From: an uncultured Kangiella sp. | GTDB taxonomy: Bacteria; Pseudomonadota; Gammaproteobacteria; Enterobacterales; Kangiellaceae | NCBI GenBank assembly: GCA_947498625.1 | Contig: CANMKR010000002.1 | Location: forward strand, 1-64,000 | Direction: 5' to 3' | DNA: 64,000 bases | Shown here: positions 1-64,000 of the stretch, piece after piece | Layout: each line of letters opens with the position of its first letter | Numbering within the stretch: position 1 is the stretch's first letter | Notes under the pieces: generated by a model | Told to the model about the DNA's origin: nothing | The model's input: the letters and a program-made list of their open reading frames with translations, nothing else | The model's database searches: none | Translations under genes and position numbers: made by a program

Positions 1-3000
1 GGCACCGACAGCTTCACCTACGTCATCACCGATGCCAATGGCGATACCGACACGGCGACCGTGACCATCACGGTGACGGCGGTGGACGATATTGAGGCAT
101 TGGATGATGACTTCAGCTCTACACCAGTAGATCCAACAGCAGGCGGTACGGCTGGTAACGTATTTGGAAATGATACGGTTAATGGCGCTCCAGCGGATAA
201 CACTAATGTGGATACCGTTACAGTCACGATTGATGATGGTTTAACAGGAGTGACTATTGACAGTGACGGTAATGTGATTATTCCTGCGGGATCGACGCCT
301 GGTACTTATACGATCACTTACGAAATCTGTACGGCTAGTGGGGTTTGTGACACGGCTACAGTAACAATTGTTGTAGACCAATTATCGATAGTGGCAAATG
401 ATGATGACTTTACGGCCACTCCGATTAATGGTTTAGATGGAGGTTCTGCAGGCAATGTATTGACTGATGACACGTTAGCAGGTGTTGCAGTAAGCCCAGC
501 GGATGTTACTTCATCAATTATTAATGATGGCGGTTTGACTGGTGTAACTATTGATGCAAATGGCGATATTCAAATCCCAGCAGGAACACCAGCAGGAACT
601 TACAGTATCACTTATGAAATTTGTGAGAATGCAGCTCCTACAAACTGTGATCAAGCGGTAGTGACGGTATTGGTTGAAGAAGCGCCAATTAATGCGATTA
701 TTGATGACTTCAGCGCTACTCCAGTAGATTCTGCTAGTGGCGGAACTGTTGGTAATGTTCTTACCAACGACACTCTAAATGGTGTTGCAGTTAATCCGAC
801 AGATATTTCAATCAGTGTGATTAATGATGGTGGCATTACAGGAGTTACAATCGATGCAAATGGTGATCTTCAAGTACCTCCTGGAACCACTGCTGGTACT
901 TACACTATTACTTATCAAATTTGTGAAAACTTAAATCCAACTAATTGTAGTAATACTACGGTTACAGTAGTGATTGCGCCGACAGCTATCGATGCAGTTA
1001 ACGATGACTTCAGTGCTACGCCAGTAAACGGTAATAGTGGCGGTACTGCAGGCAATGTTCTTACTAATGATACTCTAAATGGTGTTGCTGTCACTCCGGC
1101 AGACGTTGATGTGACCTTGACTAATAACGGTGGTTTAGCAGGTGTTACTATTGATGCCAATGGTGATGTGCAAGTACCAGCAGATACTCCTGCAGGTACA
1201 TACACTATTAGTTATGAAATCTGCGAATCGGCTAACACTCTTAATTGTGATATTGCTACGGTAACGGTAGTAGTTGAAGCGCCAGTAATTAACGCGGTCA
1301 ATGACGACTTCACCGGCACGCCGATTGGCGGTGCAGCTGGCGGCACTATTGGTAATGTATTAGATAATGATACATTGAATGGTGCTCCAATTATCGCTTC
1401 TGAAGTAGATATAGCTGTGACTAATGATGGAGGCATCGGTGCAACCATTGCTGCTGATGGAACCCTATCTATACCGCCAGGTACAGCTCCAGGTACTTAC
1501 ACCATTAGCTATGAAATCTGTGAAGTGCTCAACCCAACTAATTGCAGCACTGCGACAGTCACGATAGAAGTTTCGAACGCTACTATTGTCGCGCAAAATG
1601 ATGATTTATCGGCAACACCAATTAATGGTGTTAATGGTGGCACAGCAGGAAACGTACTAGGTAATGACACGCTTAATGGTAATCCAGTCGTTGCTGCTGA
1701 TTTAACTATTAGCTTAGTAAGTGACGGTGGCCTAACGGGTGTTACTGTTGATGCTAACGGCGATGTGCAAGTCCCTACAGGTACCGCTGCTGGCACTTAC
1801 AGCATCATTTATCGTATTTGCGAAACTGCTGATCCTACTAACTGTGATAATGCTGTAGTAACAGTAGTTGTCGAAGCAGCGCCAATAGTAGCAACTGATG
1901 ACAACTTCAGTGGTACTCCTGTTGGAGCGGGCGGTGGCACGGTAGGAAGTGTATTCGATAATGACACCTTTAATGGTGGTTCTATTACACCGGCCGACGT
2001 TACTGTAACTATTACTAATGATGGTGGCTTAAGCGGAGCAACCATCGATGGCAATGGTAATATCACTGTACCTCCAGGCACAGCGCCAGGAACTTATATC
2101 ATTACTTATGAGATTTGTGAGGTATTGAATCCAACTAATTGTTCAACTGCGACAGTTTCAATAGTTGTTGATCCTTCGCCGATTGATGCGGTTAATGATG
2201 ACTTCAGTGGTACCCCAATTGATTCTGAAAATGGTGGTACTGCAGGTAATGTTCTAACAAATGACACTTTAAATGGGGTAGCAGTCAATCCAGCTGATGT
2301 ATCCATAAGTGTGACTAATGATGGCGGTTTAACTGGCGTTACTATTGATGCCAATGGTGATCTGCAAGTTCCAGCAGGCACTCCAGCAGGTACTTACAGT
2401 ATCAGTTACGAGATTTGTGAAATTGCGAATCCTGCTAACTGCGATACAGCTACGATAACTGTTGAAGTAGCCCCTCCGGTTATTGATGCTGTTGTTGATG
2501 ACTTTAGCGGAACTCCTGTTAATGGAATCAGTGGTGGAGCTGTTGGTAACGTATTCGATAATGACACCATTAGCGGAAACCCAATCGACCCATCTGATGT
2601 AACAGTTTCTGTAACTAATGATGGTGGTATTGGCGCAACAATTGCAGCTGATGGCACCTTGTCAGTACCTCCTGGTACTGCACCTGGTACTTATGTCATT
2701 ACTTACGAAATCTGTGATGTAAACGACCCGACTAATTGTGACAGTGTGACCGCAACAGTAGTGGTTGCTGCAGGTACCATTGAAGCAGTGGATGATGACT
2801 TTAGCGCTTCACCAATTAATAGTGTTAATGGTGGTACTGCGGGTAATGTAATCAGTAATGATACGTTAAACGGTGCTCCAGTATCGATTAGTGATATTTC
2901 TATCGCAATTGTTAGCGATGGTGGTATTACTGGCGTAACAATTGATAGTAATGGTGACATTATTGTTCCAGCAGGTACAGCAGTTGGAACCTATACAGTT

Positions 3001-6000
3001 ATCTATCAAATTTGTGAAACTGCTAACCCAACAAACTGTGATAACGCTAGCGTTACTATTGTAGTGCAAGCAGCTGTAATTGATGCAGTTGTAGATGACT
3101 TCAGTGCTACTCCAGTGAATGGTGTTAATGGCGGTGTGGCTGGAAATGTCTTAGATAACGATACCTTGAATGGTGTTGCAGTATTGCCAACTGATGTAAC
3201 TACCACAGTAACTAATGACGGTGGTTTAACAGGCGTTAGTATCGATGTTAACGGCGACATCATAGTTCCGGCGAATACTCCGGCAGGTACTTATACTATT
3301 ACCTATGAAGTTTGTGAGATTCTGAATCCTACTAACTGTGATACAACCACTGCAACTGTAGTCGTAGAAGCAGCAACGATTGTTGCAAATGACGATGACT
3401 TCAGTGGTGTACCGGTTTCGGGTAACTCAGGTGGCACAGCTGGTAATGTATTGACTGATGATACTATTAACGGCATTGCGGTTGATCCAACTGATATCAG
3501 TATCACTGTTACTAATGACGGTGGTCTTACAGGACTAATCATTGATCCAAATGGTGATGTGCAAGTTCCAGCAGGAACCCCTGCAGGTACTTACACCATT
3601 ACTTACGAAATTTGTGAGAATCTGAATCCGACTAACTGCGATACAGCGACTGTGACAATTGTGGTTGAGCCTCCAGTTATCAATGCTGTTAATGACACCT
3701 ACGGTGCTCCGATTGATGGTATTAATGGCGGAACTGTTGGCAGTGTGTTTGATAATGATACGCTTGGCGGAAACCCAATTAATCCAGCAGACGTAACCGT
3801 CACTGTCACTAATGATGGTGGAATAGGCGCGACTATTGATGCAAACGGTGACGTTCAAGTACCAGCGGGCACACCGGCTGGCACTTACACCATTACTTAT
3901 GAACTCTGTGAAGTTGCTAATCCTACGAATTGTGACACAGCGACAGTTACAGTAGTGGTTGGTGCTGCAGTTATTGATGCTAATGATGATGACTTCAGTG
4001 GCACGCCTGTTACAGGAAGCACTGGTGGAACAGTGGGTAACGTATTGCCGAATGATACACTTGGTGGTAATGCTATTACTCCAGCTGATATCAGTATTTC
4101 GGTGACGAATGATGGTGGCTTAACGGGTATCACCATTGATGCTAACGGCGATGTACAAGTACCAGCAGGTACTCCAGCAGGTACTTACACCATTACTTAC
4201 GAAATCTGTGAAGTTCTTAATCCAACGAATTGTGATACTGCAATAATCACCATTGTTGTAGAAGCTGCAGTTATTGATGCTGTTGATGATGACTTCAGTG
4301 GTAATCCTATTGCTGGTAGCGCAGGTGGAACTGCTGGTAATGTACTACCGAACGATACACTAGGCGGTAATGCCATTACTCCAGCAGATATTAGTATTTC
4401 GGTGACGAATGATGGTGGCTTAACGGGTATCACCATTGATGCTAACGGCGATGTACAAGTACCAGCAGGTACTCCAGCAGGTACTTACACTATTAGTTAC
4501 CAAATTTGTGAAGTTTTGAATCCAACGAATTGCGATACAGCAACAATCACAATAGTAGTCGTTGCGCCAGTAATTGTTGCCAATGATGACGATTACACAG
4601 TAACGCCGATTAATGGTTTTGATGGCGGAGTAGTTGGAAGCATTTTCGATAACGATACACTTAATAGTGTGGCCCTTGATCCAAACTTAGTTAACTTAAC
4701 GGTTACTAACGACGGCGGGTTAGGAGCAACAATTAACGCTGATGGAACAATTACTGTAGCAGCAGGAACCGCAGCAGGAACTTACACATTAGAGTATCAG
4801 ATTTGTGAAATATTGAATCCGACTAATTGTGATACTGCTAGTATTATTGTGGTAGTTGAAGCTCCAGCCATCGTAGCTAATGATGATGATTTCACCGCTG
4901 ATCCAATCAGTGGGGTTACAGGTGGCGATGCAGGAAATGCATTCGATAACGATACCTTGAATGACGCTGCAATTGATCCAAGCTTAATCACAGTAACGGT
5001 ATTAGATGATGCGGGAATAGGTGCAACCATTGCAAATGATGGAACTGTATCTATACCAGCAGGTATTGCAGGCGGTATTTACACTATCACTTATCAAATT
5101 TGTGAAATTGTGAATCCAACTAACTGTGATACTGCAACCGTTACTATTCGAGTTATCGACATCCCGGCTATTCGCCTGGTTAAAACGGCTAGTGTCAGTC
5201 AAGCATCTATAGGTGACTTTGTTACTTACAACGTGACTGTTGAGAATATTGGTCAAATTGACGCAGTAAACATTAGCCTAACGGATACTCCGCCATTAGG
5301 TATGAACTATGTTGAAAACTCTGGTTCTATTAATGATTTGAATCCAGCTAATGATTTAATTACAGCAGGGCGCCCGATTAGTTTTGATGGGGTTGACGTT
5401 GCTGCTGGTGAAACAATAGTCGTGACTTACATGATGCGAATAGGTGCTACAGCGATCCGTGGTGAGTTGGTTAATACCATCGTTGCTGAGTTTGCTGGCC
5501 AAACGATTTCTAATGAAGCAAAAGTTGGTGTCTTGATGAGCGCTGACCCTGATTTTGAGCAATCAACAATCCTGGGTAAAGTGTTCAATGACCGTGATGC
5601 TGATGGCTGGCAAGATGATGCTACGGCGACAGGCATTCAAGTTACCGGCGGCATTGATGAGTCTGCTTATATTGCTAACTCTACAACTTTAGATGCTGGT
5701 AATGGACCAGTTCCATTGTCTGATGCTAGTGCACCTATTAATCATGGTATTACTATTGCGAACTTGTCAGGCAGAAACTCTTACATGGATCCAGCCAGCA
5801 ATCATCAGATTATCATTAGTCAAATGATGACCGAGCCTAAATTTACCAACAGTGTTGTGATTAAAACTGCTGAAGGCTCGGAGTTAATTATGGCCGAAGA
5901 TGGTACTGTCACTCGTAATGCAATTGGCGATATAGCTAGAGGTTTATCAGCACAAAAACTAAGTGTTGAGAGATTGGTTACTTTGGTTGATGGCAACTAC

Positions 6001-6900
6001 AAAGTTGACTTCATTATTACTAACCATGGCATTCAAGAGCGCGGTATTCCAGGCGTACGTATTGCAACAGTTGAAGGTTTAATTATTGAAACTGACGCTT
6101 ATGGTCGCTTCCACTTGAATGCAATAGATGTAGCTGACTTTGGTCGCGGTCAAAACTTTATTATGAAGGTTGACCCTGCCACCCTGCCAAAAGGTTCTGA
6201 GTTCACTACAGAAAACCCAAGAGTTAAGCGTTTGACGCAAGGCTTACCTACCAGTTTTGACTTTGGTGTTAAAATTCCAGAGGCTAAACCTAAGGCAAGG
6301 GGTATTGAAGCAGTTGAGATTGAGTTAGGTACGATTCTATTTGATGACAACAGCGCCGAAATAAAACCTCAGTATCAAGAAGCATTAATTGATATGGCAG
6401 ATGCTATTAATAAATACCAAGGAGGAACCATCACTATTGATGGTCATGGTGGCGGTTTAGCTATTGCCTTTGACCGTGCGCAAAGAGTCAGAAATGCTTT
6501 GTTAGATTTGGTGGAGCCGGAATTACACGAGGAGTTTCAGGTTTCATTAATTGCGTCGCCGGAACTTCATGTTGCTGGCAGAGAAATAATCACTATTGGT
6601 GAACGAGTGATTTTAGGTTCTGTTTTCTTTGAAACTAACAAAGCAGTCGTTAAACAAAGTTACAGCGCATTAATTCAGAATATAGCTGATTATTTGAATA
6701 AAAATGGTGGCGGAGCGATCAGGCTTACTGGTCATACCGATACTCGTGCAGACAACGACTACAATTACCAATTAGGTCTTCGTCGTGCAAAAAGTATTTA
6801 TTCTGAAGTGATTAAGAAAGTAGATAAATCCTATGTAGATGAGGTTAGAGTGGAAACATCTTCAAGAGAGTTCACAGTTATTGAAGGAGGTGAGCTATGA
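1..6900 (+). CDS. Giant tandem-repeat surface protein with DUF11 and OmpA-like C-terminal domains (5'-partial)
   Basis: The reading frame is open from base 1, so the true start lies upstream; 2299 residues are visible. In order: the tail of a different Ig/cadherin-type repeat (bases 1-90, ending TVTAVDD), 17 tandem ~100-residue repeats (91-5169), a DUF11 domain (5170-~5550, starting IRLVKTASVS), an SdrD-B-like segment (KVFNDRDADGWQDD), a linker, a degenerate OmpA-like domain (~6310-6540, FDDNSAEIKP, GHGGG) and a clear OmpA C-terminal domain (~6600-6890, VFFETNKAVV, LTGHTDTRADN). OmpA-like domains usually bind peptidoglycan, which would place the C-terminus in the periplasm and let the repeats form a long stalk. 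The stop overlaps the next gene's ATG by 4 bp, so the two are translationally coupled. The first ~90 bp are markedly G+C-richer than the rest. Domain calls are firm; a role as adhesin, scaffold or envelope spacer is inference. Confidence 0.85.
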   Translation, partial: GTDSFTYVITDANGDTDTATVTITVTAVDDIEALDDDFSSTPVDPTAGGTAGNVFGNDTVNGAPADNTNVDTVTVTIDDGLTGVTIDSDGNVIIPAGSTPGTYTITYEICTASGVCDTATVTIVVDQLSIVANDDDFTATPINGLDGGSAGNVLTDDTLAGVAVSPADVTSSIINDGGLTGVTIDANGDIQIPAGTPAGTYSITYEICENAAPTNCDQAVVTVLVEEAPINAIIDDFSATPVDSASGGTVGNVLTNDTLNGVAVNPTDISISVINDGGITGVTIDANGDLQVPPGTTAGTYTITYQICENLNPTNCSNTTVTVVIAPTAIDAVNDDFSATPVNGNSGGTAGNVLTNDTLNGVAVTPADVDVTLTNNGGLAGVTIDANGDVQVPADTPAGTYTISYEICESANTLNCDIATVTVVVEAPVINAVNDDFTGTPIGGAAGGTIGNVLDNDTLNGAPIIASEVDIAVTNDGGIGATIAADGTLSIPPGTAPGTYTISYEICEVLNPTNCSTATVTIEVSNATIVAQNDDLSATPINGVNGGTAGNVLGNDTLNGNPVVAADLTISLVSDGGLTGVTVDANGDVQVPTGTAAGTYSIIYRICETADPTNCDNAVVTVVVEAAPIVATDDNFSGTPVGAGGGTVGSVFDNDTFNGGSITPADVTVTITNDGGLSGATIDGNGNITVPPGTAPGTYIITYEICEVLNPTNCSTATVSIVVDPSPIDAVNDDFSGTPIDSENGGTAGNVLTNDTLNGVAVNPADVSISVTNDGGLTGVTIDANGDLQVPAGTPAGTYSISYEICEIANPANCDTATITVEVAPPVIDAVVDDFSGTPVNGISGGAVGNVFDNDTISGNPIDPSDVTVSVTNDGGIGATIAADGTLSVPPGTAPGTYVITYEICDVNDPTNCDSVTATVVVAAGTIEAVDDDFSASPINSVNGGTAGNVISNDTLNGAPVSISDISIAIVSDGGITGVTIDSNGDIIVPAGTAVGTYTVIYQICETANPTNCDNASVTIVVQAAVIDAVVDDFSATPVNGVNGGVAGNVLDNDTLNGVAVLPTDVTTTVTNDGGLTGVSIDVNGDIIVPANTPAGTYTITYEVCEILNPTNCDTTTATVVVEAATIVANDDDFSGVPVSGNSGGTAGNVLTDDTINGIAVDPTDISITVTNDGGLTGLIIDPNGDVQVPAGTPAGTYTITYEICENLNPTNCDTATVTIVVEPPVINAVNDTYGAPIDGINGGTVGSVFDNDTLGGNPINPADVTVTVTNDGGIGATIDANGDVQVPAGTPAGTYTITYELCEVANPTNCDTATVTVVVGAAVIDANDDDFSGTPVTGSTGGTVGNVLPNDTLGGNAITPADISISVTNDGGLTGITIDANGDVQVPAGTPAGTYTITYEICEVLNPTNCDTAIITIVVEAAVIDAVDDDFSGNPIAGSAGGTAGNVLPNDTLGGNAITPADISISVTNDGGLTGITIDANGDVQVPAGTPAGTYTISYQICEVLNPTNCDTATITIVVVAPVIVANDDDYTVTPINGFDGGVVGSIFDNDTLNSVALDPNLVNLTVTNDGGLGATINADGTITVAAGTAAGTYTLEYQICEILNPTNCDTASIIVVVEAPAIVANDDDFTADPISGVTGGDAGNAFDNDTLNDAAIDPSLITVTVLDDAGIGATIANDGTVSIPAGIAGGIYTITYQICEIVNPTNCDTATVTIRVIDIPAIRLVKTASVSQASIGDFVTYNVTVENIGQIDAVNISLTDTPPLGMNYVENSGSINDLNPANDLITAGRPISFDGVDVAAGETIVVTYMMRIGATAIRGELVNTIVAEFAGQTISNEAKVGVLMSADPDFEQSTILGKVFNDRDADGWQDDATATGIQVTGGIDESAYIANSTTLDAGNGPVPLSDASAPINHGITIANLSGRNSYMDPASNHQIIISQMMTEPKFTNSVVIKTAEGSELIMAEDGTVTRNAIGDIARGLSAQKLSVERLVTLVDGNYKVDFIITNHGIQERGIPGVRIATVEGLIIETDAYGRFHLNAIDVADFGRGQNFIMKVDPATLPKGSEFTTENPRVKRLTQGLPTSFDFGVKIPEAKPKARGIEAVEIELGTILFDDNSAEIKPQYQEALIDMADAINKYQGGTITIDGHGGGLAIAFDRAQRVRNALLDLVEPELHEEFQVSLIASPELHVAGREIITIGERVILGSVFFETNKAVVKQSYSALIQNIADYLNKNGGGAIRLTGHTDTRADNDYNYQLGLRRAKSIYSEVIKKVDKSYVDEVRVETSSREFTVIEGGEL
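91..5169 (+). repeat. 17 tandem ~300-bp coding repeats
   Basis: Seventeen head-to-tail units of 98-101 codons encode Ig-like modules. Each begins with a (D/N)DDF(S/T)xTP-type motif, continues with GGTxGNVxxNDT, then a TxDGGxxGxTIDxNGD core, and ends YEIC-x7-C-TATVTVVV. The paired cysteines (C-x7-C; C-x5-C in the first unit) are kept in every repeat and could form one short disulphide loop per module. Units 14 and 15 share a 98-bp stretch identical base for base (4093-4190 and 4393-4490), a sign of recent duplication or gene conversion; the other units are well diverged at the DNA level. Confidence 0.9.
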
Positions 6901-9900
6901 AAACTTTATTCAATAGTAAGCCAATGATGGCATTTGGCCTATCTGCAATTTTGTACGCTTTAGTTCCTTCAGCTTTTTCGGCGGAAGAAGAAAATACTGA
7001 GCAAAAAACTAAAAAATATGAGTGTTTTGAAGGGGAATGTCGAACGCAAAATGGTTTGGTTTTCCGTGTCACCAGCTTAGGGGAAGAACGTCCTAAAGCA
7101 AAAGGCGATGATGATGAAGCTCACAGCGTAAATCGACGCGTTGATGTCAGTTATCAAGAAGTTTATACCTACAGTGAGAAAGGTTTCACGCCGGATCAAA
7201 AACGGGTAGACGTTAATTCTAATATGATGATTCAGCTGAAAAACGGTGGCTTATTATGGGCCACTGAAGATCCAGCTTTGACTCGTGCTTCGTTGAGTCT
7301 TAATGGACCATCAACGATTGCTTTTGATGGCGATAAAATTTCTGAAGACGTTAGCTTTAGTTATTACAACAACTATGGCGCCTTTATCGATAAATTAGAA
7401 ATCGTTATTTTTGATGGCGCAGACACCGATCTGATCACGCCATTAAGAACTATGGATGTTACAGTTCAAAATAATGGTCGTTATGGCTGGGATGGTTTAT
7501 TAACTTTAGATAAAAAGTTAGCGCTGGGTGAAGAGCTGCAGTATTTAATTCGTGCCTATGATGCAGAAGGGCGAATGGATGAAACCTACCCAAAAACCAT
7601 GTTATTGGTATCAGAGGAAGAGAAAAAATCAAACTTAGCTAGAGTTGCTGATAACAGTTTTAGAGATACGTCTGAGCAACAAACCGAACAGCAAATTGCA
7701 AATGACTTAATTGAAAGTCAAACTTTTGGCACTAATAATTTACGTCAACAAAACATTCCAATTTACGGCTCTAGGGTTCGTATTTTTGGTCAAGATATTC
7801 CAGAAGGCCAGCAAATTACTGTTAATGGGCAAAGAGTTCCAGTAGGAATAGAACGCCGATTCGTAACGGAATATTTATTACCAGTTGGAATGCACAAGTT
7901 TAATGTTGGAATTGGCGATGGCACTGAATATGGTGCTAAAGAGTTAGCTGTCGATGTGACTGGTAAATATATGTTTATGGTGGCGTTAGCGGATATTACA
8001 GCATCACAAAACAATGTTTCTGATAGCATTCAAGCGGTGGATGATGGCGATACTTTTGATGATGACTTTTTAGTGAATGGCCGTTTGGCTTTTTACTTAA
8101 AAGGTAAGATTAAAGGTAAGTATTTAATCACGGCTCAAGCGGATACTCGCGAGCGTGAAATTGGTGATTTATTCGAAGGTTTCCTAGATAAAGATCCACA
8201 AGACGTTTTCCGTCGTTTAGATCCAGACCGTTACTATCCTGTGTATGGCGATGACTCTAACGTTTATCGTGATGTTGATACTCAGGGTAAGTTCTACCTT
8301 CGAGTTGATTGGGATAAGAGCCAGGCGATTTGGGGTAATTTCAATACAGGTATCACTGGGAATGAGTTTTCGCAATATTCTCGTTCGCTTTATGGCGCCG
8401 CGATTAATTGGCGCTCAATCGAAACGACAGAACTAGGTGAGTCTAAAACTCAGCTAAAAGCTTTTGCATCAGAAGCTCAAACAGCATTTGGTCATAATGA
8501 ATTTTTAGGCACCGGCGGTAGTCTTTACTATCTGAGAAATAGTGATATTTTACCGGGCTCCGATAGAGTGGTATTAGAGATCCGTGATAATACTACTGGA
8601 AGAGTTGAAAGCTCTGTGACCTTGAAAAGAGGCGCTGATTACGAGATTGATGAAATTCAAGGACGTATTATTCTGACGCGCCCTCTTAATCAGATTTCAC
8701 GTCAAAATATAGGTACTATTATTCGTGACGAGCCACTTGATGGCTTCGATAATATCTTATTAGTCGATTACGAATATTTACCGACAGGCTTTAGCGCAGA
8801 TGAAACTACGGTAGGCGGACGTGCAAAAGTATGGCTAGGCGATCATGTGGCTATTGGCGGTACTTTTGTGGATGAAAATCGCGCAGGCGATGATTATGAG
8901 TTACAAGGCGTCGATCTGACTTTACAAGCTGGACGCGGCACTTATCTAAAAATAGAAAATGCATCAACTACTGCGAATCAGGCGGCGAGTTTCTTCTCGG
9001 ATAATGGTGGCTTTAGTTTTGCACCTATTTCGCCAGATCCTATTGATGAAGTTTCTGGTAAAGAGGGCGATGCCTATTCTATTGAAGCTAGAGCTAACTT
9101 TAAAGAGTTAGGTTGGAGCGAGAATGAGTTTACAGCAGGTGCTTGGCATCGTGAAACTGAAGCAGGTTTCTCAGTAGCTCGTCGAACTTTAAACGAAGAA
9201 ACCGTTGAGACAGGTGCTGAAGTCAGCGGCCAAATAACTAAAGACTTAACCTTGTCTGCTCGAGCTAGTGAGTTCGAGCGTGGCGCTGACAATAAGTTAG
9301 AGCAAGCACAGGTAAATTTAGATTATAAAATCACTCCAAAATCTCAAATTACTGCTGAAGTTCGTCAGTTAGAAGAAACCATTGCTGGTACCTCAACTTC
9401 AGCAACGCTAGGTGCGCTACGTTATAATCATAGGATTGGTGAAACTTGGGATCTATATACTACTGGCCAATTTACTTTAGAAAATGACGGTGGAACATAC
9501 GATAACAACGATTTGATTACTGTTGGCACTCGTTACCTATTTGGTCAGCGCTCTTCTGTTGGTGCGGAATATAGCTCTGGTCATCGTGGAGATGCAGCTA
9601 GTTTAACTGCCGATTATTTTGTGAATAGTGACTACAGCATCTATGGCCGTTACACCTATTCGACGGATACAACGGATAATGTCTTTGGACCAAGTATCAC
9701 AGACGGTATTACTTTAGGTCAAAGATGGCGTGTATCGAATCAAGTAACTATTTATAACGAAAGCCAACAGCTTAAGGCTCCGCAAGAAACCGGTATTGCA
9801 CATACCTTTGGGATAGATTTTATTCCTAGCACAGGCTGGAATATTGGTTTCAACTTACAAGATGGTGAACTGGAAAATATCAATGGTGCAGTGATTGATC

Positions 9901-10616
9901 GTCAAGCAGGCTCAGTTAGTGGTAGCTATCGCTCACCTGATCTTGATTGGACTTCAAGGCTTGAATATCGTGAAGATTCTGGTGCTGAAAATAGAGAGCA
10001 GTGGTTAACCACTAACCGTATTTCTTATCGCTTAGATCAAGATTGGCGTTTAGCGGCAAGAATAAACTATTCGGATACAGAAGATTTAAATGACCCAGCG
10101 CAAAATGCTGAATTTACCGAAGCTAATTTAGGTTTCGCTTATCGTCCGGTTAATAACAACAAGTGGGCGCTTTTAGGTAAATACACCTATTTATATGATT
10201 TGCGTACTTTAGCGCAAACAACTGCGGGCTCAGATCAGCGCTCGAATATTGTTGCTATAGAAGGTCTTTATCGCATAAATCCAGAATGGGAGTTAGCAGG
10301 TAAAATAGCTCATCGTCAAGGTGAAGTTAGGCAAGGCAGAGGTACTGGCCCATGGTTCTCAAGTACCGTTGATTTGTATGCATTGCAAGCTCGCTATCAT
10401 TTAATTAAAGAGTGGGATGCATTAGCCGAGTACCGCCTATTAAAATCCAAAGAAAATCGTGATCAACGCCAAGGTTGGCTTATTGGTGCAGATTATCACT
10501 TAACCGAGAACTTCAAAGTAGGCTTAGGCTATAACTTTACTGATTTCAGTGATGATTTATCAAACCTTGATTTTGAATACGATGGTTGGTTTATTAATTT
10601 CGTAGGCAAGTATTAA
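6897..10616 (+). CDS. Large outer-membrane beta-barrel protein, partner of the giant repeat protein
   Basis: 1239 residues. A signal peptide (about residues 1-29, ending SAFSA before an acidic stretch) is followed by an N-terminal soluble region with Ig-like folds (roughly 30-300). Next comes a segment containing DSIQAVDDGD and FLDKDPQDVFRRLDPDRYYPVYGDDS, and then a long series of alternating aromatic/polar strands such as SIYGRYTYSTD and WALLGKYTYLYD. It ends FINFVGKY, a C-terminal aromatic strand like those recognised by the BAM machinery. No TonB box or plug domain is evident. A strong Shine-Dalgarno (GAAGGAGG, 6883-6890) precedes the ATG, which overlaps the upstream stop. The fixed pairing suggests it anchors, exports or binds the repeat protein, but no family with a proven function was recognised. 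Confidence 0.75.
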   Translation: MKTLFNSKPMMAFGLSAILYALVPSAFSAEEENTEQKTKKYECFEGECRTQNGLVFRVTSLGEERPKAKGDDDEAHSVNRRVDVSYQEVYTYSEKGFTPDQKRVDVNSNMMIQLKNGGLLWATEDPALTRASLSLNGPSTIAFDGDKISEDVSFSYYNNYGAFIDKLEIVIFDGADTDLITPLRTMDVTVQNNGRYGWDGLLTLDKKLALGEELQYLIRAYDAEGRMDETYPKTMLLVSEEEKKSNLARVADNSFRDTSEQQTEQQIANDLIESQTFGTNNLRQQNIPIYGSRVRIFGQDIPEGQQITVNGQRVPVGIERRFVTEYLLPVGMHKFNVGIGDGTEYGAKELAVDVTGKYMFMVALADITASQNNVSDSIQAVDDGDTFDDDFLVNGRLAFYLKGKIKGKYLITAQADTREREIGDLFEGFLDKDPQDVFRRLDPDRYYPVYGDDSNVYRDVDTQGKFYLRVDWDKSQAIWGNFNTGITGNEFSQYSRSLYGAAINWRSIETTELGESKTQLKAFASEAQTAFGHNEFLGTGGSLYYLRNSDILPGSDRVVLEIRDNTTGRVESSVTLKRGADYEIDEIQGRIILTRPLNQISRQNIGTIIRDEPLDGFDNILLVDYEYLPTGFSADETTVGGRAKVWLGDHVAIGGTFVDENRAGDDYELQGVDLTLQAGRGTYLKIENASTTANQAASFFSDNGGFSFAPISPDPIDEVSGKEGDAYSIEARANFKELGWSENEFTAGAWHRETEAGFSVARRTLNEETVETGAEVSGQITKDLTLSARASEFERGADNKLEQAQVNLDYKITPKSQITAEVRQLEETIAGTSTSATLGALRYNHRIGETWDLYTTGQFTLENDGGTYDNNDLITVGTRYLFGQRSSVGAEYSSGHRGDAASLTADYFVNSDYSIYGRYTYSTDTTDNVFGPSITDGITLGQRWRVSNQVTIYNESQQLKAPQETGIAHTFGIDFIPSTGWNIGFNLQDGELENINGAVIDRQAGSVSGSYRSPDLDWTSRLEYREDSGAENREQWLTTNRISYRLDQDWRLAARINYSDTEDLNDPAQNAEFTEANLGFAYRPVNNNKWALLGKYTYLYDLRTLAQTTAGSDQRSNIVAIEGLYRINPEWELAGKIAHRQGEVRQGRGTGPWFSSTVDLYALQARYHLIKEWDALAEYRLLKSKENRDQRQGWLIGADYHLTENFKVGLGYNFTDFSDDLSNLDFEYDGWFINFVGKY

Positions 10617-11563
10617 TGAAGAAGTGTTTTGTTGCTTGTTTATTGTTTACAAGCGGTTCCTTATTAGCCGATTACGAGCCTATTATTTGGACATCTGGAA
10701 CAAGCGGCTCTGCTTGCGGAGGTTATGTTTCTGTTACAGCAGCTATGGATTCTGGAATACCAACAGATTTTCAAACAGCTGCTGATGGGACTTATAATCA
10801 CCCAGAAATGTTTGGAACTGTTTATGGTAACTCGGGTTATAGTAGAGTCAGGCAGTCAGGACGATCGGTATCTGGCAGCTTTACCTTTTCAGTACCAGTA
10901 ACCGATCCAGTTGTCCTATTTTATCAATTGGATGCTAATACCTTAACTTATAATCTTGCTGCCGGCCAAACAATGAGCTTGATCGAAAGTGACTTTGGGA
11001 AGACAACGGATGCTGGAGGTCCTGCCAAAACATGCGATGGTTCATTGGTAGGTAACGCTCTGGACGGTTGTGATTTAAATGCTAACCAACAATTTTCTAC
11101 TGGGCCTGATCCAGATGCAGAAGGAGGACCGGGAGAGCTTGAAGGAGCTGGAACCATTCAATTTACTGGTCGGTTTTCGAGCATTTCGCGTACTAATCTA
11201 GGTCCTATAAAAAATTCTGATACAACCACTAACTGGGCTATCTTGGTTGACTGTGATTCGGATATATCTGTTACTAAAACAGACTCAGGCAGTACCTATA
11301 CTCCTGGTGATACGACCAGTTATACGATCATAGTTTCAAATGACGGGGGTGTTGATGCAATCGGGGTTGTGATAGATGATATAGTTCCTTCAAATTTAAC
11401 GGGGGTCACATGGTCTTGTTCCGTCACCTCTGGAAGCTCATGTATCAGTGGGACTGCAAACGCTACTGATAGTGGAACAGGCTCTATAAATGAGACAATA
11501 GATGTTGCTAGCGGCGGCACCGTTACTTATACCATAACAGGCACCTGGTCAGTAACACCTTAG
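10616..11563 (+). CDS. Secreted DUF11-domain protein
   Basis: 315 residues. The signal peptide (MKKCFVACLLFTSGSLLA, cleavage near residue 18) leads into a ~200-residue beta-rich region with several cysteines and Gly/Ser-rich stretches. A single DUF11 module follows (about 217-315, starting DISVTKTDSGSTYTPGD), related to the one in the giant protein upstream. The ATG shares one base with the previous stop codon, making this the third gene of the same operon. The protein ends right after the DUF11 strands, with no visible sorting signal, OmpA domain or IPTL-CTERM, unlike many DUF11 proteins, so it may be shortened or freely secreted. Function unknown. Confidence 0.75.
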   Translation: MKKCFVACLLFTSGSLLADYEPIIWTSGTSGSACGGYVSVTAAMDSGIPTDFQTAADGTYNHPEMFGTVYGNSGYSRVRQSGRSVSGSFTFSVPVTDPVVLFYQLDANTLTYNLAAGQTMSLIESDFGKTTDAGGPAKTCDGSLVGNALDGCDLNANQQFSTGPDPDAEGGPGELEGAGTIQFTGRFSSISRTNLGPIKNSDTTTNWAILVDCDSDISVTKTDSGSTYTPGDTTSYTIIVSNDGGVDAIGVVIDDIVPSNLTGVTWSCSVTSGSSCISGTANATDSGTGSINETIDVASGGTVTYTITGTWSVTP

Positions 11564-11589
11564 TCGCTAACAAATTACTTACTAAATGG

Positions 11590-11615
11590 AAGGAGCTTTG
11601 ATAAGCTCCTTTTAT
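11590..11615 (+). terminator. Rho-independent terminator of the surface-protein operon
   Basis: A perfect 9-bp stem, AAGGAGCTT/AAGCTCCTT, with a TGAT loop, followed by TTTA. It lies 27 bp after the DUF11 gene and before the ligase-like gene. Confidence 0.8.
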
Positions 11616-11646
11616 ATTTGTGAAATACTAATTAGGAATTTTTGAA

Positions 11647-13641
11647 TTGAAGTCTAAAGCAATCAATTATCAACGTTACTGGGCTTACTTTGTCGGTTTG
11701 TTGTTGCCTTTGGCGGTCATATTAGCGCCTTCCTATCAAACTAATTTGGCTGAACATATGTTCACTAAGTCATTTGTTCTGCAAGTGTTAATTGCCGCTG
11801 CAACGGTTTTCTATATTGTTACCAATCTAGGAAGTCAAATTAGATATAGCTTCCATCCTTTATCATTAGTTTTATATTTCACCATTATGGTAGGCGTTGT
11901 TAGTATTTTTTGGGCTGAAAATAAAGGTTTCGCCGTTACTCAAACCATCAAATGGATATCTGGGCTGCTGTTAGCCTTTTTGGTTTTCCAAGTTAATGAA
12001 AAACATAACCAAAGATTAATATTGCAGCTCTTTATGTTAGGAGCAATGTTGCTCGCTCTTATCGGAATTATCCAGTATCTATTTGAGGTTGATCTTGTCA
12101 AGCAAGCAGCTAAGCCAGCATCAACTTTTGCCAATAAAAATATGGCTGCACAAATTGCAGTTTTGACATGGCCAATCGGTTCATACTTGTTTTTTTCGGA
12201 TGAGAAAGTTAAAGGAAAAAATTCAAACTGGCTCGCTGTGAATGCAATCGGTGTTGCTTTATTATTAACTTTTATCTTTTATACTCAAACTCAAGCTGCT
12301 TGGTTGTCTGTCTTGGCTCAGTTAATTCTGATTGCTTTAATTTTTGTTGTTTTAAAAATTAAAAAGTCAAAATTAAAGACTTTCACAACCAATCATAAAA
12401 AGCATTCATTAGTTGCCATAATAGTACTATTGATATTAACTAATTTAAGCAATGATGGAATAAAACCTTTCTGGGAAAAAATTCAGCAGGGTGCGGATAA
12501 AATTGTAACGCGCGCAGAAAATACCGAAGGCAATCAGGCAACGATTCGTTTTCAATTGTGGCAGGGTACTATAGAAATGGCTAAATCCAATCCTGCTCAA
12601 GGTGTTGGTATTGGTAATTATTATCATCAGGCTAGTAAATTTAGTAATGCAAGGACCCATACCATCCGTTCCTCTCACAACGACTATTTGCAATCTATCG
12701 CAGAGTTAGGTGTTGTTAGTATTGCTTTGATGGCTGCCACTTGGATACTTCTTGGTTTTGTATTTTTCTCAAGCCTGCTGAAGAGCGGAGCTAACAAATT
12801 AAGAGAGCTCTTCTTGATAGTCGCAATTGGGGGAATGGCAATAACTTCAATCTTTAGTTTCCCATTGCAATTACAGACGCCAATTTTATTGATCAGTTCC
12901 TATCTAGCTATCCTGCTGAGCGGTTTCGAAGTGAAAAGCTTTGCCGCTGTAGCAAAAAAAGCACTCATGGTTGTGTCATTAGTTGTTGCCATAGTCATAA
13001 TTTTATTGAATTTCGCCTGGAACTCTAAGCTTAATGAGTTTAATCAAAAGGTTGGTACTAATGATTGGAAGCAACAAATAAACTTTGACACTGGTGCTTA
13101 TAGCTATCACCCGATGTTTAAGTGGTTTTCTCAAAGAGTTTCTCGAGAATATATGTATTCCAAACCAGGTAGCGCGGTTCAAGCGGCCAATAGTTATTTG
13201 CCATTAGCTCCTAACGATGCTGTGATTATAAATAATAAAATTTACGGGTTGATTAAGTTAAAGCGTTATGAGGAAGCAGCTGACTTGATTGAAAAAGTGC
13301 GCGAGTTTGAACCTGAAGGCTACTACCGATCTTATTATAATGAGTTGATTCTATTAACTGACTTAAATCAACCGGAAAAACTTAAAGCTGTTTTGGATTT
13401 GATGGATAAAGAAGCGTTTGGTTTGCTAAGCATGAAACCTGAAACCTTAGATAATATGTCCGTGGCTGCTCATAAATTGAATTTAAAGCAAAGAGCTATC
13501 GATTATTTGAAAAGGAACATCGAAGTACATCCGAATTACCTAAAGTCTTACGATAAAATAATTCGTATGTTGCAAGGCGTTGGCAATACTGAATTAGCGA
13601 ATGAATACAAAGTAAAGCTGGATTTATTGAAAGCCGATTAG
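11647..13641 (+). CDS. O-antigen ligase/polymerase family (Wzy_C) membrane protein with C-terminal TPRs
   Basis: 664 residues. About ten to twelve hydrophobic segments span residues 12-460, with a large loop carrying RSSHNDYLQSIAELG near residue 344; this is the conserved His-containing loop of WaaL/Wzy_C and PglL-type enzymes. A periplasmic C-terminal region (about 500-660) has TPR-like helices. The family transfers lipid-linked glycans to lipid A core or to proteins such as pilins, or polymerises them. The start is a TTG with AGGA nine bases upstream; the next ATG would remove about 37 residues, including the first membrane segment. It is a single-gene unit, 19 kb from the glycan locus. Acceptor and exact reaction are not decidable from sequence. 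Confidence 0.75.
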   Translation: MKSKAINYQRYWAYFVGLLLPLAVILAPSYQTNLAEHMFTKSFVLQVLIAAATVFYIVTNLGSQIRYSFHPLSLVLYFTIMVGVVSIFWAENKGFAVTQTIKWISGLLLAFLVFQVNEKHNQRLILQLFMLGAMLLALIGIIQYLFEVDLVKQAAKPASTFANKNMAAQIAVLTWPIGSYLFFSDEKVKGKNSNWLAVNAIGVALLLTFIFYTQTQAAWLSVLAQLILIALIFVVLKIKKSKLKTFTTNHKKHSLVAIIVLLILTNLSNDGIKPFWEKIQQGADKIVTRAENTEGNQATIRFQLWQGTIEMAKSNPAQGVGIGNYYHQASKFSNARTHTIRSSHNDYLQSIAELGVVSIALMAATWILLGFVFFSSLLKSGANKLRELFLIVAIGGMAITSIFSFPLQLQTPILLISSYLAILLSGFEVKSFAAVAKKALMVVSLVVAIVIILLNFAWNSKLNEFNQKVGTNDWKQQINFDTGAYSYHPMFKWFSQRVSREYMYSKPGSAVQAANSYLPLAPNDAVIINNKIYGLIKLKRYEEAADLIEKVREFEPEGYYRSYYNELILLTDLNQPEKLKAVLDLMDKEAFGLLSMKPETLDNMSVAAHKLNLKQRAIDYLKRNIEVHPNYLKSYDKIIRMLQGVGNTELANEYKVKLDLLKAD

Positions 13642-13766
13642 TATCTAGTTGGATTTTGATGATTAATATTATCAACACAAGCCTAGGTATCTTAAGCGGA
13701 TTTTAATATAATACGCGACTATATAGTTATAGTTGGTTATTCAGCTAAAGATTGAGAGTGATAAAT

Positions 13767-14276
13767 ATGAGTTTTGATAAAGATCAACCCCTGGTAAGTA
13801 TTGTTATGGGCTCTAAGTCGGACTGGGGCTGCATGCAAAAAGCTGCTGAATCTTTGGATAAGATTGGTGTGCCTTATGAGGTTGAGGTGGTTTCGGCTCA
13901 TAGAACTCCTGAAAAGATGTATCAGTTTGCAGAACAAGCTGAGTCTCGTGGTATTGAAGTTATTATTGCAGGTGCTGGCGGTGCGGCGCACCTTCCTGGT
14001 ATGGTCGCTGCTATTACTCCATTGCCGGTATTAGGGGTTCCTGTTAAATCACGCACATTAAATGGCGTTGATTCGTTACTCTCTATTGCGCAAATGCCTG
14101 CGGGCATTCCGGTAGGAACTCTTGCTATTGGTGATGCAGGTTCTGCCAATGCTGGCTTATTTGCCGCTAGTATTCTTGCCAATAAATACCCTGAGTTTAA
14201 AATCGCTATTAAAGAGTTTAGAGCAACTCAAACTCAAACTGTTTTGGATAATGCGGACCCAAGAGAGGCTTTATAA
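13767..14276 (+). CDS. purE: N5-carboxyaminoimidazole ribonucleotide mutase PurE
   Basis: 169 residues, the usual length for bacterial class I PurE. It converts N5-CAIR to CAIR in de novo purine synthesis. Visible signatures are [11 protein letters not shown] at the N-terminus, the SAHRTPEKM motif carrying the active-site histidine, and [11 protein letters not shown]. The ATG at 13767 was chosen over an in-frame TTG at 13752 because a GAGAG ribosome site lies about eight bases before it. purK follows with no gap (TAA then ATG), so the pair that makes and then uses N5-CAIR is co-translated. A TATAAT-like box at 13707-13712 may be the -10 element, though no convincing -35 is seen. Confidence 0.95.
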
Positions 14277-15422
14277 ATGAAGGTTGGCATTATTGGCGGT
14301 GGCCAGCTGGCTCAGATGTTAGCTCAAGCTGGACAAGTGACAGATATGTCTTCATTAGCAATGGATTTTGCTTTTGTAGCGCCAGAAAAAGATGCTTGCG
14401 CAGCAGCTTATGGCAAGCATTTTGTTTATCCTTATCTAGATCCAAAAGCTAAAGAAGCCTTAGAAAATTGGTCTGATGTAGTTACTTATGAGTTTGAAAG
14501 TATTCCAGTTGCATTAGTTCAAGAATTAGAGAAAGTAAAACCCGTTCATCCTTCATCACAAGCGTTAACTTTAGCCAGTGATCGATTAAATGAAAAAACT
14601 ATGTTTAATCAGCAAGGAATTGAAACTGCCAAGTTTGCAACGGTGGATAGCCTTGAAGACTTACAAAAAGCGGTAGCAGAAGTTGGATTACCTGCGATTC
14701 TAAAAACCCGCCGTGATGGTTATGATGGAAAAGGGCAGGTGGTTTTAAGAGATGTAAGCGAGCTTGCAGCTGCATGGGACTCTTTAGCGCCGGTTGCTTG
14801 TATCTTAGAATCTATGGTGAATTTTAATAGAGAAGTTTCAATCGTAGCATCTAGAAATGTAGACGGTGAAATTGCTTATTATCCTTTAGCCGAGAATTAC
14901 CATAGAGAAGGCATTTTAAGGTTATCGCTAAGTTTACAAAATGATCCTAAACAACAAGAAGCACAGGATATCATCCGTAAGGTGATGGAAGATGTTGGCT
15001 ATGTTGGCACTATGGCGGTTGAGCTTTTCGATTTAGGAGATAAATTCGCGGCCAATGAACTGTCACCGCGTGTGCATAACTCAGGCCACTGGAGCATGGA
15101 TGGAACCGAAGCTTCGCAGTTCAAAAATCATTTGCTCGCGATTGCTAATAAACCTTTGGGGAATACCGACATTATTAACCCAACAGCGATGGTGAATCTA
15201 ATTGGTTTCATTCCAGAGAAAGAACTGATTGATGAAATTCCCGGTGCTGTAATGTATGACTATGGCAAAGAGCCAAAACCGGGTCGAAAAGTTGGACATA
15301 TTAATATTGTGGCCAATGGCGATAATTATAAAGACTTTATCGAAAATATTATTAAAGTATTAACAATTGTCGGACAAGAAGCTTTAATTGAAGAGTTAAG
15401 CAATTCCAGTTTTTATAAATAA
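14277..15422 (+). CDS. purK: N5-carboxyaminoimidazole ribonucleotide synthase PurK
   Basis: 381 residues, an ATP-grasp enzyme that carboxylates AIR with bicarbonate and ATP to give N5-CAIR, the substrate of PurE. Signatures are the N-terminal GIIGGGQLAQML, the ATP-grasp lysine region ILKTRRDGYDGKGQ, VNFNREVSIVASR, and the C-terminal metal-binding NELSPRVHNSGHWS. It starts directly at the purE stop and is closed by a hairpin 14 bases after its own stop. Full length and ordinary. Confidence 0.95.
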   Translation: MKVGIIGGGQLAQMLAQAGQVTDMSSLAMDFAFVAPEKDACAAAYGKHFVYPYLDPKAKEALENWSDVVTYEFESIPVALVQELEKVKPVHPSSQALTLASDRLNEKTMFNQQGIETAKFATVDSLEDLQKAVAEVGLPAILKTRRDGYDGKGQVVLRDVSELAAAWDSLAPVACILESMVNFNREVSIVASRNVDGEIAYYPLAENYHREGILRLSLSLQNDPKQQEAQDIIRKVMEDVGYVGTMAVELFDLGDKFAANELSPRVHNSGHWSMDGTEASQFKNHLLAIANKPLGNTDIINPTAMVNLIGFIPEKELIDEIPGAVMYDYGKEPKPGRKVGHINIVANGDNYKDFIENIIKVLTIVGQEALIEELSNSSFYK

Positions 15423-15436
15423 GTTTGAAGTTATAA

Positions 15437-15466
15437 AAAAAGCCATCATTAAGAGGGCTTTTTTAT
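15437..15466 (+). terminator. Rho-independent terminator after purK
   Basis: Stem AAAAAGCC/GGCTTTTT followed by further T residues; it closes the purEK operon. Confidence 0.75.
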
Positions 15467-15481
15467 TTGGCGGTGTAGAAG
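15465..15481. repeat. Candidate distal attachment-site copy of the tRNA-Ser 3' end
   Basis: ATTTGGCGGTG at 15465-15475 is identical to 17821-17831, which covers the 3' terminus of tRNA-Ser. The match continues imperfectly as tAGaAG against aAGgAG. The two copies are direct repeats around a 2.36-kb stretch of decayed genes, the arrangement left by integration into a tRNA 3' end. The repeat is short and no integrase gene remains, so this is tentative. Confidence 0.4.
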
Positions 15482-15909
15482 TTGGCATCCGAATTAAAGT
15501 CTCAAAACTCCCTGTTAAATGCCTTATTACTGGGTAATATTCAATAATATTAATTTAATCATGCTCGACTCTTAGAGTATTCGATAAAAATCATAAAGAT
15601 ATAACATCTACTAAAACACTTTTTCATTTCGCAACAGGGAAATAAGAGGGAATGAGTTAAATCATCAGTATTTAAGTTGATTGATCTGTTATCGTCACAA
15701 AGCGGACGTTTACAAAGTGTTGCCAATACTGATCCAGTAAAGGGCCTAATACCTTCAACCCGTTAATTAAGTGTCGATTTTATCGTTATTATATCGCGCT
15801 TATAGATCCGCTATCCCCCCAAAAAAACAATCACTATAAAATCGAAGCTTCGGTATTTTAATCTTATATGTTGAGCTGTTACAGTCGAATTCACGTATTA
15901 ATATGTTAG
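15482..15909. other. Intergenic stretch without recognisable genes
   Basis: 428 AT-rich bases with no credible coding frame. The only structures seen are a 9-bp inverted repeat, CGATTTTAT (~15775-15783) against ATAAAATCG (~15836-15844), separated by about 50 bases, and a 10-bp palindrome CGAAGCTTCG overlapping its right arm. No promoter or RNA family was recognised. Confidence 0.5.
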
Positions 15910-16320
15910 ATGCTGAATATCCTTACAATGAAATTCATCGAAGAAACTATCCATGAGAAATATTCGGTTTCTAAAAGAGTTCGATTAGAGCCGTACAAAA
16001 AAGAAATTTCGGAAGAAGATAAATTGGTATTGAAAAATATCATAAAAGATCTCGGCTCCCTCGAAAATTCAGGTGTACTACTCGTCAAAGAGATCGTGAG
16101 CTAAATTGAAAAGCACCCTGGTAGGTTGCTAGAAATAAGCGCGATAGGCACTGGCAGCATGGCGTATAATGTTGAGTTGAAATATGGTATTAATCCCGAT
16201 GACGATATGTATTGGTATGTGAAAGTTGAACTCTTTATTCTTGTTGATGAATCAAATAATGGTGTGAATTCTAAGCTTAGCCCTTATAGGTATGTAGAGC
16301 CTAGGAGAAGCTATAAGTAA
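15910..16320 (+). pseudogene. Hypothetical protein gene interrupted by an in-frame TAA
   Basis: Two coding pieces (15910-16104 and 16105-16320) lie in the same frame, separated only by TAA at 16102-16104. Read through, they give 136 codons. The first half is charged and helical (MKFIEETIHEKYSV, EISEEDKLVLKNIIKDLG); the second is beta-like (AYNVELKYGINPDDDMYWYV, VELFILVDES). No Shine-Dalgarno precedes either the ATGs (15910, 15928) or a possible TTG restart at 16126. The simplest reading is one gene broken by a nonsense mutation; two tiny independent genes is the alternative. Family not recognised. It lies inside the tRNA-Ser-flanked patch. Confidence 0.5.
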
Positions 16321-16447
16321 TGTATAACAAAATCATCTTGCATTGCACTTGCTAAGCAAGCGCTCGACAAAATGTCCATGACCCTTACTTATGTCTCAAC
16401 GCTTACGCCAACATAAGACAATCTAATCCAAACTTGTCGTAATTTAG

Positions 16448-16624
16448 CAACGTAAACCTCTGAATGTTTGCTTTTGGAATATAATTGATAATATTCAAAT
16501 TAGACATGACCGTAAAATTCATTATTGGCAAATAGTTACCTATACGCATGATGAAGAAGATTATCATTTTGTGCCAGGCAAGCTTCTAGAAGAGCATAAA
16601 GTAGAGTTTGATAGAGGCTATTGA
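16448..16624 (+). pseudogene. Orphan coding fragment, no start codon
   Basis: A 59-codon frame, open between TAG and TGA, whose translation looks protein-like (HYWQIVTYTHDEEDYHF, then PGKLLEEHKVEFDRGY) but contains no start codon with a ribosome site. It is probably the 3' end of a deleted gene. The sequence between it and the broken gene upstream (16321-16447) holds only a 7-bp inverted repeat, CTTATGT/ACATAAG. Confidence 0.35.
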
Positions 16625-16706
16625 CTCTGTAGAACTAGAATAGTGTTTGTAAAGTCATCCCCAATAAACGATGAATAGCCTTGCAACTCCGAGCTTCATA
16701 AAATCA

Positions 16707-17425
16707 TCAAAAATTTGGGTAAACATCTCTGAAGAATCTGTATATGGCTCTGATAATTAAGCCTACAAGTACTATCCATGCAATTTTTACTGAAAGCCCA
16801 TCAATAAGGCCTCTCGACTTAATGTCGAGATGATCGTTAGCAAGCTTAATATTTTGAAGCCCTTTATCATCAGTTGATGTTAACAATTCCGCTAAAACGT
16901 TATTAGGTACCTCATACTTTAATGAGACTAACTTTTTTTTAGTCTACACATCTGCAACAGACCAAGCCAATCTTCTACACATGCAGGAGCTGGTATAGAG
17001 GCTTTTTCAGGAACAACCTCTAAGTCAGCAAAGGCCTCTATTTCCCAGATAAGTTCAGATAAACTAATTTCCGAGTTTGGCCGGATTTTATAGATATCAT
17101 AGCCCAAAGCACCCTTGATTAGATTAAAGTGCTTTTTCTGTAAAGAAAACAATTCAGTAAAATTAAATTTTACTGAAGCAACTTCTGACTCTTTGCTAGC
17201 ATAAATGCCAAGCCAGTCGACAATGTTATCACCATCACGAAGATTTATTTCTGCTCCGCAGTCGCATTGCAAACAAGCTCCTTGTCCATACCGGGAGCCA
17301 GAGTGAACACGTAACTTGTCAAAGTAACTGGAGCATATACCACAAAAGATAGGATACTCTTGCACATCTATATTTACCTTTCTAGCATTAATGTGCAGCA
17401 CAACGCTTTGATGTTTATCATCCAT
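16707..17425 (-). pseudogene. Zinc-ribbon/transmembrane hypothetical protein, frameshifted at an A8 run
   Basis: The intact 5' part (17425 down to 16928, 165 residues) starts MDDKHQSVVLHINARK and has a likely zinc site: FCGIC near residue 29 and CLQCDCG near residue 53. On the minus strand it ends CTA followed by an A8 run (16933-16940) and a TAG. Re-reading one A at the run continues without a stop for about 75 more codons to TGA at 16707, adding a charged segment and one hydrophobic helix (KIAWIVLVGLIIRAIYRFF). The continuation is too long and too protein-like to be chance. It may be a disabling deletion, a sequencing error, or genuine slippage at the poly-A. Family not recognised; upstream context gives no clue to function. 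Confidence 0.55.
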
Positions 17426-17649
17426 ATAAATTTAACTATTATTCAATACATAAGGCTTATTTTAACTATTTATTAATACAACTCAACAGGCACTGTCAAC
17501 TTAACTTCCAAAGGTTAAAGAGTACCAAAAACGCCTGACAAATTAAGCAATAACCAAATTTTGGGCGCAACTAGTTTGTGCCCATGTTTCAAATGACCTT
17601 TCTCGAAGTAATCTATAAGTGCTGGCTTTGGTTAAATGCCTTTGATGTC

Positions 17650-17794
17650 TGTAATGGTCTAATGAATTAGGACAGTTAGTTAGAGGTATAATGAAACTAA
17701 CTAATGAGGTTTTAAAGATGAGAAAGACTTTTACTCCCGCTTTTAAAAAGGATTGTGTAGAGCTGGTTTTAACTGGCGGTTATACGATAAAGAA
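17650..17794 (+). mobile_element. 5' remnant of an IS3-family insertion sequence
   Basis: 17650-17674 (TGTAATGGTCTAATGAATTAGGACA) resembles the terminal inverted repeat of IS3-group elements. After it, at 17718, an ATG opens MRKTFTPAFKKDCVELVLTG, the N-terminal helix-turn-helix region of an OrfA transposase. The frame then runs into the terminator of tRNA-Ser, so only about 25 codons and the left end survive. The right end, OrfB and right inverted repeat are gone. An AGGTTTTAAAG stretch ahead of the ATG is the probable ribosome site. Confidence 0.65.
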
Positions 17795-17813
17795 TGCGAA
17801 CCCTGGGTTCGCA
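17795..17813 (-). terminator. Terminator of tRNA-Ser
   Basis: A 9-bp perfect inverted repeat, TGCGAACCC/GGGTTCGCA, lies 10 bases beyond the 3' end of tRNA-Ser on the minus strand. A T-rich stretch (TTCTTT) follows it on the minus strand and TTTTT on the plus strand, so it can act in both directions. Confidence 0.7.
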
Positions 17814-17823
17814 TTTTTGCATT

Positions 17824-17914
17824 TGGCGGTGAAGGAGGGATTCGAACCCTCGATAGGCGATTAACCTATACACGCTTTCCAGGCGTGCTCCTTCAGCCGC
17901 TCGGACACTTCACC
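17824..17914 (-). tRNA. tRNA-Ser (anticodon GGA)
   Basis: A 91-base class II tRNA with a long variable arm. The acceptor stem is GGTGAAG/CTTCACC, with discriminator G and an encoded CCA at 17826-17824. The anticodon loop reads CTGGAAA (anticodon GGA, serine codons UCC/UCU), and the T-loop is GGTTCGAATCC. Its 3' end is the putative integration site of the decayed patch to the left. Confidence 0.95.
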
Positions 17915-18031
17915 ATAGGCGCAGTAAGATATAAGAAATAGCCGTTAATGGCAAGTGAAAGCTAATAAATATGGGCTTTTTGTAAGGCTTCTATATAATG
18001 TTTATAAAATGACTGTTTAAGGATTGTTTTG

Positions 18032-19240
18032 ATGAATTATTGGGGTTTCATTAAAAACAATAGATACCTGCTGGCTTTTGGCTTTTTGTGCGTATTTATC
18101 GGCAATCTAGGGCAGACCTTTTTCATTTCTTTATTTAATAAAGACTTAGTTACGGACTTGCTTATCAACGAGCAGTCGTTGAGTCTCGTTTATTCCATTG
18201 CTACTTTAACCAGTGGTTTCACCTTGTTCTTTATAGGTCCTAAAATTGATAGAGTTGAAGTAAAAACGTTTACCTTTGCCGTTTTGTTGCTGCTGGTTTT
18301 ATCCTGTGTCTTGTTCGCATTCAGTCAAAACCTTTGGATGCTATTTTTTGCTTATTTAGGGATCCGTCTTTGTGGGCAAGGTTTGATGGGGCATATAGCG
18401 ACTACTACCTTGTTGCGCTACATACCTAAAGATAGGGCGAAAGCTGTTAGTATCTCCAGTCAAGGTATGGCTATCGGTGAAATTGTAATGCCTTTGATGG
18501 CTGTGAGTCTTTTAAAGCACTATGGCTTTAGCAACAGTTGGCTTATTTATTCAGGTTTTACCTTGTTGGCTTTAATGCCGTTACTGTTTTGGTTATTGCA
18601 TAAAGCTAAGCTGGAACCTATTGAACGCTTGGTAGAACAACAAAACCTATCTAAGCAGAAGCAATGGACTAGAAAAGAGCTGAGTAAAGATTGGCGCTTT
18701 TGGTGTTTGGTGCCAGCGATTATTGCTCCGGCATTTTTAATTACCGCCTTGTTTTATCATCAAACCTTTTGGGCGGGTTTAAAAGGTTGGTCCTTAGAAT
18801 GGTTAGCGACTGGGTTGGCTATTTATGGCATGATCCACTTTGTTGGTGCTTTATTAGTCGGGCCTTGGGTTGATAAATATCACCCGCGGGTGTTTTTAAA
18901 CTGGTTTCTATTGCCACTCATATTAGCCATACTGTGTCTTTGGCAAGGCGGCACTGATAGTTGGCTGATTGTCTTTATGTTTTTAGCTGGCGTCACCGTG
19001 GCGGCCACTGGGCCTATAGTTAATGCCTATTATGCCGAAGTTTTTGGTACCCAACATATAGGTTCCATTCGCTCCATGTTAGGTGCGATTATGATTGGCT
19101 CAACAGGTGTTGCGCCGTACTTGTTTTCACAGTTTGTAAACATAAACTCATTTATGGTGTTTGCATTATTTTTTGCCATTCTGGCAATGATTTTAGTACA
19201 GGTTAAACCATTGGCCGAACAATTAAGAACAAACACTTAA
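18032..19240 (+). CDS. Major facilitator superfamily transporter
   Basis: 402 residues with twelve predicted membrane helices and a short central loop rich in Lys/Gln (about residues 190-215). This is the fold of 12-TM MFS secondary transporters of the oxalate/monocarboxylate-like or drug-porter type. The ATG at 18032 has a TAAGGA site eight bases upstream; an in-frame TTG at 18029 is less well placed. It is a single gene between tRNA-Ser and the RND efflux genes. The substrate cannot be told from sequence. Confidence 0.85.
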   Translation: MNYWGFIKNNRYLLAFGFLCVFIGNLGQTFFISLFNKDLVTDLLINEQSLSLVYSIATLTSGFTLFFIGPKIDRVEVKTFTFAVLLLLVLSCVLFAFSQNLWMLFFAYLGIRLCGQGLMGHIATTTLLRYIPKDRAKAVSISSQGMAIGEIVMPLMAVSLLKHYGFSNSWLIYSGFTLLALMPLLFWLLHKAKLEPIERLVEQQNLSKQKQWTRKELSKDWRFWCLVPAIIAPAFLITALFYHQTFWAGLKGWSLEWLATGLAIYGMIHFVGALLVGPWVDKYHPRVFLNWFLLPLILAILCLWQGGTDSWLIVFMFLAGVTVAATGPIVNAYYAEVFGTQHIGSIRSMLGAIMIGSTGVAPYLFSQFVNINSFMVFALFFAILAMILVQVKPLAEQLRTNT

Positions 19241-19315
19241 TGGTTACTAATAATTAAGGTTCAAAGACATTTTTTGTAAAGGATCGGTTTTACTACTACG
19301 AATAATATAATTAAT

Positions 19316-20542
19316 ATGAAAATGAAAAAAACATTACTAATAAAGATACTGCCTTTTGTAATCATCGGTTTGATTGTTGCGATAATCGCGGCAATGTATT
19401 TTACTAAGCCAGAACCTAGGAAGCGTCCGCAATTTGAGCAGCCGGTCATTGTAGAAGTTCAAACTATAGAGCCTAAACCTTTTCAAGTTTATATTGATTC
19501 ATTTGGTAATATCGAAGCTAAAACTTCTGGTAACTTGGTGGCACAAGCATCAGGTATTATCACTTCAGTCAGCGACAAACTAGAGTCAGGACGTAGTTTT
19601 AAAAAAGGTGATTTATTAGCGACAATTGATGATAAAGATTATCGAATTGAAGTGACTATCGCTCGAGCAGAGTTAGCTAATGCAAAACTAAGCTTGCAAC
19701 AAGAAGAAGCATTAGCAGAGCAGGCCATTCGCGACTGGCAGAAAATCAATCCTAATAAAAAAGCTTCATCACTGGTGCTTCGTAAACCTCAAATCGCTTC
19801 TGCTAAAGCAAAGTTAGATGCGGCTCAAGCCCGTTTAGAAAAGTCGGAATTAGCGCTTGAACGAACCAATATCATTGCGCCCTATGATGGTAAAGTCATC
19901 AGTAAGTTATCGGATCTCGGGCAGCTGGTGAATCAAAATACTCCTATTGCTAGCATATTCTCGACCTCGAATTTGGAGATCCGTTTACCAATCCCCACCA
20001 GTAAAGTTGAATTTTTACCTAGCTTTAATCAATATAGCAAGGTCGAGCTTGTTGCTGATTTTGGAACCTTCAGTAAAAGCTGGCCAGCGACTTTAGATCG
20101 CAGCGATAGCACTATCGACCAAGCTAGTAGACAGTGGTTTGTAACCGCAATTATTGATGGCGGCATTTTAGAAAATGAACCTTTACTTAAAGTCGGTCAG
20201 TTTGTGAATGCTCGAATTTTTGGCGTTAGCCTTGAGCAGGCTATAGTTATTCCCAGCAAATATATTTATGACGATGGTCAGGTCTATCTTTATCGAAATG
20301 GTAAGTTGGAACGGCAAAAAATTGATACCCAGTGGCAAGGCGGGGATATGAGCTTAATCAAATCTGGAGTTATCGCAGGTGATCAACTAATTACAACGCC
20401 ACTTCGATTTGTGGCTGATGGCGCTAGCTTGCAAATAAAAGGGCAAGCTCCAGCAAAAAAATGGCAAGGTAAACTAGGAAATACTGAAGCTAAAAAAAAT
20501 AAAGCTAAAAATACCAAAGCGACCAACGGAGATTCCAAATGA
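19316..20542 (+). CDS. RND efflux periplasmic adaptor (membrane fusion protein)
   Basis: 408 residues: an N-terminal membrane anchor (about 8-28), a biotinyl/lipoyl-like half (GNLVAQASGIITSV, KKGDLLATIDDKDY), a short alpha-helical hairpin rich in Ala/Glu/Lys (about 110-185), the second lipoyl half (IIAPYDGKVISKLSDLGQLV), a beta-barrel and a C-terminal Lys-rich tail. It bridges the inner-membrane pump encoded next to an outer-membrane channel. No TolC-type channel gene is nearby, so a channel encoded elsewhere is presumed. Its TGA overlaps the pump's ATG (ATGA). Confidence 0.9.
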   Translation: MKMKKTLLIKILPFVIIGLIVAIIAAMYFTKPEPRKRPQFEQPVIVEVQTIEPKPFQVYIDSFGNIEAKTSGNLVAQASGIITSVSDKLESGRSFKKGDLLATIDDKDYRIEVTIARAELANAKLSLQQEEALAEQAIRDWQKINPNKKASSLVLRKPQIASAKAKLDAAQARLEKSELALERTNIIAPYDGKVISKLSDLGQLVNQNTPIASIFSTSNLEIRLPIPTSKVEFLPSFNQYSKVELVADFGTFSKSWPATLDRSDSTIDQASRQWFVTAIIDGGILENEPLLKVGQFVNARIFGVSLEQAIVIPSKYIYDDGQVYLYRNGKLERQKIDTQWQGGDMSLIKSGVIAGDQLITTPLRFVADGASLQIKGQAPAKKWQGKLGNTEAKKNKAKNTKATNGDSK

Positions 20543-23500
20543 TTGCATGGTTCGCACGAAATCCAGTAGCCGCCAATATGCTCATGGTGGTTATACTTTT
20601 GGCCGGTGCTTTTACTATTTTCAAAAGGGTAACTGTAGAGCGCTTTCCTAGTATAGAAATTAACACTATCACCGTTACAGTTCCTTTTCGAGGAGCCTCT
20701 CCAGAAGAAGCAGAAAGAACTATTTCTACTCGGGTAGAAGAAGCGGTATTTGATTTAGAAGGTATTGATAAGCTTCGCTCGGTTTCATCAGAAGGCTCCT
20801 CAACGGTTATTATCGAAATAGAAGATAGTTACGACATGGAGCTTTTATTAGATAAGGTTAAAAGTAGAGTTGATGCCTTAAACACTTTGCCGGTTGATGC
20901 GGAAAGGCCGATTATCCGCCGCAGTGAGTTTAATCGAGAAACGATTAGTGTAATGGTTTCAGGTGAGTTACCTGAGCAAGAATTGCGTGAATACGCTGAT
21001 ATTTTGCAAGAAGAAATGCTTACCATTGAAGGCATAACCCAGATTGAAACTTCTGGCGTTAGAGCTTTTGAAATTGCTATTGAAGTTAATCAGGATTTGC
21101 TTAATGAATATGGATTAACTTTACAAGAAATTGCTAATGCCATTAATAATGATTCGCTTGATTTGTCTGCCGGACAAGTGCGCTCGGATAAAGGCGATAT
21201 TTTATTACGTTTAAAAGGTCAGTCTTATACTCAGCGTGAATTTTTAGAAATACCCATTTTGACACAAGCTGACGGTACTCGAATTTTACTTAAAGACATT
21301 GCTAGAATTAAAGATGGCTTTGAAGAACAGGGTTTGAATACGCGTTTTGATGGAAGGCCAGCTATAGAACTTGAAATTTTTAGAGTCGGCGATCAAAGCG
21401 AAATTCAAGTGGCGCAAAAAATAAAAGATTTTGTAGCGGCTAAACAGGGAAAAATTCCAGCTGGCTTAGAAGTTGCCATTTGGCGCGATCAATCCAAAGG
21501 GCTTAAAGCACGTTTATCCACCTTAAATTATAGCCTGTTGCAGGGTGGCATCTTGGTTATCATCTTACTGACATTGTTTTTACGTCCAACTATCGCTTTG
21601 TGGGTAAGTCTTGGGATCCCCATTGCTTTTGCTGGCGGTATTGCTCTGATCCCAGAAATGGGTGCTACAGTTAACTTGATCAGCTTGTTTGCTTTTATCT
21701 TAGTGCTGGGGATAGTGGTTGATGATGCAATTGTGACCGGTGAAAATATTTATAACCATTTAAGTCGTGGTTCACCGCCCTTAGAAGCAGCGATTAATGG
21801 TACTAAAGAAGTTGCAGTTCCAGTGACTTTTGGAATCATTACTACCATGATAGCTTTTGTCCCTATTTTGTTTCTACCTGGCGGTTGGGGTAAATGGTAT
21901 TTTCAGCTTCCCTTAATTGTTATCCCGGTTTTATTTTTCTCGCTGGTGGAATCGAAACTGATCTTGCCTGCTCATCTAGGTCATATGAAGTTCAAAAAGA
22001 AGCAGGAAGAAGGTAATGCTTTTCAGCGTTTTCAGCAAAAGTTCGCCAATGGCTTTGAGGCTGGAATCGTTAAGTTCTACAAACCTGTTTTAAACTTTGC
22101 CATCAGTCATTGGGCAATTACCGTAACTTTTTTTATTGGCTTGCTCTATATCATTTATTTTGCGGTTTCTTTAGGGCATACCAAGTTTTCTTCTTTCCCT
22201 CGGATTCCGAGCGAAACTGCACGTAACTCGCTATCGATGCCTGCTGGTACACCATTTGAAGTGACGGACGACTACATTCAACGTATCACTAACGCAGCGA
22301 TCGAATTAAAAGAGAAATACCGTGATGCTGAAACCGGTGAAAGTGTGATTACCCACGTGTTTTCCATATCCGGTGCTGGTGGTCGCAGTGCTAGCTCAAA
22401 TCGTGGTCGGGTGATGTTTGAAACTATTCCTCCGGAAGCGCGAGCGAGCGATGTTTCTATTGGTCAACTCGTTAGAGAGTGGCGACAATTAATAGGCCCG
22501 CTTCCTGGCGCTGAAACTTTGAATTTTAGAGCAGAAATAGGGCGTAGCCGTGACCCCATTGATATCCAACTCAGTGGCGCTGATACCATTCAGCTCAACC
22601 AAGCCGCAGAACAAGTTAAAACAATTTTAGCCAATGCCGACGGTGTTTTTGATATTGCCGACTCCTTCTCCAAAGGTAAGCAAGAAATTCAATTTGATTT
22701 GAAACCGCAAGCTGAAGCTTTGGGTGTGAATTTAAGCAGTCTTGCTCGTCAGGTTCGAAGTGCATTTTTTGGCGTAGAAGTGCAACGTATCCAGCGCGGC
22801 CGTGACGATGTTAGGGTTATGCTGCGACTTTCAGAAGAAGAGCGAAGTTCGTTAGATGAATTAAGAAATTTGTTAGTCCAAGTTCCTAATGGCGGCAAAT
22901 TACCTTTACATCAATTAGCGGATTTATCCTACGGCAATAGCCCATCATCTATTACCCGAATCGATCGTCGCAGAACTATTAATATTACAGCGGACGTGGA
23001 TAAAGCTAATAGCAATATCCTGACCATCAGAGAAGGTATTAATAATGATGTCACGCAGCTTTTAGAAAACTTTCCCGGAATTGGATACAGTTTAGAAGGC
23101 GAAGCTAGAGAAGAAAGCGAATTGTTTAGCAGCATTTACGTCAGTATTTTATTTGTGATGCTAGCGATATATGTTCTATTAGCGATTGTATTTAAGTCTT
23201 ACCGTAAGCCATTTATCGTAATGGCCGTGATACCCCTAGGCGCAGTTATGGCGGTGCTTGGACATTGGTTAATGGGGCTAACTTTGAGCATGATGTCAAT
23301 TCTTGGGATGCTTGCTTTAACCGGTGTAGTGGTCAATGACAGCTTGGTGTTAGTGGACTATATTAACAAGCAACGCGAGAAAGGGATTGCTAGAAAAGAA
23401 GCGGTATTGAATGCGGGCATAAGACGTTTACGCCCCATTATGCTGACATCGTTAACCACTTTTGTTGGTTTAATTCCCATCATTTTCGATAAATCTACTC

Positions 23501-23691
23501 AAGCGCAATTCTTAATTCCAATGGGGGTTTCTTTAGGTTTCGGTATTCTTTTCGCCACCGCCATCACCTTAATCTTGGTTCCGTTATTTTATTACAGAAT
23601 CAAAGCCTTGGTTGTATTCATGCTTAGCTTTGCAGCTTTATTGGTTTATCAATATCAAGATTGGATACTAGAGTTTATTACCAGAGTATAA
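20539..23691 (+). CDS. RND-family efflux pump permease (AcrB/HAE1-like)
   Basis: 1050 residues, standard for the family: TM1 (about 10-30), a large periplasmic loop, TM2-6, a second loop and TM8-12. The proton-relay aspartate pair of TM4 is present in LGIVVDDAIVTGENIYNHL. The N-terminus MIAWFARNPVAANMLMV is typical of the divergent HAE1-like pumps of marine gammaproteobacteria. It would form a trimer in the inner membrane and, with the adaptor, expel hydrophobic or toxic compounds by proton antiport. No regulator gene is adjacent. A strong bidirectional terminator follows. Confidence 0.92.
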   Translation: MIAWFARNPVAANMLMVVILLAGAFTIFKRVTVERFPSIEINTITVTVPFRGASPEEAERTISTRVEEAVFDLEGIDKLRSVSSEGSSTVIIEIEDSYDMELLLDKVKSRVDALNTLPVDAERPIIRRSEFNRETISVMVSGELPEQELREYADILQEEMLTIEGITQIETSGVRAFEIAIEVNQDLLNEYGLTLQEIANAINNDSLDLSAGQVRSDKGDILLRLKGQSYTQREFLEIPILTQADGTRILLKDIARIKDGFEEQGLNTRFDGRPAIELEIFRVGDQSEIQVAQKIKDFVAAKQGKIPAGLEVAIWRDQSKGLKARLSTLNYSLLQGGILVIILLTLFLRPTIALWVSLGIPIAFAGGIALIPEMGATVNLISLFAFILVLGIVVDDAIVTGENIYNHLSRGSPPLEAAINGTKEVAVPVTFGIITTMIAFVPILFLPGGWGKWYFQLPLIVIPVLFFSLVESKLILPAHLGHMKFKKKQEEGNAFQRFQQKFANGFEAGIVKFYKPVLNFAISHWAITVTFFIGLLYIIYFAVSLGHTKFSSFPRIPSETARNSLSMPAGTPFEVTDDYIQRITNAAIELKEKYRDAETGESVITHVFSISGAGGRSASSNRGRVMFETIPPEARASDVSIGQLVREWRQLIGPLPGAETLNFRAEIGRSRDPIDIQLSGADTIQLNQAAEQVKTILANADGVFDIADSFSKGKQEIQFDLKPQAEALGVNLSSLARQVRSAFFGVEVQRIQRGRDDVRVMLRLSEEERSSLDELRNLLVQVPNGGKLPLHQLADLSYGNSPSSITRIDRRRTINITADVDKANSNILTIREGINNDVTQLLENFPGIGYSLEGEAREESELFSSIYVSILFVMLAIYVLLAIVFKSYRKPFIVMAVIPLGAVMAVLGHWLMGLTLSMMSILGMLALTGVVVNDSLVLVDYINKQREKGIARKEAVLNAGIRRLRPIMLTSLTTFVGLIPIIFDKSTQAQFLIPMGVSLGFGILFATAITLILVPLFYYRIKALVVFMLSFAALLVYQYQDWILEFITRV

Positions 23692-23721
23692 AAAAAGCGC
23701 TGTAAATACAGCGCTTTTTTT
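23691..23721. terminator. Bidirectional terminator between the RND pump and the protease gene
   Basis: An A-run, a GCGCTGTA/TACAGCGC stem with a two-base loop, and a T-run. The A/T symmetry lets it end both the plus-strand pump operon and the minus-strand protease gene. Confidence 0.9.
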
Positions 23722-23733
23722 GGAACATAATAT

Positions 23734-26484
23734 CTAGACAGCTTTTCTTTTTCTTAGTCTTAATAATAAAACTAAGGAGATTAACCATCCCATCGAGCCA
23801 CCGCCACCGCCGCCACTTGTTGGAGGAGGTGTTGGTGCTGCATCATTATCAACAATAGTGACTGTCATGCTAGCTGGAGAACCTAATGTAGAGCCTTGAG
23901 CATTCGACAAAGTTACACTAATGGTTTCATTAGACTCATCTACTGTGTCGTCGATGATGTTGATCGTAAATGTCTTGCTTCCATCTTCACCGTCAGCCCA
24001 ATTTAACTGCCCAGATGTTGCTTCATAATCCGAACCTGCAGTTGCTGAACCATCTGCGGTAGCTATGTCGACTGATGCAGCGCCATTAGTACCACCAGCT
24101 CTGGTGACCGTTACAGTTACATTTGCGGTAGTTTCATTAACATTTGCACTACTAGCGCTAAATTGGAGGGTTCCAGGGCTGTCGTCATCGTTAACAGTTA
24201 CAGTTGCTGAGGCGTTAGTGCCAATTGTAGCTCCACCAGTCGCATTATTTAAAGCAACTGTAAATGTTTCTGAAGATTCTTCTGCGTTATCGTCTAAGAT
24301 AGATACATTAATTGTTTTAGCAGTGTTATCACCGTCAGCCCAACTTAATGTACCTGAGATCGATGTATAATCAGAGCCGTCAATAGCTGTGCCATCGCTA
24401 GTTGCAAAATCTACAGTTACAGCACCTTGAGAACCGCCTCTCTCAACGGTAATTGTCGCTGTGCCATCGGCTTCATTTACGGTCACAGCAGAAGGGTTTA
24501 CTTCGAACGAACCGGGAGTAGGGGCATTTAAATTGGCAGTAATAGTGTAGTCATGACTTACTTGCGCAAAGTTAACGACCACGATGTGGTATACACCTAC
24601 TTTCGGTGACGCTATGGTTACATTTTCATTACCATCTTGATTACCACTCACAAAAACATCAGGGTTGTTTCTATCGGTTACAAAAAAACCTTCTCCTTCC
24701 GGTGGGTCTAAAGTGATGTTGTATACCGGTGGTTTTTCGTATGCAACTATCAGATCGATATCAATTGAATTGGTCGAGGTAGTAGTAATTTCAAGATCGG
24801 TTGCGCCTGCAGGAACGTTGACCGTATAGGCATGGTATTCATCCCAAATCCAGCGTTGAAATGCTTGGCTGTGAGTTTCATTGATATTTATTTTGCTAAT
24901 TTCGTGGTAAAAATGCCTGGTATCCAAAGCTCCATTATCACTTGATAGAGCTAGAGAGAATAGTTCACTTTCATTTCCTAAAAAGTCATCTACGGTCACT
25001 TCAAAACTTAACTCAGCTGATTGATCTTGAGCTAAAGTTGCAAGGTTGGCTTGATTGCTATCAATAGTAACTATTGACGAACTAGTTGATAACGTAGCTG
25101 TAATGTTGTTTTCTGTTGACCATACATTTTCAATGGTTATTAAAAGATTAGCTGTTTCGCCTGGGTCCAAAACGCCATTATTATTGCCAGAAGTAGAATC
25201 ATCTATTACCACGCCAGTGATTTTGATTACGCCACCGACTGGAGCAGTTAAAGCTTTCACAGCATCTAGTCTACCTGTGGCGGTCATACCAACAAAAGAA
25301 GACTTAGATAATGTCGCCACACTTTCTTCTCCGCCGTTTAATAAATGAGCTTTTATTTGTTTATAGTCAGTAGCATTAGTGTTCTCTTTGATTAATGCGG
25401 CAACACCTGCAACTAAAGGACTTGAGAAAGAAGTGCCAGAGACAGATTGATAGTTTGAATTAATACTAGTTGTAAAAACCCCCTGTCCAGGACTTGCGAT
25501 ATCTGCTGTGAAGGAACCCCATTGTGACCAAGAAGTTATGCGATCCGTATTGTTAGAAGCAGCAACGGAAATCATATTGGGTAAGTCATAGTTGGCAGGA
25601 TATACAATTTGTCCTTTATCGTTGTTCATATCCCCATTACCAGCAGAGGTTACTAATAATACACCTGCGTCCATTGCTCGAGTATAAGCATCTAAACTCG
25701 CTTGACTGAATCCTGGGCCACCAAAACTCATGTTAATTATATCGGCATTTTGGGCAATAGCTTCATCGACTGCTTGGACAATTGCAGAAGCAGTTAAATC
25801 TACTTTTAATGGTAAAAGTTTGACTTGCCAGCTCGCTCCAGCAATACCTGTTGAATTATTAGCGGTTGCTGCAAATGTCCCGGCCACCCAAGTTCCATGT
25901 GTTTGATCATTAGCAGTGAAGCCGGCATCAGTTGTGCCTCCACAGTAAGTTGAGTCTGATGCAAAGCAGTTACCATTATTAATATAACTGCTGGTTAGAT
26001 CTGGGTGATTCAAATCAAACCCATCATCAATGACTGCAACTAGAGTATTTGGAGCAGAGTTTTGAATATCCCAAGCTGCAAACATGTTTAAATCAGCACC
26101 GCTTACCGTCGTATTATTTATATACCACTGATTAGATAGGTTGGTATCGTTTGGCGTGACTGTTGAGTAATATCGATAGTTCTTTTCAACATACTCATAT
26201 AAACCGGAATTCATTAACTGTTCAATCTTCTGATCAAGGTTTGAAGTTTTATCAATAACATTAATAACAGCATAATCGTCAGATGTTTTAAGCATTTCAA
26301 CGGAAACGCCCAAATTGCTTAACTGATATTTAGAAACGTAAGGAGCTGGCTTTAGCTTAGCGACTAATTGATTCGGTACAAACTCTTCTTTATCAGCTTG
26401 CGGAAGAAGCTTAGCGCTGACATTAGCAGAGTAGCCTGCAGCAAGAGTTGTTAAAAGTAAGGGATATATAAAGTTCTTTTTCAT
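23734..26484 (-). CDS. Secreted subtilisin-like serine protease with Calx-beta repeats and GlyGly-CTERM
   Basis: 916 residues. Signal peptide 1-24 (VSA cleavage); inhibitor I9-like prodomain about 35-108; S8 catalytic domain about 115-390 with the triad D153 (VAVIDDGFD), H196 (DQTHGTWVAG) and S352 (SGTSFSSPLVAG), and oxyanion N283 (SAGNGD). A beta-sandwich region (~400-660) precedes two Calx-beta domains (~665-890), whose acidic motifs (DDNAEESSETF, DDTVDESNETI) suggest calcium binding. The tail is a Pro/Gly-rich linker, a hydrophobic helix and RLRKRKAV: a GlyGly-CTERM signal, known to be processed by rhombosortase for type II-dependent surface release. The ATG at 26484 is preferred to an in-frame GTG at 26496. 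It lies 11 bases after the lipoprotein gene, in one operon. Confidence 0.9.
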   Translation of the reverse strand: MKKNFIYPLLLTTLAAGYSANVSAKLLPQADKEEFVPNQLVAKLKPAPYVSKYQLSNLGVSVEMLKTSDDYAVINVIDKTSNLDQKIEQLMNSGLYEYVEKNYRYYSTVTPNDTNLSNQWYINNTTVSGADLNMFAAWDIQNSAPNTLVAVIDDGFDLNHPDLTSSYINNGNCFASDSTYCGGTTDAGFTANDQTHGTWVAGTFAATANNSTGIAGASWQVKLLPLKVDLTASAIVQAVDEAIAQNADIINMSFGGPGFSQASLDAYTRAMDAGVLLVTSAGNGDMNNDKGQIVYPANYDLPNMISVAASNNTDRITSWSQWGSFTADIASPGQGVFTTSINSNYQSVSGTSFSSPLVAGVAALIKENTNATDYKQIKAHLLNGGEESVATLSKSSFVGMTATGRLDAVKALTAPVGGVIKITGVVIDDSTSGNNNGVLDPGETANLLITIENVWSTENNITATLSTSSSIVTIDSNQANLATLAQDQSAELSFEVTVDDFLGNESELFSLALSSDNGALDTRHFYHEISKININETHSQAFQRWIWDEYHAYTVNVPAGATDLEITTTSTNSIDIDLIVAYEKPPVYNITLDPPEGEGFFVTDRNNPDVFVSGNQDGNENVTIASPKVGVYHIVVVNFAQVSHDYTITANLNAPTPGSFEVNPSAVTVNEADGTATITVERGGSQGAVTVDFATSDGTAIDGSDYTSISGTLSWADGDNTAKTINVSILDDNAEESSETFTVALNNATGGATIGTNASATVTVNDDDSPGTLQFSASSANVNETTANVTVTVTRAGGTNGAASVDIATADGSATAGSDYEATSGQLNWADGEDGSKTFTINIIDDTVDESNETISVTLSNAQGSTLGSPASMTVTIVDNDAAPTPPPTSGGGGGGSMGWLISLVLLLRLRKRKAV

Positions 26485-26495
26485 AAAAAGTACCA

Positions 26496-26816
26496 CTATT
26501 TTGATTTCTTCATAGTGTGATTAGGTTCGGCATATCGAACCAGCTCACTTGAATTTAGTTGCTTGAGGATCATATCAATATCGTCAGTATTTTCTGTCTG
26601 AATTAAATAAGCGCCATCGTCAGTTATTTTCTGCATGACACTCGAATTTACTGATGACAAGAGATTAGACATCTGCTCATTAGTAATATCGGCTTTAAAA
26701 GCAACGATCATTTGGCTATTCCTTTCAGGCTCTGCTAGTTTTTCGCTTGCTTGTTTGCAAGATACCAAAAACAAAAAAATGCTTGTTATTACTAACATCA
26801 AGCTTATTCGTGTCAT
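26496..26816 (-). CDS. Lipoprotein resembling a free-standing subtilase propeptide (I9-like)
   Basis: 106 residues. The N-terminus is a lipoprotein signal ending LVSC, with the modified cysteine at residue 20. The remainder (about 36-102) reads like the ferredoxin-like propeptide of subtilases: MIVAFKADITNEQMSNLLSS at one end and LVRYAEPNHTMK at the other, the latter matching the conserved V-x-Y-x-E-P-N end of such prodomains. It directly precedes the S8 protease gene. Lipid-anchored in the periplasm, it could chaperone folding of the protease in trans or inhibit it before secretion; Aeromonas serine protease has a separately encoded chaperone as precedent. The protease also carries its own prodomain, so the role is inference. 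Confidence 0.65.
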   Translation of the reverse strand: MTRISLMLVITSIFLFLVSCKQASEKLAEPERNSQMIVAFKADITNEQMSNLLSSVNSSVMQKITDDGAYLIQTENTDDIDMILKQLNSSELVRYAEPNHTMKKSK

Positions 26817-27036
26817 CTGTTAATCCTCAATTGTAAAAGCCACATTTGTGACAACTAGATCGTATTATATAAGAATTGCTCTTTGAAATCCCTAGATATT
26901 ACATTTATTAACATTGATGACTAACACATTGAAAGCTATAGACTTAAGTAAAAAACTTAATTGGCTAGCTATAAATGGAGCTTTGATAAAAGCTCTATGA
27001 TAAAATTTATTTAATCTCGCAATTTCAGTTTTATTA

Positions 27037-27531
27037 ATGTTATCAATTAGGCTAGCTCAAACTTGGGCTCTGTTAGGTTTTTGTTTGCTTCTTGGGTATG
27101 CTGTATTTAGATTGTTTGGGCACTTCCAGGATTCTTGGAACCTAGAATACCATTGGTATCATTGGATTTTACTCGTCGTTAATACGGTTTTTATGGCTTA
27201 CTCAGAAGGCTATAAAGGCTTTCAAAACAGTTACTCCATTAAGTTTGCCGGTAGGTTGAAGCAGTTAGAAACAACTCCGAGCACACTCAAATTGCTACTG
27301 GCTCCTTTATTTTGCATGAACTATTTTGCCACTGCCAAAAAAGATATGATTTTGTCGTATGTCTTAACGGTGGCGATTATCGTATTGGTAATAGTTTTTA
27401 GTTTTATCCCTCAACCCTGGCGTGGCATTTTGGATGTAGGCGTCGTGGTCGGGCTTACCTACGGAATTATCGCAACTATATTGATTTCTGTATCTAGCCT
27501 CTTTGATTTTCAGCAAGATAGCAATACTTAG
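27037..27531 (+). CDS. Conserved inner-membrane protein of unknown function
   Basis: 164 residues with about four hydrophobic helices (near 10-28, 42-58, 106-124, 134-154). A soluble stretch between helices two and three includes EGYKGFQNSYSIKFAGRLK. No catalytic motif is visible and the family was not recognised by name. It stands alone between the protease operon (divergent, about 220 bp away) and the tRNA genes. That upstream gap holds a GAGCTTT/AAAGCTC hairpin (26978-26995) of unclear role. Confidence 0.65.
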   Translation: MLSIRLAQTWALLGFCLLLGYAVFRLFGHFQDSWNLEYHWYHWILLVVNTVFMAYSEGYKGFQNSYSIKFAGRLKQLETTPSTLKLLLAPLFCMNYFATAKKDMILSYVLTVAIIVLVIVFSFIPQPWRGILDVGVVVGLTYGIIATILISVSSLFDFQQDSNT

Positions 27532-27588
27532 GCAGTATTAAGAAAGAGCCTATAATTCGATGTTACTCTAAGGAAGATTGGAGTTAAA

Positions 27589-27665
27589 TGGTGGGCCCGC
27601 CCCGACTTGAACGGGGGACCTGCCGATTATGAGTCGGATGCTCTAACCAACTGAGCTACGGGCCC
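27589..27665 (-). tRNA. tRNA with CAT anticodon, probably Ile2 (lysidine) rather than elongator Met
   Basis: 77 bases with acceptor GGGCCCG/CGGGCCC, encoded CCA, anticodon loop CTCATAA and T-loop GTTCAAGTC. CAT-anticodon tRNAs are Met or Ile2. C4-G69 and C5-G68 are present, pairs reported as TilS recognition elements in E. coli tRNA-Ile2 and absent from its elongator tRNA-Met. The anticodon stem CCGAC/GTCGG-like region also resembles Ile2. The initiator class is ruled out by the normal 1-72 G-C pair. Confidence 0.85.
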
Positions 27666-27762
27666 TTTCTTAAGATGGGTAATATACCCCGAAAGAAAGC
27701 GCATTTTACCCTAAGAGTGCTTTTTGGCAAGCCAATTTTATAGATAATTAATAGATAATAAA

Positions 27763-27790
27763 AAAGGCCTTACATTGCTGTAAGGCCTTT
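27763..27790 (-). terminator. Terminator of tRNA-Asn
   Basis: A 12-bp perfect stem, AAAGGCCTTACA/TGTAAGGCCTTT, with a TTGC loop and A/T runs on both sides. It lies six bases beyond the 3' end of tRNA-Asn on the minus strand and separates it from the CAT tRNA. Confidence 0.85.
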
Positions 27791-27796
27791 AAAATA

Positions 27797-27872
27797 TGGC
27801 TCCCCTTGCTGGACTTGAACCAGCGACATATGGATTAACAGTCCACCGTTCTACCAACTGAACTAAAGGGGA
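27797..27872 (-). tRNA. tRNA-Asn (anticodon GTT)
   Basis: 76 bases with acceptor TCCCCTT/AAGGGGA, discriminator G, encoded CCA, anticodon loop CTGTTAA (GTT) and T-loop GGTTCAAGTCC. It is followed on its own strand by a strong terminator, so it is its own transcription unit. Confidence 0.95.
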
Positions 27873-27983
27873 ATTATGTCGTTTGTCAGACTTTTACGTT
27901 ATACATAATAAGTGCTGAACGGGGCGAGATAATAGACATATTTCGGGTTTTGGTCAACACTTTATTATGAATTTTTTTGCTTT

Positions 27984-29162
27984 TTAGGCCATTTTTTTTA
28001 ATCGAGCTACAGCTTCTTCTAAAGTCTCCATACTGGCAGCATAAGATAGACGCATATGACCTGGTGCACCGAAAGCAGAGCCTGGAACTAACGCTAAGTC
28101 TACTTCTTCAATCAGCAGTTCAGCTAAGTCTAAATCGGAGTCGCAGCTATGCTTATTGATGAGGCCTTGGACATTCGGGAAGGCATAGAAGGTGCCGTCA
28201 CTTGGCAAGCAAGTCACACCTTCAATAGCGTTTAAGGCTGTAACTAAATAATCATGACGCTTCTTGAATTCTGTCAACATGGGTTTAATACAGGATTGAT
28301 CACCTGCTAGTGCCGCCGTAGCAGCCGCTTGGCTTGGCGCAGCTGGGTTAGAGGTGCTTTGCGATTGAATTTTTTTCATGGCTCCAATCAAGTCCGAAGG
28401 CCCTCCAGCATAACCAATTCTCCACCCCGTCATGGCATAAGCTTTAGAGACGCCATTTAAGACTATGGTCCGCTCATAAAGCTCTGGGCAAGCATTTAAG
28501 ATATTTGCAAAAGGTTCATCACTCCAAAGGATATGTTCGTACATATCGTCAGTGGCAATTAAAACGTCTGGGTATTTCAATAAAACATCTGCCAAGCCTT
28601 TTAGCTCAGCTTTGGTATAGGCAACACCAGTAGGATTACTCGGGCTATTTATAACGAATAAACGGGTCTTATCGTTAATAGCGGCTTCTAATTGTTGTGG
28701 AGTGATTTTTAAATGTTGTTCGATAGAGGTTTCAATAATGACGGGTTTACCACCAGCTAAAATTGCCATGTCAGGGTATGAAACCCAATACGGGGCAGGG
28801 ATAATAACCTCATCGCCTTCATTTAATAATGCTTGGCAAAGGTTGTAGAAACTTTGCTTGCCACCACAAGACACTAGGATCTGATTTGGCTCATAACTTA
28901 AATCATTATCGCGTTTGAATTTATCGATAATTGCAGCTTTCAATTCAACGGTGCCATCTACCGGCGTATATTTTGTGGCGCCATTGGCAATCGCTTCAAC
29001 TGCTGCATCTTTTATATGTTGTGGAGTATCGAAATCAGGCTCACCAGTGCCTAAGCCCACAATATCTCGGCCTTGGCGTTTTAGTTCTTTAGCTTTAGCG
29101 GCTACCGCTAGAGTAGGGGATGGTTTAACTAGTTGAACGCGATCAGAAAGCTTAATTGTCAC
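27984..29162 (-). CDS. Pyridoxal-phosphate aspartate aminotransferase (class I, type Ib)
   Basis: 392 residues. It interconverts aspartate and 2-oxoglutarate with oxaloacetate and glutamate. Visible features are the N-terminal GLGTGEPDFDTP, substrate/PLP-binding INSPSNPTGV, ATDDMYEH, the Schiff-base lysine K240 in NGVSKAYAMTGWRIG, and the C-terminal arginine region GAPGHMRLSYA. The length and motif order are those of the prokaryotic type Ib enzyme; some members also accept prephenate. It is divergent from uvrB, with a 124-base shared promoter region. Confidence 0.9.
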   Translation of the reverse strand: MTIKLSDRVQLVKPSPTLAVAAKAKELKRQGRDIVGLGTGEPDFDTPQHIKDAAVEAIANGATKYTPVDGTVELKAAIIDKFKRDNDLSYEPNQILVSCGGKQSFYNLCQALLNEGDEVIIPAPYWVSYPDMAILAGGKPVIIETSIEQHLKITPQQLEAAINDKTRLFVINSPSNPTGVAYTKAELKGLADVLLKYPDVLIATDDMYEHILWSDEPFANILNACPELYERTIVLNGVSKAYAMTGWRIGYAGGPSDLIGAMKKIQSQSTSNPAAPSQAAATAALAGDQSCIKPMLTEFKKRHDYLVTALNAIEGVTCLPSDGTFYAFPNVQGLINKHSCDSDLDLAELLIEEVDLALVPGSAFGAPGHMRLSYAASMETLEEAVARLKKMA

Positions 29163-29286
29163 GATAAGTCCTCAAAATAATAACTAATGTCAAAAAAAGT
29201 AAATAGTTTTCTATGCCGCTAAACAATGTGCGACAATAGCGCCAATCATACTCCAAGTTAGTGTTGCACCCAAGCCAAAATAAGCT

Positions 29287-31281
29287 ATGAGTCAGGATTT
29301 TAAAATTGAGTCACCCTTTGAACCTGCAGGTGATCAGCCTAAAGCGATTTCACAATTGTTAGAAGGCTTAGAAGACGGTTTATCGCATCAAACCCTACTA
29401 GGGGTAACTGGCTCAGGTAAAACCTATACCATTGCTAATGTCATCGCCCAATCGGGACGGCCAGCTATTATTATGGCGCCCAATAAAACACTTGCCGCTC
29501 AACTGTATGGTGAGATGAAAGAGTTTTTTCCGCATAACGCCATCGAATACTTTGTTTCATATTACGACTATTATCAACCAGAAGCCTATGTTCCTTCTTC
29601 CGATACTTTCATTGAGAAAGACTCTTCAATCAATGAACATATTGAGCAAATGCGGCTATCCGCTACCCGAGCTTTATTAGAGCGAAGAGATGCCATTATT
29701 GTCGCCTCGGTTTCAGCTATTTATGGTCTTGGTGATCCGAAAGCTTTTCATAGTATGGTGATGCATTTAAAGATTGGTGATCAAATTGATCAGCGCTTTA
29801 TATTAAGGCGTTTAGCTGAGTTGCAATACACTCGTAATGAATTTGATTTAGAGCGTGCTACCTATCGAGTGAGAGGAGATTTAATTGATGTTTATCCTGC
29901 TGAATCTGAACAAAACGCTATAAGAATAGAGCTATTCGATGATGAAGTTGAGTCTATTCAAACTTTTGATCCTCTAACAGGTGAAGTTCTAAAAAACTTA
30001 TCCAGAGTTACTATTTTCCCTAAAAGTCACTATGTGACCTCTAGGCAAACGATTTTAGATGCGATTGAGGAAATAAAAGAAGAATTAAAAGAGCGTCTAG
30101 CCCAATTATACGAGATGAATAAGTTGGTCGAAGCACAACGATTAGAGCAAAGGGTAAAATTTGATATTGAGATGATGCAAGAACTGGGTTATTGCTCTGG
30201 GATTGAAAACTATTCACGCTTTTTATCGGGAGCGAAACCGGGTGAGCCGCCACCATGTTTACTGGACTACTTGCCTCCTGATGCCTTGATGATTATTGAT
30301 GAGTCGCACGTTACAGTTTCGCAAATAGGCGCTATGTATAAGGGTGATCGTTCGCGAAAAGAAACCTTAGTAGAGTTTGGTTTTAGATTGCCTTCAGCAT
30401 TGGATAATCGACCTTTGCGGTTTGAAGAGTTCGAGCGAATAACGCCGCAAACGATTTTTGTTTCGGCTACGCCAGGAAAATATGAAGAAGAGCATAATGG
30501 GCAAATAGTAGAACAGTTAGTCAGGCCCACCGGTCTGATTGACCCTGAAATTGAAGTTCGACCGGTTACTACTCAAGTTGATGACGTGTTATCAGAAATC
30601 TCCAAGCGTACAGCAGTTAATGAAAGGGTTTTAATCACAACATTAACTAAGCGTATGTCGGAAGATCTAACCGATTACCTATCCGAGCATGGGGTTCGAG
30701 TAAGGTATTTGCACTCCGATATAGATACGGTCGAAAGAATGGAAATTATCCGTGATTTACGAATAGGCGAGTTTGATGTTTTAGTCGGCATTAACTTATT
30801 GCGTGAAGGATTGGATATGCCAGAGGTTTCCTTAGTGGCTATTTTAGATGCTGATAAAGAGGGCTTTTTACGTTCAGAGCGTTCATTGATTCAAACCATT
30901 GGTCGTGCAGCACGTAATTTAAAAGGTAAAGCTATTTTATATGCTGATCGAATCACGGGCTCTATGGAAAGGGCTATTGGTGAAACCAATCGTCGTCGTA
31001 AAATCCAACAAGAATTTAACCAAAAGCATGGCATAACGCCAAAAGGTGTTTCCAAGAAAATTACCGATGTGATGGATACCGGACGTGATGCAGCCGTATC
31101 TCGCAAAGTAGCTGAGAAGGAAGCACATTATGCCGCTAAGTCGATGAGCGAAATTGTTAAAGAAATCGGTGATTTAGAAAGCCAAATGCTTGATTTTGCT
31201 AAAGATTTGGAATTTGAAAAGGCTGCGCAAACTCGTGACAAGATCGCAAAGTTGCGAGAGTTGAGCATCAGGAATTCATAA
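29287..31281 (+). CDS. uvrB: Excinuclease ABC subunit B, UvrB
   Basis: 664 residues, full length. It is the damage-verifying helicase-like subunit of nucleotide excision repair; UvrA loads it and UvrC cuts. The Walker A motif GVTGSGKT is at 39-46, the beta-hairpin region is [20 protein letters not shown], the helicase DEAD-box equivalent is MIIDESHVT, motif VI is QTIGRAARN, and the C-terminal UVR domain includes [20 protein letters not shown]. Its TAA shares one base with the ATG of the next gene. No LexA box was seen in the 124-base upstream gap. Confidence 0.97.
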
Positions 31282-31928
31282 TGAAACTATTATTAAAATT
31301 GACAAAAACCAGCCTTTTAGCCCTGTTGCTGATGTTTGCAAACCACTCCATTGCTTCTTCAGAAAACCTAGAAAAGCAAATTATTCAAGAATTTCAGGGC
31401 GAGTTTAACAAAATTGAAGCTTTTGCTAAAAGTAACCCAAAACCCATTAAAACCGATATTTTAATGGAGTTCATAGATAAAGAGTTGATGTCTCGCTGGT
31501 CAGCAGAATTAACCATTCGTTCAATTTTAGGCAAAGAGTTGTGGAAATCAGTAGAGGCAGATAAAAAGCAGCAGCTGATTAATGCTTATTATATTACTAT
31601 GAAACGTTATCTGTTTGAGTCATTCCAGCAATATAACGGTCAAAAGCCGCTAGCAAGCAAAATTCAGCTTAATAAAAAGCAAAATAAAGGCTGGCTAACT
31701 GCCCAGTTAATGATCGACAACTTCCCTGATATTCATCTTGACTTGAAAATTTATTTCTTTAAAGAACAATGGGTTATCTACGATTTTAGATTCAAAGGAA
31801 TAAGCTTTATTAAATTAAAGCAAAATGAGTATCGAAATTTGGTCGAAGAGCAAGGAGCTCAACCTCTAATAAGTTTACTGGAAGGAAAATACCAAGAATT
31901 TTTAAAACAGTTGGATGTTGAACAGTGA
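31281..31928 (+). CDS. MlaC/Ttg2D-family periplasmic phospholipid-binding protein (orphan)
   Basis: 215 residues. The signal peptide (about 1-25, ending SIAS) is followed by the mixed alpha/beta fold of MlaC/Tol_Tol_Ttg2 proteins. Motifs include FIDKELMSRWSAELTI, LINAYYITMKRYLFESFQQY and the late WVIYDFRFKGISFIKLKQNEYRNLV, which match the family's conserved DV-x-x-x-G-(V/I)-S-x-(V/I) end. MlaC shuttles phospholipids between outer-membrane MlaA and inner-membrane MlaFEDB. None of the other mla genes is in the window. It overlaps uvrB (1 base) and rfaH (4 bases), so the three form one operon. Confidence 0.8.
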   Translation: MKLLLKLTKTSLLALLLMFANHSIASSENLEKQIIQEFQGEFNKIEAFAKSNPKPIKTDILMEFIDKELMSRWSAELTIRSILGKELWKSVEADKKQQLINAYYITMKRYLFESFQQYNGQKPLASKIQLNKKQNKGWLTAQLMIDNFPDIHLDLKIYFFKEQWVIYDFRFKGISFIKLKQNEYRNLVEEQGAQPLISLLEGKYQEFLKQLDVEQ

Positions 31929-32428
31929 GCCACTGGTATCTTATTCAGGCTAAACCTAAGCAGCAGTTAAGGGCAAAGGAAAATCTCGAAAATCAAGAAA
32001 TTGAATGTTTCTACCCAACTATTGAGTTAGAAAAAATAGTTAGAGGCAGGCGGCAAATGGTTAATGAGCCATTATTCAGCAATTACATTTTTATCAAGCT
32101 AAGTGATGAGGATATTAATTGGAGCAAAATACGTTCTACCCGCGGCGTCAGAGATTTTGTAAGGTTTGGGGTTGAGGTCGCGAAAGTCCCTGAGCAATTG
32201 ATTCAACAGTTAAAAGTGGATACTGATGCTATTGATAGCAAAACGTTGGAAACCAATGCACCAAGAGAAGGGGACAAGGTCATAATCACAAAAGGTGCCT
32301 TTAAAGACTTTGAAGGCATTTATCAATCAGCATGTGATGAAGAACGCTCTATTATTTTGCTAAATATCCTTAGTAAAACCATCAAAATACAAGTTGCTGA
32401 TCAAGATGTCACAAAAGTTGAAAAATAA
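31925..32428 (+). CDS. rfaH: RfaH-type transcription antiterminator
   Basis: 167 residues, NusG paralogue: an N-terminal NGN domain (1-~105, starting MSHWYLIQAKPKQQLRAKEN, with EPLFSNYIFIKL and RSTRGVRDFVRFG) and a C-terminal KOW domain (about 112-165, GDKVIITKGAFKDFEGIYQ). The length matches E. coli RfaH (162). It starts at GTG, overlapping the MlaC-like gene's stop. RfaH is recruited by the ops element in the non-template strand of paused RNA polymerase and suppresses termination in long envelope operons. A textbook ops sequence lies 130 bases downstream at the head of the polysaccharide locus, which argues strongly for RfaH over NusG or LoaP. Confidence 0.93.
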   Translation: MSHWYLIQAKPKQQLRAKENLENQEIECFYPTIELEKIVRGRRQMVNEPLFSNYIFIKLSDEDINWSKIRSTRGVRDFVRFGVEVAKVPEQLIQQLKVDTDAIDSKTLETNAPREGDKVIITKGAFKDFEGIYQSACDEERSIILLNILSKTIKIQVADQDVTKVEK

Positions 32429-32462
32429 GTGTTTATTTGACACTTTTATGACAGAAGTTAGG

Positions 32463-32491
32463 TTCCATATAAGTATATAACCCTTTATAAT
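32463..32491 (+). promoter_or_regulatory. Candidate promoter of the polysaccharide locus
   Basis: A TTCCAT -35-like hexamer at 32463-32468, a 17-base spacer and TATAAT at 32486-32491 sit between the rfaH stop and the ops element. That would start the transcript about 60 bases before ops, as RfaH control requires. A TTGACA at 32437-32442 lacks a matching -10. The choice is by inspection only. Confidence 0.4.
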
Positions 32492-32540
32492 ATTCCCAAA
32501 ATTTGTATGCAGCATAATATGCATTTCGACTTGGGCATTT

Positions 32541-32570
32541 GGGAGCCATAACCTAAGGGCGGTAGCGTAC
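32541..32570 (+). promoter_or_regulatory. ops element in a JUMPstart-like leader
   Basis: GGCGGTAGCGTA at 32558-32569 matches the ops core (GGCGGTAGCGTG in E. coli) at 11 of 12 positions. The bases upstream, GGGAGCCATAACCTAAG (32541-32557), resemble the rest of the JUMPstart sequence found ahead of capsule and O-antigen operons. It lies in the untranslated leader 18 bases before cysQ and just downstream of rfaH on the same strand. Confidence 0.9.
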
Positions 32571-32587
32571 CTTAAACTATAATAACG

Positions 32588-33385
32588 ATGGATTTGAATA
32601 GCTCAGCATCTTCACCTCATTTGCAATTACTTCTTAGAGAAGTTATTGCAATGTCAAAGTCTGCAGGTAAAGAGATCTTAAAGATTTATCAGCAAGATTT
32701 CTCTGTTGAGACAAAATCAGATTTTTCTCCATTGACTGAAGCAGATCTCGCTTCGCACAAGTTAATTTGCAGTAAGTTAAAAACTCTTACTCCTGATATC
32801 CCAATCATCTCAGAAGAATCTTGTGATATTGAATGGGAAGTACGCTCAAAGTGGAATAGGTACTGGTTAATTGATCCGCTGGATGGGACTAAAGAGTTTA
32901 TTAAAAAGAATGGCGAGTTTACAGTAAATATTGCCCTAATTTCTGATGGAGTTCCCATTCTTGGTGTAGTGTATGCACCAGTGTTAGAAACTTGTTATTA
33001 TGGCGCTCAGGAAATGGGCTCTTGGAAGCAGCAAAGTAGTGATGAGTGTATCAGGATTCAAGTAAATAAAAATTCTACAGATGGTGCTCTGAAAGTTATG
33101 GGTAGCCGCTCTCATCAATCTGAGGAATTTAAGAGTTACATAAAGCAACTCAAACCTTATGAGTTAGTTTCAATGGGCTCATCGTTAAAGCTTTGTCTTG
33201 TTGCTGAAGGCAAAGCTGATATTTATCCTAGATTGGGACCTACTTCTGAGTGGGATACTGCAGCCGCTCATGCTGTAGTAAAATATGCTGGCGGTGAATG
33301 TCTAAATTATGAAACTAATGAAGAATTAATGTACAACCAAAAAGAATCATTACTCAATCCGTATTTTATAGTGAAAGGGTTTTAG
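32588..33385 (+). CDS. cysQ: 3'(2'),5'-bisphosphate nucleotidase CysQ
   Basis: 265 residues, inositol-monophosphatase superfamily. It hydrolyses 3'-phosphoadenosine 5'-phosphate (PAP), the by-product of PAPS-dependent sulphate assimilation and sulphotransfer. The metal-binding signatures IISEES, IDPLDGTKEF and TSEWDTAAAHAV are all present. It is the first gene after the ops element and is followed eight bases later by the Wza-like gene, so it is apparently part of the polysaccharide operon, an uncommon place for a housekeeping phosphatase. No sulphotransferase was identified in the locus. Confidence 0.9.
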   Translation: MDLNSSASSPHLQLLLREVIAMSKSAGKEILKIYQQDFSVETKSDFSPLTEADLASHKLICSKLKTLTPDIPIISEESCDIEWEVRSKWNRYWLIDPLDGTKEFIKKNGEFTVNIALISDGVPILGVVYAPVLETCYYGAQEMGSWKQQSSDECIRIQVNKNSTDGALKVMGSRSHQSEEFKSYIKQLKPYELVSMGSSLKLCLVAEGKADIYPRLGPTSEWDTAAAHAVVKYAGGECLNYETNEELMYNQKESLLNPYFIVKGF

Positions 33386-33398
33386 GGGTAGAATGACA

Positions 33399-35927
33399 AT
33401 GAAGTATTTAATCAAAATTACCATGCTCGCGATTGCCATATCGTCACAGCTTGTAATGGCTAATAGTCCAGATTTATCACAAGCTAAACGATTATGTGAA
33501 GGTGCTACAGAAGCGCAAAAGCAAGCTGCTAGAGCGGCTGGTTACGATGTGGATTCTTTATGTGCTTCTCTGAAACAACAAACAGATACTGATAAAACTT
33601 TTTTAGATGTTCAGACTCCAGCCGTTTTACCTAGAAATATTCAAGATGAAAACTCGGTTGGTTTAAAGAAAAATAAGCTTCAAAAAACAAATGAGGAACT
33701 AGCAAAAGTCGATCAGCCTTTGAAAAAGTTTGGCTATGATTTATTTGCTGGCGAGCCGACAACGTATACCCCTGTTGGAAATATTCCTGTACCTGCTAAT
33801 TATATTGTTGGCCCAGGGGATATGGTTAGAGTGCAGCTTTACGGTAAAGAAAATTCAAGTTATGAATTGCAAGTAGGTAGAGATGGAGCAATACAATTTC
33901 CAAATCTAGGTCCTATCTATGTTGCGGGTTTGAGTTATACAGAATTAAAGAATAATTTAAACAATCAAATTCAAGAGCAAATCATTGGCGTTCAAGCCAA
34001 TATTTCTATGGGTGAGCTTCGCTCGATTCAAATTTTTGTATTAGGTGAAGCCTATAAACCGGGTGCTTATACCGTATCGTCGTTGTCTACTATTTTAAAT
34101 GCGCTTTATGTTAGTGGTGGTGTTAAAGACATTGGCTCTTTACGAAATATACAACTTAAGCGAAATGGCCAGTTAATAAGCACTATTGATTTATATGATT
34201 TGCTATTAAAAGGCGATACTCGTCGTGACCGTAGGTTACAAGCTGGTGATGTCATATTTATACCTTCAGTAAAAAAGACTGCTTCGGTCTCTGGCGAGGT
34301 TGTTCGCCCAGCTATTTATGAGTTAAAGAATGAGCGAACAATGGCTGAGTTGCTAGTTTTAGCCGGCGGCTTACTACCTAATGCTGCACCTGAAGCAACC
34401 CGAGTGCAAAGGGTTGATGCTAATGGTTCGATGACGGTAGTCGATGTTAATTTGAAGAGCAGTCAAGGAAAGAATCAAAAGGTCCGTAATGGAGACTTGG
34501 TTAAGGTTTATCCTGTTCTTGAAAAGCAAGAAAATATAGTCGAACTAAAAGGTCATGTTTATCGAGCAGGCATTCAAAGTTGGGAAAAAGGTATCCGCGT
34601 TTCTGACGTAATAGCTTCCTCTAATTTGTTAAAACCAAATGCTAATTTAAATTTTGCCTTATTGATTCGTGAAAAAGAGAACACCAAAGCTTTCATACCA
34701 TTAAAGATAAATTTATTGGAAGTATTTAACGATAAGAGCTCTGTAGAGAATAAATTATTGCAACCACGTGATGTGATTATTGTATTGAGTAATGCTCTAA
34801 TGGAACCTTTTGCAGAGGATAGCGATGAATTAGTTCAACTTGAAGAGGCGATTGTTCAGCGTAACGAGCTGATCTCTAAAATTGTAGCAAATCTTAAAGC
34901 TCAATCAAATTTAAACGAACCATCAAAAATAGTCTCTATCACAGGAGCGGTTAAATTTCCTGGACAGTACCCCTTAACAGATGACATGGATCCTGTCGAT
35001 TTAATTAATGCTGCTGGGGGTTTAATTGAGTCAGCATATGCGGTAGAAGCAGAAGTTACTCGTTATGATTTGAATGATCCTTTAGAAGCGAAAGTGGGGC
35101 ATTTCTCAATAGATTTACAACAAGAATTTTTAGGAGCGGTCAGTTATAAATTGCAGCCACACGATCAGTTGCAAATAAAAGTTACTCCTGAATACCGAGA
35201 TTTCTCAAATGTCAAAATTTCAGGCGAAGTGAAATTCCCAGGCACCTATAGAATTCAAAGAGGTGAAACTTTAACTCAATTAATAGAAAGAGCGGGCGGA
35301 ATTAATCAATATGGCTCATTGAAAGCTGCCGTATTTTCAAGAAAAGAATTGCGCGAATACGAAGAAAAAGAATTGCGAAAGTTGAAAGAAAGATTACGCC
35401 AAGAGATAGCTACTGCAGAACTTGAAAATAAAAATATAGGTAAATCATCTGATATAACTGCAGCTCAATCCCTAGTTGAAGTTCTAGATACCACCGAAGC
35501 AACAGGTCGTCTAGTGATTAATTTACCCAATTTGCTTGAAGGACGTGTAGACGATGTCGTTTTAAAAGATGGTGACTCTTTGTTTGTTCCAAACCACCGT
35601 CAAGAGGTCACGGTCGTTGGCGAAGTACAGGTTCCTACTTCGCACTTATATGATAAAAAATTAGATTATGATGATTATATTGAAAGAAGCGGTGGTGAAA
35701 AAGAAACTTCTAATTCTGATGCTATATATATTGTTAAAGCCGATGGCTCTGTAGTTTTACCGAATGCCAATAGTTGGTTAAGTTATTCAGACTTTGATAT
35801 TGAAGCAGGCGATACCATTGTTGTGCCTCTGGATACTTCTCGTGTGGATAATTTAGAGCTTTGGACAAAGGTAAGTTCCATTGTGTATCAATTAGCTTTA
35901 GGGGCGGCTGCTGTAAATAGTTTCTAA
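33399..35927 (+). CDS. Wza-like polysaccharide export protein with multiple SLBB domains
   Basis: 842 residues from the ATG at 33399, which has AGGGG nine bases upstream; an ATG at 33393 is too close to that site. The signal peptide is MKYLIKITMLAIAISSQLVMA. The Poly_export domain follows (about 115-200, NYIVGPGDMVRVQLYGKENS), then repeated SLBB domains recognisable by FVLGEAYKPGAYTV, VSGEVVRPAIYEL, ITGAVKFPGQYPL, ISGEVKFPGTYRI and VVGEVQVPTSHLY. A charged helix (about 645-690, EYEEKELRKLKERLRQEIA) lies between the last two. Much longer than E. coli Wza (~380 residues); no lipobox cysteine is visible. It should form the outer-membrane/periplasmic conduit for the glycan. Confidence 0.9.
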   Translation: MKYLIKITMLAIAISSQLVMANSPDLSQAKRLCEGATEAQKQAARAAGYDVDSLCASLKQQTDTDKTFLDVQTPAVLPRNIQDENSVGLKKNKLQKTNEELAKVDQPLKKFGYDLFAGEPTTYTPVGNIPVPANYIVGPGDMVRVQLYGKENSSYELQVGRDGAIQFPNLGPIYVAGLSYTELKNNLNNQIQEQIIGVQANISMGELRSIQIFVLGEAYKPGAYTVSSLSTILNALYVSGGVKDIGSLRNIQLKRNGQLISTIDLYDLLLKGDTRRDRRLQAGDVIFIPSVKKTASVSGEVVRPAIYELKNERTMAELLVLAGGLLPNAAPEATRVQRVDANGSMTVVDVNLKSSQGKNQKVRNGDLVKVYPVLEKQENIVELKGHVYRAGIQSWEKGIRVSDVIASSNLLKPNANLNFALLIREKENTKAFIPLKINLLEVFNDKSSVENKLLQPRDVIIVLSNALMEPFAEDSDELVQLEEAIVQRNELISKIVANLKAQSNLNEPSKIVSITGAVKFPGQYPLTDDMDPVDLINAAGGLIESAYAVEAEVTRYDLNDPLEAKVGHFSIDLQQEFLGAVSYKLQPHDQLQIKVTPEYRDFSNVKISGEVKFPGTYRIQRGETLTQLIERAGGINQYGSLKAAVFSRKELREYEEKELRKLKERLRQEIATAELENKNIGKSSDITAAQSLVEVLDTTEATGRLVINLPNLLEGRVDDVVLKDGDSLFVPNHRQEVTVVGEVQVPTSHLYDKKLDYDDYIERSGGEKETSNSDAIYIVKADGSVVLPNANSWLSYSDFDIEAGDTIVVPLDTSRVDNLELWTKVSSIVYQLALGAAAVNSF

Positions 35928-37381
35928 TGAAAAGACTTATTCTTATAACACTACTGTTCTCGTTAAGCAGTGAGATTAAAGCTGAACCTTGGCTGGATAC
36001 TCGTGATGCTTGGTTAAGAGCAGATATTGAATATTTATCGGATATTGGAGTTATTAAAATCCCAATTTCTACTTGGCCATTAATGTGGGCGCCAATTTTA
36101 AATGATCTAAATAATGCAAATATTGATAACTTATCTGAATCTGAGCTAAGAGTTTTTAAGCGGGTAAAACGTAAAGGTCAATTTGAAACCAAGCTAGATA
36201 CGCACAGCTACTTGAGTTTAAAAGCAGGTAATCAAGGAAAAATCTTACGTCACTTTGGTGATGATAGAAGAGAAAAAGCTGAAATCACTTCTAAGACTAC
36301 GGGAGTTAGCAAAAACTTTGCTTGGAATATCGAAGCCACGAGAGCACTTGATCCTATTGATGGAGAAGAGCAGCGCCTAGATAATTCTTACCTTGCTGCT
36401 ATTTGGGGCAATTGGGTAGTTTCGCTGGGTGCGCAAGAAAGATGGTGGGGACCAGGTTGGGATAGCTCACTCATACTTTCTAATAATGCTCGTCCAGTAC
36501 CAGCAATTTCAGTTCAAAGAAACTATTCTGATCCTTTTGAATCGAAATGGTTATCATGGATAGGCCCCTGGACCTTTAATGCCTTTGCAGGCCAATTAGA
36601 AAGTGATCGTTTTGTTCCTCATGCAAAACTGCTAGGTATGAGTGTCAACTTTAAACCGCTAGATTCGCTAGAAATTGGCTTAAGAAGAACTGCGCAATGG
36701 GCTGGTGATGGACGCCCTAACTCTTTCTCTAGTTTATGGGAGCTTTTTATTGGTAATAGTAACTGTGATGAAGTAGGTCTTGGTTGTGATGATAGAAGCC
36801 AAGAACCGGGAAATCAGTTGGCAGGTATAGACTTCAAATGGCGTATACCTACTAAAAAATATCTTGGTTCTATTTATGGGCAACTTATTGGCGAAGATGA
36901 AGCAGGCTTTTTACCCTCAAGAAAGTTCTATCAAATAGGTTATAAAACCAACTTTAAATATTTCAGCAATAATATTAAAAGTTTTATTGAATTTTCTGAT
37001 ACAGAGAATGATTATTCCCCAAATGTTACTTACGAGCATACCTTATACCAAACGGGGTATAGGTATGAAGGGCGCTCATTAGGTTCAACTTACGACAATG
37101 ATACTCAGTCCTTGTCGATAGGGTTGATAGGAACAGATAACAAGAATAATAAATACCAAATACGCTATGCAAAGGTAAAATTAAATAATGATAACAATGG
37201 CAACCGGCATACTATTTCAAATGCTGCAATTAGTTTTAATCAGGTTGAATTGAATTATCAAATGGCAACGCAGTTTGGGTCGTTTAGCATTGAGTTAGAT
37301 GCACGGGATAAAGCTATTGACACATTTGAACATCAAAAAGAAAAATTCAACCTATCTCTGTCATGGATAATGAAATTATAA
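35927..37381 (+). CDS. Wzi-family capsule assembly outer-membrane protein
   Basis: 484 residues: signal peptide (about 1-19, ending IKA), then an N-terminal WLDTRDAWLRADIEYLSDIGV segment and an 18-strand-type barrel. The WWGPGWDSSLILSNNARPVP region is the family hallmark. Wzi binds capsular polysaccharide and helps attach it to the cell surface, so its presence suggests a surface-associated capsule or EPS rather than only LPS O-antigen. The ATG shares a base with the stop of the Wza-like gene, and its own 3' end overlaps the Wzz gene by 19 bases. Confidence 0.88.
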   Translation: MKRLILITLLFSLSSEIKAEPWLDTRDAWLRADIEYLSDIGVIKIPISTWPLMWAPILNDLNNANIDNLSESELRVFKRVKRKGQFETKLDTHSYLSLKAGNQGKILRHFGDDRREKAEITSKTTGVSKNFAWNIEATRALDPIDGEEQRLDNSYLAAIWGNWVVSLGAQERWWGPGWDSSLILSNNARPVPAISVQRNYSDPFESKWLSWIGPWTFNAFAGQLESDRFVPHAKLLGMSVNFKPLDSLEIGLRRTAQWAGDGRPNSFSSLWELFIGNSNCDEVGLGCDDRSQEPGNQLAGIDFKWRIPTKKYLGSIYGQLIGEDEAGFLPSRKFYQIGYKTNFKYFSNNIKSFIEFSDTENDYSPNVTYEHTLYQTGYRYEGRSLGSTYDNDTQSLSIGLIGTDNKNNKYQIRYAKVKLNNDNNGNRHTISNAAISFNQVELNYQMATQFGSFSIELDARDKAIDTFEHQKEKFNLSLSWIMKL

Positions 37382-38328
37382 ATAAGGTGAGCCTTTTGAG
37401 TATTGAGAGCCAGCAAAAGATTGATAGTGAAATAGATTTAATGGATGTTTTTTCTATTATATGGAAAGGAAAGTTGTGGATTATTGGAACTGTTTTTGTA
37501 TTTTCGCTGGCTTCCGTTTTATATGCTCTATCATTATCTGATGAATATAAAGCTACAGCTGTTGTTAAGCCTGTAGAGGGTGAGCGTGGTGGAGCTTTAG
37601 CCTCTTTAGCATCTCAATTTGGAGGTTTGGCAAGTCTTGCAGGAGTAGATTTAGGATCTGGAGGGACTTCTGATTCAATCGTTGCTATGGAGATTCTCAA
37701 AAGTTGGGAGTTTGCTGAAAACTTTATAAAAAAGCATAATTTAGAGGTTCCTATATTCGCAGCGAAGGGTTGGGATAGAAGCAATAATAAGCTGATCTTA
37801 GATGATGAACTATATGATGAAGCCTCTAAAAGATGGGTTCGTATTCCACCAAGTGGAAAAACTGTTGAGCCGACGAGTTGGGAGCTATATGAAGAATTTA
37901 AAAAGCGTTTATCCATAAGTGTAGATAAAGAGTCTGGTTTTATAAGGATTTCCTTAACGTATTACAAGCCTTCTTATGCTAAAAAATGGGTTGACCTACT
38001 AATTTCAGATATAAATACTTTTATGAGGAACAAAGCTTTAGATGAAGCTAATAAAAGTATTAAGTATTTGGAAGAAAATATAACTCAAACGAATATTGCT
38101 GAAATTAGATCTGTATTTAGCCAGCTTATTCAAGAGCAACACAAAGCAAAAATGCTGGCACAAGTTTCCGATGAGTATGTTCTTAAAACTATAAGCGTTG
38201 CAAAAATTCCTGAGGAAAAGAATAAGCCCAAGCGTGCTCTTATAGTCATATTATCGATGTTTCTAGGTTTGATGTTATCAATTTTATTTATTCTATTTAA
38301 AAGCTATTTTATTAAGGTTGAAAAGTAA
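37363..38328 (+). CDS. wzz: Wzz-type polysaccharide chain-length determinant
   Basis: 321 residues. A cytoplasmic N-terminus leads to TM1 (about 38-57, [20 protein letters not shown]), a periplasmic alpha/beta region with a coiled-coil ([17 protein letters not shown]) and TM2 (about 290-312). The Pro/Lys motif before TM2 ([16 protein letters not shown]) is typical of PCP proteins. There is no C-terminal tyrosine-kinase domain, so this is PCP1-type rather than Wzc. It sets the modal length of the polymer made by the Wzy-like protein. It starts inside the 3' end of the Wzi gene. Confidence 0.88.
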
Positions 38329-39602
38329 TGATTTTAGCAGATGTGAAAATTGCGGTTATAGGTTTGGGTTATGTAGGCCTTCCTTTAGCGGTTGAGTTTA
38401 GTAAGAAGTATAATGTGCTTGGATTTGATATTAATAATTCCCGTATAAATGAATTACAAAAAGGTAAAGACAGTACACTTGAAGTAAGTGATGAAGAGCT
38501 GTCTGAAGCAATTAACTTGGAGTTTTCAGCTAATAAAGATGACCTTGAAGAGTGTAATGTTTTTATTATTACAGTTCCGACACCTATTGATTCGTATAAG
38601 CAACCAGATCTTACTCCTCTCATTAAAGCAAGTGAGATGCTTGGCACCATTATAAAGAGAGGCGATGTTGTTATTTATGAATCAACAGTATATCCAGGCG
38701 CAACAGAAGAAGATTGTGTTCCTGTTTTAGAGAGCGTTTCAAAGCTTAAATATAATGAGGACTTCTTCGCGGGCTATTCTCCAGAGCGTATTAACCCTGG
38801 TGATAAAGAGCACCGTGTAACTAATATTCTTAAGGTTACATCTGGCTCAACCCCGGATATTGCTGATTTTGTTGATAGTTTGTATGCGTCAATTATTACG
38901 GCAGGTACTCACAAGGCTTCAAGTATTAAAGTTGCGGAAGCTGCTAAAGTTATTGAGAATACGCAAAGGGATGTAAATATTGCTCTTATTAATGAACTTT
39001 CAATAATTTTCAATAAGCTTGGAATAGATACTCTTGAAGTTCTCGAGGCGGCTGGAACAAAGTGGAATTTCCTCCCATTCCGCCCTGGTCTTGTAGGTGG
39101 TCATTGTATAGGCGTTGATCCATACTATCTAACTCATAAAGCGCAATCTGTAGGTTATCACCCTGAAATGATACTGGCTGGTAGGCGTCTGAATGATGGT
39201 ATGGGGCAGTATGTTGTATCACAGCTCGTTAAGCGAATGGTTAAAGAGCGCATACATGTTGAGGGTGCCGATATCTTGGTTATGGGACTCACATTTAAAG
39301 AGAATTGCCCTGATCTTCGTAATACCAAGGTAGTTGATATAGTTGATGAGCTAAAAGAGTACAATATTAATGTTGATATCGTTGACCCTTGGTGTTCAAA
39401 CAAAGAGTCGATTGATGAATACGGTTTAGAAATTAAAAAGAAGCCAGAAAAGAAAAAGTATGATGCCATCATTCTTGCCGTGGGGCATAACGAGTTTAAA
39501 AAAATGGGTGTAGATGTAATTCGCTCATACGGTAAAGATAAGCATGTGTTATATGACTTAAAATATGTGTTAGACAAAACAACTGTAGACATGCGGCTTT
39601 AA
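38328..39602 (+). CDS. UDP-N-acetyl-hexosamine 6-dehydrogenase (WbpO/TviB-like)
   Basis: 424 residues. The N-terminal Rossmann motif [10 protein letters not shown], the central [15 protein letters not shown] and SPERINPGD, and the catalytic cysteine C260 in [12 protein letters not shown] define the UDP-glucose/GDP-mannose dehydrogenase superfamily. The overall sequence fits the WbpO/TviB branch, which oxidises UDP-GalNAc (or UDP-GlcNAc) to the uronic acid with two NAD+. The neighbouring WbpP/TviC-like epimerase supports UDP-GalNAcA as product. One-base overlap with wzz. Confidence 0.88.
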
Positions 39603-39634
39603 CTAGCATCTAACTCAGTTCTCTAGGTAAAAAT

Positions 39635-40657
39635 ATGAATCGATTTGAAAGAATTTGTGAGCAATTAAAAAATGAACCCAAAACATGGCTTATTACTGGT
39701 GTTGCAGGTTTTATTGGTTCGAATTTATTAGAAAAATTATTAAAACTAAATCAAAGAGTTGTTGGCTTAGATAACTTTGCAACTGGGCACCAGGTGAATC
39801 TTGATGAGGTCCGCTCATTAACATCAGAAGAGCAGTGGGCTCGCTTTAGATTTGTTGAAGGTGACATTTGTGATTTTGAGATGTGTAAAAAAGTAGTAAA
39901 AGGTGTTGATTATATACTTCATCAGGCTGCTTTAGGCTCCGTACCCCGCTCGATTGCAGATCCGATAACTTCAAATGCTTCAAATGTTAGTGGTTTTTTA
40001 AATATGCTGCATGCAGCAAAAGAAGAGAAAGTTGCTAGCTTTACATATGCGGCAAGCAGTTCTACTTACGGTGACCACCCAGCACTTCCAAAAATAGAAG
40101 AAAATATTGGTAATCCCTTATCCCCTTATGCAGTAACTAAATATGTTAATGAGTTGTATGCAAGCGTATACTCAAAAACTTATAACTTTAAGGCTATAGG
40201 TCTACGTTACTTTAATGTGTTTGGCAAACGACAAGATCCCAATGGTGCCTATGCAGCAGTAATTCCTAAGTGGACGGCAGCGATGATCAGAGATGAGAAT
40301 GTCTTCATTAATGGTGATGGTGAAACATCAAGAGATTTTTGTTATATAGCTAATACTGTACAAATGAATATTCTTGCTGCGACAGCTCCTGAGGGTTCAA
40401 AAAATGAAGTTTATAATGTAGCTGTAGGAGATAGAACAACATTAAACGATTTGTACAAAGCGATTGAATATGCTTTGTCAGAGAATAATGTAAATGTAAC
40501 TAAACGACCTATTTATCAAGAGTTTAGAGCGGGAGATGTTAGGCATTCTCAAGCGGATATTAATAAGGCGCGAATAAACCTTGGATATGAGCCACAATTC
40601 AGAATTGGAGAAGGAATTAAGGAAGCAATGGCTTGGTATGTAACAAATTTGAAGTAG
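39635..40657 (+). CDS. UDP-N-acetylglucosamine C4-epimerase (WbpP/TviC-like)
   Basis: 340 residues, extended SDR. NAD-binding [15 protein letters not shown], the Ser of [11 protein letters not shown] and the YxxxK pair in [14 protein letters not shown] are present. [15 protein letters not shown] and [19 protein letters not shown] are characteristic of the group acting on N-acetylated UDP-hexosamines. With the preceding dehydrogenase it completes the two-step route UDP-GlcNAc, UDP-GalNAc, UDP-GalNAcA known for Vi antigen and P. aeruginosa O6. Confidence 0.9.
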
Positions 40658-40666
40658 TAAATTCTT

Positions 40667-41890
40667 ATGCGTGACATACTCTTATATTTGCCCGCTAAGG
40701 TACTCCCTGGCGGGTTTGCTATATTAACGGTCTTCTTTCTTACAAATTCATTAGCGCCTGAAGAGTTCGGATTATACTCGTATTACCTTGCTCTTTCTTT
40801 GTTACTCTCGGTCACTATCTTTAATTGGTTGTCATTAGGCGTCAATAGACTATATCTAAACTCTGATAATGAAGTTGATATAAGCTTAAAATCAACAGCT
40901 ATCTATACTTCTTTATTAATTTTTTTATTTACAATAAGCGCGGTATTAATTTTATACCTTGTCAAAGTCATTGATAGATTTTATTTCGTTGTTTTGATTT
41001 TGGCATATGGTTTTTCATTACTGGAAATGCTGACCCAGTGGGCTGTTATTGAAGGTAAAAAAAAGGAGTATAGTGTAGCTGTAATAATTAAGCCATTTTT
41101 ATTGATGGCTTTCTCATTTGCAATTTATGTAAATGGAGCTGTGACAGCTGAGCTTATTATTATATTAATTTGCTTTTTTCAGTTTTTTTCATGCGCCTAT
41201 ACTTTTTATTCTGGATGGAAAGATATAAGTTGTAAATATTTCGATATTCAAAAGCTTAAAGAGTTACTTAGTTATGGTTTGCCGCTAAGTCTAAATTTTG
41301 GTTTGATGTATATTGTTTCTAGTAGCGATAAGCTAATTATCAAGCATTACTTTAGTGATGCAGAGGTAGGAATCTATGCAGCTACATACGATCTATTTTC
41401 TCAGCTTGTTTTTGGTTTAGGTGGGGTTTTGACTTTAGTTTTATATCCAAGTGCTTTACGAGCATTTAATCAGTCATTTAGTGCATTTACAGAAGTTGTC
41501 AGAGGTAATTTTAAAAAAGCTTTTTTTTACTTAGCGGGTGTTTCCATAATATTGCTAATACTTTCTCCTTTAATTATAAAGTATGGATTAGGGGATCCTT
41601 ATAAAAAGTTTGCTTGGAGTTACTTTTATATAGTTATTTTGATGACTGCTATATATTGTTTTTACTCGTATTCAATGATTACAGTCCTTCAATTATATAA
41701 GAAAGTAGGTTTGATACTGCTTAGCTCTGCAATAATGGCTATAACAAATTTATCTTTAAATTTCTTTTTCATGCCAAGTTTGGGGTTTGAAATAGGGATC
41801 TATACGACTTTGATATCTTACCTAGCCGGTCTTGTTGTAACTTTGTTTTCGTTAAGAATACTTCTTAGAAAGAGAGATATAAGTGCGTAA
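40667..41890 (+). CDS. wzx: Wzx-type lipid-linked oligosaccharide flippase
   Basis: 407 residues, about twelve membrane helices, MATE/MOP-like fold (polysaccharide biosynthesis protein). Typical cues are ILLYLPAKVLPGGFAILTVFF at the N-terminus and LSYGLPLSLNFGLMYIVSSSDKLIIKHYF in the middle, where a helix pair is followed by the SSDK-type segment found in Wzx. It would move undecaprenyl-pyrophosphate-linked repeat units across the inner membrane. Very low G+C, as usual for wzx genes. It overlaps the next gene by 8 bases. Confidence 0.87.
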   Translation: MRDILLYLPAKVLPGGFAILTVFFLTNSLAPEEFGLYSYYLALSLLLSVTIFNWLSLGVNRLYLNSDNEVDISLKSTAIYTSLLIFLFTISAVLILYLVKVIDRFYFVVLILAYGFSLLEMLTQWAVIEGKKKEYSVAVIIKPFLLMAFSFAIYVNGAVTAELIIILICFFQFFSCAYTFYSGWKDISCKYFDIQKLKELLSYGLPLSLNFGLMYIVSSSDKLIIKHYFSDAEVGIYAATYDLFSQLVFGLGGVLTLVLYPSALRAFNQSFSAFTEVVRGNFKKAFFYLAGVSIILLILSPLIIKYGLGDPYKKFAWSYFYIVILMTAIYCFYSYSMITVLQLYKKVGLILLSSAIMAITNLSLNFFFMPSLGFEIGIYTTLISYLAGLVVTLFSLRILLRKRDISA

Positions 41891-42974
41891 AAGAGATGTT
41901 ATATTTTTCTTGCCATCTTTGAAGTTTGGTGGAGCAGAGCGAGCTTTATTGCTTGCAGCAAAGGGGTTATCCGAATGCGATGATATAGCAGTACAGCTTA
42001 TTACGCAGAAGGGAGGGGAGCTTGAGGATCAAGTAGGGGCTAATATAGAATGGATATGTTTAAATAAAGGAACTCTTTTCGCATCGATCCCTAAAATATT
42101 TAAGTTACTTTTAAATCGGAAAGCAGTGTTAATTACAACGCTTGTTCATTGTAATGTTGTATTAACTACTTTGATTAAAGTAATGTCTTTTTTTAAATTA
42201 AGTAAGTGCAAGGTATTCGTTCGTGAAACAACAAATCTCTTTATACGGCTAACATCGTCTAACTCAGTTAAACTTAAGTTTTTAAGGTTATTAGTTCCTG
42301 CAGTATATAATGTTGCTGACGGTGTTATTTTTCCAAATCGAAGTATGTTTGAGGCATTTGAAAGGGATTTTTCAGTTAAACTAAGGAATTATAAAGTTAT
42401 TTATAATCCTTCGGGCGTTAAAATATCGCTACATCCAAGCGTACAATGCAGAAGAAAAAAAATTATAGTAGTTGGTAGGTTAGAAAAGAGTAAAGGAGTA
42501 GAGGATGTCTTGACTGCTTTTTCAAAGGTTCTCGAAAGTGACAGTGGGATGAGTCTTGATATAGTGGGAGATGGACATGCTCGAGAAGAATTGGAAGCAC
42601 TGGCCGAAACTCTTGAAATAGAAGACAAAGTGTCATTTAAAGGATTTCTAGTTAATCCTTTTTATGTATATAAAGATCAGAGTGTAATATATGTTTTAGC
42701 TTCATATATGGAAGGAATGCCAAACGGGTTAATTGAAGCTCTCTCTTGTGGAATTCCCTGCGTTTCCTATGACTGTGATTATGGCCCACGGGAAATTTTT
42801 GAAATCTTTAACATTTCAAACAAGTACTTAATTCCAGTTGGAGATATTAGCAAGTTAGCATTACTTATATCGGAAGTTAAGAAAGATCTTGACTATTTTT
42901 CTTATGTAGATCATGAAAGCTTAAAAGTTTTTAGTCTTGACAGCTATATAGATTGCTTTAAAAAATTATTATGA
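41883..42974 (+). CDS. Glycosyltransferase family 4 (GT-B)
   Basis: 363 residues. The N-terminal FFLPSLKFGGAERALLLAA is the GT4 acceptor-side signature. The C-terminal half has VVGRLEKSKGVEDVLTAF, DIVGDGHAREELEALAE and the donor-binding EGMPNGLIEALSCGIPCVSYD with its E-x7-E pattern. It adds one sugar to the lipid-linked unit on the cytoplasmic face. The start is GTG, overlapping the wzx stop. Donor and linkage cannot be assigned. Confidence 0.88.
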   Translation: MRKRDVIFFLPSLKFGGAERALLLAAKGLSECDDIAVQLITQKGGELEDQVGANIEWICLNKGTLFASIPKIFKLLLNRKAVLITTLVHCNVVLTTLIKVMSFFKLSKCKVFVRETTNLFIRLTSSNSVKLKFLRLLVPAVYNVADGVIFPNRSMFEAFERDFSVKLRNYKVIYNPSGVKISLHPSVQCRRKKIIVVGRLEKSKGVEDVLTAFSKVLESDSGMSLDIVGDGHAREELEALAETLEIEDKVSFKGFLVNPFYVYKDQSVIYVLASYMEGMPNGLIEALSCGIPCVSYDCDYGPREIFEIFNISNKYLIPVGDISKLALLISEVKKDLDYFSYVDHESLKVFSLDSYIDCFKKLL

Positions 42975-43945
42975 AAAGTAATAAGATTAATCTTTCAAAT
43001 GGAGTGACGTTTATTTTAGCTTTGTTACTGTCATTTGTGTTCACATTATTACCTTGGGAGGAAATTAGGGGGGTAGGATTTGAGGACTACAGAAATTATG
43101 TAGAGAGGATATATGAGCTTGGGTTATATGGTGAGTCATACCTAAACCCGTCGGGTACTATTCTTGGAGCTCTCACTTCTGAGCTATTGTGGGGCTATTT
43201 TTTGTTGGTAATTGCCCAGTTGGGTCTAGACCCAGATATTTTCTTATGGTCGCTTTCTTTTTTTATGGTTTTCACTGTTTCATTATTTTTATTGAAGCAC
43301 ATCCACCCTCTTTTGGTTTTGCTGTTTCTTTTTAATCCTCTTTTAGTTGATTTTTTTATGTCGCAACATAGAAATGCTCTAGCATTTACATTGCTTCTTT
43401 GGGCTATAATTGTCGGCCCGAGGCATACATTGATGTTTTTAGTTATTGCGATAATTTCGGTATTCATTCATACATCCTCTATTCTAATTTTCCCTGTTTA
43501 TTATTTGGGTTGGTTATTAGCAAAAAAATATAAGGGCGTTAATTTTAAGTTATACACTTCTTTTCTTGCCTTTTCTTTCGCTATTACCGTTGTTGCTGGT
43601 AAAGCTTTGGTTCTTACTTATTTTGGTGATAGAAGGGCTGATATAGATGGAGACGCGGTCTCCTTACTTTATTCGTTTTTTTGGTTTTTATTATTACCCA
43701 TGTTGCTTTTCTTTTACCATGGTAACAAAACAGCATTTTTTTCTTTTGTTGTATTTAACCTAGTAATTTTCATTTTATTTACTATCGTTGGTGATTACAG
43801 TAGTCGCTTTTTAGTTATTCAATACCCATTTTTATTGATTGCATTAGCCGGGATTAAAGGGAGTGCGGGATTCATGTTATTTTCTTTCCTTTTCATATAT
43901 CAGAGTGTGCAATGGGTTTATTGGTTCAGAGTTTTTATAGGATGA
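42971..43945 (+). CDS. Wzy-like polysaccharide polymerase (EpsG family)
   Basis: 324 residues with eight or more hydrophobic helices. The loop and helix FEDYRNYVERIY, then FFMSQHRNALAFTLLLWAI and FIHTSSILIFPVYYL match the EpsG/Wzy_6 pattern of a conserved Arg/His on periplasmic faces. It is the only strong candidate in the locus for the polymerase joining repeat units, as expected for a Wzx/Wzz pathway. It starts four bases inside the previous gene (ATGA). Confidence 0.72.
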   Translation: MKSNKINLSNGVTFILALLLSFVFTLLPWEEIRGVGFEDYRNYVERIYELGLYGESYLNPSGTILGALTSELLWGYFLLVIAQLGLDPDIFLWSLSFFMVFTVSLFLLKHIHPLLVLLFLFNPLLVDFFMSQHRNALAFTLLLWAIIVGPRHTLMFLVIAIISVFIHTSSILIFPVYYLGWLLAKKYKGVNFKLYTSFLAFSFAITVVAGKALVLTYFGDRRADIDGDAVSLLYSFFWFLLLPMLLFFYHGNKTAFFSFVVFNLVIFILFTIVGDYSSRFLVIQYPFLLIALAGIKGSAGFMLFSFLFIYQSVQWVYWFRVFIG

Positions 43946-43948
43946 TTT

Positions 43949-45931
43949 ATGTGCGGTTATAATTTTTTATATTCCACTGATTCGAATAGTGAATTAGATA
44001 AAGTAGTTCAAGTAATGAATAATCATATCGAGTGGAGAGGGCCTGACGGGCAAGGTGTGCTTCACATCCCTGAACGAAATTTAGCTTTTGGTCACGTTAG
44101 GTTGGCGATACAAGACACATCTGAGCATGGTGCTCAACCATTTTCTAATGGCCAGCGTCGCTTCTATTTAGTCTTTAATGGAGAGATATATAACCACTTC
44201 GAGTTAAGAGCTAAGTACTTAGACGATACCGAGTTTTCTGGTACTTCAGATACAGAAACATTATTTTATATGCTCATAGTATATGGAATCAGTAAAACTT
44301 TACCTTTACTAGAAGGCATGTTTTCTTTTGTATTCTATGATACAGAAAGCAACACAATCAATGTGGCTAGGGATGCATTCGGAGAGAAGCCTTTATATTA
44401 TGGTATTAATGAGTGTAAGTTTTTTATTACCTCGGATCTTAATGCCGTCAAGTGTAAGAGTGAGTTTAGCTTCAATATAGATAGAAATGCTTTGTCGTCT
44501 TACTTCAGGTTCAATTATGTCCCTGCTCCTCATAGTATCTTTGAAGGAGTAAAAAAGCTTACTGCTGGTACATACTTTACCTTGTGCTTAGATGAGCATG
44601 CATTGTCAATTGATAACATTTTAAGCGCTATAAACTTAAATATTAAAACGCACTATTCTAAACCGGAACATGTTGAGAGCTACAAAGATTCATATAGTGA
44701 GGCTGTCACTAAACTTGATGAAATTGTTAACAATGCTGTTGCTAGCAGGATGATTTCTGATGTGCCTTTGGGAAGCTTTTTATCTGGTGGGGTTGACTCA
44801 TCTTTAGTGTCAGCTTTATGCCAATCAAATTCAACCCAAAAAGTTGATACTTTTTCATTGGGTTTCGATGATCCGAGTTGTGATGAATCCGTTCATGCGA
44901 AAAAAGTAGCTAAACATATAGGTAGCAATCATAATGAAATAATTGTTAATGAACAGACTCTATTAAATGTAATCCCAAATTTGCCCACAATGTTCTCTGA
45001 ACCATTTGCTGACTCTTCTCAGTTGCCAACTTTTTTAGTCAGCCAATTTGCAAGAAAAAAGGTGACTGTTTGCCTATCAGGAGATGCCGGAGATGAGTTG
45101 TTTTGCGGATATAACCGCTACTTTTATACTCAGAAAATAATGGGACAATTTGCTAGCAAGCCAAAATTTATTAAGGATTTGCTAGCAAAAATACTAATAA
45201 ATCTGCCATTAGATGCAATAGAGAAGTTCTATAATTTTATTCGACAGTCACTACCTCAGCGAATGAATGTAACAATGCTGGCTACTAAGCTTAGAAAAGC
45301 TGCAGAGGTTTTAAAAGTAGAGGGATACTCTGACTTTTTTTTAAGAACCCTGTCGCACAGCAAGGTGCCAGAGCAGTTAGTTATTGATGGGGTGGAGTAC
45401 AAAACTAGCGCCCATGTAGTATCCGAACAAGAGTTCTTAAAGTACGGAATAGAAAACTCTATGATGCGTTTAGATATGGAAATGTACTTATCAGATGATA
45501 TTTTAACTAAGGTTGATCGAGCATCTATGTTCTCTAGCCTAGAAGCGAGGGTTCCTTTGTTAGATAAGGAGCTTGTTAGTTTTGCAGCTAGCATCCCGTT
45601 GAGCTTCAAAACAGACGGGTCTAAAGGAAAACTTATTCTCAGAGATGTTTTATATAACTACGTGCCCAAAGAGTTAATTGAAAGGCCTAAGCAAGGGTTT
45701 GCCATTCCATTAAAGAGGTGGTTGTCATTTGAGCTATTAGAGTGGGCAGAAGAACTGCTAACAGAAGAAAAACTAAGTGAAAGTGGAGTATTAAACGTCC
45801 AAAATGTAAGGAGGCTATGGCAAAAGCATAAGCTCGGCATAGAAAGTAACGAATACTTAATATGGGATGTGCTTATGTTCCAGGCATGGTTTGATAATTG
45901 GAAAGGTTCGTCATTAATGAGGCCGAACTAG
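43949..45931 (+). CDS. AsnB-type glutamine amidotransferase (WbpS-like)
   Basis: 660 residues. Class II glutaminase domain (1-~200) with catalytic Cys2 (MCGYNF), RGPDGQG and FNGEIYNH. The asparagine-synthetase ATP-pyrophosphatase domain (~240-640) has SGGVDSSLVSAL, SLGFDD and LSGDAGDELFCGYNRYF. In glycan clusters such proteins amidate uronic acids: WbpS of P. aeruginosa O6 is the precedent for GalNAcA. The WbpO/WbpP-like pair upstream makes that the likely substrate, so a true asparagine synthetase role is less likely here. Amidation of the sugar is inferred. Confidence 0.87.
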   Translation: MCGYNFLYSTDSNSELDKVVQVMNNHIEWRGPDGQGVLHIPERNLAFGHVRLAIQDTSEHGAQPFSNGQRRFYLVFNGEIYNHFELRAKYLDDTEFSGTSDTETLFYMLIVYGISKTLPLLEGMFSFVFYDTESNTINVARDAFGEKPLYYGINECKFFITSDLNAVKCKSEFSFNIDRNALSSYFRFNYVPAPHSIFEGVKKLTAGTYFTLCLDEHALSIDNILSAINLNIKTHYSKPEHVESYKDSYSEAVTKLDEIVNNAVASRMISDVPLGSFLSGGVDSSLVSALCQSNSTQKVDTFSLGFDDPSCDESVHAKKVAKHIGSNHNEIIVNEQTLLNVIPNLPTMFSEPFADSSQLPTFLVSQFARKKVTVCLSGDAGDELFCGYNRYFYTQKIMGQFASKPKFIKDLLAKILINLPLDAIEKFYNFIRQSLPQRMNVTMLATKLRKAAEVLKVEGYSDFFLRTLSHSKVPEQLVIDGVEYKTSAHVVSEQEFLKYGIENSMMRLDMEMYLSDDILTKVDRASMFSSLEARVPLLDKELVSFAASIPLSFKTDGSKGKLILRDVLYNYVPKELIERPKQGFAIPLKRWLSFELLEWAEELLTEEKLSESGVLNVQNVRRLWQKHKLGIESNEYLIWDVLMFQAWFDNWKGSSLMRPN

Positions 45932-47034
45932 TGAAAATTCTGCACATAATATCAAGCTTAGGGACAGGTGGAGCCGAAACCATGTTACTAAGGCTTTGTT
46001 CCTACGGAAAAACAACCACTGATAAGCATATGGTTGTTGCTTTATTACCTTATGGAGAGCTTGAGTATTCTTTCAAAGCAGTTGCAGATAGTGTGGTTAC
46101 ACTCGACTTGAAGCGGCATCCTTTGAAATCTATTTATCAACTTTTTAGATTACTTAAAGAACATAAGCATGATGTTATACAAACTTGGATGTATCATGCA
46201 GACTTTCTAGGAGGGGTTATTGGTAGGATGGCCGGTGCAAAGAAAATTTTTTGGGGGGTACGAAATACCCATGCACCTGATGGCAGTAAAGTGACACGTT
46301 TATTAATTTCTATTCTAGCAAAACTTTCAGGGTATATCCCGTCGCGTATAATTTCTGTCGCTGAATCCGCAGTCGAAAGTCATATAAAATATGGTTATAA
46401 AGGCCATAAGTTTAACGTAATACCTAATGGCTACCCATTTGAACAATTAGCTAGAAGTATAGAAAGTCGCAATAAAATAAGATCTGGGCTAGGAGTTGAC
46501 CGGTCTACTATTTTAATTGGCTGTGTGGGAAGATTTCATAAAGACAAGGGGCAGGATTTATTTGTTCAAATAGCAAAACAAGTAAACTCTAAAAATGTAA
46601 AGTACTTAATGCTGGGTAAAAATTGTACAAACTTAAATTCACAGTTAGTCCGAGATATAGATGCTTCAGGGTTGAATGATAAGTTCATGCTGCTTGGGCA
46701 AAGTGATGATGTACCTAGTTACTTAAATGCGATGGATTTATTTTGTATGCCATCTAGAACTGAGGGGTTCCCGAATGCATTAGCTGAAGCCCTTGGCTCT
46801 GGTTTGTTTTCAATCGCTTTTGATGTTGGAGATAGCAGCAAATTATCTTGCCCTTCTTTGGTGTTGGTTCCTCCTATGGATGTTCGTCAGTTTGCCCAAG
46901 AAATAAACTCTTTTTTGGACAAAGATAAAGGTGAAATAAATTGTAAAGTTTCAGCTTCAAAGTCTAAATTACAAGAGAAATTTGGTATTAAAACTAGCTA
47001 TGCACTGTATAAGGAAGTTTATGAAAGCGTCTAA
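45931..47034 (+). CDS. Glycosyltransferase family 4 (GT-B)
   Basis: 367 residues from GTG at 45931, chosen because the protein then begins KILHIISSLGTGGAETMLL, the standard GT4 start. GAGG lies eight bases upstream and the codon shares its G with the asnB-like stop. The C-terminal donor site includes GCVGRFHKDKGQDLFV, LGQSDDVPSYLNAMDLFCMP and RTEGFPNALAEALGSGL. It adds a sugar to the repeat unit; specificity unknown. Its 3' end overlaps the next gene by 14 bases. Confidence 0.88.
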   Translation: MKILHIISSLGTGGAETMLLRLCSYGKTTTDKHMVVALLPYGELEYSFKAVADSVVTLDLKRHPLKSIYQLFRLLKEHKHDVIQTWMYHADFLGGVIGRMAGAKKIFWGVRNTHAPDGSKVTRLLISILAKLSGYIPSRIISVAESAVESHIKYGYKGHKFNVIPNGYPFEQLARSIESRNKIRSGLGVDRSTILIGCVGRFHKDKGQDLFVQIAKQVNSKNVKYLMLGKNCTNLNSQLVRDIDASGLNDKFMLLGQSDDVPSYLNAMDLFCMPSRTEGFPNALAEALGSGLFSIAFDVGDSSKLSCPSLVLVPPMDVRQFAQEINSFLDKDKGEINCKVSASKSKLQEKFGIKTSYALYKEVYESV

Positions 47035-48142
47035 AAAGTTACTTTTCATAGTAAATGTAGATTGGTTCTTTATTTCCCATAGGCTTCCTATTGCCATAGA
47101 GGCTGTTAAAAAGGGGTATGATGTTCATGTCGCTTGCGCAGATACAGGAAATATTAACGAAATAAAAAAGCATGGCATTGCCGTACACTCTGTTAAATTT
47201 ACTCGAAGTGGAACAAGCATAATTAAAGAATTAAAAACGTTATTGGAACTAAACAAAATATTTAAGAACATTTCTCCTGATATTGTCCACGGTGTTACCA
47301 TAAAACCGGTACTTTATGGCTCTCTCGCTGCAAGGTTTCGAAAAATTGAAAAGCGAGTTTTCTCTATTTCCGGGTTAGGCTATGTATTTATTGACGAGAG
47401 TGCGAAGGCGAAAGTTATCAGAGCTTTGGTCTCTTTTTTGTACAAGCTTGGACTAAATAACCCAAGTTCATCTGTTATTTTTCAAAACAATAGTGATTTA
47501 TCAGTATTTAAGCAACTAAATATAGTTAAAGAGAGCCAATGTCGAATAATTCGAGGCTCAGGTGTTGATTTAAAAGCATACCCATTTACACCTCTAATCG
47601 ATAAAGGGCCTGTAGTAATGTTCCTTGCAAGATTACTAAAAGATAAAGGGGTGCTAGAGTTTTGTGATGCTGCTCATTACTTAAAAAAGCAGGGAAGTAA
47701 CGCTAAGTTTGTTCTGGTTGGTGACTTAGACCTTCACAATCCTAACTCTCTTGATAAGCTCACTTTAGAAAAATATATATGCAGAGAGGATGTATATCAC
47801 TGGGGTTATACTAATGAAGTAGCAGCAACAATTGCAAAGTCAACAATTATGGTTCTGCCTTCGTATAGAGAGGGGTTACCTAAGAGTTTAATTGAAGCGG
47901 CAGCAATAGGGAGAGCCGTTATAACTACGGATGTTCCTGGTTGTAAAGATGCAATAGAACCTGGTATTACAGGGTTGTTGGTACCTGCACGGGAAGTTAA
48001 ACCCCTTGCAGAAACAATAGATAAACTACTAAAGAATAAGAAAAAATGTGTTGAAATGGGAAAAGCTGGTAGGGGGCTTGCAGAACGGGAATTTGATATT
48101 CAAAACGTAATAGCAAAGCATTTTGAAATATACGAGGAATAA
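47021..48142 (+). CDS. Glycosyltransferase family 4 (GT-B)
   Basis: 373 residues from ATG 47021, which has AAGGAAG four bases upstream; longer in-frame starts lie within the previous gene. The N-terminus KLLFIVNVDWFFISHRLPIA and HGVTIKPVLYGSLAARF resemble GT4 enzymes such as P. aeruginosa WbpT/WbpU-type or N,N'-diacetylbacillosaminyl-PP-lipid GalNAc transferases (PglA-like). The donor site is MFLARLLKDKGVLEFCDAA with YREGLPKSLIEAAAIGRAVI. It probably acts early on the lipid-linked primer, judging from its position next to the initiating enzymes; that is inference. Confidence 0.87.
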   Translation: MKASKKLLFIVNVDWFFISHRLPIAIEAVKKGYDVHVACADTGNINEIKKHGIAVHSVKFTRSGTSIIKELKTLLELNKIFKNISPDIVHGVTIKPVLYGSLAARFRKIEKRVFSISGLGYVFIDESAKAKVIRALVSFLYKLGLNNPSSSVIFQNNSDLSVFKQLNIVKESQCRIIRGSGVDLKAYPFTPLIDKGPVVMFLARLLKDKGVLEFCDAAHYLKKQGSNAKFVLVGDLDLHNPNSLDKLTLEKYICREDVYHWGYTNEVAATIAKSTIMVLPSYREGLPKSLIEAAAIGRAVITTDVPGCKDAIEPGITGLLVPAREVKPLAETIDKLLKNKKKCVEMGKAGRGLAEREFDIQNVIAKHFEIYEE

Positions 48143-48143
48143 A

Positions 48144-49100
48144 ATGAAAATTTTGTTAACTGGGTATACAGGGTTTTTAGGAAGTCATTTGCTTCAAGCG
48201 CTAAAAAGGAAGCATGAGTTCATATTACTTGGCAGAAAACCTCCTAAGGGAGAAGCGTTTGAGCATTTTTATGCAGAAATGTCCCCAGATGCAGACTTCA
48301 AAGATGCTGTAAACTCTTGTGATTTAATCATACATGCTGCAGCACTTACACATATAAAAAGTAGTAAGAAGGTTGAGCAACTTTCTACGTTTCGCAGGGT
48401 TAATACAGAAACCACAATAAAGTTAGCTGAGCAGGCTGCAAAAGCAGGAGTTAAGCGATTTATTTTTATTAGCTCAATAAAGGTAAATGGTGAGAGCACA
48501 ACTGGGAGAGGCCCCTTTACAGTTGATGACGCCTCTGCACCAGAGGAGCCTTACGGAATTTCCAAAGCCGAGGCGGAAAGTCAGTTGTTTCATATAAGCA
48601 AAAAAACAGGAATGGAAGTTGTTATTATTAGACCTCCTATTATTTATGGAGCGGGTGTTAAGGGAAACTTTGCATCACTAATGAATTTCATTAAAAAAGG
48701 CATGCCATCACCATTTCGAAGTATCTCGGATAATCGTCGAAGTTTAGTCTCTGTATATAACCTTATAGACCTTATCAATGTCTGCATAGTTCACCCAAAA
48801 GCTGCGAATCAAGTTTTCCTTATTTCAGATAACCAGGATTTATCAACATCCGAGCTTGTTGCGTTGATGGCTAAAGTACTAAGAGTTACTAATATATCTA
48901 TTCCGATATCATCTTGGTGTTATAAAATAGTTGGCAAGATGTTAAATAAGAGAGAAGTGATTGACAGGTTGGTAGGTTCTCTTCAAATTGATATTAGTCA
49001 CACAACAGAAACTCTTGGTTGGAAGCCACCGTATACTGTTGAGGCTAGTCTTAGTTCGATAATAAACAATAGAAAGGTGACGAATGATAAGGCTGCTTGA
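48144..49100 (+). CDS. NAD-dependent epimerase/reductase (WbpV-like)
   Basis: 318 residues, extended SDR. TGYTGFLGSHLLQAL binds the cofactor; the catalytic triad is FISSIKVNG and PYGISKAEAE (YxxxK). DNRRSLVSVYNLIDLI is typical of the 4-ketoreductase/epimerase group that makes UDP-QuiNAc or UDP-FucNAc from the 4-keto-6-deoxy product of WbpM-type dehydratases, one of which lies two genes downstream. ATG 48144 has GAGGA ahead of it. Its end overlaps the phosphoglycosyl transferase gene by 17 bases. Confidence 0.82.
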   Translation: MKILLTGYTGFLGSHLLQALKRKHEFILLGRKPPKGEAFEHFYAEMSPDADFKDAVNSCDLIIHAAALTHIKSSKKVEQLSTFRRVNTETTIKLAEQAAKAGVKRFIFISSIKVNGESTTGRGPFTVDDASAPEEPYGISKAEAESQLFHISKKTGMEVVIIRPPIIYGAGVKGNFASLMNFIKKGMPSPFRSISDNRRSLVSVYNLIDLINVCIVHPKAANQVFLISDNQDLSTSELVALMAKVLRVTNISIPISSWCYKIVGKMLNKREVIDRLVGSLQIDISHTTETLGWKPPYTVEASLSSIINNRKVTNDKAA

Positions 49101-49638
49101 TATTATTTTTGCATTTTTGGGGCTAATGTTTTCATTGCCCTTATTGCTTTTGATTTTTTTGATCGGGCTTTTTGATACCGGTTCACCTTTATTCCTACAA
49201 AAGCGAGTGGGTAAAAACAAAAAACCATTTATACTAATCAAGTTTAGAACGATGAAGGTTGATACCGCATCAGTTGCAAGCCATCTAGCTAGTTCAAGCT
49301 CTATCACAACCTTTGGGCATTTTTTACGTAAAACTAAACTAGATGAGGTTCCACAATTATGGAATGTTATAAAAGGTGAAATGAGTTTAGTCGGGCCTAG
49401 ACCAGGGCTATTTAATCAAGAGGAGCTAACAAGAGAGCGTGAGTTGCTCAAGATTTTTGATGTTCGTCCAGGTATTACGGGTCTTGCACAAGTAAGTGAA
49501 ATAGATATGTCCACACCTGCATTACTAGCTAAAACAGATAAACGAATGATCGATACCATGTCTTTGCGGAGCTATTTTAAGTACATTCTGATGACTGTTT
49601 CGGGTAGTGGTCAAGGTGATAGGGTTATAGATAAATAG
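49084..49638 (+). CDS. Initiating phosphoglycosyl transferase (monotopic, PglC-like)
   Basis: 184 residues, the minimal bacterial sugar-transferase domain. A re-entrant membrane helix (about 3-27) is followed by PLFLQKRVGKNKKPFILIKFRTM, TKLDEVPQLWNVIKGEMSLVGPRP with the catalytic Asp-Glu pair, and RPGITGLAQV. It transfers a sugar-1-phosphate from a UDP-sugar to undecaprenyl phosphate, starting each repeat unit. The short form matches PglC/WecA-independent enzymes that use diNAcBac, QuiNAc or FucNAc, consistent with the flanking WbpV-like and WbpM-like genes. The N-terminal 4-TM domain of WcaJ-type enzymes is absent. Confidence 0.9.
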   Translation: MIRLLDIIFAFLGLMFSLPLLLLIFLIGLFDTGSPLFLQKRVGKNKKPFILIKFRTMKVDTASVASHLASSSSITTFGHFLRKTKLDEVPQLWNVIKGEMSLVGPRPGLFNQEELTRERELLKIFDVRPGITGLAQVSEIDMSTPALLAKTDKRMIDTMSLRSYFKYILMTVSGSGQGDRVIDK

Positions 49639-49660
49639 ATTCACTTAAAAGGAAAGAGAT

Positions 49661-51604
49661 ATGTTTGCTAGAATTATGGATTTACTTTTCGAGTTGTCAA
49701 GAGGCCAAAAAAGAGCCATTCTTCTTTTCTTGGACTTGATTTTTATACTTATTTCATATTATTTTGCATTAGCTTTAATAAAAAATACACTTAGTATTGA
49801 TATCAAAAGTATAAATCTAACGCATATGCTTTTGAGTATTTTGATAGCATTTATCACTTTTAGTATTTTAGGGCTATATAAGTCGATAACTCGATTTATT
49901 AGTTTGAGAACTTTAGTTACCATTTTCATTTCAAGCTCATTAGCATCTGTCACTAGCCTCCTAGTTGAATATTTCTTTAATGGAACCAGCTTTACAGTGG
50001 CGTCGAGTATTATTTTTGCTTCTTTATTGTGCCTTACAATTGGTGGGCAGCGTTTGTTAGTAAGAGCTTATTTTAGTGCTCGTTTCAATACTCAAAAAGA
50101 AAAAGTAATAATTTATGGCGCTGGTTCAGCCGGTCATCAGTTGGCATTATCGCTTATTAATGGCAACGAATATTACCCAGTCGCTTTTGTAGATGACGAT
50201 GTATCATTAAGAAACTCTTTTGTTCAAGGCTTAAAAGTCTACTCGGCAAACGAATTAAAAGAGTTAGTAAGTTATTTTCAGCCAAAAAAAATACTGCTAG
50301 CACTGCCAAGTTTAAGCAAAGCTAACAGGAAAAAAATTATTTCGAAAATAGAACCGATCGGAGTTTCTATTCAAACCATCCCAGGTATTTCTGATATCGT
50401 CGATGGAAAGATGAAGATTGATGAGTTTCAGGATGTTGAAATTGATGATTTGCTTGGAAGAGATAGTGTTCCGCCTAATGACCAGTTGCTAAGGCAAAAT
50501 ATTTTTAATAAAACTGTTATGGTTACTGGTGCTGGAGGCTCTATTGGCTCTGAGCTGTGCCGTCAAATTATCAGATTAAAGCCTCACCAGTTATTATTAT
50601 TAGAGGTTACAGAGTATGCGCTTTATGCAATTGAAAAAGAATTAAAAGAAATATCTGATAGTGAAGGGCATAATGCCAATATATTGCCGTTCTTAGGTAC
50701 AGTCCAAAACGAGAATAGATTAAAAAATATCTTATCTGCTTATGAAGTTGATACACTTTACCATGCTGCGGCTTATAAGCATGTTCCGATGGTTGAGTAC
50801 AATGTTGTTGAAGGTGTTCGTAATAATATTTTTGGGACATTACGTACGGCTCAAGCTGCTATTGATTCAAAAGTAGAAACTTTTGTATTGGTGTCTACTG
50901 ATAAAGCCGTGAGGCCTACAAATGTTATGGGAGCCACAAAGCGTATGGCCGAATTGGTTTTGCAAGCTTTAGCTAAAACTAAAGCGAGTACTCGCTTTTG
51001 TATGGTTCGCTTTGGTAATGTTTTAGGATCATCAGGCTCTGTGGTTCCTTTATTTAAAAAGCAAATTAAACAAGGCGGACCGGTAACAGTTACCCATCCA
51101 GATATTATTCGCTACTTCATGACAATACCTGAGGCGGCTCAGCTAGTTATACAAGCTGGAGCTATGGGTAAGGGTGGTGACGTGTTTGTTTTGGATATGG
51201 GGGAACCTGTCAAAATAGCCGAATTAGCGAAAAAAATCATATCTTTGATGGGGCTTGAGCTTAAATCTCCCGAGAATCCAGAAGGTGATATTGAAATAGA
51301 GTACTCAGGCTTAAGACCTGGAGAAAAGCTTTATGAAGAGTTATTGATTGGTGACAATGTTTCAGGTACGCAGCATACAAGAATTATGACCGCTGATGAG
51401 ATATATCTAGGATGGAGTGAAATGGAGAAAATTCTAGAGCATTTGGATAAGGCTTGTCATGACTTTGAACATCAGACAATTCGTAATATCTTGTTGAATG
51501 CTCCAACCGGGTTTAATCCAAGTGATGGGATTTGTGATTTGGTTTGGTCAAAAAAACATTTGCAAAATGTAGTTAAATTAGAGCAGAAAAAAACGCAGCA
51601 ATAA
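49661..51604 (+). CDS. UDP-GlcNAc 4,6-dehydratase, WbpM/CapD family
   Basis: 647 residues. Four N-terminal membrane helices (about 15-125) are followed by a CoA-binding-like Rossmann domain (IIYGAGSAGHQLALSLI) and the catalytic SDR domain (~280-610). That domain has VMVTGAGGSIGSELCRQII, AAYKHVPMVEYN and STDKAVRPTNVMGATKRMAE, where Met replaces the usual catalytic Tyr, a normal trait of the large dehydratases such as WbpM. It makes UDP-4-keto-6-deoxy-hexosamine, the precursor of QuiNAc or FucNAc. It is the last gene of the locus; wbpM-type genes commonly sit at this 3' position. Confidence 0.92.
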   Translation: MFARIMDLLFELSRGQKRAILLFLDLIFILISYYFALALIKNTLSIDIKSINLTHMLLSILIAFITFSILGLYKSITRFISLRTLVTIFISSSLASVTSLLVEYFFNGTSFTVASSIIFASLLCLTIGGQRLLVRAYFSARFNTQKEKVIIYGAGSAGHQLALSLINGNEYYPVAFVDDDVSLRNSFVQGLKVYSANELKELVSYFQPKKILLALPSLSKANRKKIISKIEPIGVSIQTIPGISDIVDGKMKIDEFQDVEIDDLLGRDSVPPNDQLLRQNIFNKTVMVTGAGGSIGSELCRQIIRLKPHQLLLLEVTEYALYAIEKELKEISDSEGHNANILPFLGTVQNENRLKNILSAYEVDTLYHAAAYKHVPMVEYNVVEGVRNNIFGTLRTAQAAIDSKVETFVLVSTDKAVRPTNVMGATKRMAELVLQALAKTKASTRFCMVRFGNVLGSSGSVVPLFKKQIKQGGPVTVTHPDIIRYFMTIPEAAQLVIQAGAMGKGGDVFVLDMGEPVKIAELAKKIISLMGLELKSPENPEGDIEIEYSGLRPGEKLYEELLIGDNVSGTQHTRIMTADEIYLGWSEMEKILEHLDKACHDFEHQTIRNILLNAPTGFNPSDGICDLVWSKKHLQNVVKLEQKKTQQ

Positions 51605-51608
51605 ACTC

Positions 51609-51636
51609 TTGCCAGAATCTAGTGCTATGGTAGAAT
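51609..51636 (+). promoter_or_regulatory. Promoter of tRNA-Val
   Basis: TTGCCA (51609-51614), a 16-base spacer and TAGAAT (51631-51636), 13 bases before the first base of tRNA-Val. Well placed sigma-70-type elements. Confidence 0.6.
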
Positions 51637-51649
51637 TCCCACTCAAAAT

Positions 51650-51726
51650 AGTCGCGTAGCTCAGCTGGTTAGAGCACCACCTTGACATGGTGGGGGTCGG
51701 TGATTCGAATTCACTCGCGACTACCA
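51650..51726 (+). tRNA. tRNA-Val (anticodon GAC)
   Basis: 77 bases, acceptor AGTCGCG/CGCGACT, discriminator A, encoded CCA, anticodon loop TTGACAT (GAC, codons GUC/GUU) and T-loop GATTCGAATTC. It stands directly after the polysaccharide locus with its own promoter and terminator. Confidence 0.95.
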
Positions 51727-51731
51727 TATTT

Positions 51732-51757
51732 AAACACCAGCTTTAGCTGGTGTTTTT
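51732..51757 (+). terminator. Terminator of tRNA-Val
   Basis: Perfect stem AAACACCAGC/GCTGGTGTTT with a TTTA loop and a T-run, six bases after the CCA end. Confidence 0.88.
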
Positions 51758-51888
51758 GTTTATGTTTTAAAGAATGTGATTTGTCGAAGATAATTTAACA
51801 AAATGTTGAAGCATTTTGAACAGAATTTACTCGGGCTTGAAGAGCAGGGGATGGCCAGAAGTAATTCCCAAATGATTTGCAAACCATA

Positions 51889-51914
51889 AATGCCGCATCA
51901 ATGCGACATTTTTA
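51889..51914 (-). terminator. Probable terminator of the small lipoprotein gene
   Basis: A hairpin of ATGCCGCA against TGCGACAT around a TCAA loop; on the minus strand the single imperfect pair becomes a G-T wobble. Flanking A/T runs allow use in either direction. It lies 40 bases beyond the stop of the lipoprotein gene. Confidence 0.55.
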
Positions 51915-51948
51915 TAGTTATGATTTAGATCTATTAAAAGAGGCTAAA

Positions 51949-52146
51949 TTACTTATCTGTTTGGCATTTAAATCCATCTAAAGTTACGGATTTTACATTA
52001 TCGCCGCCGCATACTTCTTTTGCCATTTGTGTGTTTTCATATAGAGTGTTTACTGTGTCACCTCTATCAACGTGGAAGCTACAGCCAGAAGTAATTGTGG
52101 CTATCAAAGTTATTGCTAGTGCTTTAAGTTTAAAGTTTTTCATCAT
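51949..52146 (-). CDS. Small lipoprotein of unknown function
   Basis: 65 residues. The signal MMKNFKLKALAITLIATITSGC carries a lipobox (ITSGC; Cys22), leaving a mature part of about 44 residues with two further cysteines (EVCGGDN, GFKCQTDK) that may pair. GAGAGA precedes the double ATG, so either Met may start. Single gene, flanked by a hairpin downstream. No family recognised. Confidence 0.7.
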   Translation of the reverse strand: MMKNFKLKALAITLIATITSGCSFHVDRGDTVNTLYENTQMAKEVCGGDNVKSVTLDGFKCQTDK

Positions 52147-52237
52147 TAATTCTCTCTTCAGTTATTTATAATACTTTTATGCAAAAGACTATATTAGAAC
52201 GATGTTTCTGAACGATGACTTAATAGTAACAATGTAT

Positions 52238-52873
52238 TTACTCGATATTCTTTTCTTTAAACTCACACAAGTCTTCAATGATGCAGGAACCGCATCTGGG
52301 CTTACGAGCTATGCAGGTGTATCGCCCATGTAGAATCAGCCAGTGGTGAGCATCTAGTAAGAATTCTTTTGGAACAAATTTCAAAAGGGCATCTTCGACT
52401 TTTCTAACGGTTTTGCCGGGGGCGATTTTGGTTCGGTTGGAGACTCTGTCTATATGAGTATCAACGGCCATGGCAATTTGTCTAAATGCGGTATTTAAGA
52501 CGACATTAGCGGTTTTCCTACCGACACCAGCTAAAGCAACTAGCTCGTCTCGGTTATCTGGCACTGTTGAGTTATGCTTTTCTATCAAGTCTTTGCAGCA
52601 AGAAATAACGTTTTTGGCTTTGCTATTAAAGAGCCCTATGGTTTTTATATGCTCTTTTAATCCTTCTTCGCCCAAAGCATAAATAGCTTCAGGTGTGTTG
52701 GCTACCGGAAACAGTTTTCTGGTGGCTTTATTTACTCCAACATCGGTGGCCTGTGCGGATAAGATAACGGCAATTAACAATTCAAAAGTTGAGCTGTATT
52801 CTAGTTCCGTTTCAGGGTTTGGATTTTGCGCTCTTAGACGTTCAAAGATTTCTTGTCGCTTTTGTTTATTCAT
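52238..52873 (-). CDS. nth: Endonuclease III
   Basis: 211 residues, same length as the E. coli enzyme. It is a bifunctional DNA glycosylase/AP lyase removing oxidised pyrimidines in base-excision repair. The helix-hairpin-helix [15 protein letters not shown] carries the catalytic lysine K120, aspartate D138 is in AVDTHIDRV, and the 4Fe-4S cluster ligands C187, C194, C197 and C203 have the canonical C-x6-C-x2-C-x5-C spacing. Its start overlaps the 3' end of rnfE by 8 bases, the usual rnf-nth linkage of gammaproteobacteria. Confidence 0.97.
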
Positions 52874-53567
52874 GGAGTAAAACCTCGGAAGTCTGCTCTA
52901 CTGATTGCTGTTTTGAAGCCTTTTTGATTTTTTCTGACTTGGCATCAATGCTATTTTTCCAGGCAATAATTAAACCTAAAAAGACAAATGCACCCGGCGG
53001 TAGTATGGCGAATAAGAACTTGGAGTCTGTTAGGTAAAAGGATAGGGTTAAGCTTTTTGCCCATTCGCCGAATAATTGCTCTGCACCATAAAATAGTGTT
53101 CCTTGTCCTACCAATTCACGAGCAGCGCCTAGTAAGCACAAGACCGCAGTAAAGCCCAGCCCTTGCATTAGTCCGTCTAGTAGTGAAGGGAGAAATTTAT
53201 TTTTCGAGGCAAATGATTCTGCGCGTCCAATGATTGCACAGTTGGTCACTATCAAAGGAATGAAAATACCTAAGGTTAAAAATAAGTCATAGGTATAGGC
53301 ATTCATTAATAGGCTGATGTTAGTCACGAAACTAGCGATCATCATGACGAAAATAGGTATCCGAATTTCTTTTGGGATAAAGTTTCTGATTAATGATACA
53401 GAACCGTTAGAGCCTGCCAGAACCATAGTGGTTGCGATGCCGAGTCCCAAGCCATTAATAAAGGTATTGCTGACGGCTAGGAGAGGGCATAGACCTAGTA
53501 ATTGGACTAATGCTGGGTTATTTGACCATAAACCATTTTTGATGATTTGTTGTGATTCTTGAATCAT
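52866..53567 (-). CDS. rnfE: Rnf electron transport complex subunit E
   Basis: 233 residues with six membrane helices. [19 protein letters not shown] and [19 protein letters not shown] are the conserved RnfE/NqrD motifs, each with a cysteine that in this family helps bind an intramembrane iron-sulphur centre with RnfA. Part of the six-subunit inner-membrane complex that couples ferredoxin/NADH electron transfer to ion movement (called Rsx in E. coli, where it keeps SoxR reduced). The C-terminal tail is charged. It overlaps rnfG by 4 bases. Confidence 0.96.
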
Positions 53568-54223
53568 TTGCTGTCCTTTGAATTACAACTTTGTTGCTGA
53601 TTAAACAGCCAGCTTCTATTCTCTTGGTAAAACTCAAGAGTTTTTGCAATTTGATTGACTACCGCTCTAGGGGTAATGGTTGCGCCAGTAAAGGCGTCAA
53701 ATTGACCGCCGTCTTTTGCTACCTTCCATTGTGATATTGGCGTATTATCAAGAGATAATCCATTAAAAGAAGTTATCCAGTCACTTTTTGAGATATCAAT
53801 TTTATCACCAAGTCCGGGAGTTTCTTTGTGATCGGTTACTCTTACTCCTGCAATGGAACCATCATAAAAAACACCCACCACCATTTTTATTTTTCCGCTA
53901 TAGCCGTTAGGTGCAATCGACTCCAGTATAATGGCAACAGGTCGTGAGTCTTTGCGCATTCTATAAGCCATCAAAGGTTCACTTGAGCCAAGCAATTCGC
54001 TTTCTGGTATCAATATACAATCATGGTTGACGTCGTTATCATATTGCGCAGCGTCAACCAGTTCGTTCAGAGTTCTCGCCAGAGCCGCTTTCATCTCGCC
54101 AGCAATAGTATCTTTAGTGATGAAATAGGTAGTTGCGATCAACCCAACGCAAACAGTTGCAAACACAGCTAGAATAAGGCCATTTCGACTTATCATTTTG
54201 CCCAGCAAACTAGAGTTATTCAT
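53564..54223 (-). CDS. rnfG: Rnf electron transport complex subunit G
   Basis: 219 residues from the ATG at 54223, chosen for its AGGAG site seven bases upstream; a longer frame to 54253 lies within rnfD. One N-terminal membrane helix (about 14-34) precedes a periplasmic domain with the FMN attachment motif [13 protein letters not shown], where the threonine of S/T-G-A-T carries covalent [17 protein letters not shown] is the other family hallmark. It passes electrons between the periplasmic side and the membrane subunits. Confidence 0.95.
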
Positions 54224-55280
54224 TGGACACTCCTTTTGTTTTTGCATGTCCATAAGTTCTAGGTTGGGTGTAGTAGTCGAGCATCGGTACCGTCATGTTC
54301 ATCAGTAAAACCGCAAAAGCGATGGCGTCAGGGTAGCCGCCAAATGTGCGAATCAAGACCGTGATTATTCCAATGCCTAAACCGAACAGCCAGCGGCCTT
54401 TTTTTGTGGTTGAAGCGGTGACTGGATCGGTTGCTATAAAGAAAGCACCCATCATAGTTGCGCCAGCAAACCAGTGAAATGTAGGGCTAAGATATGCATC
54501 AGGATTGAGCACATTTAAAATCAAGCTCATGCCTAAGATGCCGAGCAAGACACCAGCCGGGATCTGCCAAGCAGCCACCTTTCTAAATAATAAGATGACA
54601 CCGCCAAATAAAAACCCTAAGTTGACCCACTGCCAGCCAATGCCTGACAATCCCGTCATCATTTCATGGGCTTTGATTTCTTGAGTTCTGTAACCTTGGG
54701 ATAATTCTGTTTTCACATGGTCAAGAGGCGTCGCCATAGTAAAACCGTCTACCCCTTGCCGAATAGAGTTGATGTCATAGCCTTGGCTACTAGTGCCGGT
54801 AAAGATATATGAAAAAGTATCGGCAAAACTTAAAGTTTGCCCGGCTAATTCCGCAGGTGGTATCCAAGCAGTCATCTCAACTGGAAAAGAGATTAATAGT
54901 AAAACGTAAGCGACCATTGCTGGATTAAATAGGTTATTTCCTAAGCCACCGTAAACCTGTTTGGCAAAAACAATTGCAAATGAGGTTCCTAAAATCGTCA
55001 TCCACCAAGGAAGCAGTGGTGGCAGGGCTAAGCCTATTAACCAAGCAGTTAACAATGCGCTACCATCCATTAAAGTGGCGCTAATTGGGCGCTTTCGAAT
55101 TCGTAATATTAGAGCCTCAGTCGCTAAAGCCGTTATAGAAGCGATACTGATATTGATTAAAACTCCAATGCCAAAAAAGTAAATTAACGCGGCAAGTCCT
55201 GGTAATGATGCGGCAATAACCCAGAGCATTACAGCAGTGACTGAGTTTGGTTTTTTAGCAAAAGGTGAAGATAAGATCAC
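54216..55280 (-). CDS. rnfD: Rnf electron transport complex subunit D
   Basis: 354 residues, about nine or ten membrane helices. The covalent-FMN region DGFTMATPL is present and the NqrB-like LGGNLFNPAMVAY motif appears as YGGLGNNLFNPAMVAYVLL. FGGYPDAIAFAVLLMN lies near the C-terminus. It starts at GTG with AAGGAG eight bases upstream; the codon forms GTGA with the rnfC stop. The 3' end overlaps rnfG by 8 bases. Confidence 0.95.
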   Translation of the reverse strand: MILSSPFAKKPNSVTAVMLWVIAASLPGLAALIYFFGIGVLINISIASITALATEALILRIRKRPISATLMDGSALLTAWLIGLALPPLLPWWMTILGTSFAIVFAKQVYGGLGNNLFNPAMVAYVLLLISFPVEMTAWIPPAELAGQTLSFADTFSYIFTGTSSQGYDINSIRQGVDGFTMATPLDHVKTELSQGYRTQEIKAHEMMTGLSGIGWQWVNLGFLFGGVILLFRKVAAWQIPAGVLLGILGMSLILNVLNPDAYLSPTFHWFAGATMMGAFFIATDPVTASTTKKGRWLFGLGIGIITVLIRTFGGYPDAIAFAVLLMNMTVPMLDYYTQPRTYGHAKTKGVSNE

Positions 55281-56884
55281 GCCTTTGGCTCCTTGGTTTT
55301 ATCTGCCTGTTGAGAGTTACTAGCTTCATGATCTGATTTTTGATTAGCTTCTTTCTTTGCTTGAACTCTAGCCAGAGCTGCGGCTACTGCAGCTTTTTTC
55401 GCATCAGCTTGCCCAGAGGCTTCAGCGGCTTTACGTCTAGCCTCAGCAGCTTTGCGATGCTTCTCTGCTTTTTCGAGTTTAACTCTTTCAATTCTTTCTA
55501 AACGCGCTTCATGACGTTCGCGAGCATTATCCGCTTTTATTTTTTCAACCCGATTATTACGAATATTGGACTTTGCGTAGCGATAGTATTGCACTAAAGG
55601 AATGTCGCTCGGACAGACATAAGCACAAGCACCACACTCAATACAGTCGAATAAATTATACTCTTCAGTTTTATCAAATTCGTCTGCTTTTGCGTGCCAA
55701 TAAAGTTGTTGCGGTAACAGTGATGCGGGGCAAGCGTTCATGCATTCGCCACAGCGAATACAGGGCAAAGAGCTTTGCTCGGGCTTTAACTCATTGTTAT
55801 CAGCCATGATAATGCAATTAGTGGCTTTGACTATACCTGCATCAATAGATTGAATTTCAAAACCCATCATGGGGCCGCCCATAATCAGTTTTTGGCTCTT
55901 AGCGGTATCAGTGCTTTGTAATAAGTGCTTTATTGGGGTGCCAATAGGAACTCTATAATTTCCCGGCTTGCCGCAGGCTTTACCAGTAAGAGTCACCACT
56001 CGATCAGTGATCGGCTTGCCTTGGATAATGGCTTCATAGATAGCAAAACAAGTTGCTACATTATGCATCACTAAGCCTAAATCGGCGGGTAACTTACCAT
56101 GGGTGACTTCTTTGCCCGTAATTAATTGAATTAATTGTTTTTCGCCACCGCTTGGGTATTTAGTCGCGACTACGGCAATATCAAATGTCATCTCCAGTTT
56201 TGTTCGCGCAGCTTTCAGCGCTTCAATGGCATTAGGTTTATTATCTTCGATACCCACTATAATTTTTAAATCTTTATAGAGGTGAGAGATAATTTGCGCA
56301 CCTTTTAAAATCTCATCAGTATTATCTTGTAATAAGCGATCGTCACAGCTTATGTAGGGTTCGCATTCTGCCGCATTGATAATCAAGGTATCGATGCCAT
56401 CTTCACGTTGTAGTTTGATATGGCTAGGGAAAGAGGCGCCGCCTAAGCCAACAATTCCTGATTCAAATATTCTGGCTAGGATTTGTTTTCTACTTAAGGT
56501 TGTGAAATCTTTGGCTGGGCTTAATTCAACCCATTGCTCTTCGCCATCAGCGCTAAGAACTATGCAGAAATCTTCCAAACCTGAAGTGTGTGCTATGGGC
56601 CTTTTTTCAATAGCAATGATTTTGCCAGAGGTTGGAGCATGTTGATAACTACTAAAAATACCATCACTTTTTGCAATCAATTGACCTTTTAAAACCTGCT
56701 CGCCAATTTCTACACAAGGAATCGAGCGGTTACCGGCTTGTCCTTTCAAATTGATAACCAGTTCTTTGGCTAAGGGCAGCTTTGCTATTGGCGATTGGTT
56801 AGAAAGCTGTTTATTTTCTTTTGGGTGTATGCCACCGGGAAATTCAAAAATGGGTATTTCTGAAGGGTAACTAGAACGCTCCAT
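55277..56884 (-). CDS. rnfC: Rnf electron transport complex subunit C
   Basis: 535 residues. The NADH/FMN-binding half has GLGGASFPSHIKL and AAECEPYISCDDRLL. Two 4Fe-4S motifs follow, CIRCGECMNACP and CIECGACAYVCP. The last ~100 residues are an Arg/Lys/Ala/Glu-rich helix (RLERIERVKLEKAEKHRKA) of the kind that makes gammaproteobacterial RnfC variable in length. It is the likely NADH-oxidising subunit on the cytoplasmic face. It abuts rnfB (shared base) and overlaps rnfD. Confidence 0.96.
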   Translation of the reverse strand: MERSSYPSEIPIFEFPGGIHPKENKQLSNQSPIAKLPLAKELVINLKGQAGNRSIPCVEIGEQVLKGQLIAKSDGIFSSYQHAPTSGKIIAIEKRPIAHTSGLEDFCIVLSADGEEQWVELSPAKDFTTLSRKQILARIFESGIVGLGGASFPSHIKLQREDGIDTLIINAAECEPYISCDDRLLQDNTDEILKGAQIISHLYKDLKIIVGIEDNKPNAIEALKAARTKLEMTFDIAVVATKYPSGGEKQLIQLITGKEVTHGKLPADLGLVMHNVATCFAIYEAIIQGKPITDRVVTLTGKACGKPGNYRVPIGTPIKHLLQSTDTAKSQKLIMGGPMMGFEIQSIDAGIVKATNCIIMADNNELKPEQSSLPCIRCGECMNACPASLLPQQLYWHAKADEFDKTEEYNLFDCIECGACAYVCPSDIPLVQYYRYAKSNIRNNRVEKIKADNARERHEARLERIERVKLEKAEKHRKAAEARRKAAEASGQADAKKAAVAAALARVQAKKEANQKSDHEASNSQQADKTKEPKA

Positions 56885-57444
56885 TAGCTCACCTCCTTGA
56901 ACTTGATGGCTAACTCAGGTTGCTGCCATTTCCAAGTAGAGATGGTTTGCGGGACTTCCAGCATATCAATACAATCGACAGGGCAAGGCTCAACACAAAG
57001 ATCGCACCCAGTACATTCATCAACAATGACTGTATGCATCAGCTTGGGTGCACCTAATATGGCGTCGACGGGACAAGCTTGGATACACTTAGTGCAGCCG
57101 ATACATTCGTCTTCACGAATATAGGCTATCCGCGGAGGCTTTTCTTCACCACGCTCTTCATCCAGTGGGATCACTTCACGCCCAAGCAGATCAGCTAATG
57201 CTTTTACTCCAGCTTCACCACCCGGTGGACACTTATTGATTTCATCACCATTTGCGATGGCTTCGGCATAGGGTTTGCAACCTGGGTAGCCGCATTGACC
57301 GCACTGCGTTTGCGGTAAAACATCATTGATCTGATCAACTATTGGATCACCTTCAACTTTGAATTTTACAGCTGCAAAGCCTAATACCGCACCAAAAATT
57401 AATGCTAATACGGCAAATACAATAATTGCAGTTACTAAATCCAC
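56884..57444 (-). CDS. rnfB: Rnf electron transport complex subunit B
   Basis: 186 residues: an N-terminal membrane helix (1-26), a 4Fe-4S domain ([17 protein letters not shown] with a later Cys in INKCPPGG), and two ferredoxin 4Fe-4S motifs, [16 protein letters not shown] and [16 protein letters not shown]. The short form is typical of gammaproteobacteria. It carries electrons from soluble ferredoxin or RnfC to the membrane subunits. It lies eight bases after rnfA. Confidence 0.97.
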
Positions 57445-57452
57445 TTACCCAC

Positions 57453-58034
57453 CTACAGCTTAACCAAGCCAGTAAAGCCCATAAAGGCAAGCGACATTAA
57501 ACCCGCAGTTATCATTGCGATGGCTGAACCTTTAAATGGCATTGGTACATCTGCCGCAGCTAGGCGCTCACGCATGGCGGCAAACAGAATTAAAACCAAT
57601 GAAAAGCCAACCGCAGCACCGAAACCATAAATAATTGATTCAATGAAATTATGACTTTCATTGACGTTTAGCAGCGCAACGCCAAGAACCGCACAATTGG
57701 TTGTGATTAATGGCAAAAAAATTCCAAGTAGGCGATACAGAATCGGACTCGTTTTATGAATAATCATTTCAGTTAATTGAACCATCACGGCGATAACCAA
57801 AATAAAGGAAAGTGTTTGTAAATACTCTAGTTCAAGGGGGATTAAAATATAGGTATTGACAATGTAGCTTGAAGCAGAGGCTAGGGTAAGCACGAAAGTC
57901 GTGGCGACTGACATTCCAATGGCGGTCTCAAGCTTGCCAGATACGCCCATAAAAGGGCATAAACCTAAAAACTTCACCAGCACAAAATTATTGACCAAAA
58001 CAGTGCCAATAAAAAGTAATAGGTATTCGCTCAT
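57453..58034 (-). CDS. rnfA: Rnf electron transport complex subunit A
   Basis: 193 residues, six membrane helices. [19 protein letters not shown] and [17 protein letters not shown] are the conserved RnfA/NqrE motifs with the cysteines that pair with those of RnfE. First gene of the minus-strand operon rnfABCDGE-nth. The 155-base gap to the divergent ggt gene should hold its promoter; no clear regulator site was seen. Confidence 0.97.
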
Positions 58035-58189
58035 TAGAATCTAATCATTTGTTTTTAATCGATTTTTTGTGGACTTTCTGAATTAAATGAAAGCCACAAA
58101 TGATAGTCGCTATTATGCTTGATAGGGCTTTGTGAAACAACTCTTGATAGGTTAGACTTGAAAGAAATTGCTATTTTAAGCTGCTATCT

Positions 58190-59908
58190 ATGAATAAACT
58201 TCGCCAATTTTTATATATTGCTTTTTCGTTGGCATCATTAAGCCTACAAGCTAATGACAAGACCCCAAGTATTATTGATTATAAATCTATCCATCACCCT
58301 GAGGTTGCGGAAAACGGAATGGTGGTTTCGCAACAGTATATTGCCAGTAGAGTTGGTCGAGATATTTTGCTGCAAGGTGGCAATGCGGTAGATGCTGCAG
58401 TTGCTACCGGCTTAGCTTTAGCTGTGGTACTGCCTCGTGCGGGTAATCTTGGTGGTGGCGGCTTTATGCTGGTTTACCTTAAGGATAAAAAAGAATATAT
58501 CGCCATTGATTATCGGGAGATGGCGCCAGCAAAAGCTCATCGTAATTTATTTTTAGATGCTGACGGTAATGTGGATAACCGTAAAGCTCGTTTTAGTCAT
58601 TTATCAGCGGGTGTTCCAGGCACTGTGGCCGGTCTAGATTTAGCGCTGAAAGAATACGGCACTATGAGTTGGGAGCAAGTTATTGCCCCAGCTATTAAGT
58701 TGGCTGAAGAGGGTTTTGAAGTAAGCTGGGATCTTGCTCGTAACCTGCAAAGAAGAAGTTCTCGCTTGCAATCTCCAGCCACACGCAAGGCATTTTATAA
58801 AGCTGATGGCGACTATTATCGTAAAGGTGAAATTTTTAAACAACCCGATCTAGCTTGGTCTTTAAAACAGCTAAAAAAGCATGGCAAAAAAGCATTCTAT
58901 GAAGGTGAGATTGCTAAGCGTTTAGTCGCTGATATGGAGAACAATGGTGGCATTATTAGTATGCAAGATTTAGCAGCCTATAAGCCAAAAGTTAGAGCTG
59001 CCATTAAAGGAACTTATCGCGGCTATGAAATTTTCACCATGCCACCGCCAAGCTCTGGTGGAATTCATTTAGTACAAATGCTAAATATTTTAGAAAATTT
59101 CCCTGTTACTGAATTAGGCTCTAATACAGCAGATGAAATTCATCTTTTGTCTGAAGTGATGAAGCTGGCTTATGCTGATCGAAGTAAACATTTAGGTGAT
59201 ACAGACTTTTTTCCAGTACCGACTGATTGGTTGCTCAGTAAAAAATACGCCAAGCAATTAGCAGCAAAAGTAAACCTTAAAAAGGCAACACCATCGACGG
59301 AAATTGAAGCCGGTTCTAAGCCAGTTTATGAAAGCCCTGATACGACTCACTATTCTGTAGTCGATAAGTGGGGTAATGCGGTATCTAATACTTATACTTT
59401 GAACTTTTCTTATGGCTCTGGCATCGTAGCTGAAGGAACAGGTATTCTTTTAAACAACGAGATGGATGATTTCTCAGCTAAACCCGGTACTCCTAATGCC
59501 TATGGCTTGATTGGTGGTGAAGCTAATTCAATAGAAGCTTTTAAAAGGCCATTGAGCTCCATGACGCCTACTATGGTTTTAAAAGATGGAGAGTTAAAGC
59601 TGGTAACGGGAAGCCCTGGGGGGAGTAGAATTATTACTACTGTATTGCAGTTAATAGTGAATTTCATTGATCATAAGATGAATGTTGCAGAAGCTACTCA
59701 TACAGCAAGAATTCATCACCAATGGTTACCGGATGTGTTGTTTGTAGAGCCAAGCATTAATCAAGATGCGATAAGGTTGCTTGAAGCAAAAGGTCATAAA
59801 ATAAGGCAATCGAGTACGATGGGCTCCACCCAATCGATACAAGTAGAGGACTATATTTATGGTTCGCCCGATCCGCGCAGACCCAATGCTAAAGCTGAAG
59901 GCTATTGA
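58190..59908 (+). CDS. ggt: Gamma-glutamyltransferase (glutathione hydrolase)
   Basis: 572 residues. The signal peptide (about 1-22) sends it to the periplasm. The proenzyme cleaves itself before the catalytic Thr385 (DTTHYSV) into a large and a small subunit. QGGNAVDAAVATGLALAVV, LPRAGNLGGGGFM, the lid/oxyanion SPGGSRIITTVLQ and NNEMDDFS are all present. It hydrolyses glutathione and other gamma-glutamyl compounds or transfers the glutamyl group. Its TGA overlaps the next ATG (TGATG). Confidence 0.95.
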   Translation: MNKLRQFLYIAFSLASLSLQANDKTPSIIDYKSIHHPEVAENGMVVSQQYIASRVGRDILLQGGNAVDAAVATGLALAVVLPRAGNLGGGGFMLVYLKDKKEYIAIDYREMAPAKAHRNLFLDADGNVDNRKARFSHLSAGVPGTVAGLDLALKEYGTMSWEQVIAPAIKLAEEGFEVSWDLARNLQRRSSRLQSPATRKAFYKADGDYYRKGEIFKQPDLAWSLKQLKKHGKKAFYEGEIAKRLVADMENNGGIISMQDLAAYKPKVRAAIKGTYRGYEIFTMPPPSSGGIHLVQMLNILENFPVTELGSNTADEIHLLSEVMKLAYADRSKHLGDTDFFPVPTDWLLSKKYAKQLAAKVNLKKATPSTEIEAGSKPVYESPDTTHYSVVDKWGNAVSNTYTLNFSYGSGIVAEGTGILLNNEMDDFSAKPGTPNAYGLIGGEANSIEAFKRPLSSMTPTMVLKDGELKLVTGSPGGSRIITTVLQLIVNFIDHKMNVAEATHTARIHHQWLPDVLFVEPSINQDAIRLLEAKGHKIRQSSTMGSTQSIQVEDYIYGSPDPRRPNAKAEGY

Positions 59909-60591
59909 TGTTAAAAGTATTCAAGGCTCTTTTTGCTTTACTGTTATTGATATCTTCTTTTGATGTAATAGCTCATGGAGTAGACGATAATACCCAAAAG
60001 TTTTTGGCAGAATTAGATGGGCCTGCAATCATTCCTTTGTTTTATATTGGCGCAAAGCATATGGTTACTGGTTACGATCATTTGCTGTTTTTGTTTGGTG
60101 TTATTTTCTTTTTATTTAAGCCTAAAGACATATTGATCTATGTGACATTTTTTACCATTGGCCACAGCGTAACTCTGATTTTTGGTGTCTTATCTAAAAT
60201 ACAACTAAATGCTTATCTTATCGATGCCATTATAGGTTTGTCGATTGTGTATAAAGCGTTTGATAATTTAGGTGGTTTTAAAACACTATTTGCAGTACAA
60301 CCGAATACTAAAGTTGCCGTTCTTGTTTTTGGTCTCTTTCATGGATTTGGATTAGCAACCAAGCTTCAAGAGTTTTCGCTACCAGAAAATGGCTTGCTGA
60401 GTAATTTATTGGCTTTCAATGTAGGGGTAGAGTTCGGGCAATTTTTTGCATTAGCTTTTATCCTTATTGTCATAAGTTATTGGCGGCGATTTAGTTCTTT
60501 CCAACGCTGGTCAAACTTTTCGAATATACTACTAATGAGCTTTGGGTTTATGCTGGTAGGCTTTCAATTAACTGGCTACTTTATTAATTAA
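59908..60591 (+). CDS. HupE/UreJ-family membrane protein
   Basis: 227 residues. An N-terminal signal (about 1-23, ending VIAHG) and a short periplasmic segment precede about six membrane helices. GAKHMVTGYDHLLFLFGVIFF, FTIGHSVTLIFG and FGLFHGFGLATKL carry the conserved His/Asp residues of the HupE/UreJ_2 family, which in characterised cases move or bind nickel or cobalt. Starts at ATG 59908, overlapping the ggt stop. No hydrogenase or urease genes are near, so the metal link is open. Confidence 0.8.
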   Translation: MLKVFKALFALLLLISSFDVIAHGVDDNTQKFLAELDGPAIIPLFYIGAKHMVTGYDHLLFLFGVIFFLFKPKDILIYVTFFTIGHSVTLIFGVLSKIQLNAYLIDAIIGLSIVYKAFDNLGGFKTLFAVQPNTKVAVLVFGLFHGFGLATKLQEFSLPENGLLSNLLAFNVGVEFGQFFALAFILIVISYWRRFSSFQRWSNFSNILLMSFGFMLVGFQLTGYFIN

Positions 60592-60603
60592 ACTAGGTTT
60601 AAC

Positions 60604-61167
60604 ATGACACAAGAAACTATCGAGGGTTTATCCCAAAAGGGCCTACTCAAAGCAGTACTAATAGCTTCAACAGTTTCTATTCTGGCGCTTGTTACTATGA
60701 TACTGCCAGCTGAATACAATATTGATCCTTTCGGGATCGGAAAGCGGCTAGGCCTAACTGAGCTAGCCGATACAGGCGAGCCAAATACAGTCACCCGCGC
60801 CAATAAGCAGAAAGTTAACACTCAAGATAGCGATCAAATTGGTTTTCAGTCTGATGAAATTAGATTAGAGATCAAATCGGGGAGAGGGTTGGAATATAAG
60901 TTTTATTTGGAACAGTATCAATCCTTAACGTATCAATGGACAGTTGAAGAAGGCGAGGTTTATTTTGATTTCCATGGCGAACCAACGGATGATGACAGCG
61001 GGTATTTTGAAAGTTATGCGATAGCTGCAGCAAGTCAATCTGAAGGAACTATCACAGTGCCTTTCGCTGGTACTCATGGTTGGTATTTCAAAAACAATGG
61101 CGAGCAAAAAATTGTAATTACCCTTAAAACTCAGGGGATTTATCAGTTAAGAGGGTTGGTAAATTAA
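60604..61167 (+). CDS. Single-pass membrane-anchored periplasmic protein
   Basis: 187 residues. A short cytoplasmic N-terminus and one helix (about 15-33, VLIASTVSILALVTMILPA) lead to a periplasmic domain. Its last 90 residues form a beta-sandwich (GLEYKFYLEQYQSLTYQW, then VPFAGTHGWYFKNN). Proteins of this make-up are often found just after HupE-type genes and annotated only as transmembrane anchor proteins. It lies 12 bases after the HupE-like gene. Its stop overlaps the stop of the convergent membrane gene by 4 bases. Confidence 0.7.
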   Translation: MTQETIEGLSQKGLLKAVLIASTVSILALVTMILPAEYNIDPFGIGKRLGLTELADTGEPNTVTRANKQKVNTQDSDQIGFQSDEIRLEIKSGRGLEYKFYLEQYQSLTYQWTVEEGEVYFDFHGEPTDDDSGYFESYAIAAASQSEGTITVPFAGTHGWYFKNNGEQKIVITLKTQGIYQLRGLVN

Positions 61168-61649
61168 TCTTTTTGCGAATCGTCAATGGTGGGTTCTATA
61201 GGCGTTGCCATCACCGCGTCTAAGTTGGTTGGCTTTTCTACTTTAGGACTCTTCAATTTTTTAATTAATATCCATACGGCTATTCCAACAGCAAAGATGA
61301 TCGCCCAAACGATTCCGAGAGTTTTTACGCTACCCATAAATTCTGTTTTATAACCGTCAAACAAATTAACTACAGCATTAAGAACTAATGGCGAGTAACT
61401 AGTGACTCCTTCTGCTGGGTGTGCAGGGGTAAGAGCTCCTGCAAAAATAGTAGAAGCCATAAACCATTTCACCACAAAGTGCCACTTGCGAATGACATAC
61501 CAGATAATGCCAACCATTAAAAAAGTCAAACCTATGTAGAGTGCCCAAGTGAGACCATAATTAGGAATTTGGGTTGCTAGCTCTTGAGTCACGTCATTGC
61601 TTTCAGCAGTTTGTACTGGAGCAGTTTGTAGTGGAGTAGTTGTTGTCAT
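61164..61649 (-). CDS. Membrane protein of unknown function
   Basis: 161 residues with three hydrophobic segments (about 33-51, 62-78, 106-128). An N-terminal Thr/Gln-rich stretch and a charged C-terminal tail flank them. No motif was recognised. It is convergent with the anchor protein gene (4-base tail-to-tail overlap, no room for a terminator) and lies 31 bases upstream of the metG stop region, reading in the same direction as metG. Confidence 0.6.
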   Translation of the reverse strand: MTTTTPLQTAPVQTAESNDVTQELATQIPNYGLTWALYIGLTFLMVGIIWYVIRKWHFVVKWFMASTIFAGALTPAHPAEGVTSYSPLVLNAVVNLFDGYKTEFMGSVKTLGIVWAIIFAVGIAVWILIKKLKSPKVEKPTNLDAVMATPIEPTIDDSQKD

Positions 61650-61680
61650 ACTTTTCTCGTTTAACTCTTTTTATTTGTAG

Positions 61681-63717
61681 TTACTTAACTCGCATACCCG
61701 GTTGAGCGCCATCTTCAGGATTTAAAATCCACAAGTCTTTACCACCTGGGCCTGCAGCTAACACCATTCCTTCAGACATGCCAAATTTCATTTTTCTAGG
61801 CGCCAAATTTGCCACCATAACAGTCAATTTGCCTTCTAAATCTTCAGGGCTATATGCTGACTTTATACCTGCAAAGACTTGCTTGGTAACGCCTTCACCT
61901 AAATCCAGTGATAGTTTAAGTAATTTATCCGCGCCTTCCACATGTTCAGCTTTAGCAATTTTAGCAATCCTTAAATCAATTTTATCAAAGTCGCCAAATT
62001 GAATTTCATCTTTAATCGGATCAGACAATTCTGCTTGCGGCATTTTTTCAACTTCAGCCTCTAAGTCTTCTTTAGAATCTTCAACCATCTTATTTATCGA
62101 CTTCATTTCAATGCGCTGCATCATTGGTTTGAATTTATTGATTTTATAATCAGTTAAAACTTCCTGCGCACTATTCCAATGCATATTATCCAATTGCAGG
62201 AAGTCTTGAACCTTATCCGATAAAGCTGGCAACACAGGGTTTAAATAAGTCACTAGCACTTTAAATAGGTTAATCCCCAAACTACAGACTAAATGTGCTT
62301 CAGCTTTTGTTTCTTCATTTTTAACAAGTTTCCATGGCTCTTTTTCGGCAATATAAGCGTTAGCCTTATCCGCAAGTGACATGATCAACTTGATAGCTTT
62401 ACCAAAGTCACGAGCTTCATAATGGTTGGCAATTTGTTCCGAGGAATCTGTGAACTCTTTAAGCAATGCCGGCTCAATGATTTCTGAGCTGAGTTTGCTA
62501 TCAAATTGTTTGGTGATAAAACCAGAACAACGACTAGCGATATTGATGAGTTTACCGACTAAGTCAGAGTTTACTCGTTGCGCAAAGTCTTCAAGATTTA
62601 GATCGAAGTCATCAATTTTGCTAGATAATTTAGCGGCATAATAATAACGAAGATACTCTGGATTAAGGTGTTCTAGATAAGTTTTAGCTTTAATAAAAGT
62701 GCCTTTTGATTTTGACATCTTTTGACCATTAACCGTCACAAACCCATGCGCCCAAACCGCAGTAGGGGTTCTATAGCCTGCACCTTTTAAAACTGAAGGC
62801 CAGAATAGAGTATGGAAGTAAATAATATCTTTACCAATGAAGTGATAAATCTCAGCATCAGAGCCTTGCTGCCAATAGTGATCAAAGTTCAAACCATCTG
62901 TTTTATCACAGAGGTTTTTAAAACTCGCCATATAACCAATTGGTGCATCTAACCAAACGTAGAAATATTTTCCTTCTTCACCTGGGATTTCCCAACCGAA
63001 ATAGGGCGCATCGCGTGAAATATCCCATTGGCGTAAATCATCTAACCACTCGTTCATCTTATTTTGAACTTCAGATTGAACATGCCCATCGCTCGAGAGC
63101 CATTCACGCAAAAAGGACTCAAAGCCTTTTAAGTCGAAAAAGAAGTGCTCTGACTCTTTTAGTACTGGAGTTGCGCCGGATACTGCCGATTTAGGATTTT
63201 TCAAATCCGTTGGATTATAGGTTGCGCCACAATTATCGCAATTATCGCCGTACTGATCTTCTGAGTCACACTTTGGGCAAGTGCCTTTAACGAAACGATC
63301 CGGCAAGAACATATTCTTTTCTGGATCATACAGCTGATTGATAGTTTTAGAGCTGATATGACCATTTTCTTTAAGCTTAAGATAAATGCCTTGGGTCAGC
63401 TCTTTTGATTCGGAGCTATGAGTAGAGTGGAAATTATCAAATTCAATTAATGCACCAGCAAAATCACGCTCATGATTGGCTTGCTGTTCAGCAATAAAGT
63501 CCTCAGGCGTTTTACCTTCTTTTTGCGCGCGCAACATGACCGGCGTTCCATGGGTATCATCGGCACAAACATAGTAACACTCGTGCCCACGTGACTTTTG
63601 AAATCTGACCCAGATATCGGTTTGAACATATTCTAGCAAATGCCCAATATGGATATCGCCATTGGCATAGGGAAGAGCGCTGGTCACAAGGATTTTTCGT
63701 TGGTTTTGTGTGGTCAT
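61681..63717 (-). CDS. metG: Methionyl-tRNA synthetase
   Basis: 678 residues, the long dimeric form. Class I motifs are the HIGH box [11 protein letters not shown] and KMSKS in [15 protein letters not shown] four-cysteine zinc knuckle is seen in [17 protein letters not shown]. The C-terminal tRNA-binding/EMAP-II-like domain (about 575-678, [26 protein letters not shown]) serves for dimerisation. It is essential for initiation and elongation. Confidence 0.98.
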
Positions 63718-63891
63718 ATTCTGAGCTTTATTAGCGATTTAGCTTTTATCAGTGCAATAGCGGCAAATATACTGGTTTTTGCTATTTTTTTCATTAATTA
63801 ATTGGTGAAATACTGTAAAGCAACTTGGTTTTCAAAGGCAAAAGACTTAGACTTTGTGCCATCAAACGATAATTATTTCCCATAAAGTTTA

Positions 63892-64000
63892 ATGGTCGAG
63901 CAAACACAAATTTCCGAGCAACTGCTTAATTTCAAATCCGAGCTTTTTGACTCGATTCATATACAGTCGAAAAATATTCGTAATATTGAAATTAAGGACA
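63892..64000 (+). CDS. N-terminus of a gene running off the window, possibly the Mrp/ApbC ATPase
   Basis: 36 codons from ATG 63892 (MVEQTQISEQLLNFKSELFD), open to the last base. It is divergent from metG, the place where the Fe-S carrier gene mrp/apbC is found in many gammaproteobacteria. The visible part holds no ATPase motif, so the name rests on gene order alone. Confidence 0.4.
   Translation, partial: MVEQTQISEQLLNFKSELFDSIHIQSKNIRNIEIKD

Follow-up and report, generated by a model that had tools for sequence, protein, structure and literature searches.

To our knowledge, the silencing of broad-spectrum secreted proteases in the periplasm of Gram-negative bacteria is understood for few enzymes. 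Stand-alone mimics of subtilisin propeptides have been described with POIA1 (Pleurotus proteinase A inhibitor 1), the yeast peptidase B inhibitor, Arabidopsis SPI-1, TgMIC5 and Plasmodium SUB1-ProM (PMC6993865). In a 64,000-nucleotide stretch of DNA of an uncultured Kangiella sp., here called the window, a predicted lipoprotein encoded next to an S8 (subtilisin-like) protease resembles these mimics of the MEROPS I9 kind in being a small separate protein with a predicted propeptide fold, shares with SUB1-ProM a gene that adjoins its protease gene and, judged by the spacing of E-P-N, would equally carry E and D/N at helix-capping positions (PMC6993865). The I9 mimics named are, however, eukaryotic and are not described there with a lipid anchor (PMC6993865), whereas the window lipoprotein is bacterial and predicted to be lipid-anchored.

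In Aeromonas sobria, ORF2 is a separate chaperone of the subtilase ASP and also its inhibitor, with an IC50 of 84.3 nM (PMC5638518). As in the window pair, a separate bacterial protein is encoded beside an S8 protease, and ORF2, chaperone and inhibitor with its C-terminal residue at the catalytic centre of ASP, may be likened to the window lipoprotein (PMC5638518); equally, profile comparison by hhalign links ORF2-type proteins with the lipoproteins. On the other hand, orf2 lies downstream of a propeptide-deficient protease, according to the title of reference 17 in PMC5638518, whereas the window lipoprotein gene lies upstream; the window protein is a predicted lipoprotein and has no match to PF18492 (ORF_2_N) at E <= 1 in the Pfam search (its relative in Kangiella sp. 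HZ709 scores 13.4 bits, cut-off 29.2); and the window protease, unlike ASP, keeps a weak prodomain (18.1-22.6 bits), while the HZ709 protease has no Pfam match to one at E <= 1.

A membrane-tethered periplasmic partner beside the gene of a secreted enzyme is realized in Lif/LipB and CpaB, which carry an N-terminal transmembrane anchor, with a predicted SRPBCC domain in CpaB, in place of the lipobox and predicted propeptide fold of the window protein; CpaB and LipB are needed for secretion by experiment, whereas the window lipoprotein is known from sequence and prediction (PMC4713064). Bti/Bfi beside Bacteroides C10 proteases, and Spi beside SpeB, are small neighbour proteins with proposed protection of their maker, and some Bti proteins are predicted lipoproteins as the window protein is; their partners, however, are cysteine proteases, and the Bacteroides inhibitors are staphostatin-like with predicted β structure and no subtilase propeptide, as far as the source describes them (PMC3462683). 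Substrates of the GlyGly-CTERM/rhombosortase system resemble the window protease by their tripartite C-terminal tail and a rhombosortase in the genome, and Kangiella koreensis is among the genomes listed for this system; the main text of that paper holds neither the word 'propeptide' nor 'lipoprotein' (PMC3237569).

The literature searched, largely without subscription journals, yielded no bacterial lipid-anchored subtilase propeptide. The preliminary description knew of no described system with this layout, which stands for the predicted lipid anchor, the upstream overlapping gene and the retained prodomain, all new compared with the I9 mimics and ORF2, whereas the general idea has precedents (PMC6993865, PMC5638518, PMC3462683, PMC4713064).

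The lipoprotein and the neighbouring protease

26496..26816, minus strand: putative lipoprotein-borne propeptide-like protein, 106 aa (ORF; PF22148 match; HZ709 relative)
26760..26816, minus strand: predicted lipoprotein signal peptide, residues 1-19 (direct reading of the ORF)
26757-26759, minus strand: Cys20 codon, right after the predicted signal peptide (lipobox LVSC, then K; direct reading)
26520..26714, minus strand: subtilase prodomain-like domain, residues 35-99, YAEPN at its end (PF22148 match; fold model)
26499..26519, minus strand: C-terminal tail HTMKKSK, its end close to the position of a propeptide-protease junction
26494..26498, minus strand: stop/start overlap TAGTG from the lipoprotein gene to the protease gene (TAATG in HZ709)
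23734..26496, minus strand: S8 protease (Peptidase_S8, 163.8 bits; 920 aa from GTG, 916 aa from ATG at 26484)
26179..26409, minus strand: divergent prodomain of the protease itself (PF22148, 22.6 bits in the genome search, 18.1 bits in the protein search)
25336..26049, minus strand: S8 catalytic domain (Peptidase_S8 match)
23842..24189, minus strand: Calx-beta domain, the best-scoring of two matched stretches (Pfam match)
23746..23805, minus strand: GlyGly-CTERM-like tail, Gly-rich, hydrophobic, basic (TIGR03501, 12.6 bits; direct reading)

By direct reading, the hydrophobic N-terminus of the lipoprotein leads to a lipobox with Cys20 and Lys, not Asp, at +2, and the lipobox cysteine is common to all four lipoproteins found, within LVSC (window, HZ709), VMGC (G618, a genome of another bacterial family) and LFAC (G502). 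Residues 35-99 match PF22148 (Fervidolysin_NPro-like) with an E of 1.8e-10 and 41.5 bits (cut-off 21), which rules out the chance match of a random lipoprotein to a subtilase prodomain, and end in the C-terminal motif R-Y-A-E-P-N. Unlike the I9 family itself, the protein gave no match at E <= 1 in the Pfam search to PF05922, which we take to be Inhibitor_I9. The predicted fold has the β-α-β-β-α-β topology of propeptides (pLDDT 78.3, from an alignment of three sequences), and subtilisin propeptides occupy Foldseek ranks 1-4, with E <= 0.001 for rank 1 only; RRM and ACT domains follow behind these, and the stand-alone I9 inhibitor POIA1 takes rank 33. In sequence searches of the PDB, phmmer returned two chains, both unrelated (E 0.56-0.58); with a profile, nine sequences came within E <= 1, including one with the name subtilisin (E 0.99). 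A propeptide fold on a separate lipoprotein had been claimed from the letters alone, with structure prediction as a check, and the ORF, the predicted lipobox and the model agree with it.

The protease, too, had been credited with a prodomain of its own, and one is present but weak, below the PF22148 cut-off of 21 at 18.1 bits and above it at 22.6 bits. Asp153, His196 and Ser352, which we take to be the catalytic triad, are invariant across three homologs, and the Calx-beta matches reach 163.6 bits. The model of prodomain and catalytic domain by AlphaFold had a pLDDT of 36.2, and nothing is drawn from it. The naming as a GlyGly-CTERM protease holds in part: the tail SGGGGGGSMGWLISLVLLLRLRKRKAV has the look of such a signal and the genome encodes a rhombosortase (TIGR03902, 139.8 bits, cut-off 84, a cut-off exceeded in none of 14 control genomes), but, unlike in GlyGly-CTERM members, the tail stays below the TIGR03501 cut-off of 15.5, as does that of the HZ709 protease (11.8 bits). 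In the G618 and G502 proteases TIGR03501 gave no match at E <= 10, and a Gly-rich, hydrophobic and basic tail was seen by direct reading.

The TAG stop of the lipoprotein gene and the possible GTG start of the protease gene have one base in common, and translational coupling of the two genes is possible. After AEPN, 7 residues follow in the window and HZ709 lipoproteins, 6 in G502 and 26 in G618. Of 28 protease junctions, 26 have 8 residues and two have 9 residues before P[ND]D begins. A free C-terminal tail of propeptide length is thus found in three of the four lipoproteins, which stop 6-7 residues after AEPN, so that the tail could reach an active site; the longer G618 tail fits a product-like role less well.

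Recurrence and history of the pair

The pair is kept in Kangiella sp. HZ709, where the lipoprotein is 48% identical (PF22148, 39.4 bits), the protease 76% identical over its first 413 residues, and where the lipobox, the AEPN motif, the length of the tail and the overlap of stop and start codon are all retained. Of 20 genomes of the genus, two hold the lipoprotein, and it is in these two that a close homolog of the protease is found; a search with one sequence across 295 genomes from the order returned the two Kangiella genomes only. A contig scan with two short peptide patterns, which has little bearing on distant relatives, found HZ709 only, and a plasmid tblastn search gave no match. In G618 a lipoprotein stands in the same layout beside an S8 protease whose own prodomain is strong (49.1 bits). 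The fourth lipoprotein, in G502, is not adjacent to any protease; the prodomain of the G502 protease is strong (48.4 bits). The survey of genomes suggested in the preliminary description thus recovered the pair in two families, and its concern that the lipoprotein might commonly occur away from subtilases applies to one of four.

Within its own genome, the lipoprotein and the protease prodomain are the only two PF22148 loci at E <= 1, with a likeness still detectable at 34% identity (E 0.006). A recent duplication of the prodomain next door was dismissed as simplest origin of the lipoprotein domain, as a tree puts the two apart. In this tree of 43 domains, kept after duplicates and scores < 12 were dropped, with two Kangiella prodomains added by hand, the two Kangiella lipoproteins form a group with two anti-sigma-like proteins and the lipoprotein of G502 (support 96/86), both Kangiella protease prodomains fall elsewhere, and the G618 lipoprotein lies elsewhere with weak support (87/59). 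This history of the domain is provisional, because the domain is short, the branches are long, the rows were excised with a profile built from the lipoproteins and G618 is weakly placed.

Proposed role and alternative readings

We give a probability of about one half to a role of the lipoprotein as a subtilase propeptide that stands alone, is anchored by a lipid and acts in trans on the S8 protease of the next gene. What the data show is the match in sequence, the fold as predicted, the order of the genes, their recurrence and the length of the tail; from these we infer lipidation, location, binding, inhibition, secretion route and timing. Made together with the protease, the lipoprotein would be exported, lipidated at Cys20 and held on the periplasmic side of a membrane; the lack of Asp at +2 points to the outer membrane as the probable one. 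With the E and the N of its AEPN motif at helix-capping positions, the propeptide-like domain would dock onto the catalytic domain, and the short free tail would sit in the active-site groove in the style of a cleaved product, capping a protease whose own prodomain was lost too early, until the enzyme exits the cell, by analogy with the GlyGly-CTERM literature through type II secretion, and rhombosortase processes its C-terminus. Possibly, the anchored protein might also act as a chaperone in the manner of Aeromonas ORF2; an inhibitor and a trans chaperone were likewise the two roles raised in the preliminary description, and either may apply.

For this trans-inhibitor reading speak the PF22148 match, the predicted fold with its propeptide-like Foldseek matches, the tail length in three of four, the pair in HZ709, the layout in G618, the co-occurrence in 2/20 genus genomes, the codon-position pattern of differences from HZ709 and the precedent of ORF2 as an inhibitor of ASP; against it speak the 26-residue tail of G618, the unlinked G502 gene, a Foldseek list with E <= 0.001 at rank 1 only and the RRM and ACT matches. 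More tentatively, a two-propeptide safety system might be envisaged, in which the cis propeptide folds the protease while the lipid-anchored trans one patrols the periplasmic membrane surface, caps enzyme that turns active too early and passes it on to secretion and attachment at the surface. Such a system would be a prokaryotic, lipid-tethered equivalent of the I9 mimics of eukaryotes, and anti-sigma-like proteins would carry related propeptide domains tethered to the membrane as well.

Because its gene is separate, a propeptide tethered to the membrane can be deleted, relocated or exchanged while the protease is left untouched, and experiments can then tell the folding role of a propeptide from its inhibiting role. 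Equally, lipobox, PF22148 and an end soon after AEPN provide a short signature for finding more pairs of protease and guard.

By analogy with Lif for lipases, CpaB for CpaA and ORF2 for ASP, the tethered propeptide might instead be a trans-acting folding chaperone that readies the protease in the periplasm for secretion, with inhibition as a by-product, which we consider a weaker yet substantial possibility. The Kangiella protease prodomains, weak (18.1 bits) or undetected (HZ709) beside canonical lipoproteins (41.5 and 39.4 bits), suit a chaperone having taken over folding and count against the inhibitor reading; moreover, membrane-tethered chaperones beside type II substrates are known (PMC4713064), and hhalign aligned the four lipoproteins with two ORF2-type proteins at 89.4% probability (E 2e-06, 64 columns). 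Yet a lipoprotein is also present in G618 and G502, where the prodomains of the proteases are strong, and two S8/P-domain proteins with ORF2-type partners are without detected PF22148, whereas the window protease has one. In G618, folding help is already at hand from the protease's own prodomain, which favours the inhibitor role.

That the lipoprotein targets another protease, or is a general envelope inhibitor with only historical adjacency, would agree with its unlinked position in G502 and with a tree in which the Kangiella lipoproteins and the prodomain next door stay apart, but linkage in both HZ709 and G618, co-occurrence with the close protease homolog across the genus and the restriction of PF22148 to these two loci in the genome render it improbable. 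Least probable of all is a functionless leftover prodomain copy: the lipoprotein is small, evolves fast (48% identity to HZ709, against 76% for the first 413 residues of the protease) and occurs in few genomes, but HZ709 retains its elements down to the overlap, the layout recurs in another family, and the two Kangiella genes differ at 40/26/70 sites by codon position over 106 codons, a third-position excess consistent with selection on the protein.

The gene pair and the predicted fold of the lipoprotein

The lipoprotein gene precedes the protease gene on the minus strand, with one base common to both (TAGTG).

26496-26816, minus strand: small open reading frame of 106 residues, the lipoprotein
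23734-26496, minus strand: large open reading frame of 920 residues, the S8 protease; alternative start ATG at 26484

Read from the sequence, the lipoprotein begins with a hydrophobic stretch and an LVSC lipobox. A short linker leads on to the domain (residues 35-99) that the Pfam search assigned to PF22148, the prodomain family of the fervidolysin N-terminus (41.5 bits, E 1.8e-10). The AlphaFold2 model, built on a three-sequence alignment, has a confident core (mean pLDDT 78.3; low at residues 1-10 and 84-87), and its secondary structure runs β-α-β-β-α-β, the topology of subtilisin propeptides according to PMC6993865. Ranks 1-4 of a Foldseek comparison with the PDB were pro-subtilisin E (two chains), the BPN' prosegment and a subtilisin-propeptide complex, rank 1 being the only one to reach E <= 0.001; at lower ranks furin-bound prodomains, PCSK9 and the stand-alone I9 inhibitor POIA1 were interspersed with RRM, ACT and other similarly shaped domains. 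Because predicted fold and sequence family agree, the propeptide fold claimed in the preliminary description is considered established in prediction.

The protease matches Peptidase_S8 (163.8 bits) and, in two stretches, Calx-beta (163.6 bits) in the Pfam search, and its N-terminal region scores 18.1 bits against PF22148, below the cut-off of 21, or 22.6 bits in the genome search. Asp153, His196 and Ser352, assigned by motif as the catalytic triad, are unchanged in three homologs. The GlyGly-CTERM initially assigned to this protein holds in part: the C-terminus is Gly-rich, hydrophobic and basic and the genome encodes a rhombosortase at another place (139.8 bits against a cut-off of 84), but the tail reaches only 12.6 bits against TIGR03501 (cut-off 15.5).

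Distribution of lipoprotein and protease

With the lipoprotein as query (E <= 0.01), matches were obtained in four of 40 family genomes, its own, Kangiella sp. HZ709 and two others; the latter two matches sit in frames of 633-744 residues, and the lipoprotein is therefore present in two of 20 genus genomes. A close protease homolog occurs in the same two genus genomes only (own 913 bits, HZ709 709, next 155). The HZ709 lipoprotein is 48% identical to that of the window and meets its protease gene at TAATG. Divergently oriented to the window pair lies a gene for a 164-residue membrane protein (27037-27531, plus strand; DUF4231 and SLATT matches sub-threshold), and the HZ709 pair is likewise flanked by a similar frame (L009:8991-9518).

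In the same 40 genomes, PF22148 (E <= 0.01) was found at 39 places in 24 genomes, four in short frames, namely the two lipoproteins, G002 (192) and G036 (177). At E <= 1e-5 it was present at 55 places, spread over 48 of 394 order genomes, with two stand-alone domains as judged by frame length, those of the window's genome and HZ709; a third short frame, in G075, was judged by eye to be a truncated S8 protein. At this threshold the class sample of 369 genomes had 53 places, distributed over 42 of them, with one stand-alone domain beyond the window, a frame of 135 residues in G618, a genome from another family; a short frame in G558 reaches the contig end and was not counted.

The G618 protein has 132 residues, lipobox VMGC and motif WAEPN. 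Its gene lies upstream of that for an S8 protease of 705 residues, at a distance of 22 bases; this protease, too, has a prodomain (PF22148: lipoprotein 41.3 bits, prodomain 49.1 bits). Identity to the window is 27% for the lipoproteins and 36% over the aligned protease parts. The G618 protease tail, GVIGGGGGSFPISLLLVLGGIVLVYRRN, is absent from TIGR03501 matches at E <= 10.

A profile of the three lipoproteins gave 22 matches in 18 of the 369 class genomes, the best non-seed match (45.5 bits; 23.2 bits against PF22148) being a 118-residue lipoprotein of G502 with LFAC and the C-terminus YAEPNRVRRLH. It is flanked by a tsaD-like gene and a gene for a 216-residue protein, and no S8 gene was seen in the part of its 8,513-base contig that was read (6,000 bases). 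A different G502 contig carries an S8 protease of the same kind whose prodomain is strong (48.4 bits); its tail is Gly-rich without being among the TIGR03501 matches, and no such lipoprotein is encoded upstream. G502 is thus a case against linkage of lipoprotein and protease. A protease profile (E <= 1e-90) gave eight matches in seven of the 369 genomes (the window's, G618, G502, G406, G436 with two, G454 and G692), and among frames of at least 70 residues no propeptide lipoprotein was seen upstream in G406, G454, G692 and the first G436 match; the second begins 163 bases from its contig end and lacks upstream DNA. The two related S8 proteins of G436 have Gly-rich tails and lie on separate contigs (L127, L130), and the frame preceding the L127 gene resembles, by eye, the end of another such protein.

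Relatives in other layouts

In G036, from the window's family, a 176-residue protein (PF18492 ORF_2_N 56.7 bits, PF22148 22.3 bits) is encoded directly downstream of an S8/P-domain gene without detected prodomain (L116:1818-4673). In G600 the end of another such gene, its product again without detected prodomain, is overlapped by the gene for a predicted lipoprotein of 218 residues that resembles PF22148 at its C-terminus (20.7 bits against a cut-off of 21; L153:1504-3826). With the propeptide-like gene directly downstream, both pairs resemble ASP and ORF2, the Aeromonas sobria S8 protease and its separate chaperone and inhibitor. As asp-orf2 operons are also reported from Vibrio, Shewanella, Chromobacterium and Pseudoalteromonas (PMC5638518), pairs of this type are already known. 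Profile comparison aligned the four lipoproteins with the G036 and G600 proteins (89.4% probability, E 2e-06, 64 columns).

Beside a sigma-factor-like gene (L117:1523-4382; L154:4050-5345), G002 and G489 encode a protein for which a membrane segment was predicted by eye and whose C-terminal part resembles PF22148 (24.3 and 17.4 bits); the G489 protein bears zf-HC2 and is thus anti-sigma-like, and the G002 gene is directly followed by an S8 gene. On these four layouts, separate or membrane-tethered propeptide-like domains recur around S8 genes. Small lipoproteins of a different kind, fibronectin-like by eye and without above-cut-off Pfam match, are encoded immediately upstream of S8 genes in G608 (L112:3576-3968) and G433 (L113:2071-2508).

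C-terminal tail and possible role

Stand-alone propeptide-like proteins are already known from eukaryotes and, as ORF2, from bacteria. The combination of a predicted lipid anchor with a position upstream of a protease that has its own prodomain was not found in the literature searched, which covered few subscription papers.

Among the S8 proteins of the fetched loci, 28 distinct ones bear both the motif [YF][AV]E[PLKE][ND] and, close to where the catalytic part begins, P[ND]D, which serves as approximate junction and not as mapped cleavage site. Between the [ND] of the former and the latter, 26 of them have 8 residues and two have 9. After AEPN the lipoproteins continue for 7 (window), 7 (HZ709), 6 (G502) and 26 (G618) residues; with tails of 6-7 against a spacing of 8-9, three of the four would end about where propeptide meets protease. 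Their last residues are Lys (window), Asn (HZ709) and His (G502). In its complex with ASP, ORF2 seems, according to PMC5638518, to touch the catalytic centre with its C-terminal Lys.

Of the two roles proposed at the outset, inhibition is given about an even chance (roughly 0.5) of being the main one, which the fold, the tethering, a free tail of suitable length and the strong prodomain already present in the G618 protease would favour. A chaperone as the main role seems less likely; the weak (window, 18.1 bits) or undetected (HZ709) prodomains of the Kangiella proteases and the precedents of ORF2 and the membrane-tethered type II chaperones Lif and CpaB speak for it. Inhibition and chaperoning may also coexist, since ORF2 does both.

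By analogy with the GlyGly-CTERM literature, the protease is a putative type II secretion substrate. In E. coli, Asp at position +2 retains lipoproteins at the inner membrane. The four lipoproteins carry Lys, Gly, Asn and Asn there and are predicted at the outer membrane by the +2 rule, to which PMC3462683 refers.
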